A stretch of DNA of 64,000 nt, taken from positions 124,001 through 188,000 of the forward strand of contig PXUA01000005.1 in NCBI GenBank assembly GCA_003022435.1, given 5' to 3'. The notes beneath the pieces were generated by a model. That model worked only from the letters and a program-made list of their open reading frames with translations, searched no databases and had not been told where the DNA came from. Made by a program: the position numbers and the translations under genes. The stretch comes from Bacteroidetes bacterium SW_9_63_38 (GTDB taxonomy: Bacteria; Bacteroidota; Rhodothermia; Rhodothermales; Salinibacteraceae). Shown here in pieces: positions 1 to 64,000 of this stretch (the first letter of the stretch is position 1; every line of letters begins with the position of its first letter).

Positions 1-203
1 GCGTCGTAGAGCACGTAAAGGGCGACAAGGTGATCGTGTTTAAAAAGAAACGGCGCAAGCGGTATCGCGTTAAGCGTGGGCACCGGCAGCAGTACACGCA
101 GATCCACATTGACGCCCTCAACGTAAACGGCTCATCGTCCACCGCTGCGGACTCGTCCGCCGACACAGGCGACGATGACGACTCAGCCGACGCGGATGCG
201 TAG
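1..203 (+). CDS. rplU: 50S ribosomal protein L21, 3' part
   Basis: Only the C-terminal part of L21 is in the window; the gene begins upstream. The reading frame starts at base 3. It shows the L21 core [20 protein letters not shown] followed by a [10 protein letters not shown] stretch, which binds 23S rRNA in the family. The protein ends in an extended tail of Ser, Ala and Asp (about 27 residues) that ordinary L21 lacks; such acidic tails are common in salt-adapted bacteria. The next gene, rpmA, begins 51 bases downstream, which is the usual rplU-rpmA order. The family call is certain; the tail's role is unknown. Confidence 0.95.
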
Positions 204-254
204 TCCGGTTGTTCTTCTTTTCGCTTTCCTACGAACTCAGTTTGCGAGGTCGTT

Positions 255-512
255 ATGGCACACAAGAAAGCAATGGGGTCCACCCAGAATGGGCGCGACT
301 CCAATCCCAAATATCTCGGCGTGAAGGCCTACGGCGGGGAGTTTGTCAACTCCGGCAACATCATCGTCCGCCAGCGCGGGACGAAGTTCCACCCAGGCCA
401 CAATGTGGGCCGCGGCGGGGACGACACCCTTTTCGCCAAGGCGGAAGGCACTGTGCAGTTCAGGCGCAGCGGAGATCGGAAATACGTACACGTGGTGCCG
501 GAGGAGGCGTAA
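255..512 (+). CDS. rpmA: 50S ribosomal protein L27
   Basis: Complete 85-residue L27, the family's usual length. The start is ATG and the N-terminus [19 protein letters not shown] has the flexible segment that reaches the peptidyl-transferase centre in L27. The conserved [20 protein letters not shown] block follows at about residues 42-61. It is probably cotranscribed with rplU. A hairpin terminator follows about 30 bases after the stop. Confidence 0.97.
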
Positions 513-540
513 CAACTTTCCGGACCGACCCGACCCACGG

Positions 541-576
541 AGCTCCTGTTTCCTACCGGGGAAGAGGAGCTTTTTG
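541..576 (+). terminator. Rho-independent terminator after rpmA
   Basis: An inverted repeat (AGCTCCT..TTCC with GGAA..AGGAGCT) closes a hairpin and is followed directly by a TTTTTG run. It lies just beyond the rpmA stop and between two convergent genes, so it probably ends the rplU-rpmA transcript. Confidence 0.7.
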
Positions 577-605
577 TGGTTTTGTACCGCCCCCACCGGT
601 GTTGC

Positions 606-1541
606 CTACCCCTCTTCCGTACGGTCCGTCGTTTCGCCCGCAGACGTTTCGGCCGCAGACGCAGGTCGACCGGTCTGGTTGCCCGTTCGGGGGTCCAGGT
701 GAAAAAACGCCGTCAGTGCCACAAAGAGGGCCTCGTGGCGCCGGGCCATACGACCCGGCTGTTCGAAAAACGCTTCGACGGCGACCGCGAAGAATTCCGA
801 CGGGGCCTCGGCGGCATAGGAGCGGAGCATGGAGTCGCCGTGCCGCACCCGCCGCATCTCCCGTCGAACCAGCGCCTGCCAGGACGTCGCCGAGGCAGCC
901 GCCACGAGCGACGGAACGCCGTCCGGCCCTTCGTTTTCGAAGTCGAACAGGTGGGCGAGCTCGTGCAGCACCACGTTGTCGGCGTCGGCGGGATCGGCCC
1001 AACTCCGGCGGACGGACGGGGCCGCCAGCAGGATCGGCCCCTGCTCGTGCACCATTCCGTCGTACGCCGCGTCTCGGCTTTCGTAGTAGGCATCGTTGAA
1101 GCGGCCCGGATAGAACAGGACCGAGCGGTACCCCGGTAGCTCCCACGATGGGCGCCCGTGGAGGAGAAGCGCAATGCCGGCGGCCACGCTCAGTCGGAGC
1201 GGGTCCGTAACCACGACGTCGTCGACGCCCTCGAAGGTGTATTCGTCCATCGCGAAGCGCACGTCGCGCTCAAACCGGGCGCGCGCCGTGGGTGAAAACT
1301 GATCGTACAGCGGGATGTGACGGCGCAGCCACGCGCGCCACTGGGACGGCATCGGTGTCCGAGCCGTCCTCCAGCGGCGCAGGGGCCGCCGGAGTCCGAT
1401 GCCAAGAATTAAGAGGACGGGCACCAGTCCCACGCCGGCCCACATCGGGGCGATGCGGGCAGCCGCTACCGCCACGCCCCCGCCCACCACAATCGCCAGC
1501 AGCCCCGTCGTGTACAGTGTCGGTCGACGAACGATGCGCAT
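606..1541 (-). CDS. MtfA-like zinc metallopeptidase (M90 family)
   Basis: A protein of about 311 residues. The N-terminus has hydrophobic segments (about residues 8-55), then an MtfA-like catalytic domain. The zinc motif HELAH lies in the segment NVVLHELAHLFDFENE, and a downstream PSEFFAVAVEAFFEQP stretch supplies the usual distal glutamate. E. coli MtfA binds the Mlc repressor and is a zinc aminopeptidase; here the membrane-anchored form and its target are unknown. I chose the ATG at 1541; a GTG two codons upstream is possible. It is convergent with rpmA. Confidence 0.85.
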   Translation of the reverse strand: MRIVRRPTLYTTGLLAIVVGGGVAVAAARIAPMWAGVGLVPVLLILGIGLRRPLRRWRTARTPMPSQWRAWLRRHIPLYDQFSPTARARFERDVRFAMDEYTFEGVDDVVVTDPLRLSVAAGIALLLHGRPSWELPGYRSVLFYPGRFNDAYYESRDAAYDGMVHEQGPILLAAPSVRRSWADPADADNVVLHELAHLFDFENEGPDGVPSLVAAASATSWQALVRREMRRVRHGDSMLRSYAAEAPSEFFAVAVEAFFEQPGRMARRHEALFVALTAFFHLDPRTGNQTGRPASAAETSAGETTDRTEEG

Positions 1542-1812
1542 GGACACACTCCGCTGCTTACACCGAGCGCGGAGATCGGTAAGGACAAATGGCTCAACAT
1601 CCTCAACGACATGCAGCGCGAGAAGTGCCTCTCTCCAGGCGATGAATGGTTCCGCCGATGAGTTCGTCCCCGCCCACGGACCGTTCCTTGAGACTTAACC
1701 GGACATTCCCCGAACAATCAGATGGGGACGAAAGTATGGCACGGAGGTTTGCCAAGCGGTCGGTTCGCACGACCGTCGTAAGTACATTTTTCGGAACAGG
1801 TCGACCGAATTT

Positions 1813-3885
1813 ATGGGCGCGATGAACAAGCTCCGGGAAAACACCGGAGTCATTCTTTGGATTCTGGTGTTATCGTTCGGCATCATCTGGACGCTGCAGG
1901 ACTCAAACGTCTTCGATACCCCCAACCGGCCCGAACGAAACGCGGCGGTCGTCAACGGCAATAAAGTCAGCACCCAGAGGTATCAAAACGCCGTTGAGCA
2001 GCAGCGTAAGCAGTTTCGCCAGCAGACGCAGCGGGATATTACACCTCGCATGGAGGAGCTCATCCGAAAGCAGGCCTACAACCAGCTCGTGAACAACACG
2101 CTGCTGGAACAGGAGATGAAGCGCCTGGGCATTACGGTGACGGACGCCGAGATTAAAAACATGGTCTTCGGCGAGAACCCGCACCGGATTATCCGGCAGC
2201 AGTTTGCCGACTCGACCGGGCAAATCAACTACCAGCTGCTGCAGAACATGGCCCAGAATCCGCAGGCAAGTCCCCAGTTCCTCCGCCTGGAACAGTTTCT
2301 GGAGGAGCAGCGGCGGCGGGACAAGATGAACTCGCTCATCCAGTCGACGGTTTACGTCTCTGAGGAAGACGTGGAGGAGTACCACTGGCGCCAAAACGTC
2401 TCGGCATCGGTCAAGTACGTGGCGCAACGGTACGCCAGCGTGTCCGACGACTCCATCTCGGTGACCGAGTCCGACCTGCAGTCCTACTACGATAATAACA
2501 AGGAGGACTTCAAGCGCAAGAAGACGCTCACGCTCGACTACGTCACGCTCTCGAAGACTCCGACGGCCGAGGACACGGCAGCAGTTCTGAGTGACCTGAA
2601 GAAGCTGCGCGGCGAGTTCAAAGCAGCGGAAAACGACTCCCTTTTCCTTGAGCAGAATGCGTCGGAGTGGTCGTTTACCGACGACTACGCCACGCCCGAC
2701 GAGCTGGACGAATCCGTGTCGAGCGCCATCTACAAAAACCCGACGGCTGGACGCATCGCGGGGCCGGTGGCGGGCGGCAGCTTCGCCCACCTCGTCAAGA
2801 TCCGCGACCTGAAGCCGGCGGACGGGTCCTACATCCGGGCCTCCCACATTCTGCTCAAATCGGAGGAAGACGATCCAGCCCTCCGGGAGCGCCTATCGGC
2901 CATCCGGGACAGTGTTGAAAGCGGCACCGCCTCCTTTGCGGCCATGGCTCGCACGCACTCCGAGGACCAGTCGGCTTCGGAGGGCGGTGACCTCGGCTGG
3001 TTCGGTGAAGGCCGCATGGTGCCCGCCTTCGAGGAGGCCGCCTTCGACGCCGATCCGGGCAGCCTTGTGGGGTCCATCAAGTCCAAGTTCGGGTATCACC
3101 TCATCCGGGTGCATCAGCGCACGACGAAGAAGGTACAGATTGCGGATCTCGCCTTTTCCCTAAAGCCGTCCCAGAGCACGCTCTCCGAGAAGAAGTCGAC
3201 ACTGGAGAACGTGGCGTTTTACGCCAGCGACAACAGTTCATTCGAGGCCGAGGCCGAGCGCGAGAACTTGACGATCCAGCAGGTGCAGGCCCAGGCCGAT
3301 CAGAAGTCCGTTCCGGGCATCGGCCAGAGCCGAGCGTTGCCCCGCTTCATGGAGGAGGCCGAGGAGGGCGAACTCAGCGACGTGTTCGAACTGGACGACA
3401 AGTTTGCCCTCGTGAAGGTCACAGAGGTAAAACCGGAGGGCTACCGGCCGTTTGAGGACGTGAAGGCGCAGATCCGCCCTCAAGTCGTCAAGCAGAAGAA
3501 GAAAGCCGTTCTCTCTCGTCGCATGGATGCGGCCCTGCAGTCGAACAGCTTTCAAGCGTTGCCGCAGGTACTCGGCACGCAGATGCGCACCCAGTCGAAC
3601 CTCTCCTTCACGGCGGAGAGCGTCCCCGGCGTGGGTGCCGACCCGACGTTTACAGGCACAGTCTTCGGGCTGGACGAGAGCAAGACGTCCGGGGTGAAGG
3701 AAGGTGAAAACGCAGCGTTCGTGGTTCGCGTGACGGCGATGAACACTCCCCCTGAACTCACCGCCTCGAAACGCCAAGAAATCCGCCAAACGCTGCGTGA
3801 GGAACGTCGGAAACAGGTCTCCAACCAGTGGCTGGCGGCCCTGAAAGAGGATGCGACCATCAAGGACCAGCGGCAGCTTCAGTGA
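1813..3885 (+). CDS. ppiD: PpiD-like periplasmic peptidyl-prolyl isomerase/chaperone
   Basis: 690 residues. A short cytoplasmic start is followed by a single membrane helix (about residues 12-28) and a SurA/PpiD-type N-terminal chaperone region. A clear parvulin (PPIC) domain lies at about residues 339-432 (ASHILLKSEEDD, then GGDLGWFGEGRMVPAFEEAAF and FGYHLIRV). PpiD-type proteins sit in the inner membrane and help fold exported proteins. The architecture and length fit PpiD rather than soluble SurA. A second ATG three codons in is an alternative start. It stands alone, with a strong hairpin after it. Confidence 0.93.
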   Translation: MGAMNKLRENTGVILWILVLSFGIIWTLQDSNVFDTPNRPERNAAVVNGNKVSTQRYQNAVEQQRKQFRQQTQRDITPRMEELIRKQAYNQLVNNTLLEQEMKRLGITVTDAEIKNMVFGENPHRIIRQQFADSTGQINYQLLQNMAQNPQASPQFLRLEQFLEEQRRRDKMNSLIQSTVYVSEEDVEEYHWRQNVSASVKYVAQRYASVSDDSISVTESDLQSYYDNNKEDFKRKKTLTLDYVTLSKTPTAEDTAAVLSDLKKLRGEFKAAENDSLFLEQNASEWSFTDDYATPDELDESVSSAIYKNPTAGRIAGPVAGGSFAHLVKIRDLKPADGSYIRASHILLKSEEDDPALRERLSAIRDSVESGTASFAAMARTHSEDQSASEGGDLGWFGEGRMVPAFEEAAFDADPGSLVGSIKSKFGYHLIRVHQRTTKKVQIADLAFSLKPSQSTLSEKKSTLENVAFYASDNSSFEAEAERENLTIQQVQAQADQKSVPGIGQSRALPRFMEEAEEGELSDVFELDDKFALVKVTEVKPEGYRPFEDVKAQIRPQVVKQKKKAVLSRRMDAALQSNSFQALPQVLGTQMRTQSNLSFTAESVPGVGADPTFTGTVFGLDESKTSGVKEGENAAFVVRVTAMNTPPELTASKRQEIRQTLREERRKQVSNQWLAALKEDATIKDQRQLQ

Positions 3886-3952
3886 TGCCGAGTCTCGATG
3901 CCGATGCCAGAATGGACTCTTGAGTCCAGCAGTCCGTGTAGACGTGCGTCCT

Positions 3953-3986
3953 CAGCCCTGCTCCTCGCGAGCAGGGCTGATTCATT
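3953..3986 (+). terminator. Strong hairpin terminator after ppiD
   Basis: A perfect 11-bp inverted repeat, CAGCCCTGCTC and GAGCAGGGCTG, with a 5-base loop is followed by the T-rich ATTCATTTTG. It lies between the convergent genes ppiD and dapF. A second, smaller palindrome (TGGACTCTTGAGTCCA) sits just before it, at 3913-3928. Confidence 0.7.
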
Positions 3987-4008
3987 TTGTATGGACCCGT
4001 GAAGCGGT

Positions 4009-4848
4009 CTACGTCGCATTCAGCGAACCCCGGAATACCGTGTCCACCGGCCCCTGCAGGTACTGCTCTTCGCCCCGGCTCGTCGAGGCCGTTCCCACCT
4101 CAAACGCTCCGCCCTGGGTCTCAATGGTGAGAGGCGATGCGGACACCTGCCCGGCTGCCTGAGCAACCACCGCCGCGGCCAGCACCCCGGTCCCGCAGGA
4201 CAACGTTTCGTCCTCAACCCCCTTCTCGAAGGTGCGCATCCGCAGCGTTTCCTCCTCTACTTCCACGAAGTTGACGTTGGCCCCGGGCGGATGCACCCGC
4301 GCGTCGTGCCGGAGCGGGGGCGCCCACTCCTGCACGGGCACTGCCGCGATGTCGGACACGAACAGCACGAGGTGGCCCGTCCCGGTATTCACGTAGTGCA
4401 CGGCATCCGGCCCAACGGCGGGATCCTCATCAAGCGTCATGTCCAGCTCCAAGTCCTCCGCCGGCGGAACAAACAACCGAATGTGCCGGGACTCTCCCTC
4501 GGCCTCCGTGGCGCGGTACCGGCCCGCATCGGTGTCGAATGTCAATGACGGCCCCTCAAAGTCCGCATCGAGCGCAAAGCGAGCGAGACAACGAGCCCCG
4601 TTTCCACACATGGTGGCCCAGGACCCGTCCGCGTTCACATACCGCATCCGGTAATCTACGCCTTCCTCTTCGGTGTCGGTGAGGGCCAGCAATCCATCGG
4701 CCCCCACGCCGTATCGACGAGGGCACCATGTGGCGGCCAAATCCGACAACTCCTCGTCACTGAATCGGTACCAGCGGTTGTCGAGGACGATGAAGTCATT
4801 CCCCGTCCCGTGCATTTTTGTGAATTCGACGACGAGTGAGGGGCTCAT
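4009..4848 (-). CDS. dapF: Diaminopimelate epimerase
   Basis: 279 residues, typical for DapF. The enzyme interconverts LL- and meso-diaminopimelate for lysine and peptidoglycan synthesis. The N-terminal signature FTKMHGTGNDFIVLDN is present. Both catalytic cysteines are in context: Cys81 in MCGNGARC, and a second near residue 218 in LSCGTGVLAAAVV. It is a single gene, divergent from phoH with a 60-base gap. No lesion is seen. Confidence 0.97.
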   Translation of the reverse strand: MSPSLVVEFTKMHGTGNDFIVLDNRWYRFSDEELSDLAATWCPRRYGVGADGLLALTDTEEEGVDYRMRYVNADGSWATMCGNGARCLARFALDADFEGPSLTFDTDAGRYRATEAEGESRHIRLFVPPAEDLELDMTLDEDPAVGPDAVHYVNTGTGHLVLFVSDIAAVPVQEWAPPLRHDARVHPPGANVNFVEVEEETLRMRTFEKGVEDETLSCGTGVLAAAVVAQAAGQVSASPLTIETQGGAFEVGTASTSRGEEQYLQGPVDTVFRGSLNAT

Positions 4849-4908
4849 GAAGATCGGAACGTAGATTCAAAATCTGATCGTGATTTTCCGGCACGATCCG
4901 GATCCTCG

Positions 4909-5940
4909 ATGTGTATAGAGGTCACTCAGTCCTCCGATCCTTGGAGGATCCTCTTCCCGCGGCCTTTTGGAAAAGTCCTGAAACCGTTGCCCGAGAAACA
5001 GCTGAGCATCGAAGGCGCCGATCCGCTTCTCCTCTTTGGTTTTAACGATGTCTACCTCCGGAAGATCGAAAACGCGTTTCCGGAGACGCACATCACCGCT
5101 CGCGGAACCGAGATTCACCTGCAAGGGGACGAGGACTCCCTCGAACAGGTCGAAAGGGTCTTCAACGAGATGGTGGTGCTCCTGGACCGGAACGACACGC
5201 TCACGGAGGACGACGTCGACACGATCCTCGCCCTTTTCGACTCCGACGGGGAAAGCGCCCCTCCGGTCGACGAGGAAGTCGAGGGCATCCTGACCACCCC
5301 TGAGGGAGAAGTCATCAAGCCCCGGTCCCCGAACCAAAAGCGACTGGTCCGCTCGGCCCGCTCGAACGACGTGCTCTTTGCCATCGGCCCGGCCGGCACC
5401 GGCAAAACCTACGTGGCGGTGGCCATGGCTGTCGCCGCCTTAAACGACCACAGGGTCAAGCGGATCGTCCTCTCGCGTCCTGCCGTAGAGGCCGGCGAGC
5501 AGCTCGGCTTCCTGCCCGGCGACTTCTACGAAAAGGTCGATCCGTACCTCCAGCCCCTCTACGACGCGCTCGGCGACATGCTGCCCCGCGAAAAGATGGC
5601 GGAGTACCTGGAGCAGGATCGAATTGAGGTTGTCCCCCTCGCCTACATGCGCGGCCGTACGCTCAAGTCCTCGTTCGTCATCCTCGACGAGGCGCAGAAC
5701 GTGACGACGAGCCAGATGAAGATGTTCTTGACGCGGCTCGGGCCGAAGAGTCAGGCCATCATCACGGGCGACATTACCCAAACCGACCTCAATAACCGCA
5801 GCGATAGCGGCCTCATCCAGGTCCAGCATATCCTCAAGGACATCGACGGCATCAAGTTCATCTACCTGGAGCGCGAGGACGTGGTGCGGCACCGGCTGGT
5901 CCGCGAGATTATCGCCGCCTACGAGGAGCACGACGCGTGA
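4909..5940 (+). CDS. phoH: PhoH-family ATPase
   Basis: 343 residues. An N-terminal KH-like region (about residues 35-90) precedes the PhoH ATPase domain. Walker A GPAGTGKT lies near residue 160 and Walker B FVILDEAQN near residue 255, followed by TRLGPKSQAIITGD and a C-terminal arginine-rich segment. Members of this YbeZ-like branch are cytoplasmic and linked to RNA metabolism and ribosome maturation. No ybeY or PIN gene lies next to it here. The ATG at 4909 leaves a short, poorly conserved N-terminus, so the start could lie slightly downstream. Confidence 0.93.
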   Translation: MCIEVTQSSDPWRILFPRPFGKVLKPLPEKQLSIEGADPLLLFGFNDVYLRKIENAFPETHITARGTEIHLQGDEDSLEQVERVFNEMVVLLDRNDTLTEDDVDTILALFDSDGESAPPVDEEVEGILTTPEGEVIKPRSPNQKRLVRSARSNDVLFAIGPAGTGKTYVAVAMAVAALNDHRVKRIVLSRPAVEAGEQLGFLPGDFYEKVDPYLQPLYDALGDMLPREKMAEYLEQDRIEVVPLAYMRGRTLKSSFVILDEAQNVTTSQMKMFLTRLGPKSQAIITGDITQTDLNNRSDSGLIQVQHILKDIDGIKFIYLEREDVVRHRLVREIIAAYEEHDA

Positions 5941-6157
5941 GAACGACCGCCCGGTGCCATCGTCGCGCTCTCTTCGAACGGGAAAATTGCTGCAAATCGG
6001 CTCTGTAATGCATATCTCGTATTGCGTAATCGTGCGGGTCGAATACGAAATACGCAACACGAAATACGCAATACCCGCCCTGACCGAGGCCGACCCAGAT
6101 CGCTAGGGAGAAAATGCCCGTGCGGGAACCACCGCGCAGCACGAGGCACGCGGTCGG
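5941..6157. repeat. Intergenic region with 14-bp direct repeats and an inverted copy
   Basis: No gene is seen between phoH and the dehydrogenase. The stretch at 6045-6071 holds two near-identical 14-base units, ACGAAATACGCAAC and ACGAAATACGCAAT. An inverted copy of the core (GTATTGCGTAAT) lies at about 6019-6030, so the region can also fold as a hairpin. Related short repeats occur before two other genes in the window (10247-10274 and 14289-14302). Confidence 0.6.
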
Positions 6158-7012
6158 CTACTCGTACGAGAAAAACCCCTGTCCCGTCTTCCGCCCCAGC
6201 TCCCCGGCGGTTACCTTTCGGCGCAGGAGGGGACACGGCCGGTACTTGTCGTCGCCCAGGTCCTCGTGCATCACCTCCAGGATGTCGAGGCACACGTCGA
6301 GTCCGATGAAGTCGGCGAGCGTGAGCGGCCCCATCGGATGATTCATCCCGAGCGTCATCACGGTGTCGATGTCTTCGGGCTCCGCCACGCCCTCCATGAC
6401 GCAAAAAATGGCCTCATTGATCATTGGCATCAGCACCCGGTTCGAGACGAAGCCGGGATAATCCTCGACCTCCACCGCCGTCTTGTCCAGGGCCCCTGCC
6501 ACCGTCTCCACGGTGGCAAACGTCGCATCGCTCGTGCGCTGCCCCCGAACCACCTCTACCAGCCCCATCACGGGCACCGGGTTGAAGAAGTGCATCCCAA
6601 TAACCTGCGAGGGACGCTCCGTCTGGGCCCCGATCCAGGTGATGGAGATCGACGACGTGTTGGACGCTAAAAGGGCATCGTCGGGGGCGTGCCGGTCCAG
6701 CGTGCCGAACACCTCTGCCTTCAACTCCTGCTCTTCCGGGACCGCCTCAACAACCAGCTCCGCCTCCAGGACGCCCGCCGCCGTGTCCGTCGCGGTCGAG
6801 ATCCGATCGAGGGCCGCGTTCTTCGCCGCCGGGGCAATCGTCTCCTTTTCGATCTGCCGATCCAGATTCTCCGCAATCGTCGCCGTTGCCGCGTCGAGGC
6901 GGTCGGCGTCCACATCAATGAGAGCCACGTCGTACCCGTGCAGGGCAAGAACGTGCGCGATGCCGTTGCCCATGGTTCCGGCCCCAACGACAGCAGTGTG
7001 CTGTGCGGACAT
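6158..7012 (-). CDS. hbd: 3-hydroxybutyryl-CoA dehydrogenase
   Basis: 284 residues, the normal length of the short single-domain enzyme. It oxidises 3-hydroxyacyl-CoA with NAD, or acts in reverse. The Rossmann motif VVGAGTMGNGIAHVLA is at about residues 8-23. The catalytic region HFFNPVPVMGLVEVV and the C-terminal domain with NRVLMPMINEAIFCVMEG and GLDVCLDI follow. The reading frame stays open far upstream, but the MSAQH start is the one that begins right at the Rossmann fold. It lies outside the main beta-oxidation locus at 18.7-28 kb. Confidence 0.93.
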   Translation of the reverse strand: MSAQHTAVVGAGTMGNGIAHVLALHGYDVALIDVDADRLDAATATIAENLDRQIEKETIAPAAKNAALDRISTATDTAAGVLEAELVVEAVPEEQELKAEVFGTLDRHAPDDALLASNTSSISITWIGAQTERPSQVIGMHFFNPVPVMGLVEVVRGQRTSDATFATVETVAGALDKTAVEVEDYPGFVSNRVLMPMINEAIFCVMEGVAEPEDIDTVMTLGMNHPMGPLTLADFIGLDVCLDILEVMHEDLGDDKYRPCPLLRRKVTAGELGRKTGQGFFSYE

Positions 7013-7251
7013 CAGTTGACACAACGTATTCGAAAGACGCGAACACACCGGCGATTGCATGTTGGTTGCCCTCCGGGAACGGAGGCGGAAATGTTGCCGA
7101 TGAGCACCCCATCTGCCCGGAATGAGTGAAAGCGTGGAGGCATGGACGCAGTACCGCTGTGCTCCCTCTTTTTGGTTACTGCGGAGAGCAAGATGCTGTT
7201 GCCGTATGCGAGCATGGCCGCAGTGCTGGTCTTCCCCGTCGGGCCGCCTTC

Positions 7252-7680
7252 TCACCCTTTTTCTCCACGCAGCGTGAGCATGAGGGAGCGGGCACCGCCG
7301 TTGTTTCTGTGCTCGTTCAAGTAGATCCCCTGCCACGTCCCAAACGCCAACTCCCCCTCCTCCACCGGAATCGACAAGCTGGTATCGAGCATCGAGGCCT
7401 TGATGTGCGCCGGCATGTCGTCCGAGCCCTCGATCGTGTGTTGGTAGTAGGGCTGATCCTCCGGGACCATGTCGTTGAAGTGCCGCTCCATGTCGCCCCG
7501 CACCGCCGGCGCCGCGTTCTCGTTGATGGTGAGGGACGCCGACGTGTGCTGGATGAAGACGTCGAGAAGCCCCACCCGCAGGTCCCGCATCTCCGGAACG
7601 GCCGAGACAACCTCGTCGGTGACGAGATGAAAGCCCCGCGGCTTCGGGTCGAGCGTGACGCTGCGCTGAATCCAGGTCAT
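7252..7680 (-). CDS. YjbQ/UPF0047 family protein
   Basis: About 142 residues, the family's usual size. Diagnostic segments are VFIQHTSASLTINENA (with the conserved His), the HTIEGSDDMPAHIKASML stretch, and GTWQGIYLNEHR near the C-terminus. The family forms small trimeric metal-binding enzymes; E. coli YjbQ has weak thiamine-phosphate synthase activity, but the true role is not settled. I prefer the ATG at 7680; an ATG six codons upstream (7698) also works. Confidence 0.9.
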   Translation of the reverse strand: MTWIQRSVTLDPKPRGFHLVTDEVVSAVPEMRDLRVGLLDVFIQHTSASLTINENAAPAVRGDMERHFNDMVPEDQPYYQHTIEGSDDMPAHIKASMLDTSLSIPVEEGELAFGTWQGIYLNEHRNNGGARSLMLTLRGEKG

Positions 7681-7698
7681 CCGATGACAGTGACTCAT

Positions 7699-8082
7699 TC
7701 AACAACCTCGTGGGTTCCCCCCGGGAGTCGAAGATCTTCCCAGCCGGGAACGTGGTCGCTCCCCGACCCGGCAGCCGTATCGCGTTCCGGCCTCTCGAAA
7801 GAAGTTGTCTTCCTCCGGATCGGCGTTGAGCGATCCGACGATCACAAACGCCGCCGACCGGTCCAATCCACCGCCCCAGCTGGAGTCGTCTTCAATGTAA
7901 GCAGTGTCGTTCAGATAATCGACCCAAAAGCGGATTTCGTCGTGGTTGCGATACTCCTTGTGCCGGGCGGCTCCATGTCCCGTTGGTGCGACCAGGTATC
8001 CAACCAGCATGTGCAGACCTCTCCCGTCCGGTGTCCGGACGAGGACATACAGCTTCGCAACGAGAGGCGAAGCTGTCCCCAC
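7699..8082 (-). CDS. Hypothetical protein, possibly frameshifted
   Basis: A 127-residue frame with a GTG start at 8082. The central part is protein-like (LYVLVRTPDGRGLHMLVGYL, EIRFWVDYLND, AFVIVGSLNADPEEDNFF). A second open frame on the same strand (7911-8246) overlaps it and could be its true N-terminus, joined by a frameshift near 8100. I do not recognise the family. Its stop abuts the upstream alternative start of the YjbQ gene, so the two could be cotranscribed. It could also be a chance frame. Confidence 0.35.
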   Translation of the reverse strand: MGTASPLVAKLYVLVRTPDGRGLHMLVGYLVAPTGHGAARHKEYRNHDEIRFWVDYLNDTAYIEDDSSWGGGLDRSAAFVIVGSLNADPEEDNFFREAGTRYGCRVGERPRSRLGRSSTPGGNPRGC

Positions 8083-8417
8083 GTCGCCTCGGGGAGCCGC
8101 GGCGTACCCGTAACGGGTCCCGGAGCCGCAACGCCCCTAACATTCTCGTCCCCAAAAACGTGCAAAACGTACGGAGAATGCCCAGCGCGCAACTCGAACG
8201 TAAACGAGCACGTGACCGATGCCAACACGAACGAAGGAAGCATCATCTCTCAGTTCTGTTTTTCTGACCCTTTATGAAATCGCTTCCGGGTAAGTGCTAT
8301 CCGCATAGAAACATTTAATTTAACTTATTTTTACTCAATTAATTGCTTTTATCCCCGCTACTGAAGAAACTAACAACCGTGAAATTGGCTTTCGTCAACT
8401 CAACCCTGATTCCCGTC

Positions 8418-8771
8418 ATGACTAACTACAATTCTTCCGTTTGCACTCTCAAAAGCAGCTGGGGATTCCTTCCCGTTCTCGTGCTCGGTGCATTTTTCTT
8501 CACCGGTTGTGCACAGGTCCAAACGCCTGCAGCTGCCGGTCTGTACACAGACACGAAGGGTCCTGTGGCTGTTGGTGACAATAACGTACAATCGGCCAAG
8601 ACCGGAAAAGCGTCTGCCACGTCGATCCTCGGCATTATTGCCCAGGGGGACGCAAGCATCAAAAAAGCAGCTGAGCAAGGTGGTATTTCCAAGATCCACC
8701 ACGTCGACTACCAGAGCAAAAGCTACCTTGGACTCTACGGAAAGTACACCGTGGTCGTGTACGGTGAGTAG
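8418..8771 (+). CDS. TRL-like family lipoprotein
   Basis: 117 residues from the ATG at 8418. A lipoprotein signal peptide (WGFLPVLVLGAFFFTGC) gives a lipid-attached Cys near residue 31. The mature part matches the TRL-like family: GLYTDTKGPVAV, then SAKTGKASATSILGIIAQGDASI and ISKIHHVDYQSKSYLGLYGKYTVVVYG. The family's function is unknown; the protein should sit in the periplasm or outer membrane. About 135 bases of A/T-rich DNA precede it and a very strong terminator follows, so it is probably a single-gene unit. Confidence 0.85.
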   Translation: MTNYNSSVCTLKSSWGFLPVLVLGAFFFTGCAQVQTPAAAGLYTDTKGPVAVGDNNVQSAKTGKASATSILGIIAQGDASIKKAAEQGGISKIHHVDYQSKSYLGLYGKYTVVVYGE

Positions 8772-8820
8772 TTTTGGACCGTCCCGTTCGGGACACCTCC
8801 ATTCCTGACGATGACGTACG

Positions 8821-8866
8821 AAAAAGGGCCGGGACCGTTTGTGTCCCGGCCCTTTTTCTTTTTTCT
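8821..8866 (+). terminator. Very strong rho-independent terminator
   Basis: A perfect 15-bp inverted repeat (AAAAAGGGCCGGGAC and GTCCCGGCCCTTTTT, 7-base loop) is followed by CTTTTTTCT. The A-run on the other arm could let it work on both strands, though only plus-strand genes flank it. It ends the TRL-like lipoprotein transcript. Confidence 0.92.
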
Positions 8867-8946
8867 GTGCGGTGTTCGTTGCAAACCTTTCGTCACGTCC
8901 TCCCGTATAACGTCTCCTATATTTTCAATCGGGACTGAAAACCCAG

Positions 8947-10017
8947 ATGGCCGACGTGTCTTCGCTCGCCTCGAATGGTCGTGCAACGCCGGGCGATACG
9001 GCGTCAAGCTCTGATTCCTCTCTTTCTGTGAACGGTCCCGTCCCCACCACCCTGGACGACATCCGCGGACCGGTGGAGGACGACCTCGACGCGTTCCGAA
9101 CCTATTTCCGCGAGGCGATGCGGAGCGACCACACGCTGCTGGACAAGGTCACCCAGTACGTACTGTGGAAGAAGGGAAAGCGCATCCGCCCCCTCCTCGT
9201 CCTCCTCTCGGCCAAGGCCTGCGGCGGCGCGACGACGGAGATCACCCAGCGCGCGGCCGCCTTAGTCGAGCTCCTGCACACCGCTACCCTCGTCCACGAC
9301 GACGTGGTGGACGACGCCGAAGAACGCCGGGGCGTCTTCTCCATTAACGCCCTCTGGAAAAACAAGATCGCGGTGCTGATGGGCGACTTCCTCCTCAGCC
9401 GCGGCCTGCTGCTCTCCCTCGACCACGACGACTACTCCATCCTCCATACCCTGTCGGACGCGGTCCGGCGCATGAGCGAAGGCGAGCTCCTGCAAATCGA
9501 AAAGTCCCGCCTGCTCGACATCGACGAGGACACCTACTTCCGCATCATCTCCGACAAGACGGCGTCTCTTATCTCTGCCTGCACCAAGAGCGGCGCCGTT
9601 AGCGTGACGGAAGACGAGGACACGATCGAGCGGATGCACCAGTTCGGCGAAACCCTCGGCCTCGCCTTTCAGATCCGGGACGACCTGTTCGACTTCAGCA
9701 CGCAGGACGCCGGAAAACCAATTGGCATTGACCTTCAGGAAAAGAAGATGACGCTGCCGCTCATCGTAGCCCTCCGCAACGCCCCGAAGAGCGAGCGGAA
9801 ACGCATCCTCAAGATCGTGGACCAGGACGACAAGGGCCGTGACGACCTCGAAACGGTTGCGAGCTTTGTCCGCGACCGCGACGGCATCGCGCACGCCCGC
9901 ATCCGAATGGAAGAGCTCGCCGACGAGGCCAAATCCCACCTCGCTCATCTCCCCCCGTCCGATGCCCGCACCTCGCTCGTCGGCCTCACCGAGTTCACCA
10001 TCCAGCGCAACCGGTAG
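8947..10017 (+). CDS. Polyprenyl diphosphate synthase
   Basis: 356 residues. It is a trans-isoprenyl diphosphate synthase that condenses IPP with allylic diphosphates. The first Asp-rich motif is in LVHDDVVDDAEERRG and the second in FQIRDDLFDFSTQDAGKPIG; the N-terminal KGKRIRPLLVLLSAKACGG binds substrate. Small residues before the first motif suggest a long-chain product, probably the octaprenyl-type side chain of menaquinone, but product length cannot be read safely. The N-terminal 35 residues are a non-conserved Ser-rich extension. Confidence 0.93.
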   Translation: MADVSSLASNGRATPGDTASSSDSSLSVNGPVPTTLDDIRGPVEDDLDAFRTYFREAMRSDHTLLDKVTQYVLWKKGKRIRPLLVLLSAKACGGATTEITQRAAALVELLHTATLVHDDVVDDAEERRGVFSINALWKNKIAVLMGDFLLSRGLLLSLDHDDYSILHTLSDAVRRMSEGELLQIEKSRLLDIDEDTYFRIISDKTASLISACTKSGAVSVTEDEDTIERMHQFGETLGLAFQIRDDLFDFSTQDAGKPIGIDLQEKKMTLPLIVALRNAPKSERKRILKIVDQDDKGRDDLETVASFVRDRDGIAHARIRMEELADEAKSHLAHLPPSDARTSLVGLTEFTIQRNR

Positions 10018-10246
10018 GCCGTTGCGAATTTCGACTTTCGAATGTCGAGTGCTTTACTTGAGAACGCTGCTGATCCGTGCACGGGCAGGGAAACAATATT
10101 CTCCGTGTAAGGAAGGAGATCAACCGGACTCGTCCGGCAAGATGCCGGAAAGCTCAGATTCTGGAGATCTAGATCCTGGGAATCCCAGATTCTCTAGACC
10201 GTGTTGTGGTATCGGCGGAGCTCGTCTTTACCGATCCGTTCAGTAA

Positions 10247-10274
10247 ACTCGCAACTCGACACTCGCAACTCGAC
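10247..10274. repeat. 14-bp exact tandem repeat before the MBL-fold gene
   Basis: ACTCGCAACTCGAC occurs twice in perfect tandem, ending 10 bases before the ATG at 10285. A similar unit (ACACGCAACCCGAC) lies before the carboxylase gene at 14289-14302. The unit is partly self-repeating. Function is unknown. Confidence 0.7.
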
Positions 10275-10284
10275 ATTGCCCCCC

Positions 10285-11052
10285 ATGCCTTCCGTTCACC
10301 TGCTCGGCACCGGCGCTGCCATCAGCGACCCGCACCGCACCACTACGATGATCGCGGTGTCCGAGGACGAGCCGCCGTACCGGACCCTCGTGGTTGACTG
10401 CGGCGGCGACGTGCTCCAGCGGCTCCAGGCCTGCGACCGTCCCATCGACAGCGTCGACGGCCTCATCGTCACCCACGCCCACATGGACCACACCAGCGGC
10501 TTCCCGCTGCTCATGGAAAAAGTATGGCTTGACGGCCGCAACCGTGCGCTGCCCGTCTTCGGCATCGAGCCCGCCCTTGCCCAGGCCGGTCGGCTCTGGG
10601 AGGCCTTCGAACCGGTGCACCACGACTGGGAGGGCATCCCGCCCATCGACTGGCGAGAAATCGAGCACGCCCCCGACACCCCAGTCTGGCCGGACGCGCC
10701 CTGGACGGTGATCGCCACGCCCGTCAACCACGGCGACACGCCCAACGTGGGCCTCCGGATCGAGCACGACCCGACCGGTCACGTCCTCGGCTACTCCTGC
10801 GACACCGCCCCGACCGACAACGTCGTCGACCTCGCTCAGGACTGCAACATCCTCATCCACGAGGCCAACGGCGTGCCCGGCGGGAATCACTCCACAGCGG
10901 TGGAGGCGGCGGAAGCGGCCCGCGACGCCGACGCCAACCGGCTTCTTCTGGTCCACCTGCCCCCGGGCGACAAGAGCGCGGAAATCGCCGACGCCCGCGC
11001 CGTCTTCCCCAACACCGACCCCGCCGACGAGCTCGGCACCTATCCCTTCTAA
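10285..11052 (+). CDS. MBL-fold metallo-hydrolase (RNase Z-like)
   Basis: 255 residues. It is a metallo-beta-lactamase-fold hydrolase with the N-terminal strand VHLLGTGAAISDPHRTTT and the metal motif THAHMDH at about residues 62-68. Further ligands are in PVNHGDT, GYSCDTAPTD and EANG..GGNHST. The short length, LGTGAA start and lack of a long exosite resemble RNase Z and related phosphodiesterases, but a substrate cannot be assigned. The ATG at 10285 starts directly at the first core strand; the frame is open further upstream across the tandem repeat. Confidence 0.85.
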   Translation: MPSVHLLGTGAAISDPHRTTTMIAVSEDEPPYRTLVVDCGGDVLQRLQACDRPIDSVDGLIVTHAHMDHTSGFPLLMEKVWLDGRNRALPVFGIEPALAQAGRLWEAFEPVHHDWEGIPPIDWREIEHAPDTPVWPDAPWTVIATPVNHGDTPNVGLRIEHDPTGHVLGYSCDTAPTDNVVDLAQDCNILIHEANGVPGGNHSTAVEAAEAARDADANRLLLVHLPPGDKSAEIADARAVFPNTDPADELGTYPF

Positions 11053-11099
11053 CCGCTCCCCCCATTGCTCCAGTGCCGCAATGAGCCAATTCAAAATGC

Positions 11100-11753
11100 T
11101 CAGGGAAGGACGTACATCGCCACAGCAATGTAGTGGCAGAGGCTGCCCACCATCACGAAGACGTGCCAGATGGCGTGACTATAGCGGAGGGAATGCCACC
11201 CGTAGAAGACGACACCCGCCGTGTACGCAAGCCCGCCCGCTGCAATGAGCAGAAGTGCCCCAGCAGGCAACGCGCTGCTCATCGGATCCGCAAATAGCAC
11301 ACCCACCCAGCCCATAATCAGATAGAGCGAGGTCGCCGCCGGATGAAACCGGTGCTTCGAAAACAACTTGAACAGCAATCCGGCGATGGCAAAGCCCCAG
11401 ATCAACGCCAGAACCGACCAGCCCCAGCCGTCTCGCATGAGCACCACCGTAAACGGCGTGTAGGTGCCCGCGATCAGCAGGAAAATGGCGACATGGTCCA
11501 GGACCCGCAGAAGATGCTTCGTCCGGGGCCGCCGTACACTGTGGTACAGGGTGGAGACCGCATACAGGAAGACGAGCGTCCCGCCGTACACGGCCGACGC
11601 CGCAAGGTCCCAGCCGTCCCCCGCCATCCCGGAGAGAGCAAGGAGCGCAATCCAGCCGACTACGCTCAGGACCAGCCCCACCCCGTGCGTCATGGCATTG
11701 ACCATCTCCTCGGCGTAGGACTGTCGCTTTTGGGGCTCTTTGGTAAGATCCAT
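11100..11753 (-). CDS. Hemolysin III family membrane protein
   Basis: 217 residues with about seven membrane helices. It carries the PAQR/hemolysin III pattern: EEMVNAMTHGVGLVLSVVGW at the N-terminus, TLYHSVRRPRTKHLLRVLDH in the middle and HSLRYSHAIWHVFVMVGSLCHY near the end. The conserved histidines belong to a presumed metal site. The family is predicted to hydrolyse amide bonds in lipids or to act in membrane homeostasis; 'hemolysin' is historical. I start at the ATG at 11753. Confidence 0.92.
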   Translation of the reverse strand: MDLTKEPQKRQSYAEEMVNAMTHGVGLVLSVVGWIALLALSGMAGDGWDLAASAVYGGTLVFLYAVSTLYHSVRRPRTKHLLRVLDHVAIFLLIAGTYTPFTVVLMRDGWGWSVLALIWGFAIAGLLFKLFSKHRFHPAATSLYLIMGWVGVLFADPMSSALPAGALLLIAAGGLAYTAGVVFYGWHSLRYSHAIWHVFVMVGSLCHYIAVAMYVLP

Positions 11754-11856
11754 GAGTCTCCCCGTGTTCAAGTTCGGAAGTGCGTATGAGGATCATCGAC
11801 GATCCCGCTCGTCGGTGCTCAAACGAGCCCATCGCGAACGGGTCGGCGATGTCCTG

Positions 11857-12441
11857 TTATTCAGACGGTTCGGAATCGGTCTTGTCGAGATCTGTGCGTG
11901 CGTTTGCGGGGGGATTCTCAGTGGGCCCTTTGTCCGCCGCCGTATCGTCCTGCTCCCGCAGCCACGCCCGATAATCGTACAGGTCCTGTTCCAGCAGCGC
12001 CAGACAGGCCGACACCACCGCCGCGTCGTCGAGCACGCCGACGAGGGGCAGCGCATCGGGAACCACATCCATGGGATTCAGCACGTAGAGCAGCGCAAAT
12101 CCCGCGGCACTCAGCGTCCACACCGGCGCCTGCGTATACCGTCCCCGGCGCACATCCTGCACCAGGCCGAGCAGCGACCGACCGTCGTCGAGCAATCGGC
12201 GCAACGGGCCGTTGTCTCGAAATCGATCCTCAATCGCATCCGCTTTCTCCACGACCGTGTCCAGGTCCGTCTCCGTCACGGACTGCGCGCCCTCCTCTAC
12301 GTACGATTCGTCCAGGCGCTCCAGCCGATCCCCCCAGCCGGTCGAACGCAACTGACGACGCAGCGCACGCATGCGGGTCTTCAGCCGCGGGACGAGTTTA
12401 TCGCGGTCCTCCTCTTGAGGCCCGTGTTCGGAATCCGGCAT
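11857..12441 (-). CDS. DUF1232 (YkvA-like) membrane protein
   Basis: 194 residues. A charged, helical N-terminal half (about residues 1-115) is followed by the DUF1232 segment: FALLYVLNPMDVVPDALPLVGVLDDAAVV, which contains the family's P-x-D-x-x-P-D and G-x-x-D-D pattern. The C-terminus is rich in Asp, Glu and Pro. Members are small membrane proteins of unknown function. It is 103 bases upstream of the hemolysin III gene on the same strand and may share its transcript. Confidence 0.85.
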   Translation of the reverse strand: MPDSEHGPQEEDRDKLVPRLKTRMRALRRQLRSTGWGDRLERLDESYVEEGAQSVTETDLDTVVEKADAIEDRFRDNGPLRRLLDDGRSLLGLVQDVRRGRYTQAPVWTLSAAGFALLYVLNPMDVVPDALPLVGVLDDAAVVSACLALLEQDLYDYRAWLREQDDTAADKGPTENPPANARTDLDKTDSEPSE

Positions 12442-12568
12442 GGTCGGATCGATGCTTGAACGAACGGCGCGGGTGCCTTCAACGCCTCACTGCCCGCGAA
12501 AGCTCCGCGGAGATTTTTTTTTGTCTGCAATCCCGTCGTGTACAACGCCGCTCCAACCGCCTGCATCG

Positions 12569-14251
12569 TCACGTCTGGAACACCCCGGGGTTGAACCGCT
12601 CCAGCTCCGGATTGTGATCGACCATGTCCAGCCCGGTCGACAGCCACGAGCGCGTGTCGACCGGATCGATAATCTCGTCCACCCACAGCCGTGCCGCGGC
12701 GTAGTAGGGCGTGGTCTGCTTCTCGTATCGGTCCTGGATGCGGGACAGAAGCTCCTCTTCCTCCTCTTCCGACAGCTCTTTCCCCTGCTTCTCCAACTGC
12801 CGTACCCGAATCTGCTTAAGCACCTTCGAGGCTTGTTGCCCCCCCATCACCGCAATCTTGGCCGTCGGCCACGCCAGCACGAGCCGCGGATCGTACGCCC
12901 GTCCGCACATCGCGTAGTTGCCGGCCCCGTATGAGTTGCCCATTACCACCGTCAGCTTCGGCACCGTCGAGTTAGCAACCGCGTTCACCATCTTGGCCCC
13001 ATCCTTGATGATGCCGCCGTGCTCGGCGCGTTTGCCGACCATGAAGCCCGTCACGTCCTGAAAAAAGACGATCGGGATCTCCTTCTGGTTGCAGTTGAGC
13101 ACGAAGCGGGCGGCCTTATCGGCGGCCTCGGAGTAAATGACCCCGCCCACCTGGATTTCGCCCTTCGACTGGTGATCGGTGCGGTTCCGAACCACCGATC
13201 GCTGGTTCGCCACGACGCCCACGTTCCAGCCGTCGATCCGGGCGTAGCCGGTCAACATCGTGCGGCCGTAGTCCTGCTTGTACTCGGTCCAGGAGTTCGC
13301 ATCCACGATTCGGGCCAGAATCTCCCGCATCTCATACTGCTCGCCCCCCGTGCTCGGATAGAGCCCGTACAGGTCCTCCGCCGGGTACGCCGGATCAACC
13401 GGCTCCTGGCGCACGTACCCGAAGCGCTCGACCGGCCCCTGATGATCGACGAGCGCCCGCATGGTGTCGAGGGCTTCCTCGTCGTCCTCCGCCTTGTAGT
13501 CCACAACGCCGGAAATTTCGGAGTGCGTCACCGCGCCTCCCAGCTCCTCTGCCTCCACGTCCTCCCCAATGGCCGCCTTCACCAGGTACGGCCCCGCCAG
13601 AAACACCGACCCGGTCCCCTCCACGATAATCGCCTCGTCGCTCATGATGGGCAGATAGGCCCCACCCGCCACACAGCTTCCCATAATCGCCGCAATCTGC
13701 GGAATTCCCCTGCTCGACAGGCGCGCATTGTTGCGGAAGATGCGCCCAAAATCGTCCTTGTCGGGAAAAATCTCGTCCTGCAGCGGCAGGTACACCCCCG
13801 CCGAGTCCACGAGGTAGAGGATGGGAACGTGATTTTCCAGGGCAATCTCCTGGGCCCGCAGATTCTTTTTGGCCGTGATCGGAAACCAGGCCCCCGCCTT
13901 TACGGTGGCGTCGTTCGCCACGATCATGCACGTGCGTCCCTCCACCGGCCCGAGCCCCATCACCGTGCCCCCCGCGGGGCAGCCCCCCTCGTCCTCGTAC
14001 ATCTCATAGCCCGCAAACAGCCCGAGCTCGTTGAACTGCTCCGCATCATCCACCAGGTACTCTACCCGCTCGCGGGCCGTCAACTTTCCCCGCTCATGCT
14101 CCCGATCAATCCGCTCCTGCCCGCCCCCCATTCGAATCTCAGCGGCCCGCTCCTCCATCGTGTCCACTAGCGCCTCGTAGTGCGCGGCCCGCTCCTGAAA
14201 CGAGGCGTCGGTGGTGTCGGCGTCAGTGCCGATGTGTTGGGAGTCGGACAT
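12569..14251 (-). CDS. Acyl-CoA carboxylase beta (carboxyltransferase) subunit
   Basis: 560 residues. It transfers CO2 from biotin to an acyl-CoA. The crotonase-fold N-half holds GCPAGGTVMGLG and LVDSAGVYLPLQDEIFPDKDDFGRIF; the C-half holds GFMVGKRAEHGGIIKDGAKM and GNSYGAGNYAMCGRAYDPRL. The run GIPQIAAIMGSCVAGGAYLP and the ISGVVDY pattern are closest to methylcrotonyl-CoA carboxylase beta subunits, which would place it in leucine or branched-acyl breakdown. A propionyl- or geranyl-CoA substrate cannot be excluded. No biotin-carboxylase alpha subunit lies nearby. The start is at MSDSQ. Confidence 0.9.
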   Translation of the reverse strand: MSDSQHIGTDADTTDASFQERAAHYEALVDTMEERAAEIRMGGGQERIDREHERGKLTARERVEYLVDDAEQFNELGLFAGYEMYEDEGGCPAGGTVMGLGPVEGRTCMIVANDATVKAGAWFPITAKKNLRAQEIALENHVPILYLVDSAGVYLPLQDEIFPDKDDFGRIFRNNARLSSRGIPQIAAIMGSCVAGGAYLPIMSDEAIIVEGTGSVFLAGPYLVKAAIGEDVEAEELGGAVTHSEISGVVDYKAEDDEEALDTMRALVDHQGPVERFGYVRQEPVDPAYPAEDLYGLYPSTGGEQYEMREILARIVDANSWTEYKQDYGRTMLTGYARIDGWNVGVVANQRSVVRNRTDHQSKGEIQVGGVIYSEAADKAARFVLNCNQKEIPIVFFQDVTGFMVGKRAEHGGIIKDGAKMVNAVANSTVPKLTVVMGNSYGAGNYAMCGRAYDPRLVLAWPTAKIAVMGGQQASKVLKQIRVRQLEKQGKELSEEEEEELLSRIQDRYEKQTTPYYAAARLWVDEIIDPVDTRSWLSTGLDMVDHNPELERFNPGVFQT

Positions 14252-14288
14252 GAATCCACGAAGCAGTTTGACAGAGAGAAAACGCACA

Positions 14289-14302
14289 ACACGCAACCCG
14301 AC
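14289..14302. repeat. Short repeat unit related to the one at 10247
   Basis: ACACGCAACCCGAC matches ACTCGCAACTCGAC at 12 of 14 positions. It lies about 40 bases upstream of the carboxylase start, inside a CA/CGCAAC-rich stretch (14281-14312). Confidence 0.45.
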
Positions 14303-14360
14303 AACTCACAACGGGTGTTCAACCTAGCTGCCGAATGCTTCAAACCAAAGCCCCCACACA

Positions 14361-14393
14361 TGAAAACGCCTGCCCCGCAAACCGGGACAGGCG
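14361..14393 (-). terminator. Hairpin terminator after the CsbD-like gene
   Basis: Arms CGCCTGCCCCG (14367-14377) and CGGGACAGGCG (14383-14393) pair with one mismatch around a 5-base loop. On the minus strand the hairpin is followed by TTTTC. It should end the small CsbD-like gene's transcript and isolate the carboxylase gene. Confidence 0.65.
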
Positions 14394-14504
14394 AAGTCGT
14401 CAGGAGACCAGATGTCACGCGACACAACCTCAACGGGTCCTGTAACCGAACTACGCTACGGAACGAGGAAGCGTCTCCGGGACAGTCCGTACGGCATCCA
14501 CATT

Positions 14505-14699
14505 CTAGAGAATGGCCCCCATCTTCCGCCGGATCTCTTCTTTCGACTCCTCCGTCTTATCGTGAATAAGACCGACAATCTTATCCATCTCGCCGCGGGC
14601 CCGCTTCATCTGCTTGTCGTCGAAGTCCGCCTCCTCCCAGATGTCCTTGATTTGGTCGCGAATCCGACGCCAGCTCTCGTTCATTGCCTCCGTCGCCAT
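14505..14699 (-). CDS. CsbD-like small stress protein
   Basis: 64 residues, charged and helical. It fits the CsbD family: MNESWRRIRDQIKDIWEEADF, then a DKIVGLIHDKTEESKEEIRRKM C-terminal helix. Family members are abundant small proteins induced by general stress; the biochemical role is unknown. It has its own terminator downstream and is divergent from the protoporphyrinogen oxidase gene. Confidence 0.75.
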   Translation of the reverse strand: MATEAMNESWRRIRDQIKDIWEEADFDDKQMKRARGEMDKIVGLIHDKTEESKEEIRRKMGAIL

Positions 14700-14825
14700 A
14701 ACAGTCGCTGTTTGGTTGTTTAGGATCTATACGCTTGTGCAAACGGTACCGACAACAGGGGGGCCGGGTTTCTCTGTGGTCTCCATTGTCCACCGTGTTC
14801 TGTGTTCGATTTCACTCTTTCCCCA

Positions 14826-16175
14826 ATGACGCGCGTCGGCGTACTCGGTGCCGGAATTTCCGGCCTTACGGCTGCCTATCGGCTCACGCAGAGCGACATG
14901 GCGATTAACGTTCAGGTCCTGGAAGCCGCCGACCGCCCCGGCGGTGTCATCCGCAGCGACGCCGTCGACGATCGACTCGTGGAAGCGGGCCCGAACACCC
15001 TCCGTCCCAGCCCCCTGCTGGAAACGCTCATCGATGACCTCAATCTGGAACCGGAGCGCGTCTGGGCCAATGACGACGCCTCGCGCCGGTACATCGTCCG
15101 GGACGGAACGCCGGTGTCCCTCCCGATATCGGTGGGCGACTTCCTCACGACAAACCTCTTCTCGACCACGGCCAAACTCCGTCTGCTCGGCGAGCCGTTC
15201 ATTGGGCGCGGGGATGCCGACGATGAAAGCCTGGCCGCCTTTGCGCGCCGACGCCTCGGCCCCGAGGTCCTGAACTACGCGGTCGCCCCCTTCGTCGGCG
15301 GGGTTTTCGCCGGCGATCCGGAGCAGCTGTCCGCCCGACACGCGTTCGACAAACTGGTGCAGTTGGAAAAGGAGCACGGCTCTCTCTTCTGGGGCGCCCT
15401 CCGATCCAGCGGTGGAGACGATGAAACCCCGTCCGGGCTGTACTCCTTTCGCGACGGAGCTGAAGCCCTCCCCGGAGCCTTAGTCGACGCCCTCGGCGAT
15501 CGCATCGCCTACGACACCTCCGTCTCCGCTATTCGGCGCGAGGAGACCCGGTGGACCGTGGAGACCGAGCACGACACCGGGACCCAGACCGGGGCGTTCG
15601 ACGCCTTGATTTGCACGCTCCCCCTCCACGCTCTTTCTTCCATCGATGTCGATACGGGTGTCGACTGCGCTCCACTCCGCGATGTCGAGTATCCCCCGGT
15701 CCACGTCGTGGCCCTCGGGTATGAGCGGTCGGCCGTGGCCCACCCTCTGGACGGATTCGGGATGCTGGTTCCGCCGGTCGAAGACGACTTCGACATTCTG
15801 GGCACCCTCTTCTCGTCCACTCTCTTCGCCAACCGGGCGCCGGACGGCACGGCCCTGCTCACTACCTTCGTCGGCGGCGCCCGCGATCCGGCCCTGGCCC
15901 GCCGCGAGGCCGATGCGATCCAGTCGGTCGTTGAACGCGACCTCGCAGCGCTCCTAGGCATCTCCGGATCGCCCTCCTTCCGCCATCACGTCCACTGGCC
16001 CCGCGCCATCCCACAGTACACGACCGGCTACGGCGCGGTCAAGGACACCATCGACGCCCTCGAAGCCGAACATTCCGGACTCCACTTCGCCGGCAACTAC
16101 CGACAAGGCGTCTCCGTCGGCGACGCCGCCGCCTCAGGCGCTGACGCCGCCGCCCGCGTGCAAAACACGCTGTAG
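14826..16175 (+). CDS. hemG: Protoporphyrinogen oxidase (FAD, oxygen-dependent type)
   Basis: 449 residues. It oxidises protoporphyrinogen IX to protoporphyrin IX, the penultimate haem step. The dinucleotide fold GVLGAGISGLTAAYRL is at the N-terminus. Typical blocks follow: DRPGGVIRS, AGPNTLRPS, PFVGGVFAGDPEQLS and the C-terminal FAD segment GLHFAGNYRQGVSVGDAAASG. No other haem gene is adjacent. The start is the ATG at 14826, directly before the Rossmann fold. The gene ends 2 bases from the convergent gene's stop. Confidence 0.93.
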   Translation: MTRVGVLGAGISGLTAAYRLTQSDMAINVQVLEAADRPGGVIRSDAVDDRLVEAGPNTLRPSPLLETLIDDLNLEPERVWANDDASRRYIVRDGTPVSLPISVGDFLTTNLFSTTAKLRLLGEPFIGRGDADDESLAAFARRRLGPEVLNYAVAPFVGGVFAGDPEQLSARHAFDKLVQLEKEHGSLFWGALRSSGGDDETPSGLYSFRDGAEALPGALVDALGDRIAYDTSVSAIRREETRWTVETEHDTGTQTGAFDALICTLPLHALSSIDVDTGVDCAPLRDVEYPPVHVVALGYERSAVAHPLDGFGMLVPPVEDDFDILGTLFSSTLFANRAPDGTALLTTFVGGARDPALARREADAIQSVVERDLAALLGISGSPSFRHHVHWPRAIPQYTTGYGAVKDTIDALEAEHSGLHFAGNYRQGVSVGDAAASGADAAARVQNTL

Positions 16176-16177
16176 CC

Positions 16178-16909
16178 CTACGCCCGCTCGCCCATTTCCG
16201 TGGCGAGATGCCGGATAAGACATCGTTTTACCACCGGCAAGAGCGTCTCCTTATACGGCACGTCGATATCCGTATCCGAGAAATACGTGGCTGGATTCGG
16301 CAGGTCGCGGCGCTCCTCCAACAGATCCAGCTTCACGTCGGAGGGATGCTGGTCGAATCCGCCCTGCTGCACCGCCTTGCAGTGACTCGTGCGCAGGGCT
16401 CGATGCTTCTCCCCCTCCTGCTGGATGATGGAAAGCTCGTAGCGAAGGACGTGCAGCACGTCCGTCTCGCGATCCGGCACCATGAGGTATCCCTCCTGCA
16501 CGTACTTCGGGACAATGCCCACCGTCTCCAGCTCCATATTGTCCTCCACGTGCTCGTAGACGGACCGGCCCTCCTCAATAGCATCCCGGATCTTCGGGAT
16601 TGCCCAGCGGATGAGATCCTCCACCACGTTCATCTCGGTGTCCTCCAGATCCGGCCACTCGTAGGTCAACGACGCCTCCTCCCAGTCGATGCCCGTAATG
16701 CGCCCCGTCTCGGGCGTCCGAAACTCTTCCGTCCGCTTCAGCACGGTCATCAATCCATCGTGGAGCTTCACCAGTTGCCCGAGGTGCGGGTACACCCGCT
16801 GTTCCTCGAATGCCGACTGCGCTTTTTGGAGCCCAGCCAGGATCTCGTACTGGGTGCGTTCAACGTCGTCGACGGCACGGGTAAAGGACTCAAGTCGGAG
16901 AGCATCCAT
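16178..16909 (-). CDS. Hypothetical protein, 243 residues
   Basis: I do not recognise the family. The protein is soluble and acidic, with a helical N-terminal half (about residues 1-60, heptad-like: DDVERTQYEILAGLQKAQ). A central segment, TGIDWEEASLTYEWPDLED, is followed by an alpha/beta C-terminal half. No signal peptide or membrane segment is seen. The frame is clean and codon use resembles its neighbours. It is convergent with hemG. A stress or regulatory role would be guesswork. Confidence 0.8.
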   Translation of the reverse strand: MDALRLESFTRAVDDVERTQYEILAGLQKAQSAFEEQRVYPHLGQLVKLHDGLMTVLKRTEEFRTPETGRITGIDWEEASLTYEWPDLEDTEMNVVEDLIRWAIPKIRDAIEEGRSVYEHVEDNMELETVGIVPKYVQEGYLMVPDRETDVLHVLRYELSIIQQEGEKHRALRTSHCKAVQQGGFDQHPSDVKLDLLEERRDLPNPATYFSDTDIDVPYKETLLPVVKRCLIRHLATEMGERA

Positions 16910-16999
16910 GGCCGGAAGAAAATTATTGAGTCAGATTCGAGATTTCTCTTTATCTATTCCCGAGGCATACGGTTTATGTATCATCGAATCAAGCGAAAA

Positions 17000-17872
17000 T
17001 CATTCCTCGTTTTCGCTCGACTCCGGCCGCAGGGCGTCCATCATGGATTTGACCTGCTCCCGCGACATGCGCGTGAAGGTGTTGAACTGGCCACCGGCCG
17101 CCAGCGTCTCTCCGCCGTCCACCGTCACGACCTCGCCGTTCATATATCCGGACAGGTCACTGAGTAAAAAACTGGCCAGGTCCGCCAGTTCCTCCGGGCT
17201 GCCAAACCGGCGAACAGGAATGCGCTGCCGCATCTTCTCCTCGAGGTCGGCACTCGGCATGAGCCGGTCCCACGCGCCCTCCGTCGGGAAAGGGCCGGGC
17301 GCTACGGCGTTGAGGCGGATGCCCGCCGACCCCCACTCCGCCGCCAGCGACCGCGTCATCGCCACGATGCCCGCCTTCGACATCGCGCTGGGCACCACGT
17401 AGGCACTGCCGGTCTCCGCGTACGTCGTCGCAATCGAAAGCACAACCCCTTCCTCCGCCCGCTCCAGCCAGCGCCGCCCGCAGGCCTGCGTGCAGTAGAA
17501 CGACCCGTAGAGGTTCGTCTTGACGATGGCGTCGAAACCGTTCGGCGAAATGTATTTTGTCGCCGCCAGAAAGTTCGCCGCGGCGTTGTTAACGAGCCGC
17601 GTCACCGGCCCCTGCCGCTCCTCCGCCTCGTCAAAAAACGCATCCACCGCGTCGGCCTCCCGGACATTGCAGGAAATGCCCTCGGCGGTCCCGCCGCGCT
17701 CCTCAATGTCGGCCACCGTTTCCTCCAGCGGCTCGGTGCGGCGTCCGTTGATGGTGACGGCGGCGCCGAGATCGGCAAAGCGCAGTGCCATCGCCCGGCC
17801 CAGGCCAGTGCCGCCGCCGGTGATGACGATGTGATGGTCGGTAAGCAGATCGTCGGCAAAGTCATCTGACAT
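17000..17872 (-). CDS. Short-chain dehydrogenase, 2,4-dienoyl-CoA reductase-like
   Basis: 290 residues. The SDR cofactor motif TGGGTGLGRAMA is near residues 18-29; the NNAAANF segment follows. The run IATTYAETGSAYVVPSAMSK carries the active-site region and is the pattern of eukaryotic-type DECR (TTxYAETGSxxVVPSAxxKAG) rather than a generic SDR. DECR reduces 2,4-dienoyl-CoA with NADPH so that unsaturated fatty acids can enter beta-oxidation. The DECR-type lysine replaces the usual Tyr-x3-Lys context. It lies close to the fad locus on the same strand, separated by the Uma2 gene. Confidence 0.85.
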   Translation of the reverse strand: MSDDFADDLLTDHHIVITGGGTGLGRAMALRFADLGAAVTINGRRTEPLEETVADIEERGGTAEGISCNVREADAVDAFFDEAEERQGPVTRLVNNAAANFLAATKYISPNGFDAIVKTNLYGSFYCTQACGRRWLERAEEGVVLSIATTYAETGSAYVVPSAMSKAGIVAMTRSLAAEWGSAGIRLNAVAPGPFPTEGAWDRLMPSADLEEKMRQRIPVRRFGSPEELADLASFLLSDLSGYMNGEVVTVDGGETLAAGGQFNTFTRMSREQVKSMMDALRPESSENEE

Positions 17873-17916
17873 ACGAAATGGAAATGGGTGACGAAAAACG
17901 AAAAGACGAATCTTCC

Positions 17917-18486
17917 TTACTCGGCGTCGGACAGCACGAGCGCATAGAGGTCGGAGAGCGGAATCTCCAGATCGAACGCGTGCCCCGTAATCGGATCCGA
18001 CAGTGCGGTGTGGGCCCGATACTGCCACTCGTCGGCGTCCCGCGTGTACTGGGCGAGAAGGGGCTTCTCGGGATCGATCACCCAGTACTCCCGAAGCGAC
18101 GCCAGTTCGGTGTAGGCGGCGAGCTTATCGCCCTGGTCACGGGCCTTCGTCGCATCCGACGTGACCTCCACGACCAACTCCGGATTTTCCAACGTCCGCG
18201 GCCGGGTGTCCTCGTAGGACGGCTCACAGGCGACGACCACGTCCGGATACACGTACCCAAAGGACACGCGCACCCGCTGATCGGAGGTCATCACCCAGCA
18301 TCCCTGCGACTGAAGACGCGTGCGGAGTTCTGCCGACACATTGTCCTTAATCTGATTGTGTTCGGGTTCAGCGCCGGCCATGGGAATGACGGATCCGTTT
18401 TGAAGCTCGTACCGCTCGTCCTCGGCGTCGGCGTCCAGCTCCAGGTACTCTTCAACGGTGTATGAGCGGGTCGCAACAGTAGCCAT
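17917..18486 (-). CDS. Uma2 (DUF820) family protein
   Basis: 189 residues. It has the Uma2 fold pattern, a restriction-endonuclease-like core: YTVEEYLELDADAEDERYELQNGSVIPM at the start, then VYPDVVVACEPSYEDTR, PELVVEVTSDATKARDQGDKLAAYTELASLREYWVIDPE. The conserved Asp, Glu and Lys residues match the nuclease-like site. Such genes occur in many copies in some phyla; whether they cut DNA is unclear. The start is the ATG at 18486. The protein looks complete. Confidence 0.88.
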   Translation of the reverse strand: MATVATRSYTVEEYLELDADAEDERYELQNGSVIPMAGAEPEHNQIKDNVSAELRTRLQSQGCWVMTSDQRVRVSFGYVYPDVVVACEPSYEDTRPRTLENPELVVEVTSDATKARDQGDKLAAYTELASLREYWVIDPEKPLLAQYTRDADEWQYRAHTALSDPITGHAFDLEIPLSDLYALVLSDAE

Positions 18487-18697
18487 TGCACACTGAGACT
18501 TAGGAAACAACCGAAGATGGACATTCTGTGAACCGATGCGGGACTGCCAGGATCCCCCCGACGCATCCAAAGCAAAGGGCGGTTCGGGGACTATGCGTCC
18601 TCGAACCGCCCCTTCCTTCGGCGTTCCCGAACGGAGCCTCCCGGACGAGGACCGCTACCTCGCCCTCTGCCTCCGCGTGCGGCGGGACCGGTGGGCG

Positions 18698-21322
18698 TCA
18701 CGCCGACTCGTTCGGCTCGGACCGGTCCGTCGGCTCCTCACCGGAATCCGAGTCCGAAACGCTCGGGGCCCCATCGCCCATCGAAGATGGGATTCCGTCT
18801 CCCAACTCTTCCGCCGGAAGGTCTTCGGATCCGGACTGTTGTACGACGCCCGACGCGAGCGCCCCGCGCTCGGTGGGCGAGCCGGGAAACATGCCGCCCT
18901 GGCGGTACTCGTCGAGGGAAAACTCATCAACCTGAATGTACCGCTCGCGCGCCTCGTCGGCCCGGTGGACGATCTCGTACTCCTCGTCCGTGATCACACC
19001 CTCCTCGCGCGCCTCGTCGAGCAGCTGGTGCGGCCGCTTCTTCGGCAGGCATCCGTCGCGGATGGCGTCTTTGATCTTCTGTCCCACATGGTACGCGTCG
19101 CGGCTGAGGCGGAATGCATTCTCCAGCTCACCGAGCGGCTGATCCATCGTGTCCGGCACGTAGAGGTCCTTCGTGAGCCACTCGCGGGTGCCGTCCTTCT
19201 CCTGAATGGCCCGTGCAATCGTGCCGCCGAGATCGTCGTCCGGCATCGAGCCGAAGGTGTTTATCCGTGCCCACGGCGCCACGACGAGTCGCAAGAGCCA
19301 CGTGAGTCCCGGCACCTTCAGGTTCTCGAACAGGCCCTCGAACGCCTCCTGCATCTGTGCAAAGGCGTACTGCATGCTCCAGTGCAGGAACGGCTCCTGC
19401 TCGGGATCGCGCCCCTCCTTCTCGAAGCGCGTGAGCACCGCCGTGCCCAGGTACATCCACGAGAGGATATCGGCAAAGCGACCGGTGATCTTCTCCTTCC
19501 GCTTCAACGCACCGCCGAGACTGCCCATCGCGATGTCGGCGAAGAAGGCAAAGCTCGCCGCCGCCCAGGCCATCTTGCGGTAGTACGGCGCCGCGGGTCC
19601 GCTGACGGGCGAGCTCGCGAGACGGCCGCGGGTCAGGCTGAGCCCAAAGGCCCGGAAGCCGTTGCGCACCACGTGCCTAACGTGACTCCAGAAGGCGTCG
19701 TCGAACTTCTCAACGTCCCCGTCCATCAGCGCCTCAATCTCCTTCAGGGCATACGGATGGCACCGAATCGCCCCCTGTCCGAAGATCATCATCGTCCGGG
19801 TGAGGATGTTGGCCCCCTCGACCGTGATGCTGATCGGAAGCGCCTGGTAGGCCAGCCCGAGGAGATTGCTGGGGCCGCGCGAGATCCCGTTTCCGGCCAG
19901 GATGTCCATGCCGTCGTTCACGAGATCTCGCTGCATCTCGGTAGTGTTGTACTTCATGATGGCCGACACCACGGCCGGCTTCTCACCGCTGTCGACAGCC
20001 CCGGCGGTATAACGGCGCGCGGCGTCCATGATGTAGGTGTACCCGGCAATGCGTGCCAGCGGTTCCTCAATGCCCTCAAACTTGCCGATCGAAAGGCCGA
20101 ACTGCTCGCGCACGGCGGCGTGAGCCCCAGCCACTCGCGTCGTGAACTTGCCGCCACCGGTGGCCTGCGCGGGCAGCATAATGCCGCGGCCCGCCGACAG
20201 GGCGTCCATGAGCATGGTCCAGCCTTCGCCCGCGCCTTCGGCGCCGCCAATGATGGCGTCGATCGGGAGCACCACGTCCTCCCCCTCCGTCGGGCAGTTG
20301 TAAAACGCCACGCCCAGCGGGTCGTGACGACGGCCGAGCTTCACGCCGTCCGCGTCCGTCGGGACCAGTGCACACGTGATGCCCAGCTCCTCGCCCTTCC
20401 CGAGGTGGTTGTTCGGATCGTGGAGCTTGAAGGCCAGTCCGAGCACCCCGGACACCGCCGCCAGCGAAATGTAGCGCTTCTCCCAGTTCAGGCGCAGCTT
20501 GAGCTCGCCGTCGTCGTCCTTGAACACCTCGCCGTACGACTCCATCGAGCCGGCATCGGACCCCGCGTTCGGCTCCGTCAGCGCAAACGCCGGCAGAATG
20601 TCGCCGTCGGCCAAGCGCGGCAGATAGTACTCTTTTTGATCCTCGGTGCCGTAGTGCATGAGCAGCTCCCCCGGCCCGAGGGAATTCGGCACCATCACCG
20701 TGATGCCGAGTGGCACCGAGTGGGCCCCCAGCTTCTGGACCACCGCGCTCCGCCCCGCCGCCGAAAAGCCAAGCCCTCCCTGCTCTTCCGGAATAATGAG
20801 CCCGAAGAAGCCTTGCTCTGTCAAGTAGTCCCAGGTTTCCGCCGAAAGGTCCCCGCGCTGGTGCACCTTCCAGTCGTCGACCATGCCGCACACCTCCTCA
20901 CACGGCCCGTCGAGAAAGGCCTGCTCCTCATCGGTGAGCTCCGGATAGAGCTGGTTGAGCGTCTTCTCGAAGTCGGGATTCCCCGAAAACAGCTCGCCGT
21001 CCATCCAGACCGACCCGGCGTCGATCGCCGTCTGCTCGGTCTCCGAGATGGTCGGCAAAAATTGAAGCGCTTCCATCAGTTTCATTAGTGAGGAAGATAC
21101 CAGACGCCGAATCGGCCCCACGTTGAAAACAGTGACGAGAACCCCGTACGGGATCCAGACCCACGTCGGGGCACCGCCCCCGTACAGACCGACTGCTCCC
21201 GCCACTGCCCAGAGCCAGAGCGGCGCTCCTGTATAGCCGAGTACAAACGTAACGAGCAGAACGCCCGCCGCAATTCCCAGGGTGGGCATGCTCGCAAATG
21301 CATCGAAAAACGGCAGAGTCAT
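18698..21322 (-). CDS. fadE: Acyl-CoA dehydrogenase, FadE type
   Basis: 874 residues. This long FadE class introduces the first double bond in beta-oxidation. Two or three N-terminal membrane helices (about residues 1-60) precede the dehydrogenase domain: GFFGLIIPEEQGGLGFSAAG, ALTEPNAGSDAGSM, and the later ITVEGANILTRTMMIFGQGA. A FadE-specific C-terminal extension of about 300 residues follows and ends in a Ser/Asp/Glu-rich tail. Two TTAAC-N3-GTTAA palindromes lie 75-118 bases upstream. It is the last gene of the TetR-fadD-fadB-fadA-fadE series and probably has its own promoter. Confidence 0.95.
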   Translation of the reverse strand: MTLPFFDAFASMPTLGIAAGVLLVTFVLGYTGAPLWLWAVAGAVGLYGGGAPTWVWIPYGVLVTVFNVGPIRRLVSSSLMKLMEALQFLPTISETEQTAIDAGSVWMDGELFSGNPDFEKTLNQLYPELTDEEQAFLDGPCEEVCGMVDDWKVHQRGDLSAETWDYLTEQGFFGLIIPEEQGGLGFSAAGRSAVVQKLGAHSVPLGITVMVPNSLGPGELLMHYGTEDQKEYYLPRLADGDILPAFALTEPNAGSDAGSMESYGEVFKDDDGELKLRLNWEKRYISLAAVSGVLGLAFKLHDPNNHLGKGEELGITCALVPTDADGVKLGRRHDPLGVAFYNCPTEGEDVVLPIDAIIGGAEGAGEGWTMLMDALSAGRGIMLPAQATGGGKFTTRVAGAHAAVREQFGLSIGKFEGIEEPLARIAGYTYIMDAARRYTAGAVDSGEKPAVVSAIMKYNTTEMQRDLVNDGMDILAGNGISRGPSNLLGLAYQALPISITVEGANILTRTMMIFGQGAIRCHPYALKEIEALMDGDVEKFDDAFWSHVRHVVRNGFRAFGLSLTRGRLASSPVSGPAAPYYRKMAWAAASFAFFADIAMGSLGGALKRKEKITGRFADILSWMYLGTAVLTRFEKEGRDPEQEPFLHWSMQYAFAQMQEAFEGLFENLKVPGLTWLLRLVVAPWARINTFGSMPDDDLGGTIARAIQEKDGTREWLTKDLYVPDTMDQPLGELENAFRLSRDAYHVGQKIKDAIRDGCLPKKRPHQLLDEAREEGVITDEEYEIVHRADEARERYIQVDEFSLDEYRQGGMFPGSPTERGALASGVVQQSGSEDLPAEELGDGIPSSMGDGAPSVSDSDSGEEPTDRSEPNESA

Positions 21323-21396
21323 AACAAACCTCCTTGTCAATTCGAGTCAGCGAATGGTTGGGACGGCGGTACCGTCATGGAATTTTTTCGGGCTGA

Positions 21397-21440
21397 TTAA
21401 CACTGTTAACTGGTAACCGATACGTACTTAACGGTGTTAT
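21397..21440. promoter_or_regulatory. Two candidate TetR/FadR operators before fadE
   Basis: Two palindromes of the form TTAAC-N3-GTTAA are present: TTAACACTGTTAA at 21397-21409 and TTAACGGTGTTAT (one base off) at 21428-21440. Their centres are 31 bases apart, about three helical turns. The same motif occurs once before the hydroxyacyl-CoA dehydrogenase gene. By inference they bind the TetR-family protein encoded at 27462-28082. Confidence 0.65.
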
Positions 21441-21634
21441 GTTTTGGAAATTCATACATCCAGCCGAAATTTTTTGTCTCGGATGTGCCAAGCCGACCCT
21501 TCTCAAGTCCGCCCCGGCTTCATCCTTTTCTGGGGGTGTGCCCTGTTTTCCGGTGGGATCGGGCGTTGGTCAATTGGTTGTGTCTACGCCGCTGGGAAGA
21601 GACTCAGAGCGACATCTCCATCTCGCCTCTTGGA

Positions 21635-22840
21635 TCAGAGCCGAAGATTTTCGATCACACCGGCGGCGCCCATCCCCCCACCTACGCACATCGTGCAGAG
21701 GCCGTATCGGACCTCGCGGCGGATCATCTCGTGCAGGAGCGTGGCCGTCAGCTTCGCCCCCGTGCATCCGAGCGGGTGGCCCAGTGCAATTGCCCCGCCG
21801 TTCACGTTGACGGTGTCCTCATCGAGCCCCACCTCGCGGATCACGGCCAGCGACTGCGCGGCAAACGCTTCGTTGAGCTCCACAAGTCCGATGTCATCGA
21901 GGCTCAGTCCCGTCTGCTCCAGCACCTTGGGGATCGCCTCTACCGGCCCGATGCCCATCACGTCCGGCGCCACCCCGGCCACCGAAAAGCCTACCAGTCG
22001 CCCGAGCGGGTCCACACCGAGGTCGTTCATCCGGTTCTCGCTCATGACGACGGTAGCAGCTCCCCCATCCGACCGCTGCGAGGAATTGCCCGGCGTGACG
22101 GTCCCGCCCTTCTTGAACGCGGCGGGGAGTTGAGACAGTACATCCAGGTTCGTGTCCCGGCGCGGCCCCTCGTCCACGGCGAACTCTCTCTGCATCGTGG
22201 TAGTGCCACCCGCGTGCCCGTTGACGGACTCGTAGTGGGTCTCCTCCACCTCCAGCGGCACGATCTCATCCTCGAACCGCCCGTTGTCGATGGCATCCAC
22301 GGCCCGCTCGTGCGAGCGCAACGAGAACCGATCCTGGTCTTCGCGCGATACCTCGTACCGCTCGGCCACATTCTCGGCGGTGATGCCCATCGAGACGTAG
22401 GTGTCGATGTCGTCCTCCGCCAGCTCCGGATCGGGCTGGAAGAAGAATCCGCTCATCGGCACCTGACTCATCGATTCGGCACCGCCCGCAACGACCACCT
22501 CCGCGGTCCCCGTGGCGATGGCCTGCGAGCCCTGCGCGATCGTCTGTAGACCCGACGAGCAGAAGCGGTTGACGGTGGCCCCGGGCACGTGATCGGGCAG
22601 TCCCGCCTTCCGGGCGATGATCCGCCCCACATTCATGCCCTGTGCCCCCTCCGGAAAGGCGCATCCCATGAGCACGTCGTCGACCATCTCGGGCTCCAGC
22701 CCGTCAACGCGGTGCATGGCTCCTTTCACGGCCTCGGCGCCCAGATCCTCGGGCCGGTAGTTCTGTAGTGTCCCCTTGTTGGCCTTACCAACGGGGGTGC
22801 GGGCGCTGCTGACGATATACGCTCCGTTTTGTGCTTCCAT
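21635..22840 (-). CDS. fadA: Acetyl-CoA acyltransferase (3-ketoacyl-CoA thiolase)
   Basis: 401 residues, typical for a thiolase. It cleaves 3-ketoacyl-CoA with CoA at the end of each beta-oxidation round. The nucleophile is Cys94 in NRFCSSGLQT. The His is in ELNEAFAAQSLAV and GGAIALGHPLGCTG, and the second Cys is in LCTMCVGGGMGAA. It lies 118 bases after the dehydrogenase-hydratase gene and should be cotranscribed with it. The two proteins would form the trifunctional FadA-FadB pair. Confidence 0.95.
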   Translation of the reverse strand: MEAQNGAYIVSSARTPVGKANKGTLQNYRPEDLGAEAVKGAMHRVDGLEPEMVDDVLMGCAFPEGAQGMNVGRIIARKAGLPDHVPGATVNRFCSSGLQTIAQGSQAIATGTAEVVVAGGAESMSQVPMSGFFFQPDPELAEDDIDTYVSMGITAENVAERYEVSREDQDRFSLRSHERAVDAIDNGRFEDEIVPLEVEETHYESVNGHAGGTTTMQREFAVDEGPRRDTNLDVLSQLPAAFKKGGTVTPGNSSQRSDGGAATVVMSENRMNDLGVDPLGRLVGFSVAGVAPDVMGIGPVEAIPKVLEQTGLSLDDIGLVELNEAFAAQSLAVIREVGLDEDTVNVNGGAIALGHPLGCTGAKLTATLLHEMIRREVRYGLCTMCVGGGMGAAGVIENLRL

Positions 22841-22958
22841 GATCCTATTGCGTTGAGTCGTTGAAATGTCGAACGGAAAATGACATGGCTGAGCGCACCG
22901 CCGCTCCGACGGTCACCACCAATCTCAGAACGTCCCAACGTTGAACGTTCCAACGCCA

Positions 22959-25373
<2,415 letters not shown>

Positions 25374-25402
25374 AATCCTATGTGACCTTGGGTGAGTTGA
25401 CA

Positions 25403-25415
25403 TTAACGGTGTTAA
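25403..25415. promoter_or_regulatory. Candidate TetR/FadR operator before fadB
   Basis: TTAACGGTGTTAA, with perfect 5-bp arms, lies 30 bases upstream of the dehydrogenase-hydratase start. It has the same form as the two sites before fadE. A repressor here would block the promoter of the fadB-fadA unit. Confidence 0.68.
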
Positions 25416-25490
25416 CTGCAGGCCCTACTACGCGGAACCGCTTCCATCTACACGTGATCCCTGAACGGGAACTGTTACAGCTCGCGTCCC

Positions 25491-27398
25491 TCAGAGCGAG
25501 GCAATCACGGCGCCGCGCTCCGTAAGCTCTTCGGGCGCTTCGTCTTCATAGTAGAGGGCGTCGATTTCCGTACCAAACGTCTTCTGGATCTGTGGCCGCT
25601 TTACCTTGAGCGTCGGGGTAAGCAGTCCGGACTCGATCGTCAATTCGTCCGGCACGAGGGCAAATCGTTTCACCGTCGCCCAGTGATCGAGCCCCTCATT
25701 CGCCTCCATAACCAGGGTCCGGAAGGCGTCGACGATCTCCGGAGACTTCAGCAATTTCTTGAACGCCCCCTCCGGATCAAGCCCCCGCTCCTCAGCCTCC
25801 GCGCGCACTTGGTCCTCAGTCGGAAAAATGAGGGCCGCGCAGAACTTCCGATCGTTTCCCACGACGACCGCTTTGTCGACCAGCGGCTGACTTCCCAACT
25901 GATTCTCGATGGGCTGCGGCATCACGTACTTGCCGGTCGACAGCTTAAAGAGATCCTTCTTGCGGTCCGTAATCTTCAAGAACCCTTGCTCGTTCACTTC
26001 TCCCACGTCGCCGGTGTGAAACCACCCCTCCTCCGTAAGCACCTCATCGGTCTTGTCGGGTCGTTTGTAGTAGCCCTGCATCACGTGCGGCCCGCGCGTC
26101 AGAATCTCGCCGTCGTCCGCAATCCGAACCTCCACGCCGGGAATGGGCTCGCCGACCGTGCCCGGCTTAGTCCGCTGCGGTCGGGTAAACGCGATCACGG
26201 GACTAGTTTCGGTGAGCCCGTAGCCCTGAATGGTCGGGATGCCCGCCGCGGCGAGCGTGTTGGCCAGGTCCGGCTGCAGGGCCGCCCCACCGACCACAAT
26301 CCATTTAACACGCCCGCCGAGGGACGCCCGCCATTTCTTGAACACGAGACGATCCGCCACGGCCCGCTTCATCTTGTAGACCCCCGACATCGACTCGTCC
26401 ATCTCGTACTCCTGGGCCAGGTCGAGCGCCCAGTCGCCAATCGTACGCTGCAATCCTTCCAGGCCCAAAATCTTTTTCCGGATCCCGGCATACACCTTCT
26501 CCAACACACGGGGCACCGACGCGAACGCCGTCGGTCTCACTTTGGGGAGCGCTTCCACCAGGTCATCCGGATGGGTAAAGTAGATGCTGACCCCCCGCAT
26601 CATGAACGAATACTGGAGCATCCGGGCAAACACGTGAGTCAGCGGCAGAAAGGAAAGAACAACCTCTCCCTCTGCCCCCGTTTCGAAGTCTGAGAGCTCC
26701 CCCACTGAGTTGACGGCATTCGACGAGATGTTTTCGTGGGAGAGCATCACCCCTTTCGGCTGTCCCGTCGTGCCGCTCGTGTAGATGGTGGTCGCCAGAT
26801 CGTCGGCGTCGATCTGGTCGCGCAGCCGCTGGATGTGGGCATCCTGATCGTCGGTGGCGGTTCGCCCTCGCGTCCGGATTTCATCCAGGGTTACGAGATC
26901 AACGCGGTCGGGCAGTTCTGGCAGCCCTGACTCTTCTCCGGTGTCGCAGAGGATCACTGTTTCGATTTCCGGCAGGTCCGGAAGAACCTCCGCTGCCTGT
27001 TCAAGCCGCTTCGGGTTGGCTACTGCGAGCGCCTTCGCCTCCGAGTGCCCGGCGATGTACTGCATCTGGTCCGCCGAACTCGAGAGGTATAGGGGGACAT
27101 CGATGAGCCCAGCGATGAGGCAGCCCATGTCCACGATACAGAACGGCACATCGCTCTCCAGCAGTAGGGCCACCCGGTCGCCGCGCTCCAGTCCGAGGTC
27201 GAGTAGCCCGAGCGCTGTTTCTTCGGACTGCACTCGAAACTGATCCAATGACAGCGGCTCCCATCCCTCGCCGGTCGGCTGATTCAACGCCTGCGGGTTC
27301 TCGTAGGCCTCACAGGCATCGTAGAGGAGTTCGGGAAGGGTTCGCCCCAGCGCAACGTCACCGGCGTCAGAAGGGGCAGTGTAGGTCGGTCCGGACAT
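25491..27398 (-). CDS. fadD: Long-chain fatty acid-CoA ligase
   Basis: 635 residues. It is an AMP-forming ligase that activates fatty acids with ATP and CoA. The P-loop-like motif TIYTSGTTGQPKGVMLSHEN is at about residues 210-229. GYGLTETSPVIAF and the WFHTGDVGEV segment follow, then ITDRKKDLFKLSTGKYVMPQ. The length and insertions match the long-chain (FadD15-like) class. The upstream gene is the TetR regulator (63-base gap). A second start 19 codons upstream is possible, but the ATG at 27398 fits the family better. Confidence 0.94.
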   Translation of the reverse strand: MSGPTYTAPSDAGDVALGRTLPELLYDACEAYENPQALNQPTGEGWEPLSLDQFRVQSEETALGLLDLGLERGDRVALLLESDVPFCIVDMGCLIAGLIDVPLYLSSSADQMQYIAGHSEAKALAVANPKRLEQAAEVLPDLPEIETVILCDTGEESGLPELPDRVDLVTLDEIRTRGRTATDDQDAHIQRLRDQIDADDLATTIYTSGTTGQPKGVMLSHENISSNAVNSVGELSDFETGAEGEVVLSFLPLTHVFARMLQYSFMMRGVSIYFTHPDDLVEALPKVRPTAFASVPRVLEKVYAGIRKKILGLEGLQRTIGDWALDLAQEYEMDESMSGVYKMKRAVADRLVFKKWRASLGGRVKWIVVGGAALQPDLANTLAAAGIPTIQGYGLTETSPVIAFTRPQRTKPGTVGEPIPGVEVRIADDGEILTRGPHVMQGYYKRPDKTDEVLTEEGWFHTGDVGEVNEQGFLKITDRKKDLFKLSTGKYVMPQPIENQLGSQPLVDKAVVVGNDRKFCAALIFPTEDQVRAEAEERGLDPEGAFKKLLKSPEIVDAFRTLVMEANEGLDHWATVKRFALVPDELTIESGLLTPTLKVKRPQIQKTFGTEIDALYYEDEAPEELTERGAVIASL

Positions 27399-27461
27399 GG
27401 CCGTAGAGCGATCAGGAGAGGCAGCAGCGTGTACGGGTATAAGAAGATTCCGCAAAGACCC

Positions 27462-28082
27462 TTACGCCGAAGACGGGGTTCGCTGGCACCCCTGGAGGGT
27501 TCGCTGGATAGCCACATCGATGAACGCCTCACGGTCAATCCGAGCATCGACCCGTCCGGCAAGCAGAAGCGAAACGGTGCCGTGAAGAGAAGCCCAGATG
27601 GTACTGGTCAGTACTCTCGGGTCATCAACTTCAAATACGCCCTGCTCTTCTCCTTCCTCAAGAGCACGACTGAAGACATCCAGGTTGTTTCGCGCCTGTC
27701 GATACTTCTCCGGAGGATACCGCTCCATGCGTTCCGGCCGGAGCTGAAACATAATTTCGTAGTACTCCGGATTCTCCAGCCCGAAATCAATGAACGTCCG
27801 ACAGAGCGCCTGCAGTCGTTCAACCGGGGCATCCGGACGGTCCGCGGCGGTCTCGGAAAGCCCGTCTTGCAACTGCATCATGCCCTCGTGAATCAGGGCG
27901 TGGAGCAGAGCATCCTTGCTGTCAAAATACAGATAGATGCTCGTGGCGCTGTAGCCAATCGCGTCCGCAATCTTCCGCATCGAAAGATTCTGGTATCCCT
28001 TCTTCACCAGCAGGTGCCGGGCCGTATCCAGAATCCGACGCCGCAGGTCTCCGTTTTCGGACGTGTCAGCGGACGTGCTCAT
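27462..28082 (-). CDS. TetR-family regulator, probable fatty-acid-degradation repressor
   Basis: 206 residues. The N-terminal helix-turn-helix is at about residues 14-60 (RRRILDTARHLLVKKGYQNLSMRKIADAIG, SATSIYLYFDSKDALLHALI). The C-terminal domain is a TetR ligand domain with the ENPEYYEIMFQLRPERM run seen in fatty-acid regulators. It is the first gene of the fad series. By inference it represses the locus and is released by acyl-CoA. The palindromes before fadB and fadE are its likely sites; none is seen before its own gene. Confidence 0.9.
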   Translation of the reverse strand: MSTSADTSENGDLRRRILDTARHLLVKKGYQNLSMRKIADAIGYSATSIYLYFDSKDALLHALIHEGMMQLQDGLSETAADRPDAPVERLQALCRTFIDFGLENPEYYEIMFQLRPERMERYPPEKYRQARNNLDVFSRALEEGEEQGVFEVDDPRVLTSTIWASLHGTVSLLLAGRVDARIDREAFIDVAIQRTLQGCQRTPSSA

Positions 28083-28227
28083 GAGAATAGCGGGGTAGGA
28101 GAAAAACGTCCCCTATGCAACTCTACTGTGCACCTTTACACTTGGCTCAATCAATTGGCTTCAGGTCGCACAAAAAAGGAAGAGACATCGCCTGAGAAAT
28201 CCCTGACCTCCGAGCGCATGAAGTGTA

Positions 28228-28620
28228 TCACGCAGGGTCTTCGTCCTCTTCTTCCTCCTGATTGAGCTTCCGAACGGCATATCCTGCCCCCACAGCCGCC
28301 AACAAAGCAACGCCTCCGTCAACGGGAACAGGCTCTTCCCCCGGCGGAGGGGCTTTCGTACGCATCTCATCATCTATACGTTGCTCAGGAGGAGGTGTAT
28401 TCTCCGAAGGCGTCGTTGACTCAGACTCCGATGGTGAAGTTGATTCCGCCCAGTCAGGCAACTGGGAAGAGTGAGTAGGTCCCTTGCTTCCAGTAAGTGT
28501 GTTGCTCTGTCCGCATACGGGACTCGGCGAAAGCACGAACATGCTCATGACGACGAAACAAACGAGCATGTGGAAAGCGAAGTCGTGCGGTACTCTCAGC
28601 GCAGAACGGATGGGAATCAT
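28228..28620 (-). CDS. Small exported protein with PID-CTERM-like tail
   Basis: 130 residues from the ATG at 28620. The first 35 residues form a signal peptide (FAFHMLVCFVVMSMFVL, then SPVCGQS). A low-complexity Ser/Thr/Pro/Glu stretch follows. Near the end is PVPVDGGVALLAAVGAGYAV, the pattern of the PID-CTERM short sorting/anchor signal known from Bacteroidota, then basic residues and an acidic tail, EEEEDEDPA. This suggests a membrane-anchored or sorted protein. Its function is unknown. It lies 252 bases downstream of porV on the same strand. Confidence 0.75.
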   Translation of the reverse strand: MIPIRSALRVPHDFAFHMLVCFVVMSMFVLSPSPVCGQSNTLTGSKGPTHSSQLPDWAESTSPSESESTTPSENTPPPEQRIDDEMRTKAPPPGEEPVPVDGGVALLAAVGAGYAVRKLNQEEEEDEDPA

Positions 28621-28871
28621 TTTCACGATGCGACTTGGCGTCGGGACCGATGAGAGCAAAATATTGACCAGGTCGAGCACAAAACCAGGTTGTGCTCTTC
28701 CAATAGTGGCGTACACGCCGAGCGACAACTGAACTCGGATCACACGGTGGGAGTACGGTACCTCCGCCCAAACGAGTCAGGGCTTCAGGATAACCCTGAC
28801 AGCGCTTCGATCCCACAGCCTACAGCCCACAGCACCTCCCCAGCACAAAGACCGCTTACAATAGAACAATT

Positions 28872-29984
28872 CTATTCCTGAAACTCAAATAGAAGTGAAA
28901 ATCGAAGCGTGTTGGCGAGCGGACTATTCTCTTCAAGCGTGTAGAGGTACGACATGTCAATCCCGACGATGTTGTAACGCAGCCCCGCCCCGAAGTTCAG
29001 AAACTCCCGATTCCCGTTGTCTGGGTCCTCGTAAAAGTACCCGGTACGAAGAGCAAACAAATCACTGTACCAGTACTCCGCCCCGACGCCCATCGTGAAC
29101 TGCTCAGCCACGCTGAGCGTGTTGGTCTGCCCCTCGTCCACCTCCCCACTCGCCGTTCCCCAAGACGAGAAGATCGACTCGTAGAAGGGCTTCCCGTCCT
29201 GCCCTTCTCGATCCACGAGCGACTTGTTGAAGTCGTTGGCAATCGTCAGGGAATTGTGTTCATCGAAGTCGAACGTAAAGGCATACCCGAGCCGCAGGTT
29301 CATGGGCAACGGCTCTTTCGCACTCTCGTACTGAAGTCGACCGCCCATATTCGCAATGTTGGCCCCTGTCGAGAAGGTCGTCGTCACCCCACCCAACTCG
29401 AAGGGGGTCGTCCGGTACAATCCCGAGAGATCACCGGCAACGGTCGAGGCTTTCCCACTGCTGCCCTGATTGAGCTTCGAGTAAATGGCGCGAAGCGAGG
29501 TCCCGACCCCCAACCGTTCGGACACACGGTACCCGTACGACACTCCGACGGCAAGATCGTACGCGCTAACCTCTCCTTGAGATCGCCCCTCCGAATCACG
29601 GAGCTCCGTTTCTCCGAGGTTCAGATATGTCACGTGTCCCCCAAAGGTGCCAATGCCGTCCACGTGGTACGTCCCCACGAGATACTCATAGAACAGCCCG
29701 GCGTCGAATTGCGGCAGCCAGTTCGCGTGGGTGATGCCCACCTGCGTATTCCGTTGAAACGCAAGGCCCGACGGGTTCCAGAACATCGCGTTGGCGTTGT
29801 TGGCCACTGCCACCCCCGTATTCCCCATTCCGGCCGACCGGCTGTCCGGCTCAATCCGTAGAAACAGACCACTCGCCTGTCCAAGTTGCGCCTGAGCGGG
29901 CACGGCAAGCCCGAGAGCGAGGACGAGCGCCCCAAGAACAGTCCATGCGCATTGACGGAAGCACATCCAACGAAGCATCATCAC
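28872..29984 (-). CDS. porV: PorV-like outer-membrane protein of the type IX secretion system
   Basis: 370 residues. The signal peptide ends near residue 33 (AVPAQAQ). The mature protein is a FadL-like 14-strand barrel of the PorV/PorQ family. The diagnostic N-terminal run is FLRIEPDSRSAGMGNTGVAV, then NANAMFWNPSGLAF. PorV shuttles type IX cargo from the translocon to the attachment complex. It stands apart from the gldKLM operon at 48-53 kb, as is usual. The C-terminal strand ends in FSLLFEFQE, which fits an outer-membrane barrel. Confidence 0.9.
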   Translation of the reverse strand: MMMLRWMCFRQCAWTVLGALVLALGLAVPAQAQLGQASGLFLRIEPDSRSAGMGNTGVAVANNANAMFWNPSGLAFQRNTQVGITHANWLPQFDAGLFYEYLVGTYHVDGIGTFGGHVTYLNLGETELRDSEGRSQGEVSAYDLAVGVSYGYRVSERLGVGTSLRAIYSKLNQGSSGKASTVAGDLSGLYRTTPFELGGVTTTFSTGANIANMGGRLQYESAKEPLPMNLRLGYAFTFDFDEHNSLTIANDFNKSLVDREGQDGKPFYESIFSSWGTASGEVDEGQTNTLSVAEQFTMGVGAEYWYSDLFALRTGYFYEDPDNGNREFLNFGAGLRYNIVGIDMSYLYTLEENSPLANTLRFSLLFEFQE

Positions 29985-30264
29985 GGGAAAAGACCTTTGC
30001 GAATAAAGTTTAGGAAACGAGAACGTTGTTTGCAGGATCTTCCAGTGTGAAGTGAAACCCCTCTCAAAACAGGGACGATCATCGATCCAATCAGTACGTC
30101 CTGCGTGTTCTCTGTAGCGATGTGCTCAATACGTATGGATAGGTCCGGTCCGTGATAACATCTGTAGTCGTCCGTACCCCCGGCCTGCTCCCAAAGACTG
30201 GGGGTAGAATGAGCTCAACGACCCAACGTTTCCAAAAATGCCCTGATCCGCCTCGTCGTTGGCA

Positions 30265-30516
30265 TCACACCTGGTCCTCCAGCTCTTCCTTCAACCGGGT
30301 GAGCTGGTGCAAGGAGTCCGCCATCCGCTGAGCTGCCTCCTGAATGTCCTGCGCAGAGGAGAGAAACTGGTCGTCCAGATCTTTTTCCCGTCCAATTTCC
30401 AACAGAAACTGCGCATTCCCGGAAACGATAGAGAGCGGGTTGTTGAGATCGTGGTAGACGGACGACACGGTTTCTTGAACGTCCTTCAGCGATTCGGTCG
30501 ACTCAGAATTACTCAT
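30265..30516 (-). CDS. Stand-alone histidine-kinase dimerisation (HisKA) domain
   Basis: 83 residues from the ATG at 30516. The H-box VYHDLNNPLSIVSGNAQFLL (phospho-acceptor His22) is followed by a second amphipathic helix, so the whole protein is a DHp four-helix-bundle domain. There is no ATPase domain (no N, G1 or G2 box), no sensor and no membrane segment. It could be a phosphotransfer protein, a decoy for a kinase, or a degenerate remnant. The nearest response regulator is the NtrC-type gene about 2.4 kb away on the same strand. Confidence 0.7.
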   Translation of the reverse strand: MSNSESTESLKDVQETVSSVYHDLNNPLSIVSGNAQFLLEIGREKDLDDQFLSSAQDIQEAAQRMADSLHQLTRLKEELEDQV

Positions 30517-30689
30517 AGGAGCGTTGGCATCCTGCAAGAAAATACACGAATAAGCCCGGAAGTCCCCTTCTCATTTAGCTTCTGGGGACAAGCCTCGTGT
30601 GTCTGCTGCGCACAATTTCCGTTCCTCAAATCCCATCGTCCTCGTCGCCCCGACTTTCACACCGAAGACCCCACCCATCCCCCCGACGG

Positions 30690-31328
30690 CTACGCCTCTT
30701 CCGGCGGAAAGTCCTTAAAGTGCCCGTTGGACCGAATGCGCCGGTGGATGTCCTCCTTCTGCTCAACACGCGGGATCAACGACTCAAAGTGGTCGATCAA
30801 GTACCGGATCCGGTCGTTTTCGCCCTCGATCTCCAACAACTCCTGCTTTTGATCCCCGTCCAGGGCCGCATTCTGCGCCAACACGTACGAGAGCGCCTCT
30901 ACGTCCTGGTAGAGATCCGGACGCACAGTCCGTCCGGCAAGCTCAAGAAGCTTCATGTGCTGCGTAATGACCCGTTCTTTCAAGTCCAGATCCAGGTCCT
31001 GCCCCTGTTCGTCGATGAGCACAACGTCGGCGGTGTAGTAGCTCTTTTCGTCGTGCACTTCCAGGAGCCGGAATCGCTCCTCTCCGGTCACCCGAATATC
31101 CATGCGCCCGTCGTCGTACCGGGAAACAATCTCCTCGATGCGGGCCGTCGTTCCCACCTCGGCCAAGGCCTCGTCCGCCGACCGAATAACCCCAAAGGAA
31201 ACGTCGTGATCGAGACAGTAGCGGGTCAGCTCCTTGTACCGCTCTTCGAAGATATGAAGGGGGAGCTGCTCGCCTGGATACAGAACGAGGTTGAGTGGAA
31301 AAAGCGGGAGGGAATCAATTGAAGCCAT
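30690..31328 (-). CDS. LON substrate-binding domain protein
   Basis: 212 residues. The protein consists of the Lon N-terminal domain alone: LPLFPLNLVLYPGEQLPLHIFEERY at the start, then EERFRLLEV and a helical C-terminus with YLIDHFESLIPRVEQ. No ATPase or protease part is present. Such proteins are common, and their role (substrate recognition, or a cereblon-like scaffold) is not established. It is complete and in good frame. Confidence 0.92.
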   Translation of the reverse strand: MASIDSLPLFPLNLVLYPGEQLPLHIFEERYKELTRYCLDHDVSFGVIRSADEALAEVGTTARIEEIVSRYDDGRMDIRVTGEERFRLLEVHDEKSYYTADVVLIDEQGQDLDLDLKERVITQHMKLLELAGRTVRPDLYQDVEALSYVLAQNAALDGDQKQELLEIEGENDRIRYLIDHFESLIPRVEQKEDIHRRIRSNGHFKDFPPEEA

Positions 31329-31511
31329 CGTCCAGACCCAGTTCGTACAAAAAACCCATCGACCCTTCCTCGTTTACCCGACGTTTCGACCTCACGAACG
31401 ACACGACCAAGCAGAGCTCCCCGCACGTGATTCGCTCTCCCGGCAAGCCGACACGGGGTGGCCGACTTTTACACGCCGGGGGACATGCCCCAACTACTTC
31501 AGGCCGCCTCT

Positions 31512-32048
31512 CTACGTTCGCTGCGAACGGAGAACTGTCATACGGGGAGGCTCCGTCCGCTCCGCCGCCTCCGACGGGCGACGGGCTTCGGTAGCGGGTC
31601 GATCCTCGCGATCCGCCTGTGTAATGGGCCGCCCGCTTTGAAGAGCCCCCTCCGCGTACTTCGACAGAAAATGATCCATGTACAGCGAGGCGAGCCCGGC
31701 CTCTTCCTCCCGAGCACAGAGGTAGTACTGCTGCTTAAACGGATGCTCCCATTGACTGGGAAAGAACAGCTCCCGGCTCTGATCGGACGAGAGGCCAGCC
31801 GTGCGGGCCGCCTCCGCCCACAGCTCCCCACCGGTATGAAATCCGCCTTTTCGGAGAAGCATCCGCTCGGTGCAGGTCCGGCTTTGCAGGAGCACATGTC
31901 CGGCAATACAGCATCGAAACCCCTCGGGCACCGCCCCCTGTCGGAGCACCGCCTCGGCATTGCGGGCAAACGCCCATTGCGCCGGACAAAAGCGATGAGG
32001 GGCACGGGCGATTTCCTGCTGGACAGCCTGGAGAAGGTCAACGTTCAT
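31512..32048 (-). CDS. Conserved hypothetical protein
   Basis: 178 residues. The core has the pattern RCCIAGHVLL, then AARTAGLSSDQSRELFFPSQW and an EAGLASLYMDHFL helix. This resembles a widespread uncharacterised family with a C-x(4)-CIAG motif and an LF-x(2)-SQWP run, recalled from memory. The last 35 residues are charged and low in complexity. Six cysteines are unusual for this window. Function is unknown. The start is the ATG at 32048. Confidence 0.65.
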   Translation of the reverse strand: MNVDLLQAVQQEIARAPHRFCPAQWAFARNAEAVLRQGAVPEGFRCCIAGHVLLQSRTCTERMLLRKGGFHTGGELWAEAARTAGLSSDQSRELFFPSQWEHPFKQQYYLCAREEEAGLASLYMDHFLSKYAEGALQSGRPITQADREDRPATEARRPSEAAERTEPPRMTVLRSQRT

Positions 32049-32148
32049 GAAACGGAGACGGCTGGAATGGAGGAATGTAATCCACTTTATAACGGGTACG
32101 GGAATCCTATGACGTGGCTCTCAGAGAGTTCGCCACCCGTCGAGATCG

Positions 32149-32904
32149 TTAGATCTCAGCGTCGCGGTCTTCCTCGGCCGGTTCCTCCGTCACCGAGAGG
32201 TCTTCAATGGGGCCTGCCTCCTTGAGCCGCCCGTGCTCCAGCTGATGAACCTGTCCCGCAACAGCGGCCAGCGCGGGGTTGTGGGTTGCAAGTACAAACG
32301 TATGGGCCATTTCTCGACTCAGCCGCTCAATTTCCTCGTGCAACGGCTCGGCCGTGCGGGCATCCAGATTGCCCGTCGGCTCGTCCATCAGCACAAGGGC
32401 CGGCTCATTCATGAGGGCCCGAGCGACCGCCACCCGCTGCTTCTCACCGCCGGACAGGGCATGGGGCCGGTGCTCGGCCCGATCGGCCAGCCCCAGCATA
32501 TCCAAAAGCTCCAGGGCCCGCGGGCGGACATCGTCCAGGGAGCGATGCTGGATGAGCGCTGGCATCGCAACGTTTTCCAGCGCCGTAAACTCCGGAAGGA
32601 GATGGTGAAACTGAAAGACAAACCCGACACTCCGATTCCGAAACGTCGCGAGTTCCTCGTCGCTCTTCGTAAACAAATCCTCGCCCTCAAACCGCACCGT
32701 CCCGCTCGTGGGGCGGTCAAGCGCGCCCAGCAGATGCAGCAGCGTGGACTTTCCGGTGCCGCTCTCTCCCACCACCGCTACAATCTCACCGGGCTCCACG
32801 GTCATACGCAACCCGTCGAGGACGGTGAGCGGCTCCTCACCCCCGGTGTCGTACTCTTTTACCAAGGCCTCTACGTCGAGAAAGGGCGCATCCACAATCG
32901 GCAC
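32149..32904 (-). CDS. lolD: ABC transporter ATP-binding protein, LolD-like
   Basis: 251 residues. Walker [21 protein letters not shown], then the LolD/MacB-type [21 protein letters not shown], signature [15 protein letters not shown] and Walker [13 protein letters not shown]. LolD powers release of lipoproteins from the inner membrane together with LolC/E. No permease gene is adjacent, as is often the case in Bacteroidota. The start codon is GTG at 32904. The C-terminus has an extra acidic tail of about 20 residues. Confidence 0.88.
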
Positions 32905-32948
32905 AGGCGGAAGTGCGAGGAAGTAACAACGAGCAAACCGAGCGAGGG

Positions 32949-34328
32949 CTATTCGTCTCGCTCAATGCCGTACTTGTTCAGCTTGTTGTAGAGGTGGGAG
33001 CGCTGGATTCCAATCGTCTCGGCGGTCTGACTCACGTTCCAGTCATGCTCGTCGAGCTTGCGTTCAATAAACTGCTTCTCGAACTGGTCGCGGGCCTCTG
33101 TAAAGTCGTCGTATGCATCGATGAGGGCTTGCTCCGGGGGCAGCGAGGCGGGCCCCGGCTGCACGAACTGCTCCACGTCGGCGGTCTGGATCTCGTCCCC
33201 GTCCGCCAAGATCAAAAGGCGCTCCACCACATTGTACAGTTCGCGCACGTTCCCGCGCCAATCGTACCCCTGCAGGCGAGCGAGCGCCTCGTCGGCGAAC
33301 TGCTTCGGCGGAAGTCCATTGCGGCGCGCGAGTCGCTCGGCGCCGTGTTCGGTAAGCAAGGGAATGTCGTTCCGACGGCGGCGCAAGGGCGGCACCTCAA
33401 TCAGGATGACCCCGATTCGGTGATACAAATCTTCTCGGAAATTGCCCTCCTCGATCTCCACCATCAAATCCTTATTGGTGGCGGCAATGACCCGCACGTC
33501 TACTGAGATGCTCCGCTCTCCGCCTACCCGCTCGATCTCATCCTCCTGTAGCACCCGGAGGACCTTTGCCTGCGCCGAGAGACTCATGTCTCCGATTTCG
33601 TCGAGAAAGAGGGTTCCCTCGTGGGCCTGCTCAAACTTGCCAATCCGCTGTTGCGTGGCCCCGGTAAACGCTCCCTTTTCGTGCCCAAACAGTTCACTCT
33701 CAATCAGCTCACTCGGGATCGCGGCACAGTTCACTTCCACCATCGGGGCGTCGGCCCGTTCGGACCGGTGGTGAATCCACTTTGCCACGAGCTCCTTACC
33801 AGTGCCGTTTTCGCCGGAGATGAGCACTCGCGCCTCCGTAGGCCCCACCTGCTCGATCGTATCCTTGATGTCCTGAATCTCTTCACTCTCCCCGATAATC
33901 GGCGGCAAATCCCCCGTCCGCTGCTCGCTGATCGTCTGACGCATCCGGCGGTTCTGGTCCTCCAGCTCGCCATGATCCATGGCGTTGCGGACCGTCACGA
34001 GAAGCCGATTCAGATCGGGCGGCTTCTCGATGAAGTCGTACGCCCCGAGCTTCGTCGCCTCAACTGCCGTCTCGATGGTGCCGTGCCCGCTGATCATAAC
34101 AACCGGCACGTCGGCCGTATCGGCGGCAATCTCCTCAAGCACCTCCATGCCGTCCCGCTCTGGCATCTTCACGTCCAGAAGCACCAGGTCGTACTGGTGC
34201 GTCTCGATCATGTCGAGGGCACCCTGTCCGTCAACAGCCTCTTCAACCTCAAAATCCTCGTATTCCAAAATTTCCCGCAGGGTGCGTCGGATGCTGGCTT
34301 CGTCGTCGACCACCAGGATGGTTGGCAT
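32949..34328 (-). CDS. Sigma-54-dependent response regulator, NtrC family
   Basis: 459 residues with three domains. The receiver has DDE at residues 8-10 and phospho-acceptor Asp52 in [10 protein letters not shown]. The AAA+ domain has GENGTGKE (Walker A), [15 protein letters not shown] (sigma-54 contact loop) and [11 protein letters not shown] (Walker B). The C-terminal Fis-type helix-turn-helix is [21 protein letters not shown]. It activates sigma-54 promoters when phosphorylated. No sensor kinase is adjacent, so its partner lies elsewhere. It precedes lolD on the same strand with a gap of 44 bases. Confidence 0.95.
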
Positions 34329-34405
34329 AACCGCAACGCATGGACCAATTCAACAGACGCCAACCGACAGAACGGTCGTTCTTACCATCTGCTCGTTCTT
34401 GCCAT

Positions 34406-35116
34406 CTACGATGATTTCGCAAGACGCGCCCGGACGCGGGCCAAGTATCGCTTTACCTTCTCTGCCTCGTCGGCCTCCGGATACTTCTCTTTGATCTCCT
34501 TGTAGGCCTGCTTCGCGGCGCTGTAGTTGCCAGCGTCTTCGTAGGCCTGCCCGGCTTCGAGAAAGTACCGAGGGGCCGTCAGCTTGTTTTTGTACTGCGA
34601 TGCCGCTTTCTCGTAAGTCGAAGCGGCCTTTTCGTACTCGTCCCGGCTTTCATAGATGGAGGCCTCGGCGGCGTACGCGCTGGCCCCGATGAAGTCGTTG
34701 GACTTTTCAAACCGCCGATAGTACGTCAGTGCCCGATCATACTCTCCCTGTTCGTACAGCGCATTCGCGGCGTAGAAGGCAGCGAGGTTGCCAGCCTGCG
34801 TGCCGCCATACTCCTCGGAAATCGTAAGGAGTCCAGCGCGCTGCCCGGATCCGTTGAGGGCCTGCCCGTAGTTGCCCTGCTCGTAGGCCGGGAGAATCTG
34901 CCCAAGCTTCTCGTTGGCCTGCCTGGACTGCTGCTGATGGTAGTACATGTATCCCGGCACGGCCAGCACGAGCGCCAGGAGCCCGATGCCGATGCCGTAT
35001 ACAACTTGACGGTTGTCCTCATAGAACATGAGAAGCCGCCCGTACAGCTCCACGAGCATGTTTTGGCGCAACTCCTGACGGCGCGACGTTTTCTCAGGCG
35101 TTTTCAGGGCAGACAT
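34406..35116 (-). CDS. TPR-containing single-span membrane protein (YfgM-like)
   Basis: 236 residues. An N-terminal cytoplasmic segment is followed by one membrane helix (about residues 41-60, VVYGIGIGLLALVLAVPGYM). The periplasmic part has several TPR-like helix pairs (AAFYAANALYEQGEYDRALTYY, ASIYESRDEYEKAASTYEKA, GQAYEDAGNYSAAKQAYKEI). This is the architecture of YfgM, a partner of the Sec translocon and PpiD. The start is ATG at 35116; an upstream in-frame start exists at 35134. The NtrC-type gene follows 77 bases downstream. Confidence 0.85.
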   Translation of the reverse strand: MSALKTPEKTSRRQELRQNMLVELYGRLLMFYEDNRQVVYGIGIGLLALVLAVPGYMYYHQQQSRQANEKLGQILPAYEQGNYGQALNGSGQRAGLLTISEEYGGTQAGNLAAFYAANALYEQGEYDRALTYYRRFEKSNDFIGASAYAAEASIYESRDEYEKAASTYEKAASQYKNKLTAPRYFLEAGQAYEDAGNYSAAKQAYKEIKEKYPEADEAEKVKRYLARVRARLAKSS

Positions 35117-35556
35117 AATCGGGCTCGTCGACACGGTCGGTTCTTAAAGGGGATACGCAATAAGGAAGCGTCCAGCCCCGCAGGCAGGGGAGCACATGCT
35201 CCCGACGGTCTTCTGCATCGGGCCCTTCAAGGACCCGAGCAGGAACACTGAGACGGCTGCGCCGGGGACGTATAACCAGTTCCGCTTTAACGCAGCGTCG
35301 GTCATTCGTTTCCCCCGAACCCGAGGTGCACCTGTGGGGGCGTGGTTTTGCACCTGATCTTTATCAAGTTGACTTGGTGATATTTTATAAGTTTGGGCTT
35401 GAGACATCCACACGATGCCCCTTTCTTTACTCGTGGCTGTCGGCGTGGACGTGCAACGTCCTGGGCGGCTGTCGCGCTTGCGACAGTGCCCCGGCCTGTC
35501 TCTTCCGCGTACGGACCCCACATGACGACTTTCGAATTTAGACCGGACTTCTGCTT
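35117..35556. other. 440-base intergenic region upstream of gap
   Basis: No convincing gene. It separates the divergent TPR gene and gap, so promoters for both must lie here. A/T-rich DNA around 35360-35400 contains TAAGTTTG (35388-35395), which resembles the Bacteroidota -7 element, but the distance to an upstream TTG is shorter than the usual 19-21 bases. Confidence 0.4.
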
Positions 35557-36567
35557 ATGTCTATCAAACTCGGCATTAACGGATTCGGCCGCATCGGCCG
35601 TCTCTGTTTTCGTTCGATCCTCGAGCGCGACGACCACGACTTCGATATCGTCGGTGTCAATGACCTCACCGACGCCGAGACCCTGGAAACGCTTCTGAAG
35701 TACGACACAGTTCACGGCCAATTTCCCGGCGACGTCTCCCTGGACGGCGATGCGCTCATGGTAGACGACGAGCGGTTCCCGGTCTTCAGTGAAAAGGACC
35801 CCGCGAACCTCCCCTGGGGGGACCTCGGCACGGACGCCGTCATCGAATCGACCGGCATTTTCCGGACGCGCGAGAAGGCCTCTACGCACCTGGAGGCCGG
35901 CGCCGACAAGGTCGTCATCAGCGCCCCGGCGAAGAGTGAAGTGGACGCCATGGTCGTCCTCGGTGCCAACGACGACATCCTGACCGGCGACGAAGAGGTG
36001 GTGTCCAACGCCAGCTGCACCACCAACTGCCTCGCCCCGCTCGTGAAGGTGCTCGACGACGAGTTCGGCGTGGAGCGCGGCCTCATGACGACAGTGCACG
36101 CCTACACCTCGTCCCAGAACATCGTAGACGGCCCGCACGGCGACCTCCGCCGTGCTCGCACGGCTGCGGAGTCGATCATTCCCACGACCACAGGTGGCGC
36201 CAAGGCTGTTGGAAAGGTGCTTCCTCACCTCGACGGCGACCTCGACGGCATGGCGATGCGCGTGCCGACGCCGGACGGATCGGTGACCGACCTCACGGCC
36301 ACGCTGGAAGAAGAGGTCGATGTCGATACGGTCAATGAGGCATTCCGAGAGGCAGCCGACGGGAAGCTCGACGGCATCCTGGAGTACAGCGACGAGCCGA
36401 TTGTCTCCCGCGACATCATTCATAATTCCCACTCCTGCATCTACGACGCGCCCTGGTCGAAGACCATCGGCCCGATGGTGAAGGTTGTCGGCTGGTACGA
36501 CAACGAGTGGGGCTACGCCAACCGCACGGTCGACCTTGTCAAGAAGTTGGACGAACTGTCCGGATAA
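35557..36567 (+). CDS. gap: Glyceraldehyde-3-phosphate dehydrogenase, type I
   Basis: 336 residues. It converts glyceraldehyde-3-phosphate to 1,3-bisphosphoglycerate with NAD(P). The Rossmann start is IKLGINGFGRIGRLCFRSI. The catalytic Cys154 sits in SNASCTTNCLAP. The usual TTVHAYTSSQNIVDGPH segment and the C-terminal WYDNEWGYANR are present. It is followed by pgk 109 bases downstream, the classical glycolytic pair. A hairpin lies in the gap between the two genes. Confidence 0.97.
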   Translation: MSIKLGINGFGRIGRLCFRSILERDDHDFDIVGVNDLTDAETLETLLKYDTVHGQFPGDVSLDGDALMVDDERFPVFSEKDPANLPWGDLGTDAVIESTGIFRTREKASTHLEAGADKVVISAPAKSEVDAMVVLGANDDILTGDEEVVSNASCTTNCLAPLVKVLDDEFGVERGLMTTVHAYTSSQNIVDGPHGDLRRARTAAESIIPTTTGGAKAVGKVLPHLDGDLDGMAMRVPTPDGSVTDLTATLEEEVDVDTVNEAFREAADGKLDGILEYSDEPIVSRDIIHNSHSCIYDAPWSKTIGPMVKVVGWYDNEWGYANRTVDLVKKLDELSG

Positions 36568-36602
36568 CCGGTCCTCCGTGCTGTGATTTCGTGCCGCGCT
36601 GG

Positions 36603-36630
36603 TCCCGTCCCGACTATTGTCGGGGCGGGA
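36603..36630 (+). terminator. Hairpin between gap and pgk
   Basis: Arms TCCCGTCCCGA and TCGGGGCGGGA pair (one G-U pair) around a 6-base loop. No T-run follows, so it is more likely a transcript-stabilising or attenuating hairpin inside a gap-pgk transcript than a full terminator. Confidence 0.5.
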
Positions 36631-36676
36631 ACGGGGCGGCATCTTTTCGTTTCTGTCGACTAGCGTCTTCTGCCCC

Positions 36677-37873
36677 ATGCCGAAGCTTACTCTCGACGAC
36701 ATCGACGTCCGTGGAAAACGCGTGCTCATCCGGGTGGACTTCAATGTGCCGCTCGATACGTCCGAGGACGGAAGTCCCTCAGTGGGCGACGACACCCGCA
36801 TCCGGGCCGCCCTCCCCACCATCCGTCACGTCTTGGACAACGACGGAAAGGCCATCCTCATTAGCCACCTCGGACGCCCGGGGGGTCAGCCGAATCCGGA
36901 CCTCAGCCTCGCCGCGGTGGCCGATCATCTCGGCTCGTTACTCGACGAGCGGGTTCGTTTCTCCAGCAACACGGTCGGCGAGACGGTCGAGGAGGTCATC
37001 GCCGGGATGAATGACGGCAGTGTGATTCTTCTGGAGAACACCCGCTTTGATCCCGGCGAAAAGTCGAACGACGACGAGTTTGCCGAGGCGCTCGCGGCAC
37101 TCGCCGACCTTTACGTCAACGACGCCTTCGGCGCGGCACACCGGGCACACGCCTCGACCAACGGCGTCGCGAAATTCGTGGACACCGCGGCCATGGGCCG
37201 TCTCATGGAGTCGGAAATTGAGGCGCTCACGAAGGTCCGCGACCGTCCGGACCACCCGATGGTCGCCATCCTCGGTGGTGCGAAGGTTTCCGACAAGCTC
37301 GGCACCATCCGCGCCCTGAGCGAAACGGCCGATCATCTGCTCATCGGGGGCGCCATGAGCTACACCTTTCTGAAGGCGTTGGGGCACGAGGTCGGCACCT
37401 CCCTCATCGAGGAGGACCGTCTGGACACCGCCGAGTCGCTCTATGAAGAGAGTAACGGGAAGCTGGTGCTTCCGGAAGATCACGTCGTCGCCGAAGAGAT
37501 GGATGCGGAGGCCGACGCCTCCGTCGTGGAGGGCGATATTCCCGAAACCCTCATGGGTATGGACATTGGCCCAGCGACCGTTGAGACCTGCCGCGACGCC
37601 CTGGAGGGCGCCGCCACCATTGTCTGGAACGGCCCGATGGGCGTCTTTGAGATCGATCAGTTCGCAGAGGGCACCACGGCCATTGCCGAAGCGGTCGCCG
37701 ATGCCACGGACGAAGGAGCCTTCTCGGTGGTGGGTGGCGGCGATTCGGTCTCAGCGCTTGGCAGAGCTGGGTTTACAGACCGTATCAGTCACGTGTCGAC
37801 CGGCGGCGGCGCGATGCTCACCTTCCTCGAGGGAGAGATGCTCCCAGGCATCGACGCACTTTCGGACGCATAG
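36677..37873 (+). CDS. pgk: Phosphoglycerate kinase
   Basis: 398 residues. It makes ATP from 1,3-bisphosphoglycerate. The N-domain signature RVLIRVDFNVPLD, then HLGRPGG and ENTRFDPGEKSND; the C-domain has GGAKVSDKLGTI, the nucleotide loop NGPMGVFEI and GGGDSVSALG near the end. Start is the ATG at 36677. It lies directly downstream of gap. The protein looks intact. Confidence 0.97.
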   Translation: MPKLTLDDIDVRGKRVLIRVDFNVPLDTSEDGSPSVGDDTRIRAALPTIRHVLDNDGKAILISHLGRPGGQPNPDLSLAAVADHLGSLLDERVRFSSNTVGETVEEVIAGMNDGSVILLENTRFDPGEKSNDDEFAEALAALADLYVNDAFGAAHRAHASTNGVAKFVDTAAMGRLMESEIEALTKVRDRPDHPMVAILGGAKVSDKLGTIRALSETADHLLIGGAMSYTFLKALGHEVGTSLIEEDRLDTAESLYEESNGKLVLPEDHVVAEEMDAEADASVVEGDIPETLMGMDIGPATVETCRDALEGAATIVWNGPMGVFEIDQFAEGTTAIAEAVADATDEGAFSVVGGGDSVSALGRAGFTDRISHVSTGGGAMLTFLEGEMLPGIDALSDA

Positions 37874-37883
37874 CTCTTTTCTG

Positions 37884-38812
37884 ATGACGGATCCTGCGTT
37901 GCTCGGTGGGGGGACGCCTGTCTTCCTCCAGCCTTACTTTGCCCTCGGCTACTGGGGGCCTGTGTGGGTGGCCGGGCTGCGTGTCCTGGTGATTCTCATT
38001 GTCGGTCTCGTGGCCCTTCGGCTCATCAAGAAAACCACGAATTGATGGATCGAGGGCGTACAGGAACTGGCCGCCAGCGATCCGCGCCGCCAGCGGGCCG
38101 CCACGCTCGTCAACCTCCTTCAGTCCATTGCGGAGTACATGGTGTGGCCTATCGTGGCGATCATGATCTTCAGCGAGCTGGGCCTGGACATCGGGGCCCT
38201 CCTCGCCACCGCCGGCGTGGCCAGTCTCGCTATCGGCTTCGGCGCGCAGACGCTGGTGAGGGACGTGATCGGCGGCATCTTTCTCCTCTTCGACGACATT
38301 ATTCACGTCGGCGACCTCGTGAACGTTGGAAGCACCGTCGCGGGACCGTCGAGGACGGGGGTCGCCTCGTGAAGGTACGCAAATTCGACGGCGAGATGGT
38401 GATGATTCCGACGGGCGAGATCCGCACCTTCGGCAACAAAAGCATGAACTGGGCGCGGGTCGTGGTGCCGGTCGGCCTGAGCTACAGCCAGGACGTGGAC
38501 GCCATTCTGCCTATCATCGAAGAAGTCGCCGAGAAATGGACCGCCGAGCACGAAGACATTTTGCTGGAGGGCAATCCTACGGTCCAGGGCCTGATGGATT
38601 TCGGCGACTCGTCGGTGAGCACGCGGGTGGTGGTGCAGGTGACGCCCGGCGAGCAATTTGCGGCAGAGCGGGAGCTTCGAATGCGGCTAAAGCGCGCCTT
38701 CAACGATAGAAACGTGGAAATCCCGTTTCCACAACGCACCGTGCACGTGCTCGACCGAGGACTCCGCTCCTCCCCGTACGCCCGCTTCCTCCGATGCTGC
38801 AACTGCGGATGA
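37884..38812 (+). pseudogene. mscS: Broken mechanosensitive channel (MscS family)
   Basis: The frame from the ATG at 37884 encodes a first membrane helix (WVAGLRVLVILIVGLVALRL), then hits an in-frame TGA at 38043. Reading through it gives WIEGVQELAASDPRRQRAAT and the pore-lining MscS helix (IGALLATAGVASLAIGFGAQ, TLVRDVIGGIFLLFDD). At about 38350 one base is missing, and the beta domain continues in another frame (TVEDGGRLVKVRKFDGEMV, FGNKSMNWARVVV) to 38812. Intact MscS releases solutes on hypo-osmotic shock. Both lesions would need repair, so the gene is probably dead unless they are sequencing errors. It begins 10 bases after pgk. Confidence 0.85.
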
Positions 38813-38985
38813 GTAAGTTCGTTCTCTGCGAACCTGTGTTGCGGGGGGCGGGCTATGGGCGAAGGGGTTCGTTCTCTCTCGTCTTGCCGTCCCCCTCCGT
38901 CTCGCTGGAGCGATACAGATCAGTTCGGCGGATACGAGGGAGAACACACTCCCCACAGCCTGCCTCCCCCGTAACTTGAATTCTT

Positions 38986-39945
38986 ATGACCTCGCCCGCA
39001 ATCTCAGTCTCGCATCTGTCAAAAACCTACCGGTCCGGCCTGTTCGGCAGGCACACGGTCCGGGCCCTCGACGATGTCTCCCTCAACGTGCCAGAAGGCG
39101 CCATCTTCGGCCTCCTCGGCCCGAACGGGGCCGGCAAGACCACCCTCGTGAAGTGCCTGCTCGGCCTGGTCCATCCGACCGCCGGCGACGCGCAACTGTT
39201 CGGTACTTCTGCCCACCGGCCCGTCGCCCGTCGCCGCGTGGGCTATCTGCCCGAGAATCATCGGTTCCCTGAGTTCTTGACCGCGAAGCAGACGCTTCAG
39301 GTCTACGGCCGTCTCGCAGACGTGCCGCACGAGCCGCGGTCCACGCGCATCTCCAATCTGCTGGCCCATGTCGGCCTTGCCGACCGTCGGAACGCAAAGG
39401 TGCGCACGTTCTCGAAGGGTATGCTCCAACGCCTTGGCCTCGCCCAGGCCTTGCTGAACGAGCCGGACTTGCTGTTTCTCGACGAGCCGACCTCCGGGGT
39501 CGATCCGATGGGTCGACGCGGAATCCGTGACCTCGTTCTAGACCTTCGCGACAACGGGGCCACAATTTTTCTCAACTCTCACCTGCTGTCGGAAGTGGAG
39601 AAGGTGTGTACCCAGGTCGCCATTCTCCGTGGCGGCGAGATTGTCCGAGAAGGTACGGTCGAGGAGCTCACCACCGTGGAGCGTGTCTACGATCTCGTCG
39701 CGACGCGTCTCCCGGAAGACCTTCTGGAATCGATCGATCTGTCTTCCTCTCCGAAAGAGCCTCCCTCTGACCCCGACCTTTACCAGTACCGTCTTCAGGC
39801 CGATAACCGCGGGACCTTGAACGCTCTTCTGGATACGCTTCGGGCCCACGACGTTCAGGTCGAATCGATCACCCCGCTTCGGCGCTCACTGGAGGATTAT
39901 TTCATCGACGTGCTCGATGCTGCTGAGGACTCGGTGCCGGACTGA
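38986..39945 (+). CDS. ABC-2 exporter ATP-binding protein
   Basis: 319 residues. Walker A GPNGAGKTTLVKCLLGLVHP near residue 44, signature FSKGMLQRLGLAQALL, Walker B LLFLDEPTSGVDP and the His loop FLNSHLLSEVEKVC. The C-terminal third (about 90 residues) is the variable domain of this exporter class. Its partner permease gene starts 117 bases downstream (first in-frame ATG of that frame after 12). The substrate is unknown. Confidence 0.93.
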   Translation: MTSPAISVSHLSKTYRSGLFGRHTVRALDDVSLNVPEGAIFGLLGPNGAGKTTLVKCLLGLVHPTAGDAQLFGTSAHRPVARRRVGYLPENHRFPEFLTAKQTLQVYGRLADVPHEPRSTRISNLLAHVGLADRRNAKVRTFSKGMLQRLGLAQALLNEPDLLFLDEPTSGVDPMGRRGIRDLVLDLRDNGATIFLNSHLLSEVEKVCTQVAILRGGEIVREGTVEELTTVERVYDLVATRLPEDLLESIDLSSSPKEPPSDPDLYQYRLQADNRGTLNALLDTLRAHDVQVESITPLRRSLEDYFIDVLDAAEDSVPD

Positions 39946-40062
39946 CCTCAAGGACCGATGGCCTCACTCTGCGACTCCGACATTTCCCCTGCCGCCCGAA
40001 CGGGGTCCCCAACCGGTTTCCCCGACCGCTTCGTCCACTTCACTCGGCTGAACGCTGTCCCC

Positions 40063-40911
40063 ATGCGTCCTCTCTACGGTCTCTTCGTCCTCACTTTTCG
40101 GGAGCTCTGGGCCAAACGGATCGTTCTCGGCCTGTTTGTCATCAGCTCGCTGCTACTAATCGGCATTGCCCTCGCGCTCAATCTCGACGTGGTCGAGGGG
40201 TCCCTCCAAGGGCTGCGCGTGTTCGGCGAAGAATCGTCCGGGTCGGGGCCGTCCCCCCAATCGCCGCAGTCGATGTCGCTGACGGGCATTGTCGTCGCCG
40301 TGGAGTCGGTCGTGGCCGGCGCTGCCTACTGGATTGGCATTCTGCTCGCGCTGTTTGCCTCAGCCGGTCTCTTCGCGGACCTCCAGGCCGCCGGTCGGGC
40401 CGAACTTCTGTTTTCGAAGCCGGTGCACCGAGTCACCGTCCTGACCGGGCACATCCTGGGCGTGTGGACGGCCGTCGCTGCCCTGGTGGGGTACCTCATG
40501 GGCGGCACCTGGCTGATCATGTCCATAAAGTCCGGGGTCTGGAACGCGCGCTTCCTGCTCTCGATCGTGATCATAGTAGGCATGTTTGCGGTCATGTACG
40601 CGGTCATGATGCTCGTGAACGTCTGGAGCGAAAGCACAGCGCTCACACTGATCGTCGCGTACGGACTCATTTTTCTCTCCCTGGTGCTGACCGCCGGAAA
40701 TGAACTGACGCCGCACCTGGGCTCCGTGGGCACCGCCGTCTTTTGGGGCCTGTACCACATCCTCCCGAACTTCACGGAGGTGACGGGCATCGTTACCACC
40801 CTGGCCAAAGACCAGCCGGTCTACTCCTGGTATCCCCTCATCTCGTCGCTGCTCTTCGGGGGGACAGCCTACGGCCTGACCGGGTATCTCTTCATGCAGC
40901 AAGATTTGTGA
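40063..40911 (+). CDS. ABC-2 type permease
   Basis: About 282 residues with six predicted membrane helices. The first is LGLFVISSLLLIGIALALNL, followed by a periplasmic Ser/Pro/Gln loop, then helices at AYWIGILLALFASAGLFADL, HILGVWTAVAALVGYLMGGT and others. ABC-2 permeases pair with ATPases such as the one directly upstream. I prefer the ATG at 40063 (MRPLYGLFVLTFRELWAKR), the usual start of this family; the frame is open back to an ATG at 39958. Confidence 0.88.
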   Translation: MRPLYGLFVLTFRELWAKRIVLGLFVISSLLLIGIALALNLDVVEGSLQGLRVFGEESSGSGPSPQSPQSMSLTGIVVAVESVVAGAAYWIGILLALFASAGLFADLQAAGRAELLFSKPVHRVTVLTGHILGVWTAVAALVGYLMGGTWLIMSIKSGVWNARFLLSIVIIVGMFAVMYAVMMLVNVWSESTALTLIVAYGLIFLSLVLTAGNELTPHLGSVGTAVFWGLYHILPNFTEVTGIVTTLAKDQPVYSWYPLISSLLFGGTAYGLTGYLFMQQDL

Positions 40912-41296
40912 TCCGAACTGGGATCGTCCCTTCTCTCCCGGTTATCCTTCTTCCTCCACGTGCACGCTTTTTCGACAGCGTTGCCCGGCAGGGCGGATGA
41001 GCCTGCTTTCAGAGAAAAGGTCCCCTACGGTTTCCCAGCCCTCGATCGCACGGCAATCGCCTCGTGCGACACCCCCCAGCATAGCGATTTTCAAACGTAC
41101 CACTCGCGGCGTACATACGCCCACACGCGCACACGATTCGAGCACGACTGATCAAGATGGGGCAATGAGCTTTTATCCTCTCCCGAGAAGATCTGGTCAT
41201 ACAATCGCCCCTCACGCCGATCGAAGAACGTGGACATTCTCCACGTCTTGTCTCTAGATTGATTTTCCCTTGTCCTCTGCGACGGAGCTGCCCTCC
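40912..41296. other. 385-base intergenic region
   Basis: No gene is supported. A hairpin (ACGTGGA and TCCACGT around 41229-41247) lies about 50 bases before the next start. The rest shows no recognisable element. It separates the ABC exporter pair from the DDAH-like gene. Confidence 0.45.
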
Positions 41297-42190
41297 ATGC
41301 TTTACCGCACTCCGGCCAACATCGACCTCCCTCCCGATCAACGTCCTTCACTTCCCCGTCCCGACCGCGTCCTCCTGACGACGCCGACCTACTACGACGT
41401 GGAGTACGCCATCAACCCTCACATGTCCGGCAATGTGGGAACGGTGAACCGGGCCGCGGCCCTGCAGCAGTGGAAGGCACTCCGTGCTACCTACCAGGCC
41501 CTCGACGTGTCGCCCGTCATTGTAGACGGGCAGCCCGGCCTGCCCGACATGGTGTTCTCTGCGAACCAGACCCTACCGTTTCTACAACCGGACACAAACG
41601 AGCGCGGCGTCATTTTGAGCCGAATGCACTCTGCCGAACGCGCCGATGAGGTTCCCCACTATGCCGACGCGTTTGAAGACGCCGGTTACCGGGTTGAGGC
41701 CCTGCCGTTCGACGAAAATCTGACGTTCGAGGGCATGGGGGACGCGGTCTGGCATCCGGGGCGGTTTCTGCTGTGGGGCGGATACGGCTTCCGCACCCAA
41801 CCGGCGGCCTACGGGGCCATTGCCAATCTGCTGGAGGTTCCAATCCTTCTCCTCGAACTGCAGGATGACGACTACTATCACCTGGACACGTGCTTCTGCC
41901 CCCTCACTCCGGAGCACGTATTGATTGCTCCCGCTGCCTTCAACGACCCCGGACGGGCCCTCATTGACGCCCAGTTCGACACCATCATCGAGGCGCCCGA
42001 CGACGAAGCGCGCCACCAGTTTGCCTGCAACGCACACTGCCCGGACGATACCCACGTGCTCATCCAGGAAAGCTGCGAACACACTATCGATCGGCTCCAG
42101 CGCAACGGCTTCCGTCCCGTCACGCTGGACACGAGTGAGTTCTTGAAAGCCGGGGGATCGGTCTTTTGCCTCAAGCAGATGATCTGGTAG
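41297..42190 (+). CDS. Amidinotransferase/DDAH-like enzyme
   Basis: 297 residues. It belongs to the pentein fold (arginine deiminase, DDAH, amidinotransferase). Conserved blocks are PDMVFSANQT near residue 75, FEGMGDAVWHPG (the E-x-x-D pattern), YYHLDTCFCPL with the catalytic His, and the nucleophile Cys in GGSVFCLKQMIW close to the end. Likely a dimethylarginine or related guanidino hydrolase; the substrate cannot be read. I use the ATG at 41297; a TTG nine codons upstream is open. The glycosyltransferase frame overlaps its 3' end. Confidence 0.85.
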   Translation: MLYRTPANIDLPPDQRPSLPRPDRVLLTTPTYYDVEYAINPHMSGNVGTVNRAAALQQWKALRATYQALDVSPVIVDGQPGLPDMVFSANQTLPFLQPDTNERGVILSRMHSAERADEVPHYADAFEDAGYRVEALPFDENLTFEGMGDAVWHPGRFLLWGGYGFRTQPAAYGAIANLLEVPILLLELQDDDYYHLDTCFCPLTPEHVLIAPAAFNDPGRALIDAQFDTIIEAPDDEARHQFACNAHCPDDTHVLIQESCEHTIDRLQRNGFRPVTLDTSEFLKAGGSVFCLKQMIW

Positions 42191-42240
42191 CGATTGGTGC
42201 CCCCGTCTCATTCTCTCCCACCCGTCACTCCGCCCGCAGC

Positions 42241-42975
42241 GTGCCCGACTCCCCGCTGGTTTCCATCATTATTCCCACGCTCAACGAGGCGTCGGTCCTC
42301 CCTTCCACCTTGGCGACCCTCCAGCAGCAGCCGGAGCCGTTTGAGATCCTCGTTGTGGACGGAGGCTCTACCGACGCCACGACGGCCCGTGCCCGGGCCG
42401 CCGGGGCCACGGTCATCGACGCCCCTCGCGGACGCGGCCCCCAGCTCAACGGCGGAGCTGAACACGCCCGTGCCGACCTCCTGCTGTTTCTCCACGCCGA
42501 CACCCAGCTTCCCCCAAACGGACTCACTCTCGTTCGTAGCGCCCTGACCACCACCGCCGACGCCGGTATCTTCCGACTGTCGTTCGACCGAGACTCGCTC
42601 CTGCTGCGCTTCTACGCATGGTGTACCGGCTGGAACTGGATACGCCTCTGCTTCGGCGACCGCGGCCTCTTTGCCACCCGCGCGGCCTTCGAGGCAGTGG
42701 GCGGCTTCCCGAACTGGCCTCTCTTTGAGGATCTCGAGCTGGCCGCCCGACTGGACGACTACAGCGACTTCCACTTTCTCGACGCTGCAGTTACGACTTC
42801 TGCCCGACGGTTTGAACAACACGGCATGCTCCGTCAGCAGCTTCGGAATCTATACCTCTGGGGTCACTACGTGGCCGGGACGAATCCGCGGCGACTGGCC
42901 CACCTCTATCAGTACAGCGACGCCCCCACTTCTTCCTCCTCCGGAACGGCGCTCCTGCACGCCGACCGCGACTGA
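42241..42975 (+). CDS. Glycosyltransferase, TIGR04283 type
   Basis: About 244 residues. A family-2 glycosyltransferase with VSIIIPTLNEASVLPSTLATL, the VVDGGSTDAT motif and LLFLHADTQLP (the D-x-D region). The segment FGDRGLFATRAAFEAVGGFP is the hallmark of the rSAM/selenodomain-associated transferase 2 class. No radical-SAM or transferase-1 partner is nearby. The GTG at 42241 gives a compact N-terminus; an ATG at 42166 would overlap the upstream gene by 25 bases, which suggests coupling. Confidence 0.88.
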   Translation: MPDSPLVSIIIPTLNEASVLPSTLATLQQQPEPFEILVVDGGSTDATTARARAAGATVIDAPRGRGPQLNGGAEHARADLLLFLHADTQLPPNGLTLVRSALTTTADAGIFRLSFDRDSLLLRFYAWCTGWNWIRLCFGDRGLFATRAAFEAVGGFPNWPLFEDLELAARLDDYSDFHFLDAAVTTSARRFEQHGMLRQQLRNLYLWGHYVAGTNPRRLAHLYQYSDAPTSSSSGTALLHADRD

Positions 42976-43022
42976 TCCAAACTCGCCCGAAGACGGTGTA
43001 CGGCGGCGTGCCGACATGTGAC

Positions 43023-43562
43023 TCACGACCGCACCACGCGCCGAGCGGGATGATCGGGATCGACCTCCGACACGCCGCGGTCCGCCGGATCGCCGTCGCG
43101 ACGCAGGCTCCGGTTCCAAAACCAGATGCCAATCCAAAAGAGCAGTGCAGCCCCCAAACTCATGAAGCAGTTGATGGCCGCGATCCGCATCTGTGTGTCC
43201 ACGACCGGCGTCGGACCGATGGGCTCGGTGATGACAATGGGGATGCTTGCCTCTTTCTGCACCCGCACACGGAGGGTCTCGCGCTCCAGAAGCGGTGGGA
43301 CAATGCCGTGTGGCAGCGACAGCTTCCGACGAGTCAGGGTCTCGCCGTCGGGGAGCGTTGTGCGGAGGCTCGCGTAGTCGTACGTGACATCCGATCGGTT
43401 GCCCTTGTGCATCTCCAGCACCTCAGCGGTGGCCTCCACGCCGTGCAGCTTGGTGGCGTGCAAGTCATAGGCTACCTTCGCCTGATGCAACGAGAGACCG
43501 AAGAACAAGATTGGAGCGAGCCATGCGAACTGCGCAATTCGATGCGGAAGAGAGGTAGCCAC
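43023..43562 (-). CDS. Two-helix membrane protein (DUF3592-like)
   Basis: About 179 residues from a GTG at 43562. An N-terminal helix (FAWLAPILFFGLSLHQAKVA), a periplasmic beta-rich domain of about 90 residues (TAEVLEMHKGNRSDVTYDYAS, then RVRVQKEASIPIVITEPIG), and a C-terminal helix (FMSLGAALLFWIGIWFWNRS). This layout and the extracellular R-V-x-V pattern resemble DUF3592 proteins of unknown function. The frame is open upstream into the HNH gene, but those residues look non-coding. It follows the HNH gene on the same strand. Confidence 0.7.
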   Translation of the reverse strand: MATSLPHRIAQFAWLAPILFFGLSLHQAKVAYDLHATKLHGVEATAEVLEMHKGNRSDVTYDYASLRTTLPDGETLTRRKLSLPHGIVPPLLERETLRVRVQKEASIPIVITEPIGPTPVVDTQMRIAAINCFMSLGAALLFWIGIWFWNRSLRRDGDPADRGVSEVDPDHPARRVVRS

Positions 43563-43659
43563 AAGCAGTGCCGGTTGTGAACAAAACGAGTTCCTTGAAT
43601 GCGCGGGTCCCGCCTGTGATCGGACCGTGTCCGCGCAACCGTTCCTTCGAACGAGAAGA

Positions 43660-44160
43660 TTACGAGAGGAATAGGTACGGACGCCAGTCCTCATCGACCG
43701 ATCCGGCAAAGTCCCGCAGAAACATGACATAACTGGGCCGGAATGGCTCCCGCGCCAACGTCATATCTGCTTCTTCCGGCGTGCGATCACCTTTCCGGTT
43801 ATTACACGATACGCATGCCGCCACGAGGTTTTCCCATGAGTCTCGACCTCCTCGAGACTTCGGGACCACGTGGTCGATTGTGAGATTGCGCTCAGTGCCA
43901 CAATACTGACAGGTGTGCTGATCGCGCTTGAGCACATTCTTCCGAGAAAGCATGACCCGCTTGTAGGGCACCTGCGCGTACTGCTTCAGGCGCACAATAC
44001 TGGGCCAGGGCATCTTGGTGCTCGGCGAGCGGACGTATTCCCCGTCCACCGACTCGACAAGATGCACCTTTTGCAAGTGGATAAGAATCACGGCCCGCTG
44101 GACACTGCAGACCGTGAGCGCGCTGTAGTCTTGATTCAAAACGAGAACATGTCCGTTCAC
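43660..44160 (-). CDS. HNH endonuclease
   Basis: 166 residues. The N-terminal stretch VLVLNQDYSALTVCSVQRAV and the zinc/HNH core are diagnostic: HTCQYCGTERNLTIDHVVPKSRGGRDSWENLVAACVSCNNRKG, with two C-x2-C pairs and the catalytic His/Asn. This chromosomal HNH family is common in bacteria and is not part of a known restriction system here. Start is the GTG at 44160, where family similarity begins. Confidence 0.9.
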   Translation of the reverse strand: MNGHVLVLNQDYSALTVCSVQRAVILIHLQKVHLVESVDGEYVRSPSTKMPWPSIVRLKQYAQVPYKRVMLSRKNVLKRDQHTCQYCGTERNLTIDHVVPKSRGGRDSWENLVAACVSCNNRKGDRTPEEADMTLAREPFRPSYVMFLRDFAGSVDEDWRPYLFLS

Positions 44161-44730
44161 AGCACGTCCCCCCCTCGTCGCGAACGGACCCGTGACCTCA
44201 GTTTCGCGAGAGTACACTGAAAACGGGATTGTACGATCATTCCGCACACTGGGATAAACGTTCTGAAGAGTGCACCTCCCCGGAGATCCGGTTTGTTAGC
44301 ATCAATGGAAACCAGAAGTATCGCTCCGCTACTTATAACGGGGCAGGAATTTGTGAGTAGGTCCAGCTTTCTCTATTGAATGATTCATTCTTTGTTTCCA
44401 GTTGCTACAGGGAGCCTTCACGACCCCCTGAGGATCACAGGAACGATACACGATCCTTCCGTCCGCCGAGGGATCATCCGGACTGTGCCGGAAACTCACT
44501 CCGGCGACTGTTTCTACTCAGCCTCGTCCTCGCCGGACTGGGCGCCGGGCTCGAAGGATTCGGATTAGCCTCCTCGTTCCGTTTCTGGATAGCCGGCTCC
44601 TCCTGGGCGCGGCGCCGTTCCGTACCGGGTTTGAGTTCGGCAGCCTTCAATTCGGGACAGGTCTGCCCCAAGGCCCGCCTCTTGCAAATCCTGAGTGGCG
44701 GTGAGACGGATGCCGACGTTGCGGACAAGT
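44161..44730. other. 570-base region without an intact gene
   Basis: The part next to the HNH gene is its upstream region. From about 44520 to 44730 the minus strand encodes a Pro/Arg/Glu-rich frame (AELKPGTERRRAQEEPAIQK) that could be the end of an eroded protein, but I cannot assign it. It adjoins the rfbF remnant, so it is probably more gene debris. Confidence 0.5.
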
Positions 44731-44734
44731 GGTG

Positions 44735-45015
44735 TGGCATACGTCCCTTGCGACCGGTAAATTCGATGAGAGGACTGTGAGGTCGACGTTACTGACTCCG
44801 TCGTCGTAGGCCAGACAAGCCAGACAAAACGTCTCGTCCCACACACGCCTGTACCTGCTTGCGTCGTCCGCCCGTCATGGTGTTCTGCCCGGTGTCGATC
44901 AGTGTGACGGTCCAGGGCTCGCAGTGGTTGCGGAAAATCATCTCCGTGTCGGTGGTAAAATCGAGCGAGACCTCCGAATGGAGGCGACGATACTCCGAGA
45001 AGTGCTGCTTGGTGA
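44735..45015 (-). pseudogene. rfbF: rfbF fragment, central part (glucose-1-phosphate cytidylyltransferase)
   Basis: Starting right at the insertion site, the minus strand encodes ITKQHFSEYRRLHSEVSLDF, then EPWTVTLIDTGQNTMTGG, and, after a frameshift, DETFCLACLAYDDGVSNVDL. This is the RfbF pattern (YFSEYRRLH.., VTLVDTGLNTMTGGR, DETFCLTYGDGVSDVDL). RfbF makes CDP-glucose for dideoxysugars in O-antigen. At least two frame changes are present and the last third of the gene is missing. The 5' part lies beyond the IS at 46420-46580. Confidence 0.82.
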
Positions 45016-45023
45016 TCTCTCCC
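45016..45023. repeat. 8-bp target-site duplication, left copy
   Basis: TCTCTCCC here and at 46412-46419 flank the IS exactly. Joining the flanks across one copy restores the rfbF reading GHKGE-ITKQHF. Confidence 0.88.
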
Positions 45024-46411
45024 GATCAAGTCCCGAAAGTTGTGTAATTAGCGTTCTGCCAGGATGCGAGGTTAGGCCGCCACAGGGGCGGGTTCAGTAG
45101 ACGCTTCGACTTCCGGGTCTGGAGCTTGGTGCGACTCTTTCCATTCGAAGAACGCGTCCATGGTCAGGTACCGTCTGCCGGTATACCACTCTTCATGCGT
45201 TTCCGCACAGAGAGCACTGACGAGTCGCTTGACGGACTCCAAATTCGGGAAGATGCGGATGACCTTCTCGCGGCGTCGGATTTCCTCGATGAAGCGCTCG
45301 ACCATGTTGGTCGTTCGAAGCCTGCGCCGATACTTCCCCGGCAGGGCCAGCACAGCAGTGGCGTCGAAGAGTCCATCTTCAAGCACCTCAAGCGCAGCCG
45401 GTGCGTTCTCCTCGATCTCTCCGGAGACTTCCTCGAACTGCCTCTGCATATCGCTCTGCGAGGAGGCCTTCAGAAGCTGATCCAGGATCTGGTGCATTCG
45501 ATCGCGGTAGCTTGAAGGCGTCTGGTCAATCACGTTCCGGCGGAAGTGCGCCTGACATCGCTGCCAGATGAGACCGGGGAAGGCTTCTCGAAGTGCCTGG
45601 ACGAGCCCTTCATGGGCGTCGCTGGTGGCTACCTCGACGCCGGAGAGGCCTCGACGCTTGAGCTGGCCGATGAATCGGCGCCACCCTTCGGCGGTCTCCC
45701 CAAAGGCCGTCTCAAGGCCGAGAATCTCCCGCTGGCCCGCCTCATTGATGCCGACTGCCAGCATTACGGTCGTCGAGCGCACTGCTCCTTGACGTCGAAC
45801 CTTCAGGTGCATCGCGTCCAGCACCAAGAACGGATAGCTCTTCTCCTGCAGGGAGCGAGAAGCCCAAGCTTCAACCTGTTCGTCTAGCTCGCCGGTGAGC
45901 CGAGAAACTGTCGACTTGCTGAACTCTCGCCCACAGAGCTCGGTGGTGATCTCTTTCACGCGGCGCGTTGAAACGCCCTGCACAACCATCTGCATCAGGG
46001 CCAGCACCAGCGCCTTCTCTGAGCGCTGATACCGCTGGAAAAGAGCCGTTTGAAACTCTCCTTTCCGGTCTCGGGGTACCTCCAGTTCAATCCTGCCGAC
46101 ACGCGTGGTCAGCTGGCGCTGATAGCTTCCGTTGCGGTAGCCCTGCCGTTCATCAGTCCGCTCCTCGGGACCGGCCCCAAGGTGTTCGGTCATCTCGGCT
46201 TGCAGAATCTGGTTCAGAATCGGCTCTATCAAGGCAGCAATGCCTCGATCCCCGTGGAGCAGTTCTTGGATCTTCTCATCATCGATCGTAATCTCAAAAG
46301 TGGCCATCGTCAGTATGTCGGTTGGTTCGATTGGTCTCGTTTCCAACCTGGCAGAACGCGATGGCATTTTCTATTCTGCCTGCTCAATTACACAAGATTA
46401 TGGACTCAACC
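45024..46411 (-). mobile_element. IS256-family insertion sequence, complete
   Basis: A 1388-bp element with imperfect terminal inverted repeats. The first 26 bases at each end match at 19 positions, including a shared TTGTGTAATT core and AGTCC. It is bounded by an 8-bp direct repeat, the usual size for this family. It carries one transposase gene. Both ends, the duplication and the frame are intact, so it may still be mobile. Confidence 0.9.
45072..46307 (-). CDS. IS256-family (Mutator-type) transposase
   Basis: 411 residues, the normal size. It is a DDE enzyme with the first Asp in YPFLVLDAMHLKVRR, the second in VEVATSDAHEGLVQALREAF, and the Glu in TNMVERFIEEIRRREKVIR. The family signature IWQRCQAHFRRNVI is present. 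The N-terminus has RQGYRNGSYQRQLTTRVGRIE, typical of the DNA-binding region. The start is the ATG at 46307. No lesion is seen. Confidence 0.96.
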   Translation of the reverse strand: MATFEITIDDEKIQELLHGDRGIAALIEPILNQILQAEMTEHLGAGPEERTDERQGYRNGSYQRQLTTRVGRIELEVPRDRKGEFQTALFQRYQRSEKALVLALMQMVVQGVSTRRVKEITTELCGREFSKSTVSRLTGELDEQVEAWASRSLQEKSYPFLVLDAMHLKVRRQGAVRSTTVMLAVGINEAGQREILGLETAFGETAEGWRRFIGQLKRRGLSGVEVATSDAHEGLVQALREAFPGLIWQRCQAHFRRNVIDQTPSSYRDRMHQILDQLLKASSQSDMQRQFEEVSGEIEENAPAALEVLEDGLFDATAVLALPGKYRRRLRTTNMVERFIEEIRRREKVIRIFPNLESVKRLVSALCAETHEEWYTGRRYLTMDAFFEWKESHQAPDPEVEASTEPAPVAA

Positions 46412-46419
46412 TCTCTCCC
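46412..46419. repeat. 8-bp target-site duplication, right copy
   Basis: TCTCTCCC, identical to 45016-45023. It is the second copy of the target duplicated by IS256-type insertion. Confidence 0.88.
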
Positions 46420-46580
46420 TTGTGCCCACAGCAGATGACGAAGTCATTGAGGCCGTGGACGGAGTAAATCTCTACGATATACCAGAGGATAGGCTGCTCG
46501 CCAATGTCCACCATTGGCTTGGACGCACAGCCGTCTCCGCAGATAGACGAGCCCCGAACCCGCTGGCGAGGCTGCTCCCC
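46420..46580 (-). pseudogene. rfbF: rfbF fragment, 5' part
   Basis: The minus strand reads KPMVDIGEQPILWYIVEIYS, then VHGLNDFVICCGHKG, the N-terminal block of RfbF. Just before it GFGARLSAETAV (the GGFGTRLAEETAV nucleotide-binding motif) lies in a different frame, so one base has been lost before the KPMV motif. The initiating region is not recognisable. The IS256 element separates it from the rest at 44735-45015. Confidence 0.82.
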
Positions 46581-46820
46581 TTGACTAAAGCGAGGGGAAG
46601 ACGAAAAAGGAAAGGGGAACCAGAACGCCGACGCTCCCGGCATCATCTGGAAGACCTGCAGAAACGGTGCTTCCCATCGGATTGCCCCAACTCCTGACTG
46701 ATCTGTACTCATCCATTGAAGGGGGGCCGGGGCCTCTTTGAACTAGATGAACACTGTCGAGCGGGAGAGCCCGTCGCAGCGGTCTCCCCGGTCGGTTTTC
46801 AAAACCTCCGGATGTATTCT

Positions 46821-47939
46821 TTACTGCCGGTTGTCGTTCCGCAACTGCTCTCGTACACGTTGCCAGTCGTCGGGCGGATCTGTCTCGAAGTGCATGGTTT
46901 CACCGCTGATCGGATGCGTGAATCCGAGTCGATACGCATGCAATGCCGGATGTGAAAGGGTCTCAAAGATTTGCTGGAAACGAGCTTTCCGCGGCCCGTT
47001 CTGGGTCCCATAGCGGATGGACCGCCCTCCGTACTTGGGATCCCCAACGATCGGGTGATGCTGATGGCTTATGTGGACCCGGATCTGATGGGTACGTCCC
47101 GTTTCCAGTTGAAAGGTGACCGCCGACGTGTTCGGATGGTGCTCCACTGTCTCGTAGTGGGTGACGGCGTGCTTTCCCTGTTCCTCTGGGACGACTGCCA
47201 TCCGCTGGCGATGGTTTGGATCCCGGCCGATCGCGCCTCGAATCGTCCCGGACGGCGGATCGAGATGTCCCCACACCAGCGCCCGATACCGGCGATCTAC
47301 GGTGTGTGCCTTGAACTGCTCGGCCAGCGGCTGGTGCGCACGGTCCCGTTTGGCCACCACCAGGAGGCCGGACGTTCCTTTGTCCAGCCGGTGCACAATC
47401 CCCGGACGTACAACCGGATGATCCGGATAGGCTGGCAACGCATTCACCATCGACAGTCCAACGGCTTCGTCGTTCGCAGCTTCCGGCTCGTCGTCAGCCG
47501 CGACAGACTCCCCGTCCACATGGTGCAGGAGGGCATGCACGAGCGTTCCAGACCGGTGACCGGGGGCGGGATGCACAACCATTCCCGCCGATTTATTGAC
47601 GACGAGGAGATCGTTGTCCTCATGCAAGATGTCCAGAGGAATCGGCTCCGGATCCGCCTGTATCGGGGGTTTCCGGATCAACCGAAATACGATTTCGTCC
47701 CTGGGTTGTACACTGTATGACTTTTGTACGTCATCCCCATTCACCTTGATGTGCCCTGTACGGATGGAGCGCTGGACCTTCGTTCGAGATGCTGCATCCT
47801 CCGGATAAAACCGAGTCAGGTACTTGTCAATCCGCGGCTCAGCGTCCAAAGAGTCCGGAACGACAACTTCGACCGTCTTTCCCTCTCGGGTAACCTCTGC
47901 CTTGAATGTGTTCTGTTCAAAACTGTCCGGAGTGGACAT
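46821..47939 (-). CDS. rluD: 23S rRNA pseudouridine synthase, RluD type
   Basis: 372 residues. An S4 RNA-binding domain (RIDKYLTRFYP, VQRSIRTGHIKVNG) precedes the synthase domain. The catalytic Asp is in GIVHRLDKGTSGLLVVAK and the family motifs VVNKSAGMVVHPAPG and TGRTHQIRVHISHQHHPIVGD are present. The length is slightly above normal because of a 30-residue insert (SVAADDEPEAANDEAV) rich in acidic residues. The gene lies downstream of tRNA-Ser. The start is the ATG at 47939. Confidence 0.95.
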   Translation of the reverse strand: MSTPDSFEQNTFKAEVTREGKTVEVVVPDSLDAEPRIDKYLTRFYPEDAASRTKVQRSIRTGHIKVNGDDVQKSYSVQPRDEIVFRLIRKPPIQADPEPIPLDILHEDNDLLVVNKSAGMVVHPAPGHRSGTLVHALLHHVDGESVAADDEPEAANDEAVGLSMVNALPAYPDHPVVRPGIVHRLDKGTSGLLVVAKRDRAHQPLAEQFKAHTVDRRYRALVWGHLDPPSGTIRGAIGRDPNHRQRMAVVPEEQGKHAVTHYETVEHHPNTSAVTFQLETGRTHQIRVHISHQHHPIVGDPKYGGRSIRYGTQNGPRKARFQQIFETLSHPALHAYRLGFTHPISGETMHFETDPPDDWQRVREQLRNDNRQ

Positions 47940-48061
47940 TATCAGATATATGGGGGCTGTACGTGAAATGCCTCCACGAGGGCAAAGACGGATAGAACAA
48001 GACGAACCCCGTCCTACAAAGAGAAACCCCGACCAGGAAAGGGCCCGGCCGGGAGAGTACG

Positions 48062-48151
48062 CGGTGGGGGAGGGATTCGAACCCCCGGGACCCATAGCGG
48101 GCCCTCCGGTTTTCGAGACCGGTGCATTCAACCAGGCTCTGCCACCCCACC
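48062..48151 (-). tRNA. tRNA-Ser (anticodon CGA)
   Basis: A 90-base tRNA with a 7-bp acceptor stem (GGTGGGG/CCCCACC), an anticodon stem CCGGT/ACCGG around CTCGAAA (anticodon CGA, codon UCG), a long variable arm and the T-loop GGTTCGAATCC. The long variable arm and the anticodon identify a serine tRNA. CCA is not encoded. It lies between the gldN-position gene and rluD on the same strand. Confidence 0.96.
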
Positions 48152-48230
48152 TAACTTTTTTCAGAATCAATCCTCGGCTCCGCAGATCTGCGAAAGCAAC
48201 TCCTTGTCGCCGATCCCAAAAGGCGGATCG

Positions 48231-48869
48231 CTACATCGATTCGTAGGTGAGGCGCTGAATTTTCTGAACGAGCTGACGTTTCTTCCGCTTGAACCCTTCC
48301 CGGACGGTTTGGCCGGCTATTTCCACGATCTTACCGTCTTGGACCAAGCGTGCGAAGGCAAGCTGATCACTAAATGTCTTCAGCGCCGCCTCATTCGTCA
48401 CCAGTGTCGTGCCTTTGTTTTCCAGAATGTTTCTCACCCACGGCTCAGAGGCATCCACGTACAGCATTTGGATGTCCTCTTCCGCCCCCCCCGGGGGTCT
48501 GTATACAAACTGAAGACTCTCGACTGACTCCTCAAATCCTCGGTTTTGAATTTCGAACCGATAGTCAATGAAAACAAAGTTTGCACTGGTCAAACCAATC
48601 CCCTGCTCGTTAATCAGCTTGTCACGGAGAGTAGAAAGCGACAACTTCTTACTCGCCTCTTCGGTCCGCTTGACCTCGACCTCACCCTTGCGTTCAATCA
48701 CTTGAACCAATGTATCCAGGAGTGCACGAGTAGGACTGTCCTGTTTAATTTCGGTGAGAAGCTGGGAGGTTTGAAGCCAACGTTGTGCAGTTGCCTCCGG
48801 AGCCCCCATCGCCAGGCACCCAATGCCCAGCAGAAAAAGTGTCAGAACCCTGCGAGCTGACTGATTCAT
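48231..48869 (-). CDS. Exported protein in the gldN position
   Basis: 212 residues with a signal peptide (VLTLFLLGIGCLAMGAPEATAQ). The mature part is mixed alpha/beta with NFVFIDYRFEIQNRG and LQFVYRPPGGAEEDIQ, then a basic end (EGFKRKKRQLVQK). It is directly downstream of the GldM-like gene, where GldN sits in the canonical operon. It is shorter than typical GldN (about 300 residues) and lacks motifs I can identify, so the GldN role is inferred from position only. Confidence 0.72.
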   Translation of the reverse strand: MNQSARRVLTLFLLGIGCLAMGAPEATAQRWLQTSQLLTEIKQDSPTRALLDTLVQVIERKGEVEVKRTEEASKKLSLSTLRDKLINEQGIGLTSANFVFIDYRFEIQNRGFEESVESLQFVYRPPGGAEEDIQMLYVDASEPWVRNILENKGTTLVTNEAALKTFSDQLAFARLVQDGKIVEIAGQTVREGFKRKKRQLVQKIQRLTYESM

Positions 48870-48926
48870 GATGTTGGAAGCTGGTTGTAGAGTCGAAAAA
48901 CAGGCGTCCTCCCGAACTCTCTCCAC

Positions 48927-49985
48927 TTACGCAAGAATGAAGCTGTAAGAGAGACTGGAATCACCCAGGTTCACTGGGATGGACTGTCCAGCGTGATTGA
49001 TCCGAACAACGTTCTGGAGTTGAATAATGAGCCGGTCCTTCGGCTGCGCTCCAACTTTGTTCAAACCTCGAATCAACTCTCCCTTCAGCGTAGAATTTGA
49101 GCCGAGTTCGAAAGTCCCGATCTCCTGACTCGCCTTAAGCCCCTTCCGGATTGAGACCTTCGCCTTCTTCACCCGGTATTTCGCATCGTCGGGATAACTC
49201 TTGGCAAACTCTGCGTCCGCCTCCACTTTGAACTGGACGACAGGACGAGCACGAGGCAGGCTCTCACCGTTCGCAATCTTTTCTCCCTTCGCGTCAAGCA
49301 CCTCCAACTTCGGACGAGGAGGATCAATTACCGCGAACTCTTTCTTGCCCAGGTAAACCGGATCTTCTCCTTCAGAGGGAAGATATGCTTCCACAGTGAC
49401 ATTATCGGACGACGGGCTGAGGGTGAGTTGGCGTCCGTCAACCGTTCCTGAACCTGAAGCCTTCAACTGGAGTGGACGTCCCTCCAAACCGGGAACGTCG
49501 ATTCGAATCTGATTCTTGGTGCGGCGGTACAGCGACTTCGTTGCCACACTCGTAGCAACGAGTTCGGGACGGCGAACCGTGAACGATCCCTCAAGGATTT
49601 CGGAAGTCGGCCCCCCCTTCGCACGGTCGTACCGGATTTTTGCCTCATACGTCACTTCTCTTTTTTCCTGCCCCTCGGAAAGAAGTTTGGCCGTCGCGAC
49701 GCTTATATCCTCATTGCCCTCGACCGTGACTTTTTCATCGTCGGTGCTCAACTTGATTTTGCCTCCTTTCGAAAGCTTGGACGCTTTCAGGTAAGCATTC
49801 GCGGTGTACGTTTGCCCGAGGATCACCGTCTGCTGCCCTCCACTCAACACGGGCTTTACCTCTTTTACGAGTACCGTCTCCTCCTTCAGGTCAAACGTAC
49901 TGAAGGAGTACAGCAGAATCGGAAGATACAGGGCAAGCATGACCCTGTACCGGAGCTGTTTGATATCCCCTCCACCTTTGGCCAT
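48927..49985 (-). CDS. gldM: GldM-like type IX secretion protein
   Basis: 352 residues. One N-terminal membrane helix (LRYRVMLALYLPILLYSF) is followed by a periplasmic region built of several Ig-like beta domains, ending in a DRLIIQLQNVVR block as in GldM. GldM and GldL form the proton-driven motor of the type IX secretion system. It is shorter than Flavobacterium GldM (about 510 residues). It starts 2 bases after the gldL stop, which implies translational coupling. Confidence 0.8.
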   Translation of the reverse strand: MAKGGGDIKQLRYRVMLALYLPILLYSFSTFDLKEETVLVKEVKPVLSGGQQTVILGQTYTANAYLKASKLSKGGKIKLSTDDEKVTVEGNEDISVATAKLLSEGQEKREVTYEAKIRYDRAKGGPTSEILEGSFTVRRPELVATSVATKSLYRRTKNQIRIDVPGLEGRPLQLKASGSGTVDGRQLTLSPSSDNVTVEAYLPSEGEDPVYLGKKEFAVIDPPRPKLEVLDAKGEKIANGESLPRARPVVQFKVEADAEFAKSYPDDAKYRVKKAKVSIRKGLKASQEIGTFELGSNSTLKGELIRGLNKVGAQPKDRLIIQLQNVVRINHAGQSIPVNLGDSSLSYSFILA

Positions 49986-49987
49986 AA

Positions 49988-50662
49988 CTAGTTAACGGTT
50001 TTATTCGTGTCAGAGACTCCGTTGGGCGTCACCTGCGGATCGTTGAATTGCCGGAAGCGACGGAGCATCTCGTCCAGGTCGTCCCGCATCTCTTCAACTG
50101 CACCGCCGGCGTTCTGCATCTCCGTGCCGAGGGAATTCATGCCTTCCCCCAAACGCTGAGCATCCTCGGCAAGATCTCCCGTTGCCACCTCGTTCAATTT
50201 CGTCCGCATATCCTGAACGGCAACGCGGGCCTGCTTCATTTCCCCTACCATCTCGTGGATCTCTCCACCAAACTGCTTAATCTCTTTACCGAGCGCTCCC
50301 ATCATAACGTTCAGGTCATCGTTGACCTTCTTCTCAATCATTTTCCGTGCCGAGGCACGAACCGGAGTTCCGGAAGCCTCACTTGCCCCCCCCGCCTCCG
50401 CAGCAGCGGACGCCTCGCCTTCTCCCTCCTCATTGCCCGACGGAACTTCGATCATGAAGGCCTGCCCGAGTTCAAGGGATCCCATAATCACGAAGGTCGC
50501 TGCCTCCCCGATGAACCCGAGCTGCATGAAGAGCTCCCAGTTCGGATACTTGAGAATCTTGAAGAACACTCCCAGGATGGCGAGTGACCCGAAGATTCCA
50601 ATGAAGAATCCGAGCACCTTTTTGATTCGCTCAAGTACGGCTTTCTGCTTCGGTGTAGCCAT
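49988..50662 (-). CDS. gldL: GldL-like type IX secretion motor protein
   Basis: 224 residues. Two membrane helices form a hairpin: GFFIGIFGSLAILGVFFKIL and FMQLGFIGEAATFVIMGSLE, the GldL pattern with a conserved Glu in the second helix. A cytoplasmic tail has a Glu/Ala/Gly-rich stretch and then a long coiled coil (VNDDLNVMMGALGKEIKQFG onwards). GldL with GldM makes the rotary motor. The Glu in the second helix is the likely proton-pathway residue. Confidence 0.9.
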   Translation of the reverse strand: MATPKQKAVLERIKKVLGFFIGIFGSLAILGVFFKILKYPNWELFMQLGFIGEAATFVIMGSLELGQAFMIEVPSGNEEGEGEASAAAEAGGASEASGTPVRASARKMIEKKVNDDLNVMMGALGKEIKQFGGEIHEMVGEMKQARVAVQDMRTKLNEVATGDLAEDAQRLGEGMNSLGTEMQNAGGAVEEMRDDLDEMLRRFRQFNDPQVTPNGVSDTNKTVN

Positions 50663-50726
50663 GGCATCTAGCTGAGACTATGTAATACAGTATACACAAG
50701 TGTGAGGAGTTGGCGTCACGCGGCGA

Positions 50727-52553
50727 CTACCTTCCTCCCCCTTGCCCATTTTCGCCCTGCTGTGGAGCATTCTCGCCCTGCTGCGGGGGCGGAGGGGCCT
50801 GTTCGCCTTGCTGCGGGGCATTCTCACCCTGCGGGGGCGGAGGGGCCTGTTCGCCCTGCTGCGGGGCATTCTCACCCTGCGGGGGCGGAGGTCCTTGCTC
50901 CGCACCAGGCTGCTCGCCACCGCCCGCGCCCGGCTGAGTCTGCGGAGGGGGTGTCGGCTCCGGTCCAAGACTCTCCTGCTGGCCCTCAATCGAGCTCACG
51001 TCCGCTGCACAGCGGAATCCAATCCGGGCAGAGGGCTTGTCCTTGTCCTGATAGTTTCGAACACCGACTCCAATCTGAAACGCGTTCGATGCCCACGATC
51101 CTCCACGGATTACGTGACGCGACTCTTCCGGGTCCTTGTATACCGGATCCAACCCGGAGAGGGCCGAATAGCTCGGCGTAAACGCGTCCTGGACCCATTC
51201 CGCAACGTTTCCGGCCACATCGTGGAGTCCCCAACGGTTCGGCGGATAACTTCCCACAGGAGCGGTGAAGGCGTACCCATCAGCGGCCTGTCCCTGCCGT
51301 CCCGGATTGAAGTTGGCGAGGTAGCGCCCCTGCGGATCGCGAGGCGAAAAGCCTGCCCACGGATAAACTCCCCCAACTCGACCGGCACGAGCCGCATACT
51401 CCCATTCCGCCTCGGTCGGAAGCCGTTTTCCCTCCCACTCACAGTACTCCTTCGCGTCCTTCCAGGTAACCGCAACAACGGGATAGTCGCTTCGCTCCGA
51501 ACCGTAGAAGTAGGTCTTCCAATTAGCTCGGCTGGCGGCCTCGTCCCAAGCCGTGGAGTCCGGCAGTCGCGATTCCCGCTTGCTTTCGGACAAGTCACTG
51601 ATGTAGTCACGGTAATCCTTATTCGTAATCTCAAAGCGGTCGATATAGAACGAACTGACCGTGACTTTCTTCCGACCCGCATTCTGGATATCAAGCGGGT
51701 CTTCATCCGTCAATCCCATGATAAAGGACCCATCTGGTAGGCGAACCATCGTTCCGTCGTTGGACAGCGTCGGGGACCCGGAAATCGGCGCCTGTCCCGG
51801 ATCGTCATAGGGCGCCGGTTCTTCTCGCTGCACAATCAGAGGGTTTGTCTTTCTCAGAGAGTCGAGGGTGTACGGAATGTCGAACTTCTGGATGGCAACC
51901 TGGTCGCCGGAAACAGGATCATTGAACGGACTGCTGATCTCGCTGTCGGATGTCCGTCCTCCAAACTCTCCCTGCTTCTCCTCCTCAGATGTCCCTCCTT
52001 CCTCAACAGGCGTGGGACCGGGCGGCTGACGCTCGATCTTCTCGGGCTTGTACGAGATACCGACCCCGGGCATGAAACCCGCAACCACATCCAGTTCGAG
52101 TCGATTTCCTTTTCCCTGAGGTACCTCACGCACCCCCAGGCGCCCATTCAGCTCCAGATTAAGAGCAAAGTTTTTCGCGATCCCGTACTCGATGCCTGCC
52201 CCGACCGGGAGCACCCCGCGTTCGCGATCACCAATGTAATATCCGTACCCGGCCGTCAGATACGGGTTAACAGGCTCGCTGTCCCCGAGAAAATGAATCT
52301 GCGCGATGCCATCGATGGAAAAGATATTCTGGTACGTGCCTCCCAACCGGAGCCGAAGGTAATCGGAAGACTCGAGCTGCACGCCCATCTGAACGGCGGG
52401 ATTCGTCCCGTCAAGATCACTGCCGGCCGCAGAGGCAATATGGGCCCCTCCGTTCAGAAAAAGCCTCTGTGAGTACGCTTCAGCCGGCCCACAAAGGCAC
52501 CAGCTTAACAGGAAGAGCGTCAATACTCGTGCTGACCACTTTCCAGCTCTCAT
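50727..52553 (-). CDS. gldK: Beta-barrel-GldK (FGE-sulfatase domain) fusion protein
   Basis: 608 residues, three parts. (1) A signal peptide ending AEAYSQ and an OmpA-like barrel segment of about 150 residues (YLRLRLGGTYQNIFSIDGIA, VNPYLTAGYGYYIGDRERG, FALNLELNGRLG). (2) A formylglycine-enzyme-like domain (about residues 280-530: SFYIDRFEITNKDYRDYI, KRLPTEAEWEYAARAG, VAGNVAEWVQDAF, HVIRGGSW, GFRCA), as in GldK. (3) A Pro/Gln tail with three 16-residue repeats. Normal GldK is a lipoprotein without the barrel. It precedes gldL by 64 bases. A ring role with GldN is inferred. Confidence 0.85.
   Translation of the reverse strand: MRAGKWSARVLTLFLLSWCLCGPAEAYSQRLFLNGGAHIASAAGSDLDGTNPAVQMGVQLESSDYLRLRLGGTYQNIFSIDGIAQIHFLGDSEPVNPYLTAGYGYYIGDRERGVLPVGAGIEYGIAKNFALNLELNGRLGVREVPQGKGNRLELDVVAGFMPGVGISYKPEKIERQPPGPTPVEEGGTSEEEKQGEFGGRTSDSEISSPFNDPVSGDQVAIQKFDIPYTLDSLRKTNPLIVQREEPAPYDDPGQAPISGSPTLSNDGTMVRLPDGSFIMGLTDEDPLDIQNAGRKKVTVSSFYIDRFEITNKDYRDYISDLSESKRESRLPDSTAWDEAASRANWKTYFYGSERSDYPVVAVTWKDAKEYCEWEGKRLPTEAEWEYAARAGRVGGVYPWAGFSPRDPQGRYLANFNPGRQGQAADGYAFTAPVGSYPPNRWGLHDVAGNVAEWVQDAFTPSYSALSGLDPVYKDPEESRHVIRGGSWASNAFQIGVGVRNYQDKDKPSARIGFRCAADVSSIEGQQESLGPEPTPPPQTQPGAGGGEQPGAEQGPPPPQGENAPQQGEQAPPPPQGENAPQQGEQAPPPPQQGENAPQQGENGQGGGR
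50748..50891 (-). repeat. Three tandem 48-bp repeats encoding PPPPQGENAPQQGEQA
   Basis: The C-terminal tail of the GldK-like fusion consists of three 48-base units. Two encode PPPPQGENAPQQGEQA and the third PPPPQQGENAPQQGEN. The units are nearly identical in DNA, so copy number may vary by slippage without changing frame. Confidence 0.85.
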
Positions 52554-52622
52554 TTGGGAAAACCTATCTGTGATACAGGGTGTGAGGTCCATGGCAAATT
52601 GCATACCAGCCTAGACGGGGCC

Positions 52623-53402
52623 TTACTTCAGACTAAACCGGTAATTGAAGTCGATAAACGAGACGAAGTCCGGGATGCCGTCGGGCCTGAATCCCTCGTA
52701 ACCGTCCAAGAGATCGGAAGACGAAATACGAGTTCCGATCCGGAACTTTTCGAGGATCGTCACCCCCACCTTGAGCGATCCAGTGACTCTTGTTCCCAAT
52801 TTTTCAGAATTTGACAAATCGTCGAAATCGTAAGAGGGAGAGATTATAAAATTCGGACCGACTCCGAGAAACACCCGGAAAAGTCCTTGCCGAACATACG
52901 GCAGTTCGTAATCTGCGTAGAAGTCAAGCGCCACGGCATTCGCGCTGAATCCAGCTCCTCCGGTCGACTCTCCAGACAGGCGGTTGTACACGAGATCAGC
53001 GCCCAATCCGAACTGATCGAATCGCCCCAGCCGGTGATCTGCACCGACTTGGACGGATAGCTTGCCGCTCCCAGCGAGATACTTAATCGGGTTGTGCTCG
53101 GGATTCCGGCTAAAATCGCCCTGGTAGACCGCGAGCCCCGCACCTACCGAGATTCCATGGACAAACGGTTCCGATTGTTGCCGGGCTTGGGGCATTCGCT
53201 GCTGCTGGCCGGATTGTCCGCCGTACTGCCCCCGCCCTTGTCCCTGCTGGGGAGCAGTGCGCCCCTGCTGCGGAGCTCCTTGCCGCCCCTGATCCGGTGA
53301 CTGACGCTGCGCCTGCACCTCCACTCCAGAAACCCCGAGCGTGGCAAAAGTCGCAGCCGTCAGAATCAGCACCTTGGTTCGAAGCGCGTTACTGTTGAGC
53401 AT
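52623..53402 (-). CDS. Outer-membrane beta-barrel protein with Gln/Gly-rich linker
   Basis: 259 residues. A signal peptide (VLILTAATFATLGVSGVEVQ, cut after QAQ) is followed by about 45 residues rich in Gln, Gly and Arg (GRQGAPQQGRTAPQQGQGRG), then a barrel domain of about 180 residues ending in FIDFNYRFSLK, a typical barrel terminus. It is the first gene of the type IX operon and its APQQG repeats resemble the tail of the GldK-like protein next door. The family is close to PorT/DUF6089-type barrels but is not certain. Confidence 0.75.
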   Translation of the reverse strand: MLNSNALRTKVLILTAATFATLGVSGVEVQAQRQSPDQGRQGAPQQGRTAPQQGQGRGQYGGQSGQQQRMPQARQQSEPFVHGISVGAGLAVYQGDFSRNPEHNPIKYLAGSGKLSVQVGADHRLGRFDQFGLGADLVYNRLSGESTGGAGFSANAVALDFYADYELPYVRQGLFRVFLGVGPNFIISPSYDFDDLSNSEKLGTRVTGSLKVGVTILEKFRIGTRISSSDLLDGYEGFRPDGIPDFVSFIDFNYRFSLK

Positions 53403-53675
53403 AATTCCCGTCTTGGAAATAGCGAAGTAAACGAGAGCACCCCGTGCGCCCCTTCCGCCCGTGCGCTGCTTCCGAAAGACGCGCAATCCAATCTACGGGC
53501 TAGACCGATGAGTGACAACCGCCGAAAGTCGTTGCTCTTCTCTCAATGCGTATCTCTCCAAAACGAGAGACACGCGGGCGGCGTTTCATCTTTTTTCATG
53601 TAAAAATCGGAATTATGTAGACTCCGAACCTATCCGATGCACAGGAGGCACAAGATTTTGTTCCTTTTTATAATT

Positions 53676-55223
53676 TTATCCATTCCACCATTCACGATCA
53701 AGCGACCGATACTGAATCGCCTCCGAAATGTGCTCCGGCTGAATCATCGACGTCCCCTCAAGGTCGGCAATTGTCCGTGCAACTTTCAGAATCCGGGTGT
53801 ACCCCCGTGCGCTCAATCCCAGCCGATCGGTCGCAGTCTTGAGCATATTCATTCCAGCTTCATCTAAATCGCAGTGGGACTGCACTGCCTGTGCGCCCAT
53901 CTGCGCATTGCAGTGGGCTTCCGACTCATCGAATCGGTGCTCTTGCCGCTCCCGGGACGCGACGACTCGCTTTCGGACGTCGGCGGACGTCTCGCCCGTG
54001 CGTTCCGCACTCATATCTTCGAAGTCGACGGGCGTGACTTCCACATGCAGGTCGATTCGGTCCATCAAAGGACCGCTAATCTTCCCGAGATAGCGCTGCA
54101 CCTGTGAGGGCGTGCAGACGCATTCGCGATTCGGGTCGTTCAAATGGCCGCAGGGACACGGATTCATAGACGCGATCAACATAAACTGCGCCGGGTACGT
54201 AACAGTTGACTGTGCTCGGCTGATCGTAATGCGCCCCTCTTCCATCGGCTGCCGGAGCACCTCCAACACGCGACGCTGAAATTCAGGCAGTTCGTCAAGG
54301 AAGAGGACTCCATTGTGAGCAAGCGAAATTTCTCCCGGAGACGGATGAGCGCCGCCTCCACACAATCCCGCGTCCGAGATGGTGTGATGCGGTGCCCGGA
54401 ACGGGCGCGTCGCCAGCAATCCGTGTTCGCTGTCCAGCTCCCCACTTACGGAGTGAATCTTGGTCGTTTCCAGTGCCTCGTCGGACGAGAGCGGCGGCAG
54501 GATCGAGGGCACTCGACGCGCGAGCATCGTCTTTCCGGACCCAGGCGGTCCCACCATCAAGGCATTGTGCCCTCCAGCTGCGGCCACCTCCATCGCCCGC
54601 TTCACGTTCTCTTGCCCGCGCACGTCTTTCAGGTCTTCCGGATAGTTCCGGGCTTCTTCGTAAAGGGCTTCAAGGTTGTTCGTGTATGGAGAAGGGCTGT
54701 CGTCCCCACCTGGTCTTTTCAAAACATTAAATGCATCCACCACAGTGTCAACCGGAAAGACGGCAAGGTCATCTACCACCGCCGCCTCCGCCGCATTGTC
54801 CGCAGGCACGACGACCCCCTCGCACCCCTCCTCCCGGGCCTTCATCGCCATGGGAAGCACCCCGTTCACGGGCCGGACCGTGCCATCCAGGGCCAGTTCC
54901 CCGGTTAGCCAATATCGATCGAGGACCGATTCCGGCACCGCGTCGGTACTGGCGGCAACCCATCCCACTGCCATCGGCAAATCGAAGGCAGCACTCTCCT
55001 TGGGGACATCGGCCGGCGCCAGATTGATGGTGATACGTCCCCACTCCACAGGAATACCGTTGTTTTCGAGCGCCGCACGGACCCGATCAAAGCTCTCGCG
55101 CACAGCTGCTCGGGGCAATCCGACGACGGAGAGCCCCCGCATCCCGGACGCTACGTTGGTCTCAATTTCCACCGGCAGGGCCTCAACCCCATGCGTCGCG
55201 CTACTCCAGACTTGGCTCAACAT
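53676..55223 (-). CDS. comM: YifB/ComM family Mg-chelatase-like AAA ATPase
   Basis: 515 residues. An N-terminal Lon-protease-like fold (VEIETNVASGMRGLSVVGLP, VPADNAAEAAVV), Walker A GPPGSGKTMLARRVPSILPP near residue 228, Walker B GVLFLDELPEF, the zinc-like MNPCPCGHLNDPNRECVC and a C-terminal RGYTRILKVARTIADLEG. ComM is a helicase that helps branch migration during natural transformation. It is a single gene, divergent from the metalloenzyme gene at 55385. Confidence 0.95.
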   Translation of the reverse strand: MLSQVWSSATHGVEALPVEIETNVASGMRGLSVVGLPRAAVRESFDRVRAALENNGIPVEWGRITINLAPADVPKESAAFDLPMAVGWVAASTDAVPESVLDRYWLTGELALDGTVRPVNGVLPMAMKAREEGCEGVVVPADNAAEAAVVDDLAVFPVDTVVDAFNVLKRPGGDDSPSPYTNNLEALYEEARNYPEDLKDVRGQENVKRAMEVAAAGGHNALMVGPPGSGKTMLARRVPSILPPLSSDEALETTKIHSVSGELDSEHGLLATRPFRAPHHTISDAGLCGGGAHPSPGEISLAHNGVLFLDELPEFQRRVLEVLRQPMEEGRITISRAQSTVTYPAQFMLIASMNPCPCGHLNDPNRECVCTPSQVQRYLGKISGPLMDRIDLHVEVTPVDFEDMSAERTGETSADVRKRVVASRERQEHRFDESEAHCNAQMGAQAVQSHCDLDEAGMNMLKTATDRLGLSARGYTRILKVARTIADLEGTSMIQPEHISEAIQYRSLDREWWNG

Positions 55224-55384
55224 AGTGAAACGAGCGGTAAAGTCGCAGAGATTCCTCCGGCTCTTTTTGACACACGGGAGCCGCGAAGTATAACGTCCGA
55301 ACGACTTTTACCAACGGTCCGTACGTCTGGGACTTTCGATTCTCGTGCCCGCGATCACGTTCTCCACCGACATCAATCTCTGGA

Positions 55385-56299
55385 ATGAAGCGCATTCTTT
55401 TTCTTTTTCTGGACGGCCTTGGCATTGGTCCCCCTACGGAATCGAATCCGTTCGCTCGCACCGAGTACCCTGCCTTTCGCAGGCTTGCCTTTAATCAATC
55501 CTGGCACGCCCCCTTCACCGAGCACGTCGCCTCTCGTCACGTCGTTCGGTCGCTCGACGCCACCCTTGGAATCGATGGTCTTCCGCAGAGCGGTACAGGG
55601 CAAGGCACACTGTTCACGGGTATCAACTGTGCCAACCTCGTGGGGCGCCACTTCGGCCCTTTTCCCCACTCGAAGACACATGCTGTTCTTGATGAACAAA
55701 ATGTCTTTCAGCAGCTCCGGACTTTCCCCTGCCCGAAAACGCCCGTTGCGTTTGCGAATGCGTTCCCACCTCCGTTTTTCGATGCATCGCGCCGGCGTTC
55801 GACCGTCACGACGCATTGCTGCCTGGCGTCGAACGTGCCGTTGCGCAATCGTTCGGCTCTTGTGGGTCGACGGGCCGTCTCGGCCGACCTTACAAATGCG
55901 TACTGGCGCACGCAGCTGGACCTCGATGTTCCGGAGCGCACCGTCACCGATGCCGCTTCTGTTCTGGCGTCGGTGACGAAAGACCATGCGTTCACTCTTT
56001 TCGAATACTTCCTGACCGACAAGGTCGGCCACGGCCGCGTCGACCTCTCCCCCACGACGCTTCTCTCAGAGCTAGACCGGTTCGTCGAGACCCTACTCGA
56101 CCAGCTTGATCCCTCTACCGATACGGTCGCCCTCACAAGCGACCACGGCAATCTCGAAGACACTGCGCACACGCGACACACTCGGAATCCAGTTCCGCTT
56201 CTGGTGTACGGGTGGGCGGCCCCGTTTTTTGCAAACGCCACCGACCTTATGGACGTGACCCCGGCCATCGTGGACGCCCTCCGTTCAACGCGAATCTGA
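55385..56299 (+). CDS. Phosphoglycerate-mutase/alkaline-phosphatase superfamily enzyme
   Basis: 304 residues. Metal ligands are in RILFLFLDGLGIGPP (Asp), QSGTGQGTLFTG (the phospho-acceptor Ser/Thr region), DKVGHGR (Asp, His) and SDHGNLEDTAHTRHTRNPVP (Asp, His, His). This is the pattern of BPG-independent mutase and phosphopentomutase relatives, but at 304 residues it lacks the mutase's second domain. A phosphatase or mutase of unknown substrate. Its 3' end overlaps the end of the S46 gene by 15 bases. Confidence 0.82.
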   Translation: MKRILFLFLDGLGIGPPTESNPFARTEYPAFRRLAFNQSWHAPFTEHVASRHVVRSLDATLGIDGLPQSGTGQGTLFTGINCANLVGRHFGPFPHSKTHAVLDEQNVFQQLRTFPCPKTPVAFANAFPPPFFDASRRRSTVTTHCCLASNVPLRNRSALVGRRAVSADLTNAYWRTQLDLDVPERTVTDAASVLASVTKDHAFTLFEYFLTDKVGHGRVDLSPTTLLSELDRFVETLLDQLDPSTDTVALTSDHGNLEDTAHTRHTRNPVPLLVYGWAAPFFANATDLMDVTPAIVDALRSTRI

Positions 56300-58564
56300 C
56301 GTGGGCTGAGCCTCTGTTTTCGTGGCGGTTTTCGTGTTGTGCTGCCCACCGACAATCTCCTCCACCAGTCGCGTGGCCCCGTACAGGTCCCGCAACACCT
56401 CGAGAATACCCCGGGCATCGACCGCAATGGCCCGAGCGGCCCGGGTTCGGTAGAGATACTTGTTGGGCAACGACTGCATGTTGCCGTCGAAGACCACGCC
56501 GACGACCTCCAGGTCTTTATTCAACAACGGAGACCCCGAACTACCGCCCGAAATGTCGACGGTTGACACGACATTGAGCGGCGTACCCACATCAAAAGAG
56601 TCGGGCACGGAGAGCCACCGTTCAGGCAAGGCCCAATCGTCCCCACTACGGGCGCGGTGTCGTTCGTACATCCCGGCGAAGTCGGTGAATGCCGGGATTC
56701 TGTTTCCGTCTTCGGAGTAGCCCTTTACGGCTCCATCTGAAATGCGCAGCGTAAACGTGGCATCGGGCGAAACGCGGTTTCCATAAAAGACGCGACGGGC
56801 TCGCGACAGCCGTCCGTTGAGCGTCTCCTCCGTACGGCGGAGGTCCTGCATCTGACGGTTCACGTTCAGAAAAAGAGGGGCTAATGCTTCAATTACGGGA
56901 ACGGACGGATCGTTGCTTTTAAGATATCCGTCCCCAAGCAACTTCACGAACTTCGTCGAGTCCATGAGCGCGCTTTTTTCGACCAGACGTGCGGCCAGTT
57001 CCTGAGGCGTGCGATCACGAAAGAGCCGCTGAATGGTCGGATGATTGGGTCCGTAGGCCGAACGAATCTCTTGAAATTGCGCGGCCATGAACGACCGCTC
57101 AAGCTCATCTGGCCAGTCCTGCATCTCCTCTGCGTCCTCTCGAATACTCTGCACGCGATCCTCGCGGGCCCCTCGCTTGCGGAGGAAGTCGTAGTAATAG
57201 GCGTGCACGGCCCGGGTCAGGATGCGCGGGCCGAGCGTGGTGTTTGCAAGCGTGAAAAAGGCTTTCTCCCTATCCGCAAGAATGCGCTTCGATTGCTGCA
57301 GCCGACGCACCTCGCCGACGACCCGGCCATACTGGTTGAGCGAGTCAACCTGAGCCATTGAGTCTTGAAGGGCCCGAAGCGCTTTGGCCCGCCGGGCGAG
57401 GAGAGCGGGATCCTTCAACCCTTCCAGCTTTCCCTCTGCCCCCTTGAGGGAATTCTCCAGTGTAAACAAGGTATTCCGAAGATCGGCCTGTTCCGCCTCC
57501 GTCGGATGATTCGCGAGGTACGCCTGAAGCAAATCGCGCCGCTCCCGGAGAACGTCAGTGCGATTGGGAAGCGTATGGTCTCGCTTGTATTTGAACTGAG
57601 AGACGGTTTCGAGACGGCTCGTTGAGCCCGGATTTCCGACCGCGAAGACCGTCTCCCCGATCTCCGTCCCACTCTCGTCCCAGGAGAAGTGATAGGACGG
57701 CTTCAGCGGGGTGTCGTCCTTCGTATACACGCGGAAGAAAGCTACGTCGAAGGTGTACCGGGGATATGTGAAGTTGTCGGCCGCGCCCCCGAAATACCCA
57801 ACTTGCAGTTCGGGGACCATCACGAGGCGGACATCCTCGTGCCGACGGTAGGTATAGGCCGAATACTCGGCCCCGCGGTACAGACTTACGATGTCCACCC
57901 GGAGACGCTCGTCTCGCGTCTTCGCCTTCTCAGTCATCTCGTTTTCAACTTGCTCGATGCGCTGCTCTCGACTGAGGCCCCGCGTGTCCCGATCCTCGCC
58001 CCCCTCTCGGATACGGCGAGTAACGTCTTTAATCTTCACGATCTCCTCGACGTACAGGGACGGAACGCGCTGCTCTCGGCCGAGCGAGTCCGCATAGAAC
58101 CCGCGTTCCAGAAGGTCTTCTCCACGCCGATGCACATTCGAAATGGCCTCACGGGCACAGTGATGATTGGTCATCACGAGTCCCCTCGCGGACACAAACG
58201 ACGCCGAACAGTTTTCCCCAAACCGGAGCGCGGCTCGACGGGCCTTGGTGTTCCACTGCCCGGCGGTGTCAACGCCGTACTCCGAGCGGAAATATTCGAC
58301 CGGCAAGTGCTCGAAGGGCCAGAGCTTCCCGCGGTCGAACGCCCCCACCTGAACGGTGTCGTAGCCGCCTGGAATGGGCACGAGCGTCGTCGTATCTCGC
58401 ATCGCCGTCACGGTGTCGGTTCTCGCCTCGGGCCGTTCGGCGACTGTCACGGTCTGGCGAGGCGTGCCGCATCCGACGACGAGTAGCACACTCCCAAGAA
58501 TCGCTGCCGCCAGACTGGTCCAGGTCGTTTGAATCAACCGGGCGAAAGGCACTGAAGACGCCAT
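56285..58564 (-). CDS. S46 family dipeptidyl-peptidase (lipoprotein)
   Basis: 759 residues. A lipobox (LLVVGC) puts the lipid on Cys32, so it is probably an outer-membrane or periplasmic lipoprotein. The S46 triad is His in MTNHHC (about residue 135), Asp in GGAADNFTYPRYTFD, and Ser in VDISGGSSGSPLLN. The family (DPP7/DPP11) removes N-terminal dipeptides from oligopeptides for amino-acid nutrition. The start is the ATG at 58564; open frame upstream is not protein-like. It overlaps the 3' end of the previous gene. Confidence 0.95.
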   Translation of the reverse strand: MASSVPFARLIQTTWTSLAAAILGSVLLVVGCGTPRQTVTVAERPEARTDTVTAMRDTTTLVPIPGGYDTVQVGAFDRGKLWPFEHLPVEYFRSEYGVDTAGQWNTKARRAALRFGENCSASFVSARGLVMTNHHCAREAISNVHRRGEDLLERGFYADSLGREQRVPSLYVEEIVKIKDVTRRIREGGEDRDTRGLSREQRIEQVENEMTEKAKTRDERLRVDIVSLYRGAEYSAYTYRRHEDVRLVMVPELQVGYFGGAADNFTYPRYTFDVAFFRVYTKDDTPLKPSYHFSWDESGTEIGETVFAVGNPGSTSRLETVSQFKYKRDHTLPNRTDVLRERRDLLQAYLANHPTEAEQADLRNTLFTLENSLKGAEGKLEGLKDPALLARRAKALRALQDSMAQVDSLNQYGRVVGEVRRLQQSKRILADREKAFFTLANTTLGPRILTRAVHAYYYDFLRKRGAREDRVQSIREDAEEMQDWPDELERSFMAAQFQEIRSAYGPNHPTIQRLFRDRTPQELAARLVEKSALMDSTKFVKLLGDGYLKSNDPSVPVIEALAPLFLNVNRQMQDLRRTEETLNGRLSRARRVFYGNRVSPDATFTLRISDGAVKGYSEDGNRIPAFTDFAGMYERHRARSGDDWALPERWLSVPDSFDVGTPLNVVSTVDISGGSSGSPLLNKDLEVVGVVFDGNMQSLPNKYLYRTRAARAIAVDARGILEVLRDLYGATRLVEEIVGGQHNTKTATKTEAQPTSDSR

Positions 58565-58904
58565 GTTCAATTCGGCAATTGCAGATGCAGAAAAATGTCG
58601 GCAGAGGACCTGCGTCCCCTCTCGATTCTTCCCTCCTCGGTCGTGAGACTCTTTCTCAACAATCTCGTGAGGCCGCCCTGATTCGACGCTCACGCGTTGC
58701 CGTCCTTCCAAGGTCGCCCTCGGAAGCGGGGGAGGCCAGGAACGGCCTTCCCTCGTCGGTTAGGACCACCGGTCGTGGATTTGGACGCAGCAAAGAGCCA
58801 AGACTCCAATTTGCCCCCTTTACTGTCAGGCTGTCCACGGGATCCACGCGGAACCTGAGTGGTCCAGTCTGATTGAGCGTGACCCAGGTTCCAGAAACGT
58901 CCTT
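58565..58904. other. 340-base region upstream of the S46 gene and tRNA-Leu
   Basis: No gene is supported; the open frames here do not look like proteins. It must hold the S46 promoter on the minus strand and the tRNA-Leu promoter on the plus strand. Confidence 0.5.
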
Positions 58905-58993
58905 GCGAAAGTGGCGGAATTGGTAGACGCGCGAGACTTAGGATCTCGTGGGGCCTATGCCCCGTGGGGGTTCGAGTCCCCCCTTTCGCACCA
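58905..58993 (+). tRNA. tRNA-Leu (anticodon UAG)
   Basis: An 89-base tRNA including an encoded CCA. Acceptor GCGAAAG/CTTTCGC, D-arm TGGCGGAATTGGTAGACGC, anticodon stem CGAGA/TCTCG around CTTAGGA (anticodon UAG, codon CUA), a long variable arm and the T-loop GGTTCGAGTCC. A degenerate gene region begins shortly downstream. Confidence 0.97.
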
Positions 58994-59100
58994 TCGAAAA
59001 TCGCCTCTCAGCGCTGCTGAACGCCATTTTGGCCGCTGAGGGGCGTTCCTATTTCACCACCTCTCTTCCCGTACTGGAATGCACTGAAATGCGAGAAAAT

Positions 59101-59141
59101 GGCAGTAATCCGGCAATTATCCGGCAAATCCGGTAATCCGG
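59101..59141. repeat. Short ATCCGGCAA-type imperfect repeats downstream of tRNA-Leu
   Basis: ATCCGG occurs four times within 41 bases, twice as ATCCGGCAA. The stretch is about 110 bases from the tRNA end. It could be recombination debris; no full copy of the tRNA 3' end was found nearby. Confidence 0.4.
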
Positions 59142-59254
59142 ACCAAATTTCCTCTGCGACGGACTCGATTTCCGAAATCCCCCACTCATCGTATGCGTCG
59201 GATTGCAGCGTTCACTGTCCTTTCGGTGTTATTTTTTTCTCGCTGCCGCCCCAG

Positions 59255-59428
59255 CTAATCAAGGCGTCGTAAAGGTGTCAGTTTGGGGTAACACTCAAGA
59301 ATATCCGCTTCGCTCCAGCCGTTTTCCAGGAGACCAAGGACGTGCTCTACTGACAGCCGGGTGCCGTCGATGACCGGTTTCCCGTCCAGGACGTAAGCGT
59401 TGCTGGTGATACGATCGCGCCAGTTCAT
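59255..59428 (-). pseudogene. Truncated DUF433 protein
   Basis: A 57-residue frame. Its start MNWRDRITSNAYVLDGKPVI, then GTRLSVEHVLGLLENGWSEA and DILECYPKLTP, is the DUF433 pattern (a helix-turn-helix protein, often the antitoxin-like member of small pairs). After YPKLTP the family continues with about 20 residues (EDI..ALxYA); here it stops at LRRLD. So the C-terminus is missing. It lies 31 bases after another broken gene on the same strand. Confidence 0.8.
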
Positions 59429-59459
59429 GGTCCCGTGTCGTTCGTTCGGAAGAGAGGGG

Positions 59460-59749
59460 TCAATTATTCAGTCCCAGGTCGCTATCGAGAGGGCGGCCCC
59501 CGATCGAATGAGCAATTGGACTGCCAGCGCGGCGGAACCAGATGCGCCCCCTGGCTTCCGGATATCGGTCCAACAACCGATCGGATGCGGCCCGCTGATC
59601 GGCGTCGACCTCGAAGGCCGAAGGCGTTCGGCCTCGGTGTCGATGGCAACGTACTTGTGGGCCTCTTCCTCTACGTCGACCTGGAAGCGAATCACACGCT
59701 CAAAGATCTCATTCGCCCGCTCGGCCCGTTTCGATTATTCTTCGGTCAT
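59460..59749 (-). pseudogene. Broken small gene paired with DUF433
   Basis: From the ATG at 59749 the frame has a TAA at codon 5, then AERANEIFERVIRFQVDVEE and EAHKYVAIDTEAE. A one-base frame change near 59630 leads into FEVDADQRAASDRLLDRYPE, ARGRIWFRRAGSPIAHSIGG and a stop at 59460. The product resembles small proteins (about 90 residues) found next to DUF433 genes in many bacteria, recalled from memory. Two lesions make it a pseudogene. Confidence 0.7.
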
Positions 59750-60075
59750 GGGTTCAGAAACAGGCTGTTCGGGAGATCCTGGAGTTGCTTCTACGCCGGC
59801 TGTCCCATTTCCTTCCGGGCGACTTGCATAGCGTCGAAGCGGGACCGGGGGGTATGCTCAAGAGCTCGGAAATGCTCCCGTGTGAGGGGACAAATCGACC
59901 TGTTTGGTCAGCATACGGTCAGCCGATTTTCGAGAATCGCCGTTTCCAGCCGTTGAAGGCCGATATTGGCCGTATCGGCATGGGACTTACTTCGTGTCCC
60001 CCTTCGCACTCCCCAACCGCCCCTGAGCGCCTTTAAACGGCGTCCTCAGGGGCAATTCTTTTTGTTGGAACCGTA
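59750..60075. other. 326-base region between the broken pair and susD
   Basis: No intact gene. The stretch near 60019-60060 holds a hairpin listed separately. The rest has protein-like fragments in several frames that I cannot place. Confidence 0.45.
60019..60063 (+). terminator. Hairpin with T-run downstream of susD
   Basis: Arms GCCCCTGA (60019-60026) and TCAGGGGC (60046-60053) with inner pairing are followed on the plus strand by AATTCTTTTT. The T-run is on the plus strand, opposite to the susD direction, so it would end plus-strand rather than susD transcripts. Confidence 0.5.
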
Positions 60076-61048
60076 CTACAAATTCGGATTATTCGCTCGC
60101 TCCTGGCGCGTGAGCGGCAGCCACTGCCAGGTGGGGCCGCCCTGTACTGATTCCCGGAGGTGCCACTCGGCCGCCGGCTGCGCCAGACGCCGCTGATCGG
60201 GGAGACGCAGCCCCTGCTCGAACAGCGTCCGGTCCCGCTCAATGGCCACCCGGTTGAGCGTCACGTCCCCGCCGGACAGCGGGTCGAAATCGACGCCTCC
60301 TGGCAGCTCGCTCACCGTCGGATCCGTGTAGCTGTCCCGCACCGCATTCAGCAGCTGCTGCGCGCTTTTGCTCCCGGTGGAGTAGCCGCGAAGCTCTAGT
60401 TCGGCCCGCATCAGGGACACCTCCTGCCACGACAGAAACGGAATCGGGGCCGTCTCCCGGTACTTCGCCTGCAAGAGTTCGAACGCGAAGGGCGGCGGCC
60501 CGCTCGTACATCTTCGGCGCTGGAATGAACGCCGACGTGTCGAACACCCCGCCCCCCTCGCGCGGATGTCGCCCGAAGTAGGTGGCATGCAGATACCGCG
60601 CAATGGCCCCGTGGAGGTGCCCGGTGTACCTCATTTCGGCCTCCGTGGCGGTCGCCTCCTCGGTAAACGTAGTCACATCGGCCCGCCCCACGAGGCTGTC
60701 CGCCAGGAAGCGATACTGTCCCACGGCGTTAACCGCCCCCAGGATACTGGTGTTGCCATCTTTCGGCCGTCCCGTATCCAGTTCTCTCAGGGCTGGGAAC
60801 GTGGCGGCGCGGTTACGCCCGAACCGGAACTGGTCGGAGAGAAAATCGGCCGTCGTGAGGGTATTGTCGGTCGCATCCACCCACTGGGCCCGCACCCCCC
60901 GAATGAGAAATTGCGCCTCGCTGTCGTCGTTGAGTTGCGAGCTCCCAGCGGTGTCGTTCGGCGAATCTACATCTCGGACGAGCGCGTCGCAGGCCGAAAG
61001 CGCGCACGTCGCAACCAGCAAAACCAGCGGCCAGAAGCGTGTCGTCAT
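60076..61048 (-). pseudogene. susD: SusD/RagB-like lipoprotein, frameshifted
   Basis: The first part (from the ATG at 61048) has a lipobox signal (LVLLVATCALSAC) and the SusD-like mid-region VNAVGQYRFLADSLVGRADV, ending at FIPAPKMYERAA. About 60490-60502 the frame changes by one base in a GCC-rich run and continues as FAFELLQAKYRETAPIPFLS, WQEVSLMRAELELRGYS to a stop at 60076. SusD binds glycans or peptides on the cell surface with SusC. The total coding length (about 325 residues) is short for the family. Neighbour susC is also broken. Confidence 0.8.
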
Positions 61049-61291
61049 GGCGAAGGAGGAATCGGCGAACATTCGGAGGGAACGAGCAGAAGCAGAGCGC
61101 ACCGGGCCGTGTCAAAACCCAACGTGGAGCGTGGCGGTGAACTGGCGGGGCGTCTGTAGGGTCGCGAAGTCCTGTCCCCGAACGAGGCTGTCGCCGCCGC
61201 CAAAGTCTTCCGTCCCGGTCGCATTGACTTCCGGATCCGGCCCCGAGTACCGGGTGATCGTGAAGAGATTCTGCGCGGAGAGCGACAGGCT

Positions 61292-61394
61292 TAGTGCAGC
61301 TTCAACTGGTCCGTTGTGGAATCGAGATACCTCAAGCTGGAGCTTGGAGCAATAGCAAACTGCTTTCCCCAAAAGACCGTTTGAAGCTGCACTA
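61292..61394. mobile_element. 99-bp TA-flanked miniature transposon in susC
   Basis: The element (61294-61392) is bounded by TA on both sides. Its ends are 18-bp inverted repeats, GTGCAGCTTCAACTGGTC and GTGCAGCTTCAAACGGTC (16 of 18 match). Removing it with one TA restores the receptor frame from the ACC-CT codons to AGC-CTG-TCG (RTL-SLSLSAQNL). It encodes nothing. The TA duplication points to a Tc1/mariner-IS630-type transposase acting in trans. Confidence 0.85.
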
Positions 61395-62660
61395 GGGTCC
61401 GGAGGGGCGTCTCCAGCGCGTGGTTGACGTGGCTCGCAAAGTCGTAGCGCACCGACACTGTGCGCAGCTTCAGCCAGTCGGCGTCGTACACGAAGTTGCT
61501 GGAGTGACGGCTGTCCAGCTCGGCAGTGCGGTCGGCAACGCGGCGGTACTCCGCCGTGCCCGGCGTGAGGGTCTGAAACCGATCCTCCAGATCACTCAGG
61601 GTCGCGCGGTTGTCTACGGAAGCGGCAAATCGCTCAGTCCAGTTAAACACTTGATATCCGAGCCGGAATTTGGCCTGCGCCCCGAAACGCAAGTGATCGA
61701 ATAGCTGCACACTCACCCCGAAGCCCCCGACGTGATCCGGAATCGGATCGCCCACGTACCCGTTTTGGTCGACGACATTCGGAACGGGCAAGTTCTCCCT
61801 CAGCTGGATGTTGCTCGACTCATCCCGCACCGCACCGTCCACCACATCCCCCGTGAACGCATACGGTTCGAGCCCTTCCTGAATGACGTTCCGGCTGAAC
61901 GTGCCGCTCAACGACTGTCCCTCCAGGTCCTCCACCTCGGTGTAGCGGTAGGCGTAGTTGGCGTTCAGGCGCACACGGTGGCGATCCGTTGTCCACAGCG
62001 TGGCTTCCAGGGCGGTCTCCACGCCCTGCCCCCGGATCGTCCCCACATTTTGTGGCATCTGGAAGGCGCCAAACCCCGTCGAGGGCGCGGACTGGACTTC
62101 CACGATGGAGTTTCGCGTGGTCTGATAATAGTAGGTGGCCGCGAACGAGTACCGGTTCTCCTGCAGGCCCACGTCGATGCCGGTTTCGACCTCCGACACC
62201 CGCTCGGGCCGCAGGCCGGGGTCGCCCACCGACCCGACGGCGGCCCCCGTTCCGAAGCCAGATTGCTCGCCGGTGAGTCGGAGCGCCTCCGAGGCCGTGA
62301 TGGCCGGTAGGGCGCCGGTCTGCCCGAAAGCCGCTCGCACCTTGAGTTGGGCCCCCCTCCGGGACGGGCTCCAATCCAGCCGGGCGCGCCATGTCGCGCA
62401 CGGACGGGTACCAGACCCTGAAACTGCCGGTCTCCCCCGCCACCAGACGGCTCGAATAGTCGCGGCGCACCGATCCACTGAGGAAGTACCGATCCGTCAG
62501 GCTGACCTCCTGTCGGAATAGGAGCCCGGCACTCCGCCGGTTGATGCGCGCCTCGCCCACATTCTCCAGGCTCCGCCCAGTGCCGATGTCCGTAGTCAGG
62601 TCCGATCCCAGCTCCTGCGCGCGCAGCCGGGACCGCAGAGTCGACTCCGTGAACGCCTGT

Positions 62661-62667
62661 CCCCCCC
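62661..62667 (-). repeat. Seven-G homopolymer tract in susC
   Basis: Seven G on the minus strand (C7 on plus) sit where the frame changes by one base; six G would keep MGG-QAFTEST in frame. Confidence 0.75.
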
Positions 62668-63264
62668 ATGGACGTGGCCGTTAGAGATTCGCACAGGTCG
62701 TACTCGTAGCTGGCGAGGAGTTCGCCGTTGTGCTGCCGGCGCTCGTCGGTCTCGATGGCCCGCTCGCCCTGCGTGGTGCCGCTGAAGGTGCCCGACGCCG
62801 GGAAGGTCCGATCCTGTCGACGGGAGCCGACATCCGCCCCGATCGTGCCGCGAACGTGAAGCCCGGTCAGGACGTCCGGCGTATAAGCTCCGGTCACCGA
62901 TCCTCGAAACCGCTGAACACGCTGCCGGTCGTCGATGCTGAACACGTCCGCGCTGTCGGTAAAGGAGTAGGGCATCCCATCCCGCACCAGGAGCGTATTG
63001 CCGAGCTGTCCATTGTTCGACAGATCATTCGACGGCCGGGGAAACCGGTTCACGGCGAGCCCGGCGCTGACCGACGCGTCGGACGACGATGTGGGCCGAA
63101 ACTCGGCGTGGGCGTTGACGGTGTTTTTCGCGCCCTCATTGAGGCGGAGGAGGCCTTCTGTTCGTCGATTTTCGTACGAGAGGTGGACGTTCGTCTTCTC
63201 GTACGCGGCGGACACGCTCACGCGATTTCCCCAGATCCGCCCCCGCCGGAAGAGCGCATTTGCG

Positions 63265-63298
63265 TCGCTGGCGGTCTTATATCGCTGGCGGTCTTATA
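63265..63298 (-). repeat. 17-bp tandem duplication in susC
   Basis: TCGCTGGCGGTCTTATA occurs twice in perfect tandem on the plus strand (63265-63281, 63282-63298). Removing one copy restores DIYKTASDANALFRRGRIWG in one frame; with two the protein stops 21 codons later. Confidence 0.9.
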
Positions 63299-64000
63299 AA
63301 TGTCGTCGCTGTAGGGACGAATCCGTTCGTTAAAACCCACCGTGCCCTCGTAGCCCACCCGGAGGTCCTGCCCGGTCTGCCCGGCCTTGGTGTCGATGAG
63401 AATGACGCCGTCCGACCCGTCGGTGCCGTAGAGCGCGGCGGCAGACGGCCCTCGAAGCACCTGGATCGACTCGATGCTTTCCGGATCGAGGTCCGCGAGG
63501 GGCGAGTACTCCTGTCCCCCGACGCCGAAGCCCTGAAACGGCTCCGTGTTGATGCGGGCACCGTCGATGAAGATGAGCGGACGGCTGTCGCTGTTCAGGC
63601 TCACGCCGCTGCGGACGTTGAATTGAACCGCCGACCCGACGTTGCCGGAGGTGGGGCTGACCGTGAGCCCCGCCACACGCCCCTGCAGCAGATCCGTGAC
63701 GCTCTGCACGTCGGTGATTTCTGTGACGTCGGCCGCCTCTCGATGGTCGGCACCGCCACGGACGCCTCTGCCCGCGTCTCCGTCCGCCCAGCGCCCGTCA
63801 CAACGACTTCCTGCAACCGCACGCGCTCCGGCGGCAGCCGAAAGTTCACCGTTGTGGCCGCTCCCGCCCGAGCGCGGACCGTCTTTGTGCGAGCCTCGTA
63901 GCCGATAACTGTTGCCCGCACCGCGTACGTCCCGGGAACGAGGTCCGCAAGCTCGAAGGTGCCATCCGCCTCTGTCGTCGTCCCGGTCCCGGTTTCGGCA

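Follow-up and report, generated by a model that had tools for sequence, protein, structure and literature searches.

The locus described here raises the question of how GldK of a type IX secretion system (T9SS) can be held at the outer membrane when it is not made as a lipoprotein. In the well-studied relatives GldK has a lipid anchor and is joined by a disulfide to a separate barrel, whereas here barrel and GldK form one chain. A disulfide that ties a barrel covalently to the GldK/PorK track was described in 2025 (main text of PMC12635249), and this PorG-GldK bond is the most informative comparison for the fusion, in which the linking cysteine is absent. No earlier report of a GldK-barrel fusion was found among the literature matches listed (titles and abstract openings of open-licence papers, without supplements). 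The main text of PMC12635249 contains none of the terms "Rhodotherm-", "Balneol-", "Salinibacter" or "gene fusion"; PorG goes unmentioned in the accessible part of the PorKN structure paper (PMC12421860), as do Rhodotherm- and Salinibacter in that of a T9SS phylogeny (PMC7323717).

Organization of the locus

In the window, that is, the whole stretch of 64,000 nucleotides of Bacteroidetes bacterium SW_9_63_38 DNA that was analysed, the genes of interest follow each other on the minus strand in the order B2, gldK-like fusion, gldL, gldM and a gene in the gldN position. The fusion gene is a single uninterrupted frame of 608 amino acids plus stop, and its product starts with a signal peptide and an N-terminal barrel, which a linker connects to a GldK-like FGE domain; a Pro/Gln tail closes the chain. 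The features are as follows:

52623..53402, minus strand: B2, a separate barrel gene upstream of gldK (translation; weak OMP_b-brl_2; synteny; exact start uncertain)
50727..52553, minus strand: barrel-GldK fusion gene (open frame; PF03781 at 1e-60; TIGR03525 at 2.6e-66, below cut-off)
52470..52553, minus strand: signal peptide, residues 1-28, whose motif is of the signal peptidase I type (sequence; invariant Q29)
52050..52469, minus strand: predicted eight-strand outer-membrane barrel, residues 29-168, PorG-like by rank, type A (AlphaFold2; Foldseek; profile ranking)
51753..52049, minus strand: linker, residues 169-267 (alignment of relatives; unfused lipoprotein sequences)
51006..51752, minus strand: FGE-like GldK domain, residues 268-516 (PF03781; PorK chains 9ots, 9mzu)
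51324..51326, minus strand: codon of Arg410, aligned with the PorG-reactive Cys356 of P. gingivalis PorK (phmmer alignment RGCF / QGRY)
50751..50891, minus strand: Pro/Gln-rich C-terminal tail repeat (tandem repeat, 48-bp unit, 2.9 copies)
49988..50662, minus strand: GldL homologue (PF22827 at 5.8e-4, below cut-off; profile match to flavobacterial GldL)
48927..49985, minus strand: short GldM homologue (TIGR03517 at 1.1e-13, model positions 229-513 of 524, below cut-off)
48231..48869, minus strand: gene in the GldN position (assigned by position rather than sequence)

A longer start of the fusion gene is possible at 52604; in the closest relatives (L002 and L003) the open frame has its first Met at the position of the window's 52553. 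Segments of the linker are conserved in the alignment of close relatives and, by eye, also in the lipoprotein paralogues described below. The 48-bp tandem repeat in the tail accounts for the Pro/Gln repeats that a sequence-only reading had ascribed to the protein. Pro/Gln-rich low-complexity stretches are found in both B2 and GldK in the window and its close relatives, and were not seen by eye in the aligned members of family f2.

The N-terminal barrel

The sequence-only reading had placed an outer-membrane barrel ahead of the FGE-like domain. Structure prediction of this segment with AlphaFold2, run on the window segment and five relatives, gave a membrane barrel of eight strands rather than a soluble domain (mean pLDDT 88.3, pTM 0.76). 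Outer-membrane barrels also headed the Foldseek search against the PDB, where the top matches were OmpW (E 4e-6), NspA, designed barrels, OmpA, OprF, Ail and OmpX, with TM-scores of about 0.5-0.7 for the outer-membrane barrel matches. Along the strand residues hydrophobicity alternates more strongly than in 5000 of 5000 shuffles, and the three lines of evidence together uphold the predicted barrel. By Pfam, OMP_b-brl matches the window barrel weakly (E 0.011, below the cut-off) and is likewise sub-threshold in 7 of the 9 relatives scanned. AlphaFold2 on the whole fusion protein without an alignment reached a pLDDT of 34 and was not usable. Since the predicted number of strands is even, both ends of the barrel would lie in the periplasm, where the GldK domain must be.

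In its architecture the protein resembles those of the OmpA type, which share an eight-strand barrel followed by a linker and a periplasmic domain, and OmpA itself is among the Foldseek matches. OmpA-type proteins combine their barrel with a periplasmic peptidoglycan-binding domain, whereas the periplasmic domain of the fusion is GldK-like.

Signal peptide and lipobox

The signal peptide of the fusion ends in PAEAYS and the mature protein is expected to begin at Q29, which all 17 aligned sequences, window included, have in common and which fits the "Q-rule" for signal peptidase I of Bacteroidetes as given in the accessible part of PMC10653852. A lipobox-like pattern is absent from the first 90 residues of the window protein, in keeping with the earlier claim of a signal peptide without lipobox, and from the same region of 26 of 28 fused GldKs. 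The two proteins that do show such a pattern near the start count against the idea that the barrel stands in for the lipid: in one (L197) the pattern is present but ahead of the likely start, and in the other (L215) LSAC lies within the hydrophobic stretch of a signal that we read, tentatively, as one of the signal peptidase I type. Of the control loci, taken from Bacteroidota outside the class, 63 of the 70 with an intact 5′ end show a lipobox-like motif (72 loci in all, the non-Rhodothermia among the best 80 of at least 336 relatives), as judged with a pattern looser than that used for the fused proteins.

The GldK domain and its missing cysteine

PF03781 matches residues 268-516 of the fusion protein, and TIGR03525, the GldK/PorK model, scores 224.6 bits against a curated cut-off of 350. 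All six relatives scanned (three fused, three unfused) fall below this cut-off as well, at 164.5-219.9 bits. Of the NCBIfam models, PorK/GldK far outscores the rest, both for the window protein and for each of the six. With GldK/PorK the window protein shares the FGE-like domain, the location beside gldL and gldM, and cysteines 371 and 515, which align with PorK cysteines; it differs in having an N-terminal barrel where the lipobox would be, an arginine for the PorG-reactive cysteine and a score below the cut-off. The low TIGR03525 score, together with a PDB search in which FGE enzymes match as well as PorK, could also be read as the mark of an unrelated FGE-fold enzyme that carries a barrel and works outside any secretion system. 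We hold this to be the least probable of the readings considered, in view of the GldL and GldM homologues with which the gene sits, the wide margin of the PorK/GldK match in the window and 6/6 relatives, and the 13 matches to T9SS cargo tails in the genome. Despite failing the lipobox, cysteine and cut-off tests, the protein is homologous to GldK and probably does the work of GldK.

The partner of PorG in the disulfide is Cys343 of GldK in F. johnsoniae (main text of Liu et al. 2025, PMC12635249), and in PorK of P. gingivalis the PorG-reactive residue is Cys356, within a conserved RGCF motif (same text). The window residue aligned with the latter by phmmer is Arg410, with QGRY in place of RGCF. 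The cysteine is missing in all 28 fused GldKs tallied, and also in all six unfused paralogues. Among the 72 control loci, 52 of the 62 RGCF-like motifs located in GldK/GldJ-like proteins have it; the 10 motifs lacking it look GldJ-like. Since the unfused paralogues also are without the cysteine, its loss is not tied to the fusion, and the idea that the loss followed from fusion is weakened. An FGE enzyme too has no cysteine at this position, so its absence may be ancestral.

Distribution and barrel types in Rhodothermia

GldM was detected with TIGR03517 in 32 of 244 Rhodothermia genomes, in no case over the cut-off. A home-made GldM profile (A3) returned the same 32 genomes; TIGR03517 served as a second search of the class because A3 recovers canonical GldM poorly (in 3 of 28 control loci, not all of which need hold gldM). 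The 5′ end of gldK could be read in 29 of the 32 genomes, including one of family f2 (G041) in which two contigs each carry a part of the gene, read separately, and excluding three (G021, G323, G337) in which it is cut off or lies off the contig. An N-terminal barrel (21 genomes) or barrel-like domain (8 genomes, type C, less certain) precedes GldK in 29 of 29, so the fusion is not a chance event. By family, the fusions number 15 in f1, 6 in f2, 5 in f17, 1 in f44 and 2 in f45. Occurrence of the same fusion elsewhere in the class, on which the sequence-only reading had made its case depend, is thereby established, with the barrel nature less certain in the eight type-C genomes.

Three N-terminal types can be distinguished. 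Type A, that of the window, has B2 upstream wherever the region was read, whereas B2 is missing upstream of gldK in all three type-B loci (G005, G006 and G011). In the GldK-domain tree, which used 48 of 59 rows (11 control rows were dropped because the script pattern missed their domain start), type B falls inside type A next to G013 (98/96), whose row is flagged as a long branch, and the barrel therefore seems to have been exchanged in that clade. Type C (f17, f44 and f45; 8 genomes) has a longer N-terminal segment with no Pfam barrel match above noise, save a weak porin match in 1 of the 8, and is called barrel-like, with less certainty, on its alternation, its signal peptide and a motif recognised on visual inspection.

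A sequence-only test of alternation gave median z values of 2.8, 3.4 and 2.3 for types A, B and C. On the same scale two known barrel families reached 2.8 and 2.4, B2 2.0 and PorG 1.2, and the non-barrel sets 0.4 (GldK domains), -1.1 (GldN-position proteins) and 1.7 (GldM). As PorG itself scored only 1.2, this test is supporting evidence at most.

Relation of the barrel to PorG

PorG (DUF6089, PF19573) is a predicted eight-strand barrel with cysteines in a periplasmic tail, according to the main text of PMC12635249. The window barrel shares with it the predicted eight strands and a periplasmic C-terminus covalently joined to GldK, and among the families compared PorG is the best profile match of type A. 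In hhalign runs with signal peptides trimmed, type A matched PorG with a probability of 97.7/97.9 and a score of 83-88, OMP_b-brl with 91.1/91.0 and 48, and OMP_b-brl_2 with 7-11 and 24-25. Relative to untrimmed local runs, trimming lowered the PorG score and kept its rank; these pairwise probabilities are uncalibrated against a database and compare these families alone, and the control barrel sets used 29 of 30 loci each, with frames picked by a rough script. In a profile search type A found PorG members first (5e-8) and OMP_b-brl next (1.5e-5). The reverse search with the PorG profile placed type A third among outside matches (1.9e-5), behind an OMP_b-brl_2 protein (1e-7) and an OMP_b-brl protein (1.4e-5), and PorG itself matches these two general families with probabilities of 91-95. 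For these reasons the kinship with PorG is a ranking and not a proof, and the window barrel is best described, from profile comparison, as closest to PorG among the families compared. For types B and C, the profiles give PorG no preference over the other families.

The differences from PorG are also clear. The fusion is joined by a peptide bond rather than a disulfide and has no tail cysteine; the mature barrel and linker of the window protein hold no cysteine at all, whereas a cysteine lies at most 13 residues from the end in 30 of 30 best-scoring PorG loci. PF19573 has no match at E 1 in the window's own genome, passes the cut-off in none of 60 relatives (19 of the 32 GldM-bearing genomes are among them) and is weak in 3 of these 60 at E 0.1. 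In a sample of the phylum, 36 of 148 genomes exceed the cut-off of the model; one of the 36 (G178) belongs to the class and has a marginal partial match (24.2 bits against 23.2). Failing both the PorG Pfam and cysteine tests, the window barrel is not filed as PorG. The fusion also provides one barrel per GldK chain, whereas in the PorG system GldK is in large excess (main text of PMC12635249).

The separate barrel B2 is a competitor for the role of PorG counterpart in type-A loci. It matches OMP_b-brl_2 weakly and, among the families compared, is nearest to PorG (signal-trimmed probability 95.5-96.5, score 63-71, against probabilities of 41-62 for the two general families). The window copy contains no cysteine and ends a few residues past a conserved YRF motif. 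The fused barrel might accordingly be an anchor and nothing else, as in OmpA, with the part of PorG played by B2 or by nothing, and we regard this as a genuine, if lesser, possibility. It is favoured by the synteny of B2 in type-A loci and its likeness to PorG, by the failure of the PorG profile to place type A first among outside matches, by the sequence differences among barrel types, with type B apparently exchanged as if any barrel would do, and by the lipobox paralogues, in which a lipid can substitute. Against it, B2 ends near its last strand by eye and has no tail cysteine with which to hold GldK, it is missing upstream in 3/3 type-B loci, and type A scores higher to PorG than B2 does. 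On balance we lean slightly to the fused barrel as the equivalent of PorG.

We also considered whether type B is B2 fused to GldK. In its favour are the Y/F-x-G-D-F motif that the two share by eye and the lack of a B2 gene upstream; the profiles do not support it (probability 25-28 untrimmed, 5-7 trimmed).

Unfused paralogues and apparent exchange of anchors

Three genomes (G016, G022 and G018) encode a GldK paralogue that lacks the barrel and has a lipobox, LTGC in the first two and VSAC in the third. Another paralogue, lacking the barrel and any clear lipobox, is found in G016, G022 and G014; in the last it stands in tandem with the fused gene. Records L032 and L033 belong to two of the lipobox-paralogue genomes. 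The paralogues are located as follows:

L163:5224-6441, L165:273-1667 and L166:4898-6145: lipobox-bearing, barrel-free GldK paralogues, apart from the operon
L162:4937-6091, L164:444-1547 and L117:9588-10760: GldK paralogues without barrel or clear lipobox

Neither gldL nor gldM was seen in the 6-11 kb around the lipobox paralogues. All six unfused paralogues fall within a clade of type-A proteins in the GldK-domain tree (14 rows, support 97/93), the G014 row as a long branch, and the 9-row subclade that contains the lipoprotein paralogues has a support of 92/91. From this nesting, the barrel seems to have given way to a lipid anchor in this line, and not the reverse, and barrel and lipid look like alternative anchors. 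The notion that the barrel took the place of GldK's lipid anchor, as first suggested by the sequence-only reading, is supported by these three genomes, and their lipobox paralogues are the best evidence that barrel and lipid may share the same anchoring job. They suggest that the two are interchangeable for holding GldK at the membrane.

By eye, the linker of the lipobox paralogues looks like that of the fused proteins. This bears on the idea that barrel and GldK are cut apart after export and that the fusion merely secures equal amounts of the two, an idea favoured by the roughly 100-residue linker, which is variable in length among relatives. The fusion is kept across three N-terminal types, however, and since the lipid-anchored paralogues have retained such a linker, GldK seems to require tethering; we consider cleavage highly improbable.

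Proposed mechanism

The predicted fold, the conservation and the paralogues with an exchanged anchor make the anatomy fairly secure, and very probably the protein is a barrel-anchored GldK homologue. It would serve as the hub or track subunit of the Rhodothermia T9SS. The signal peptide would direct it to the periplasm and the barrel would insert into the outer membrane, where, with both barrel ends periplasmic, the linker would suspend the GldK domain beneath the membrane. This domain would polymerise with the GldN-position protein into the ring or track, driven by GldL and GldM. In doing so the barrel would take over the job of the GldK lipid anchor, which is a separate part in Flavobacterium and Porphyromonas, and also that of the disulfide-bonded PorG, which is dragged through the membrane by the moving ring; the barrel may then carry force. 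We favour, by a little, the reading in which a fused PorG-like barrel has superseded GldK's lipid anchor, and probably also the disulfide, mindful that the PorG-like B2 upstream in type-A loci could be the counterpart instead.

Because barrel and GldK are here one polypeptide, the fusion offers independent evolutionary evidence that the barrel-track tie is a working connection. The genomes that carry it also amount to a natural experiment bearing on what PorG does and in what stoichiometry. In Rhodothermia with fused GldK alone, every hub subunit might bring its own PorG-like barrel, forming a crown of about 30 barrels that slides in the outer membrane at a barrel:GldK ratio of 1:1 and without disulfide chemistry. 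We put this forward tentatively. If true, the rotor itself would be an integral outer-membrane structure, and in some relatives barrel-bearing, lipid-anchored and free GldK subunits would be mixed. An eight-strand barrel is about 26 Å wide. The published ring has 33 units, with an inner dimension of 380 Å and an outer of 540 Å (main text of PMC12635249), from which we calculate a pitch of 36-51 Å per subunit, leaving room for one barrel on each.

Motor, translocon and surroundings

Profile comparison matches the window GldL to flavobacterial GldL with a probability of 96.8/96.9, PF22827 being weak (5.8e-4). The GldN-position protein has no Pfam match and aligns with flavobacterial GldN by hhalign with a probability of 1.3-1.8, so that sequence comparison gives no confirmation and the gene is named by position. 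GldM of the window is short compared with the 494-520 amino acids of flavobacterial GldM (n=16). In the class, TIGR03517 gave 33 matches, none over cut-off, all of which start at or beyond model position 224 of 524; the region of the first periplasmic domain of GldM is therefore unmatched in all 32 genomes.

SprA turned up in 59 of the 60 relatives searched, own genome included; the one miss is the genome of the window itself, an assembly 84% complete. This miss, like the lack of sequence support for GldN, weighs against the proposed mechanism. CTD cargo was found in 41 of 41 relatives searched. Several relatives, G001, G003, G010 and G028 among them, have SprA and CTD cargo and no GldM match; in these, translocon and cargo are present but no motor is recognisable.

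On the side of the operon where the gldN-position gene lies, positions 45072-46367 of the window hold a transposase-like gene, presumably of the IS256 kind from its appearance by eye, and beyond it lies an HNH endonuclease-like gene. Positions 56285-58711 encode what we take to be a large secreted peptidase, which by eye resembles family S46.
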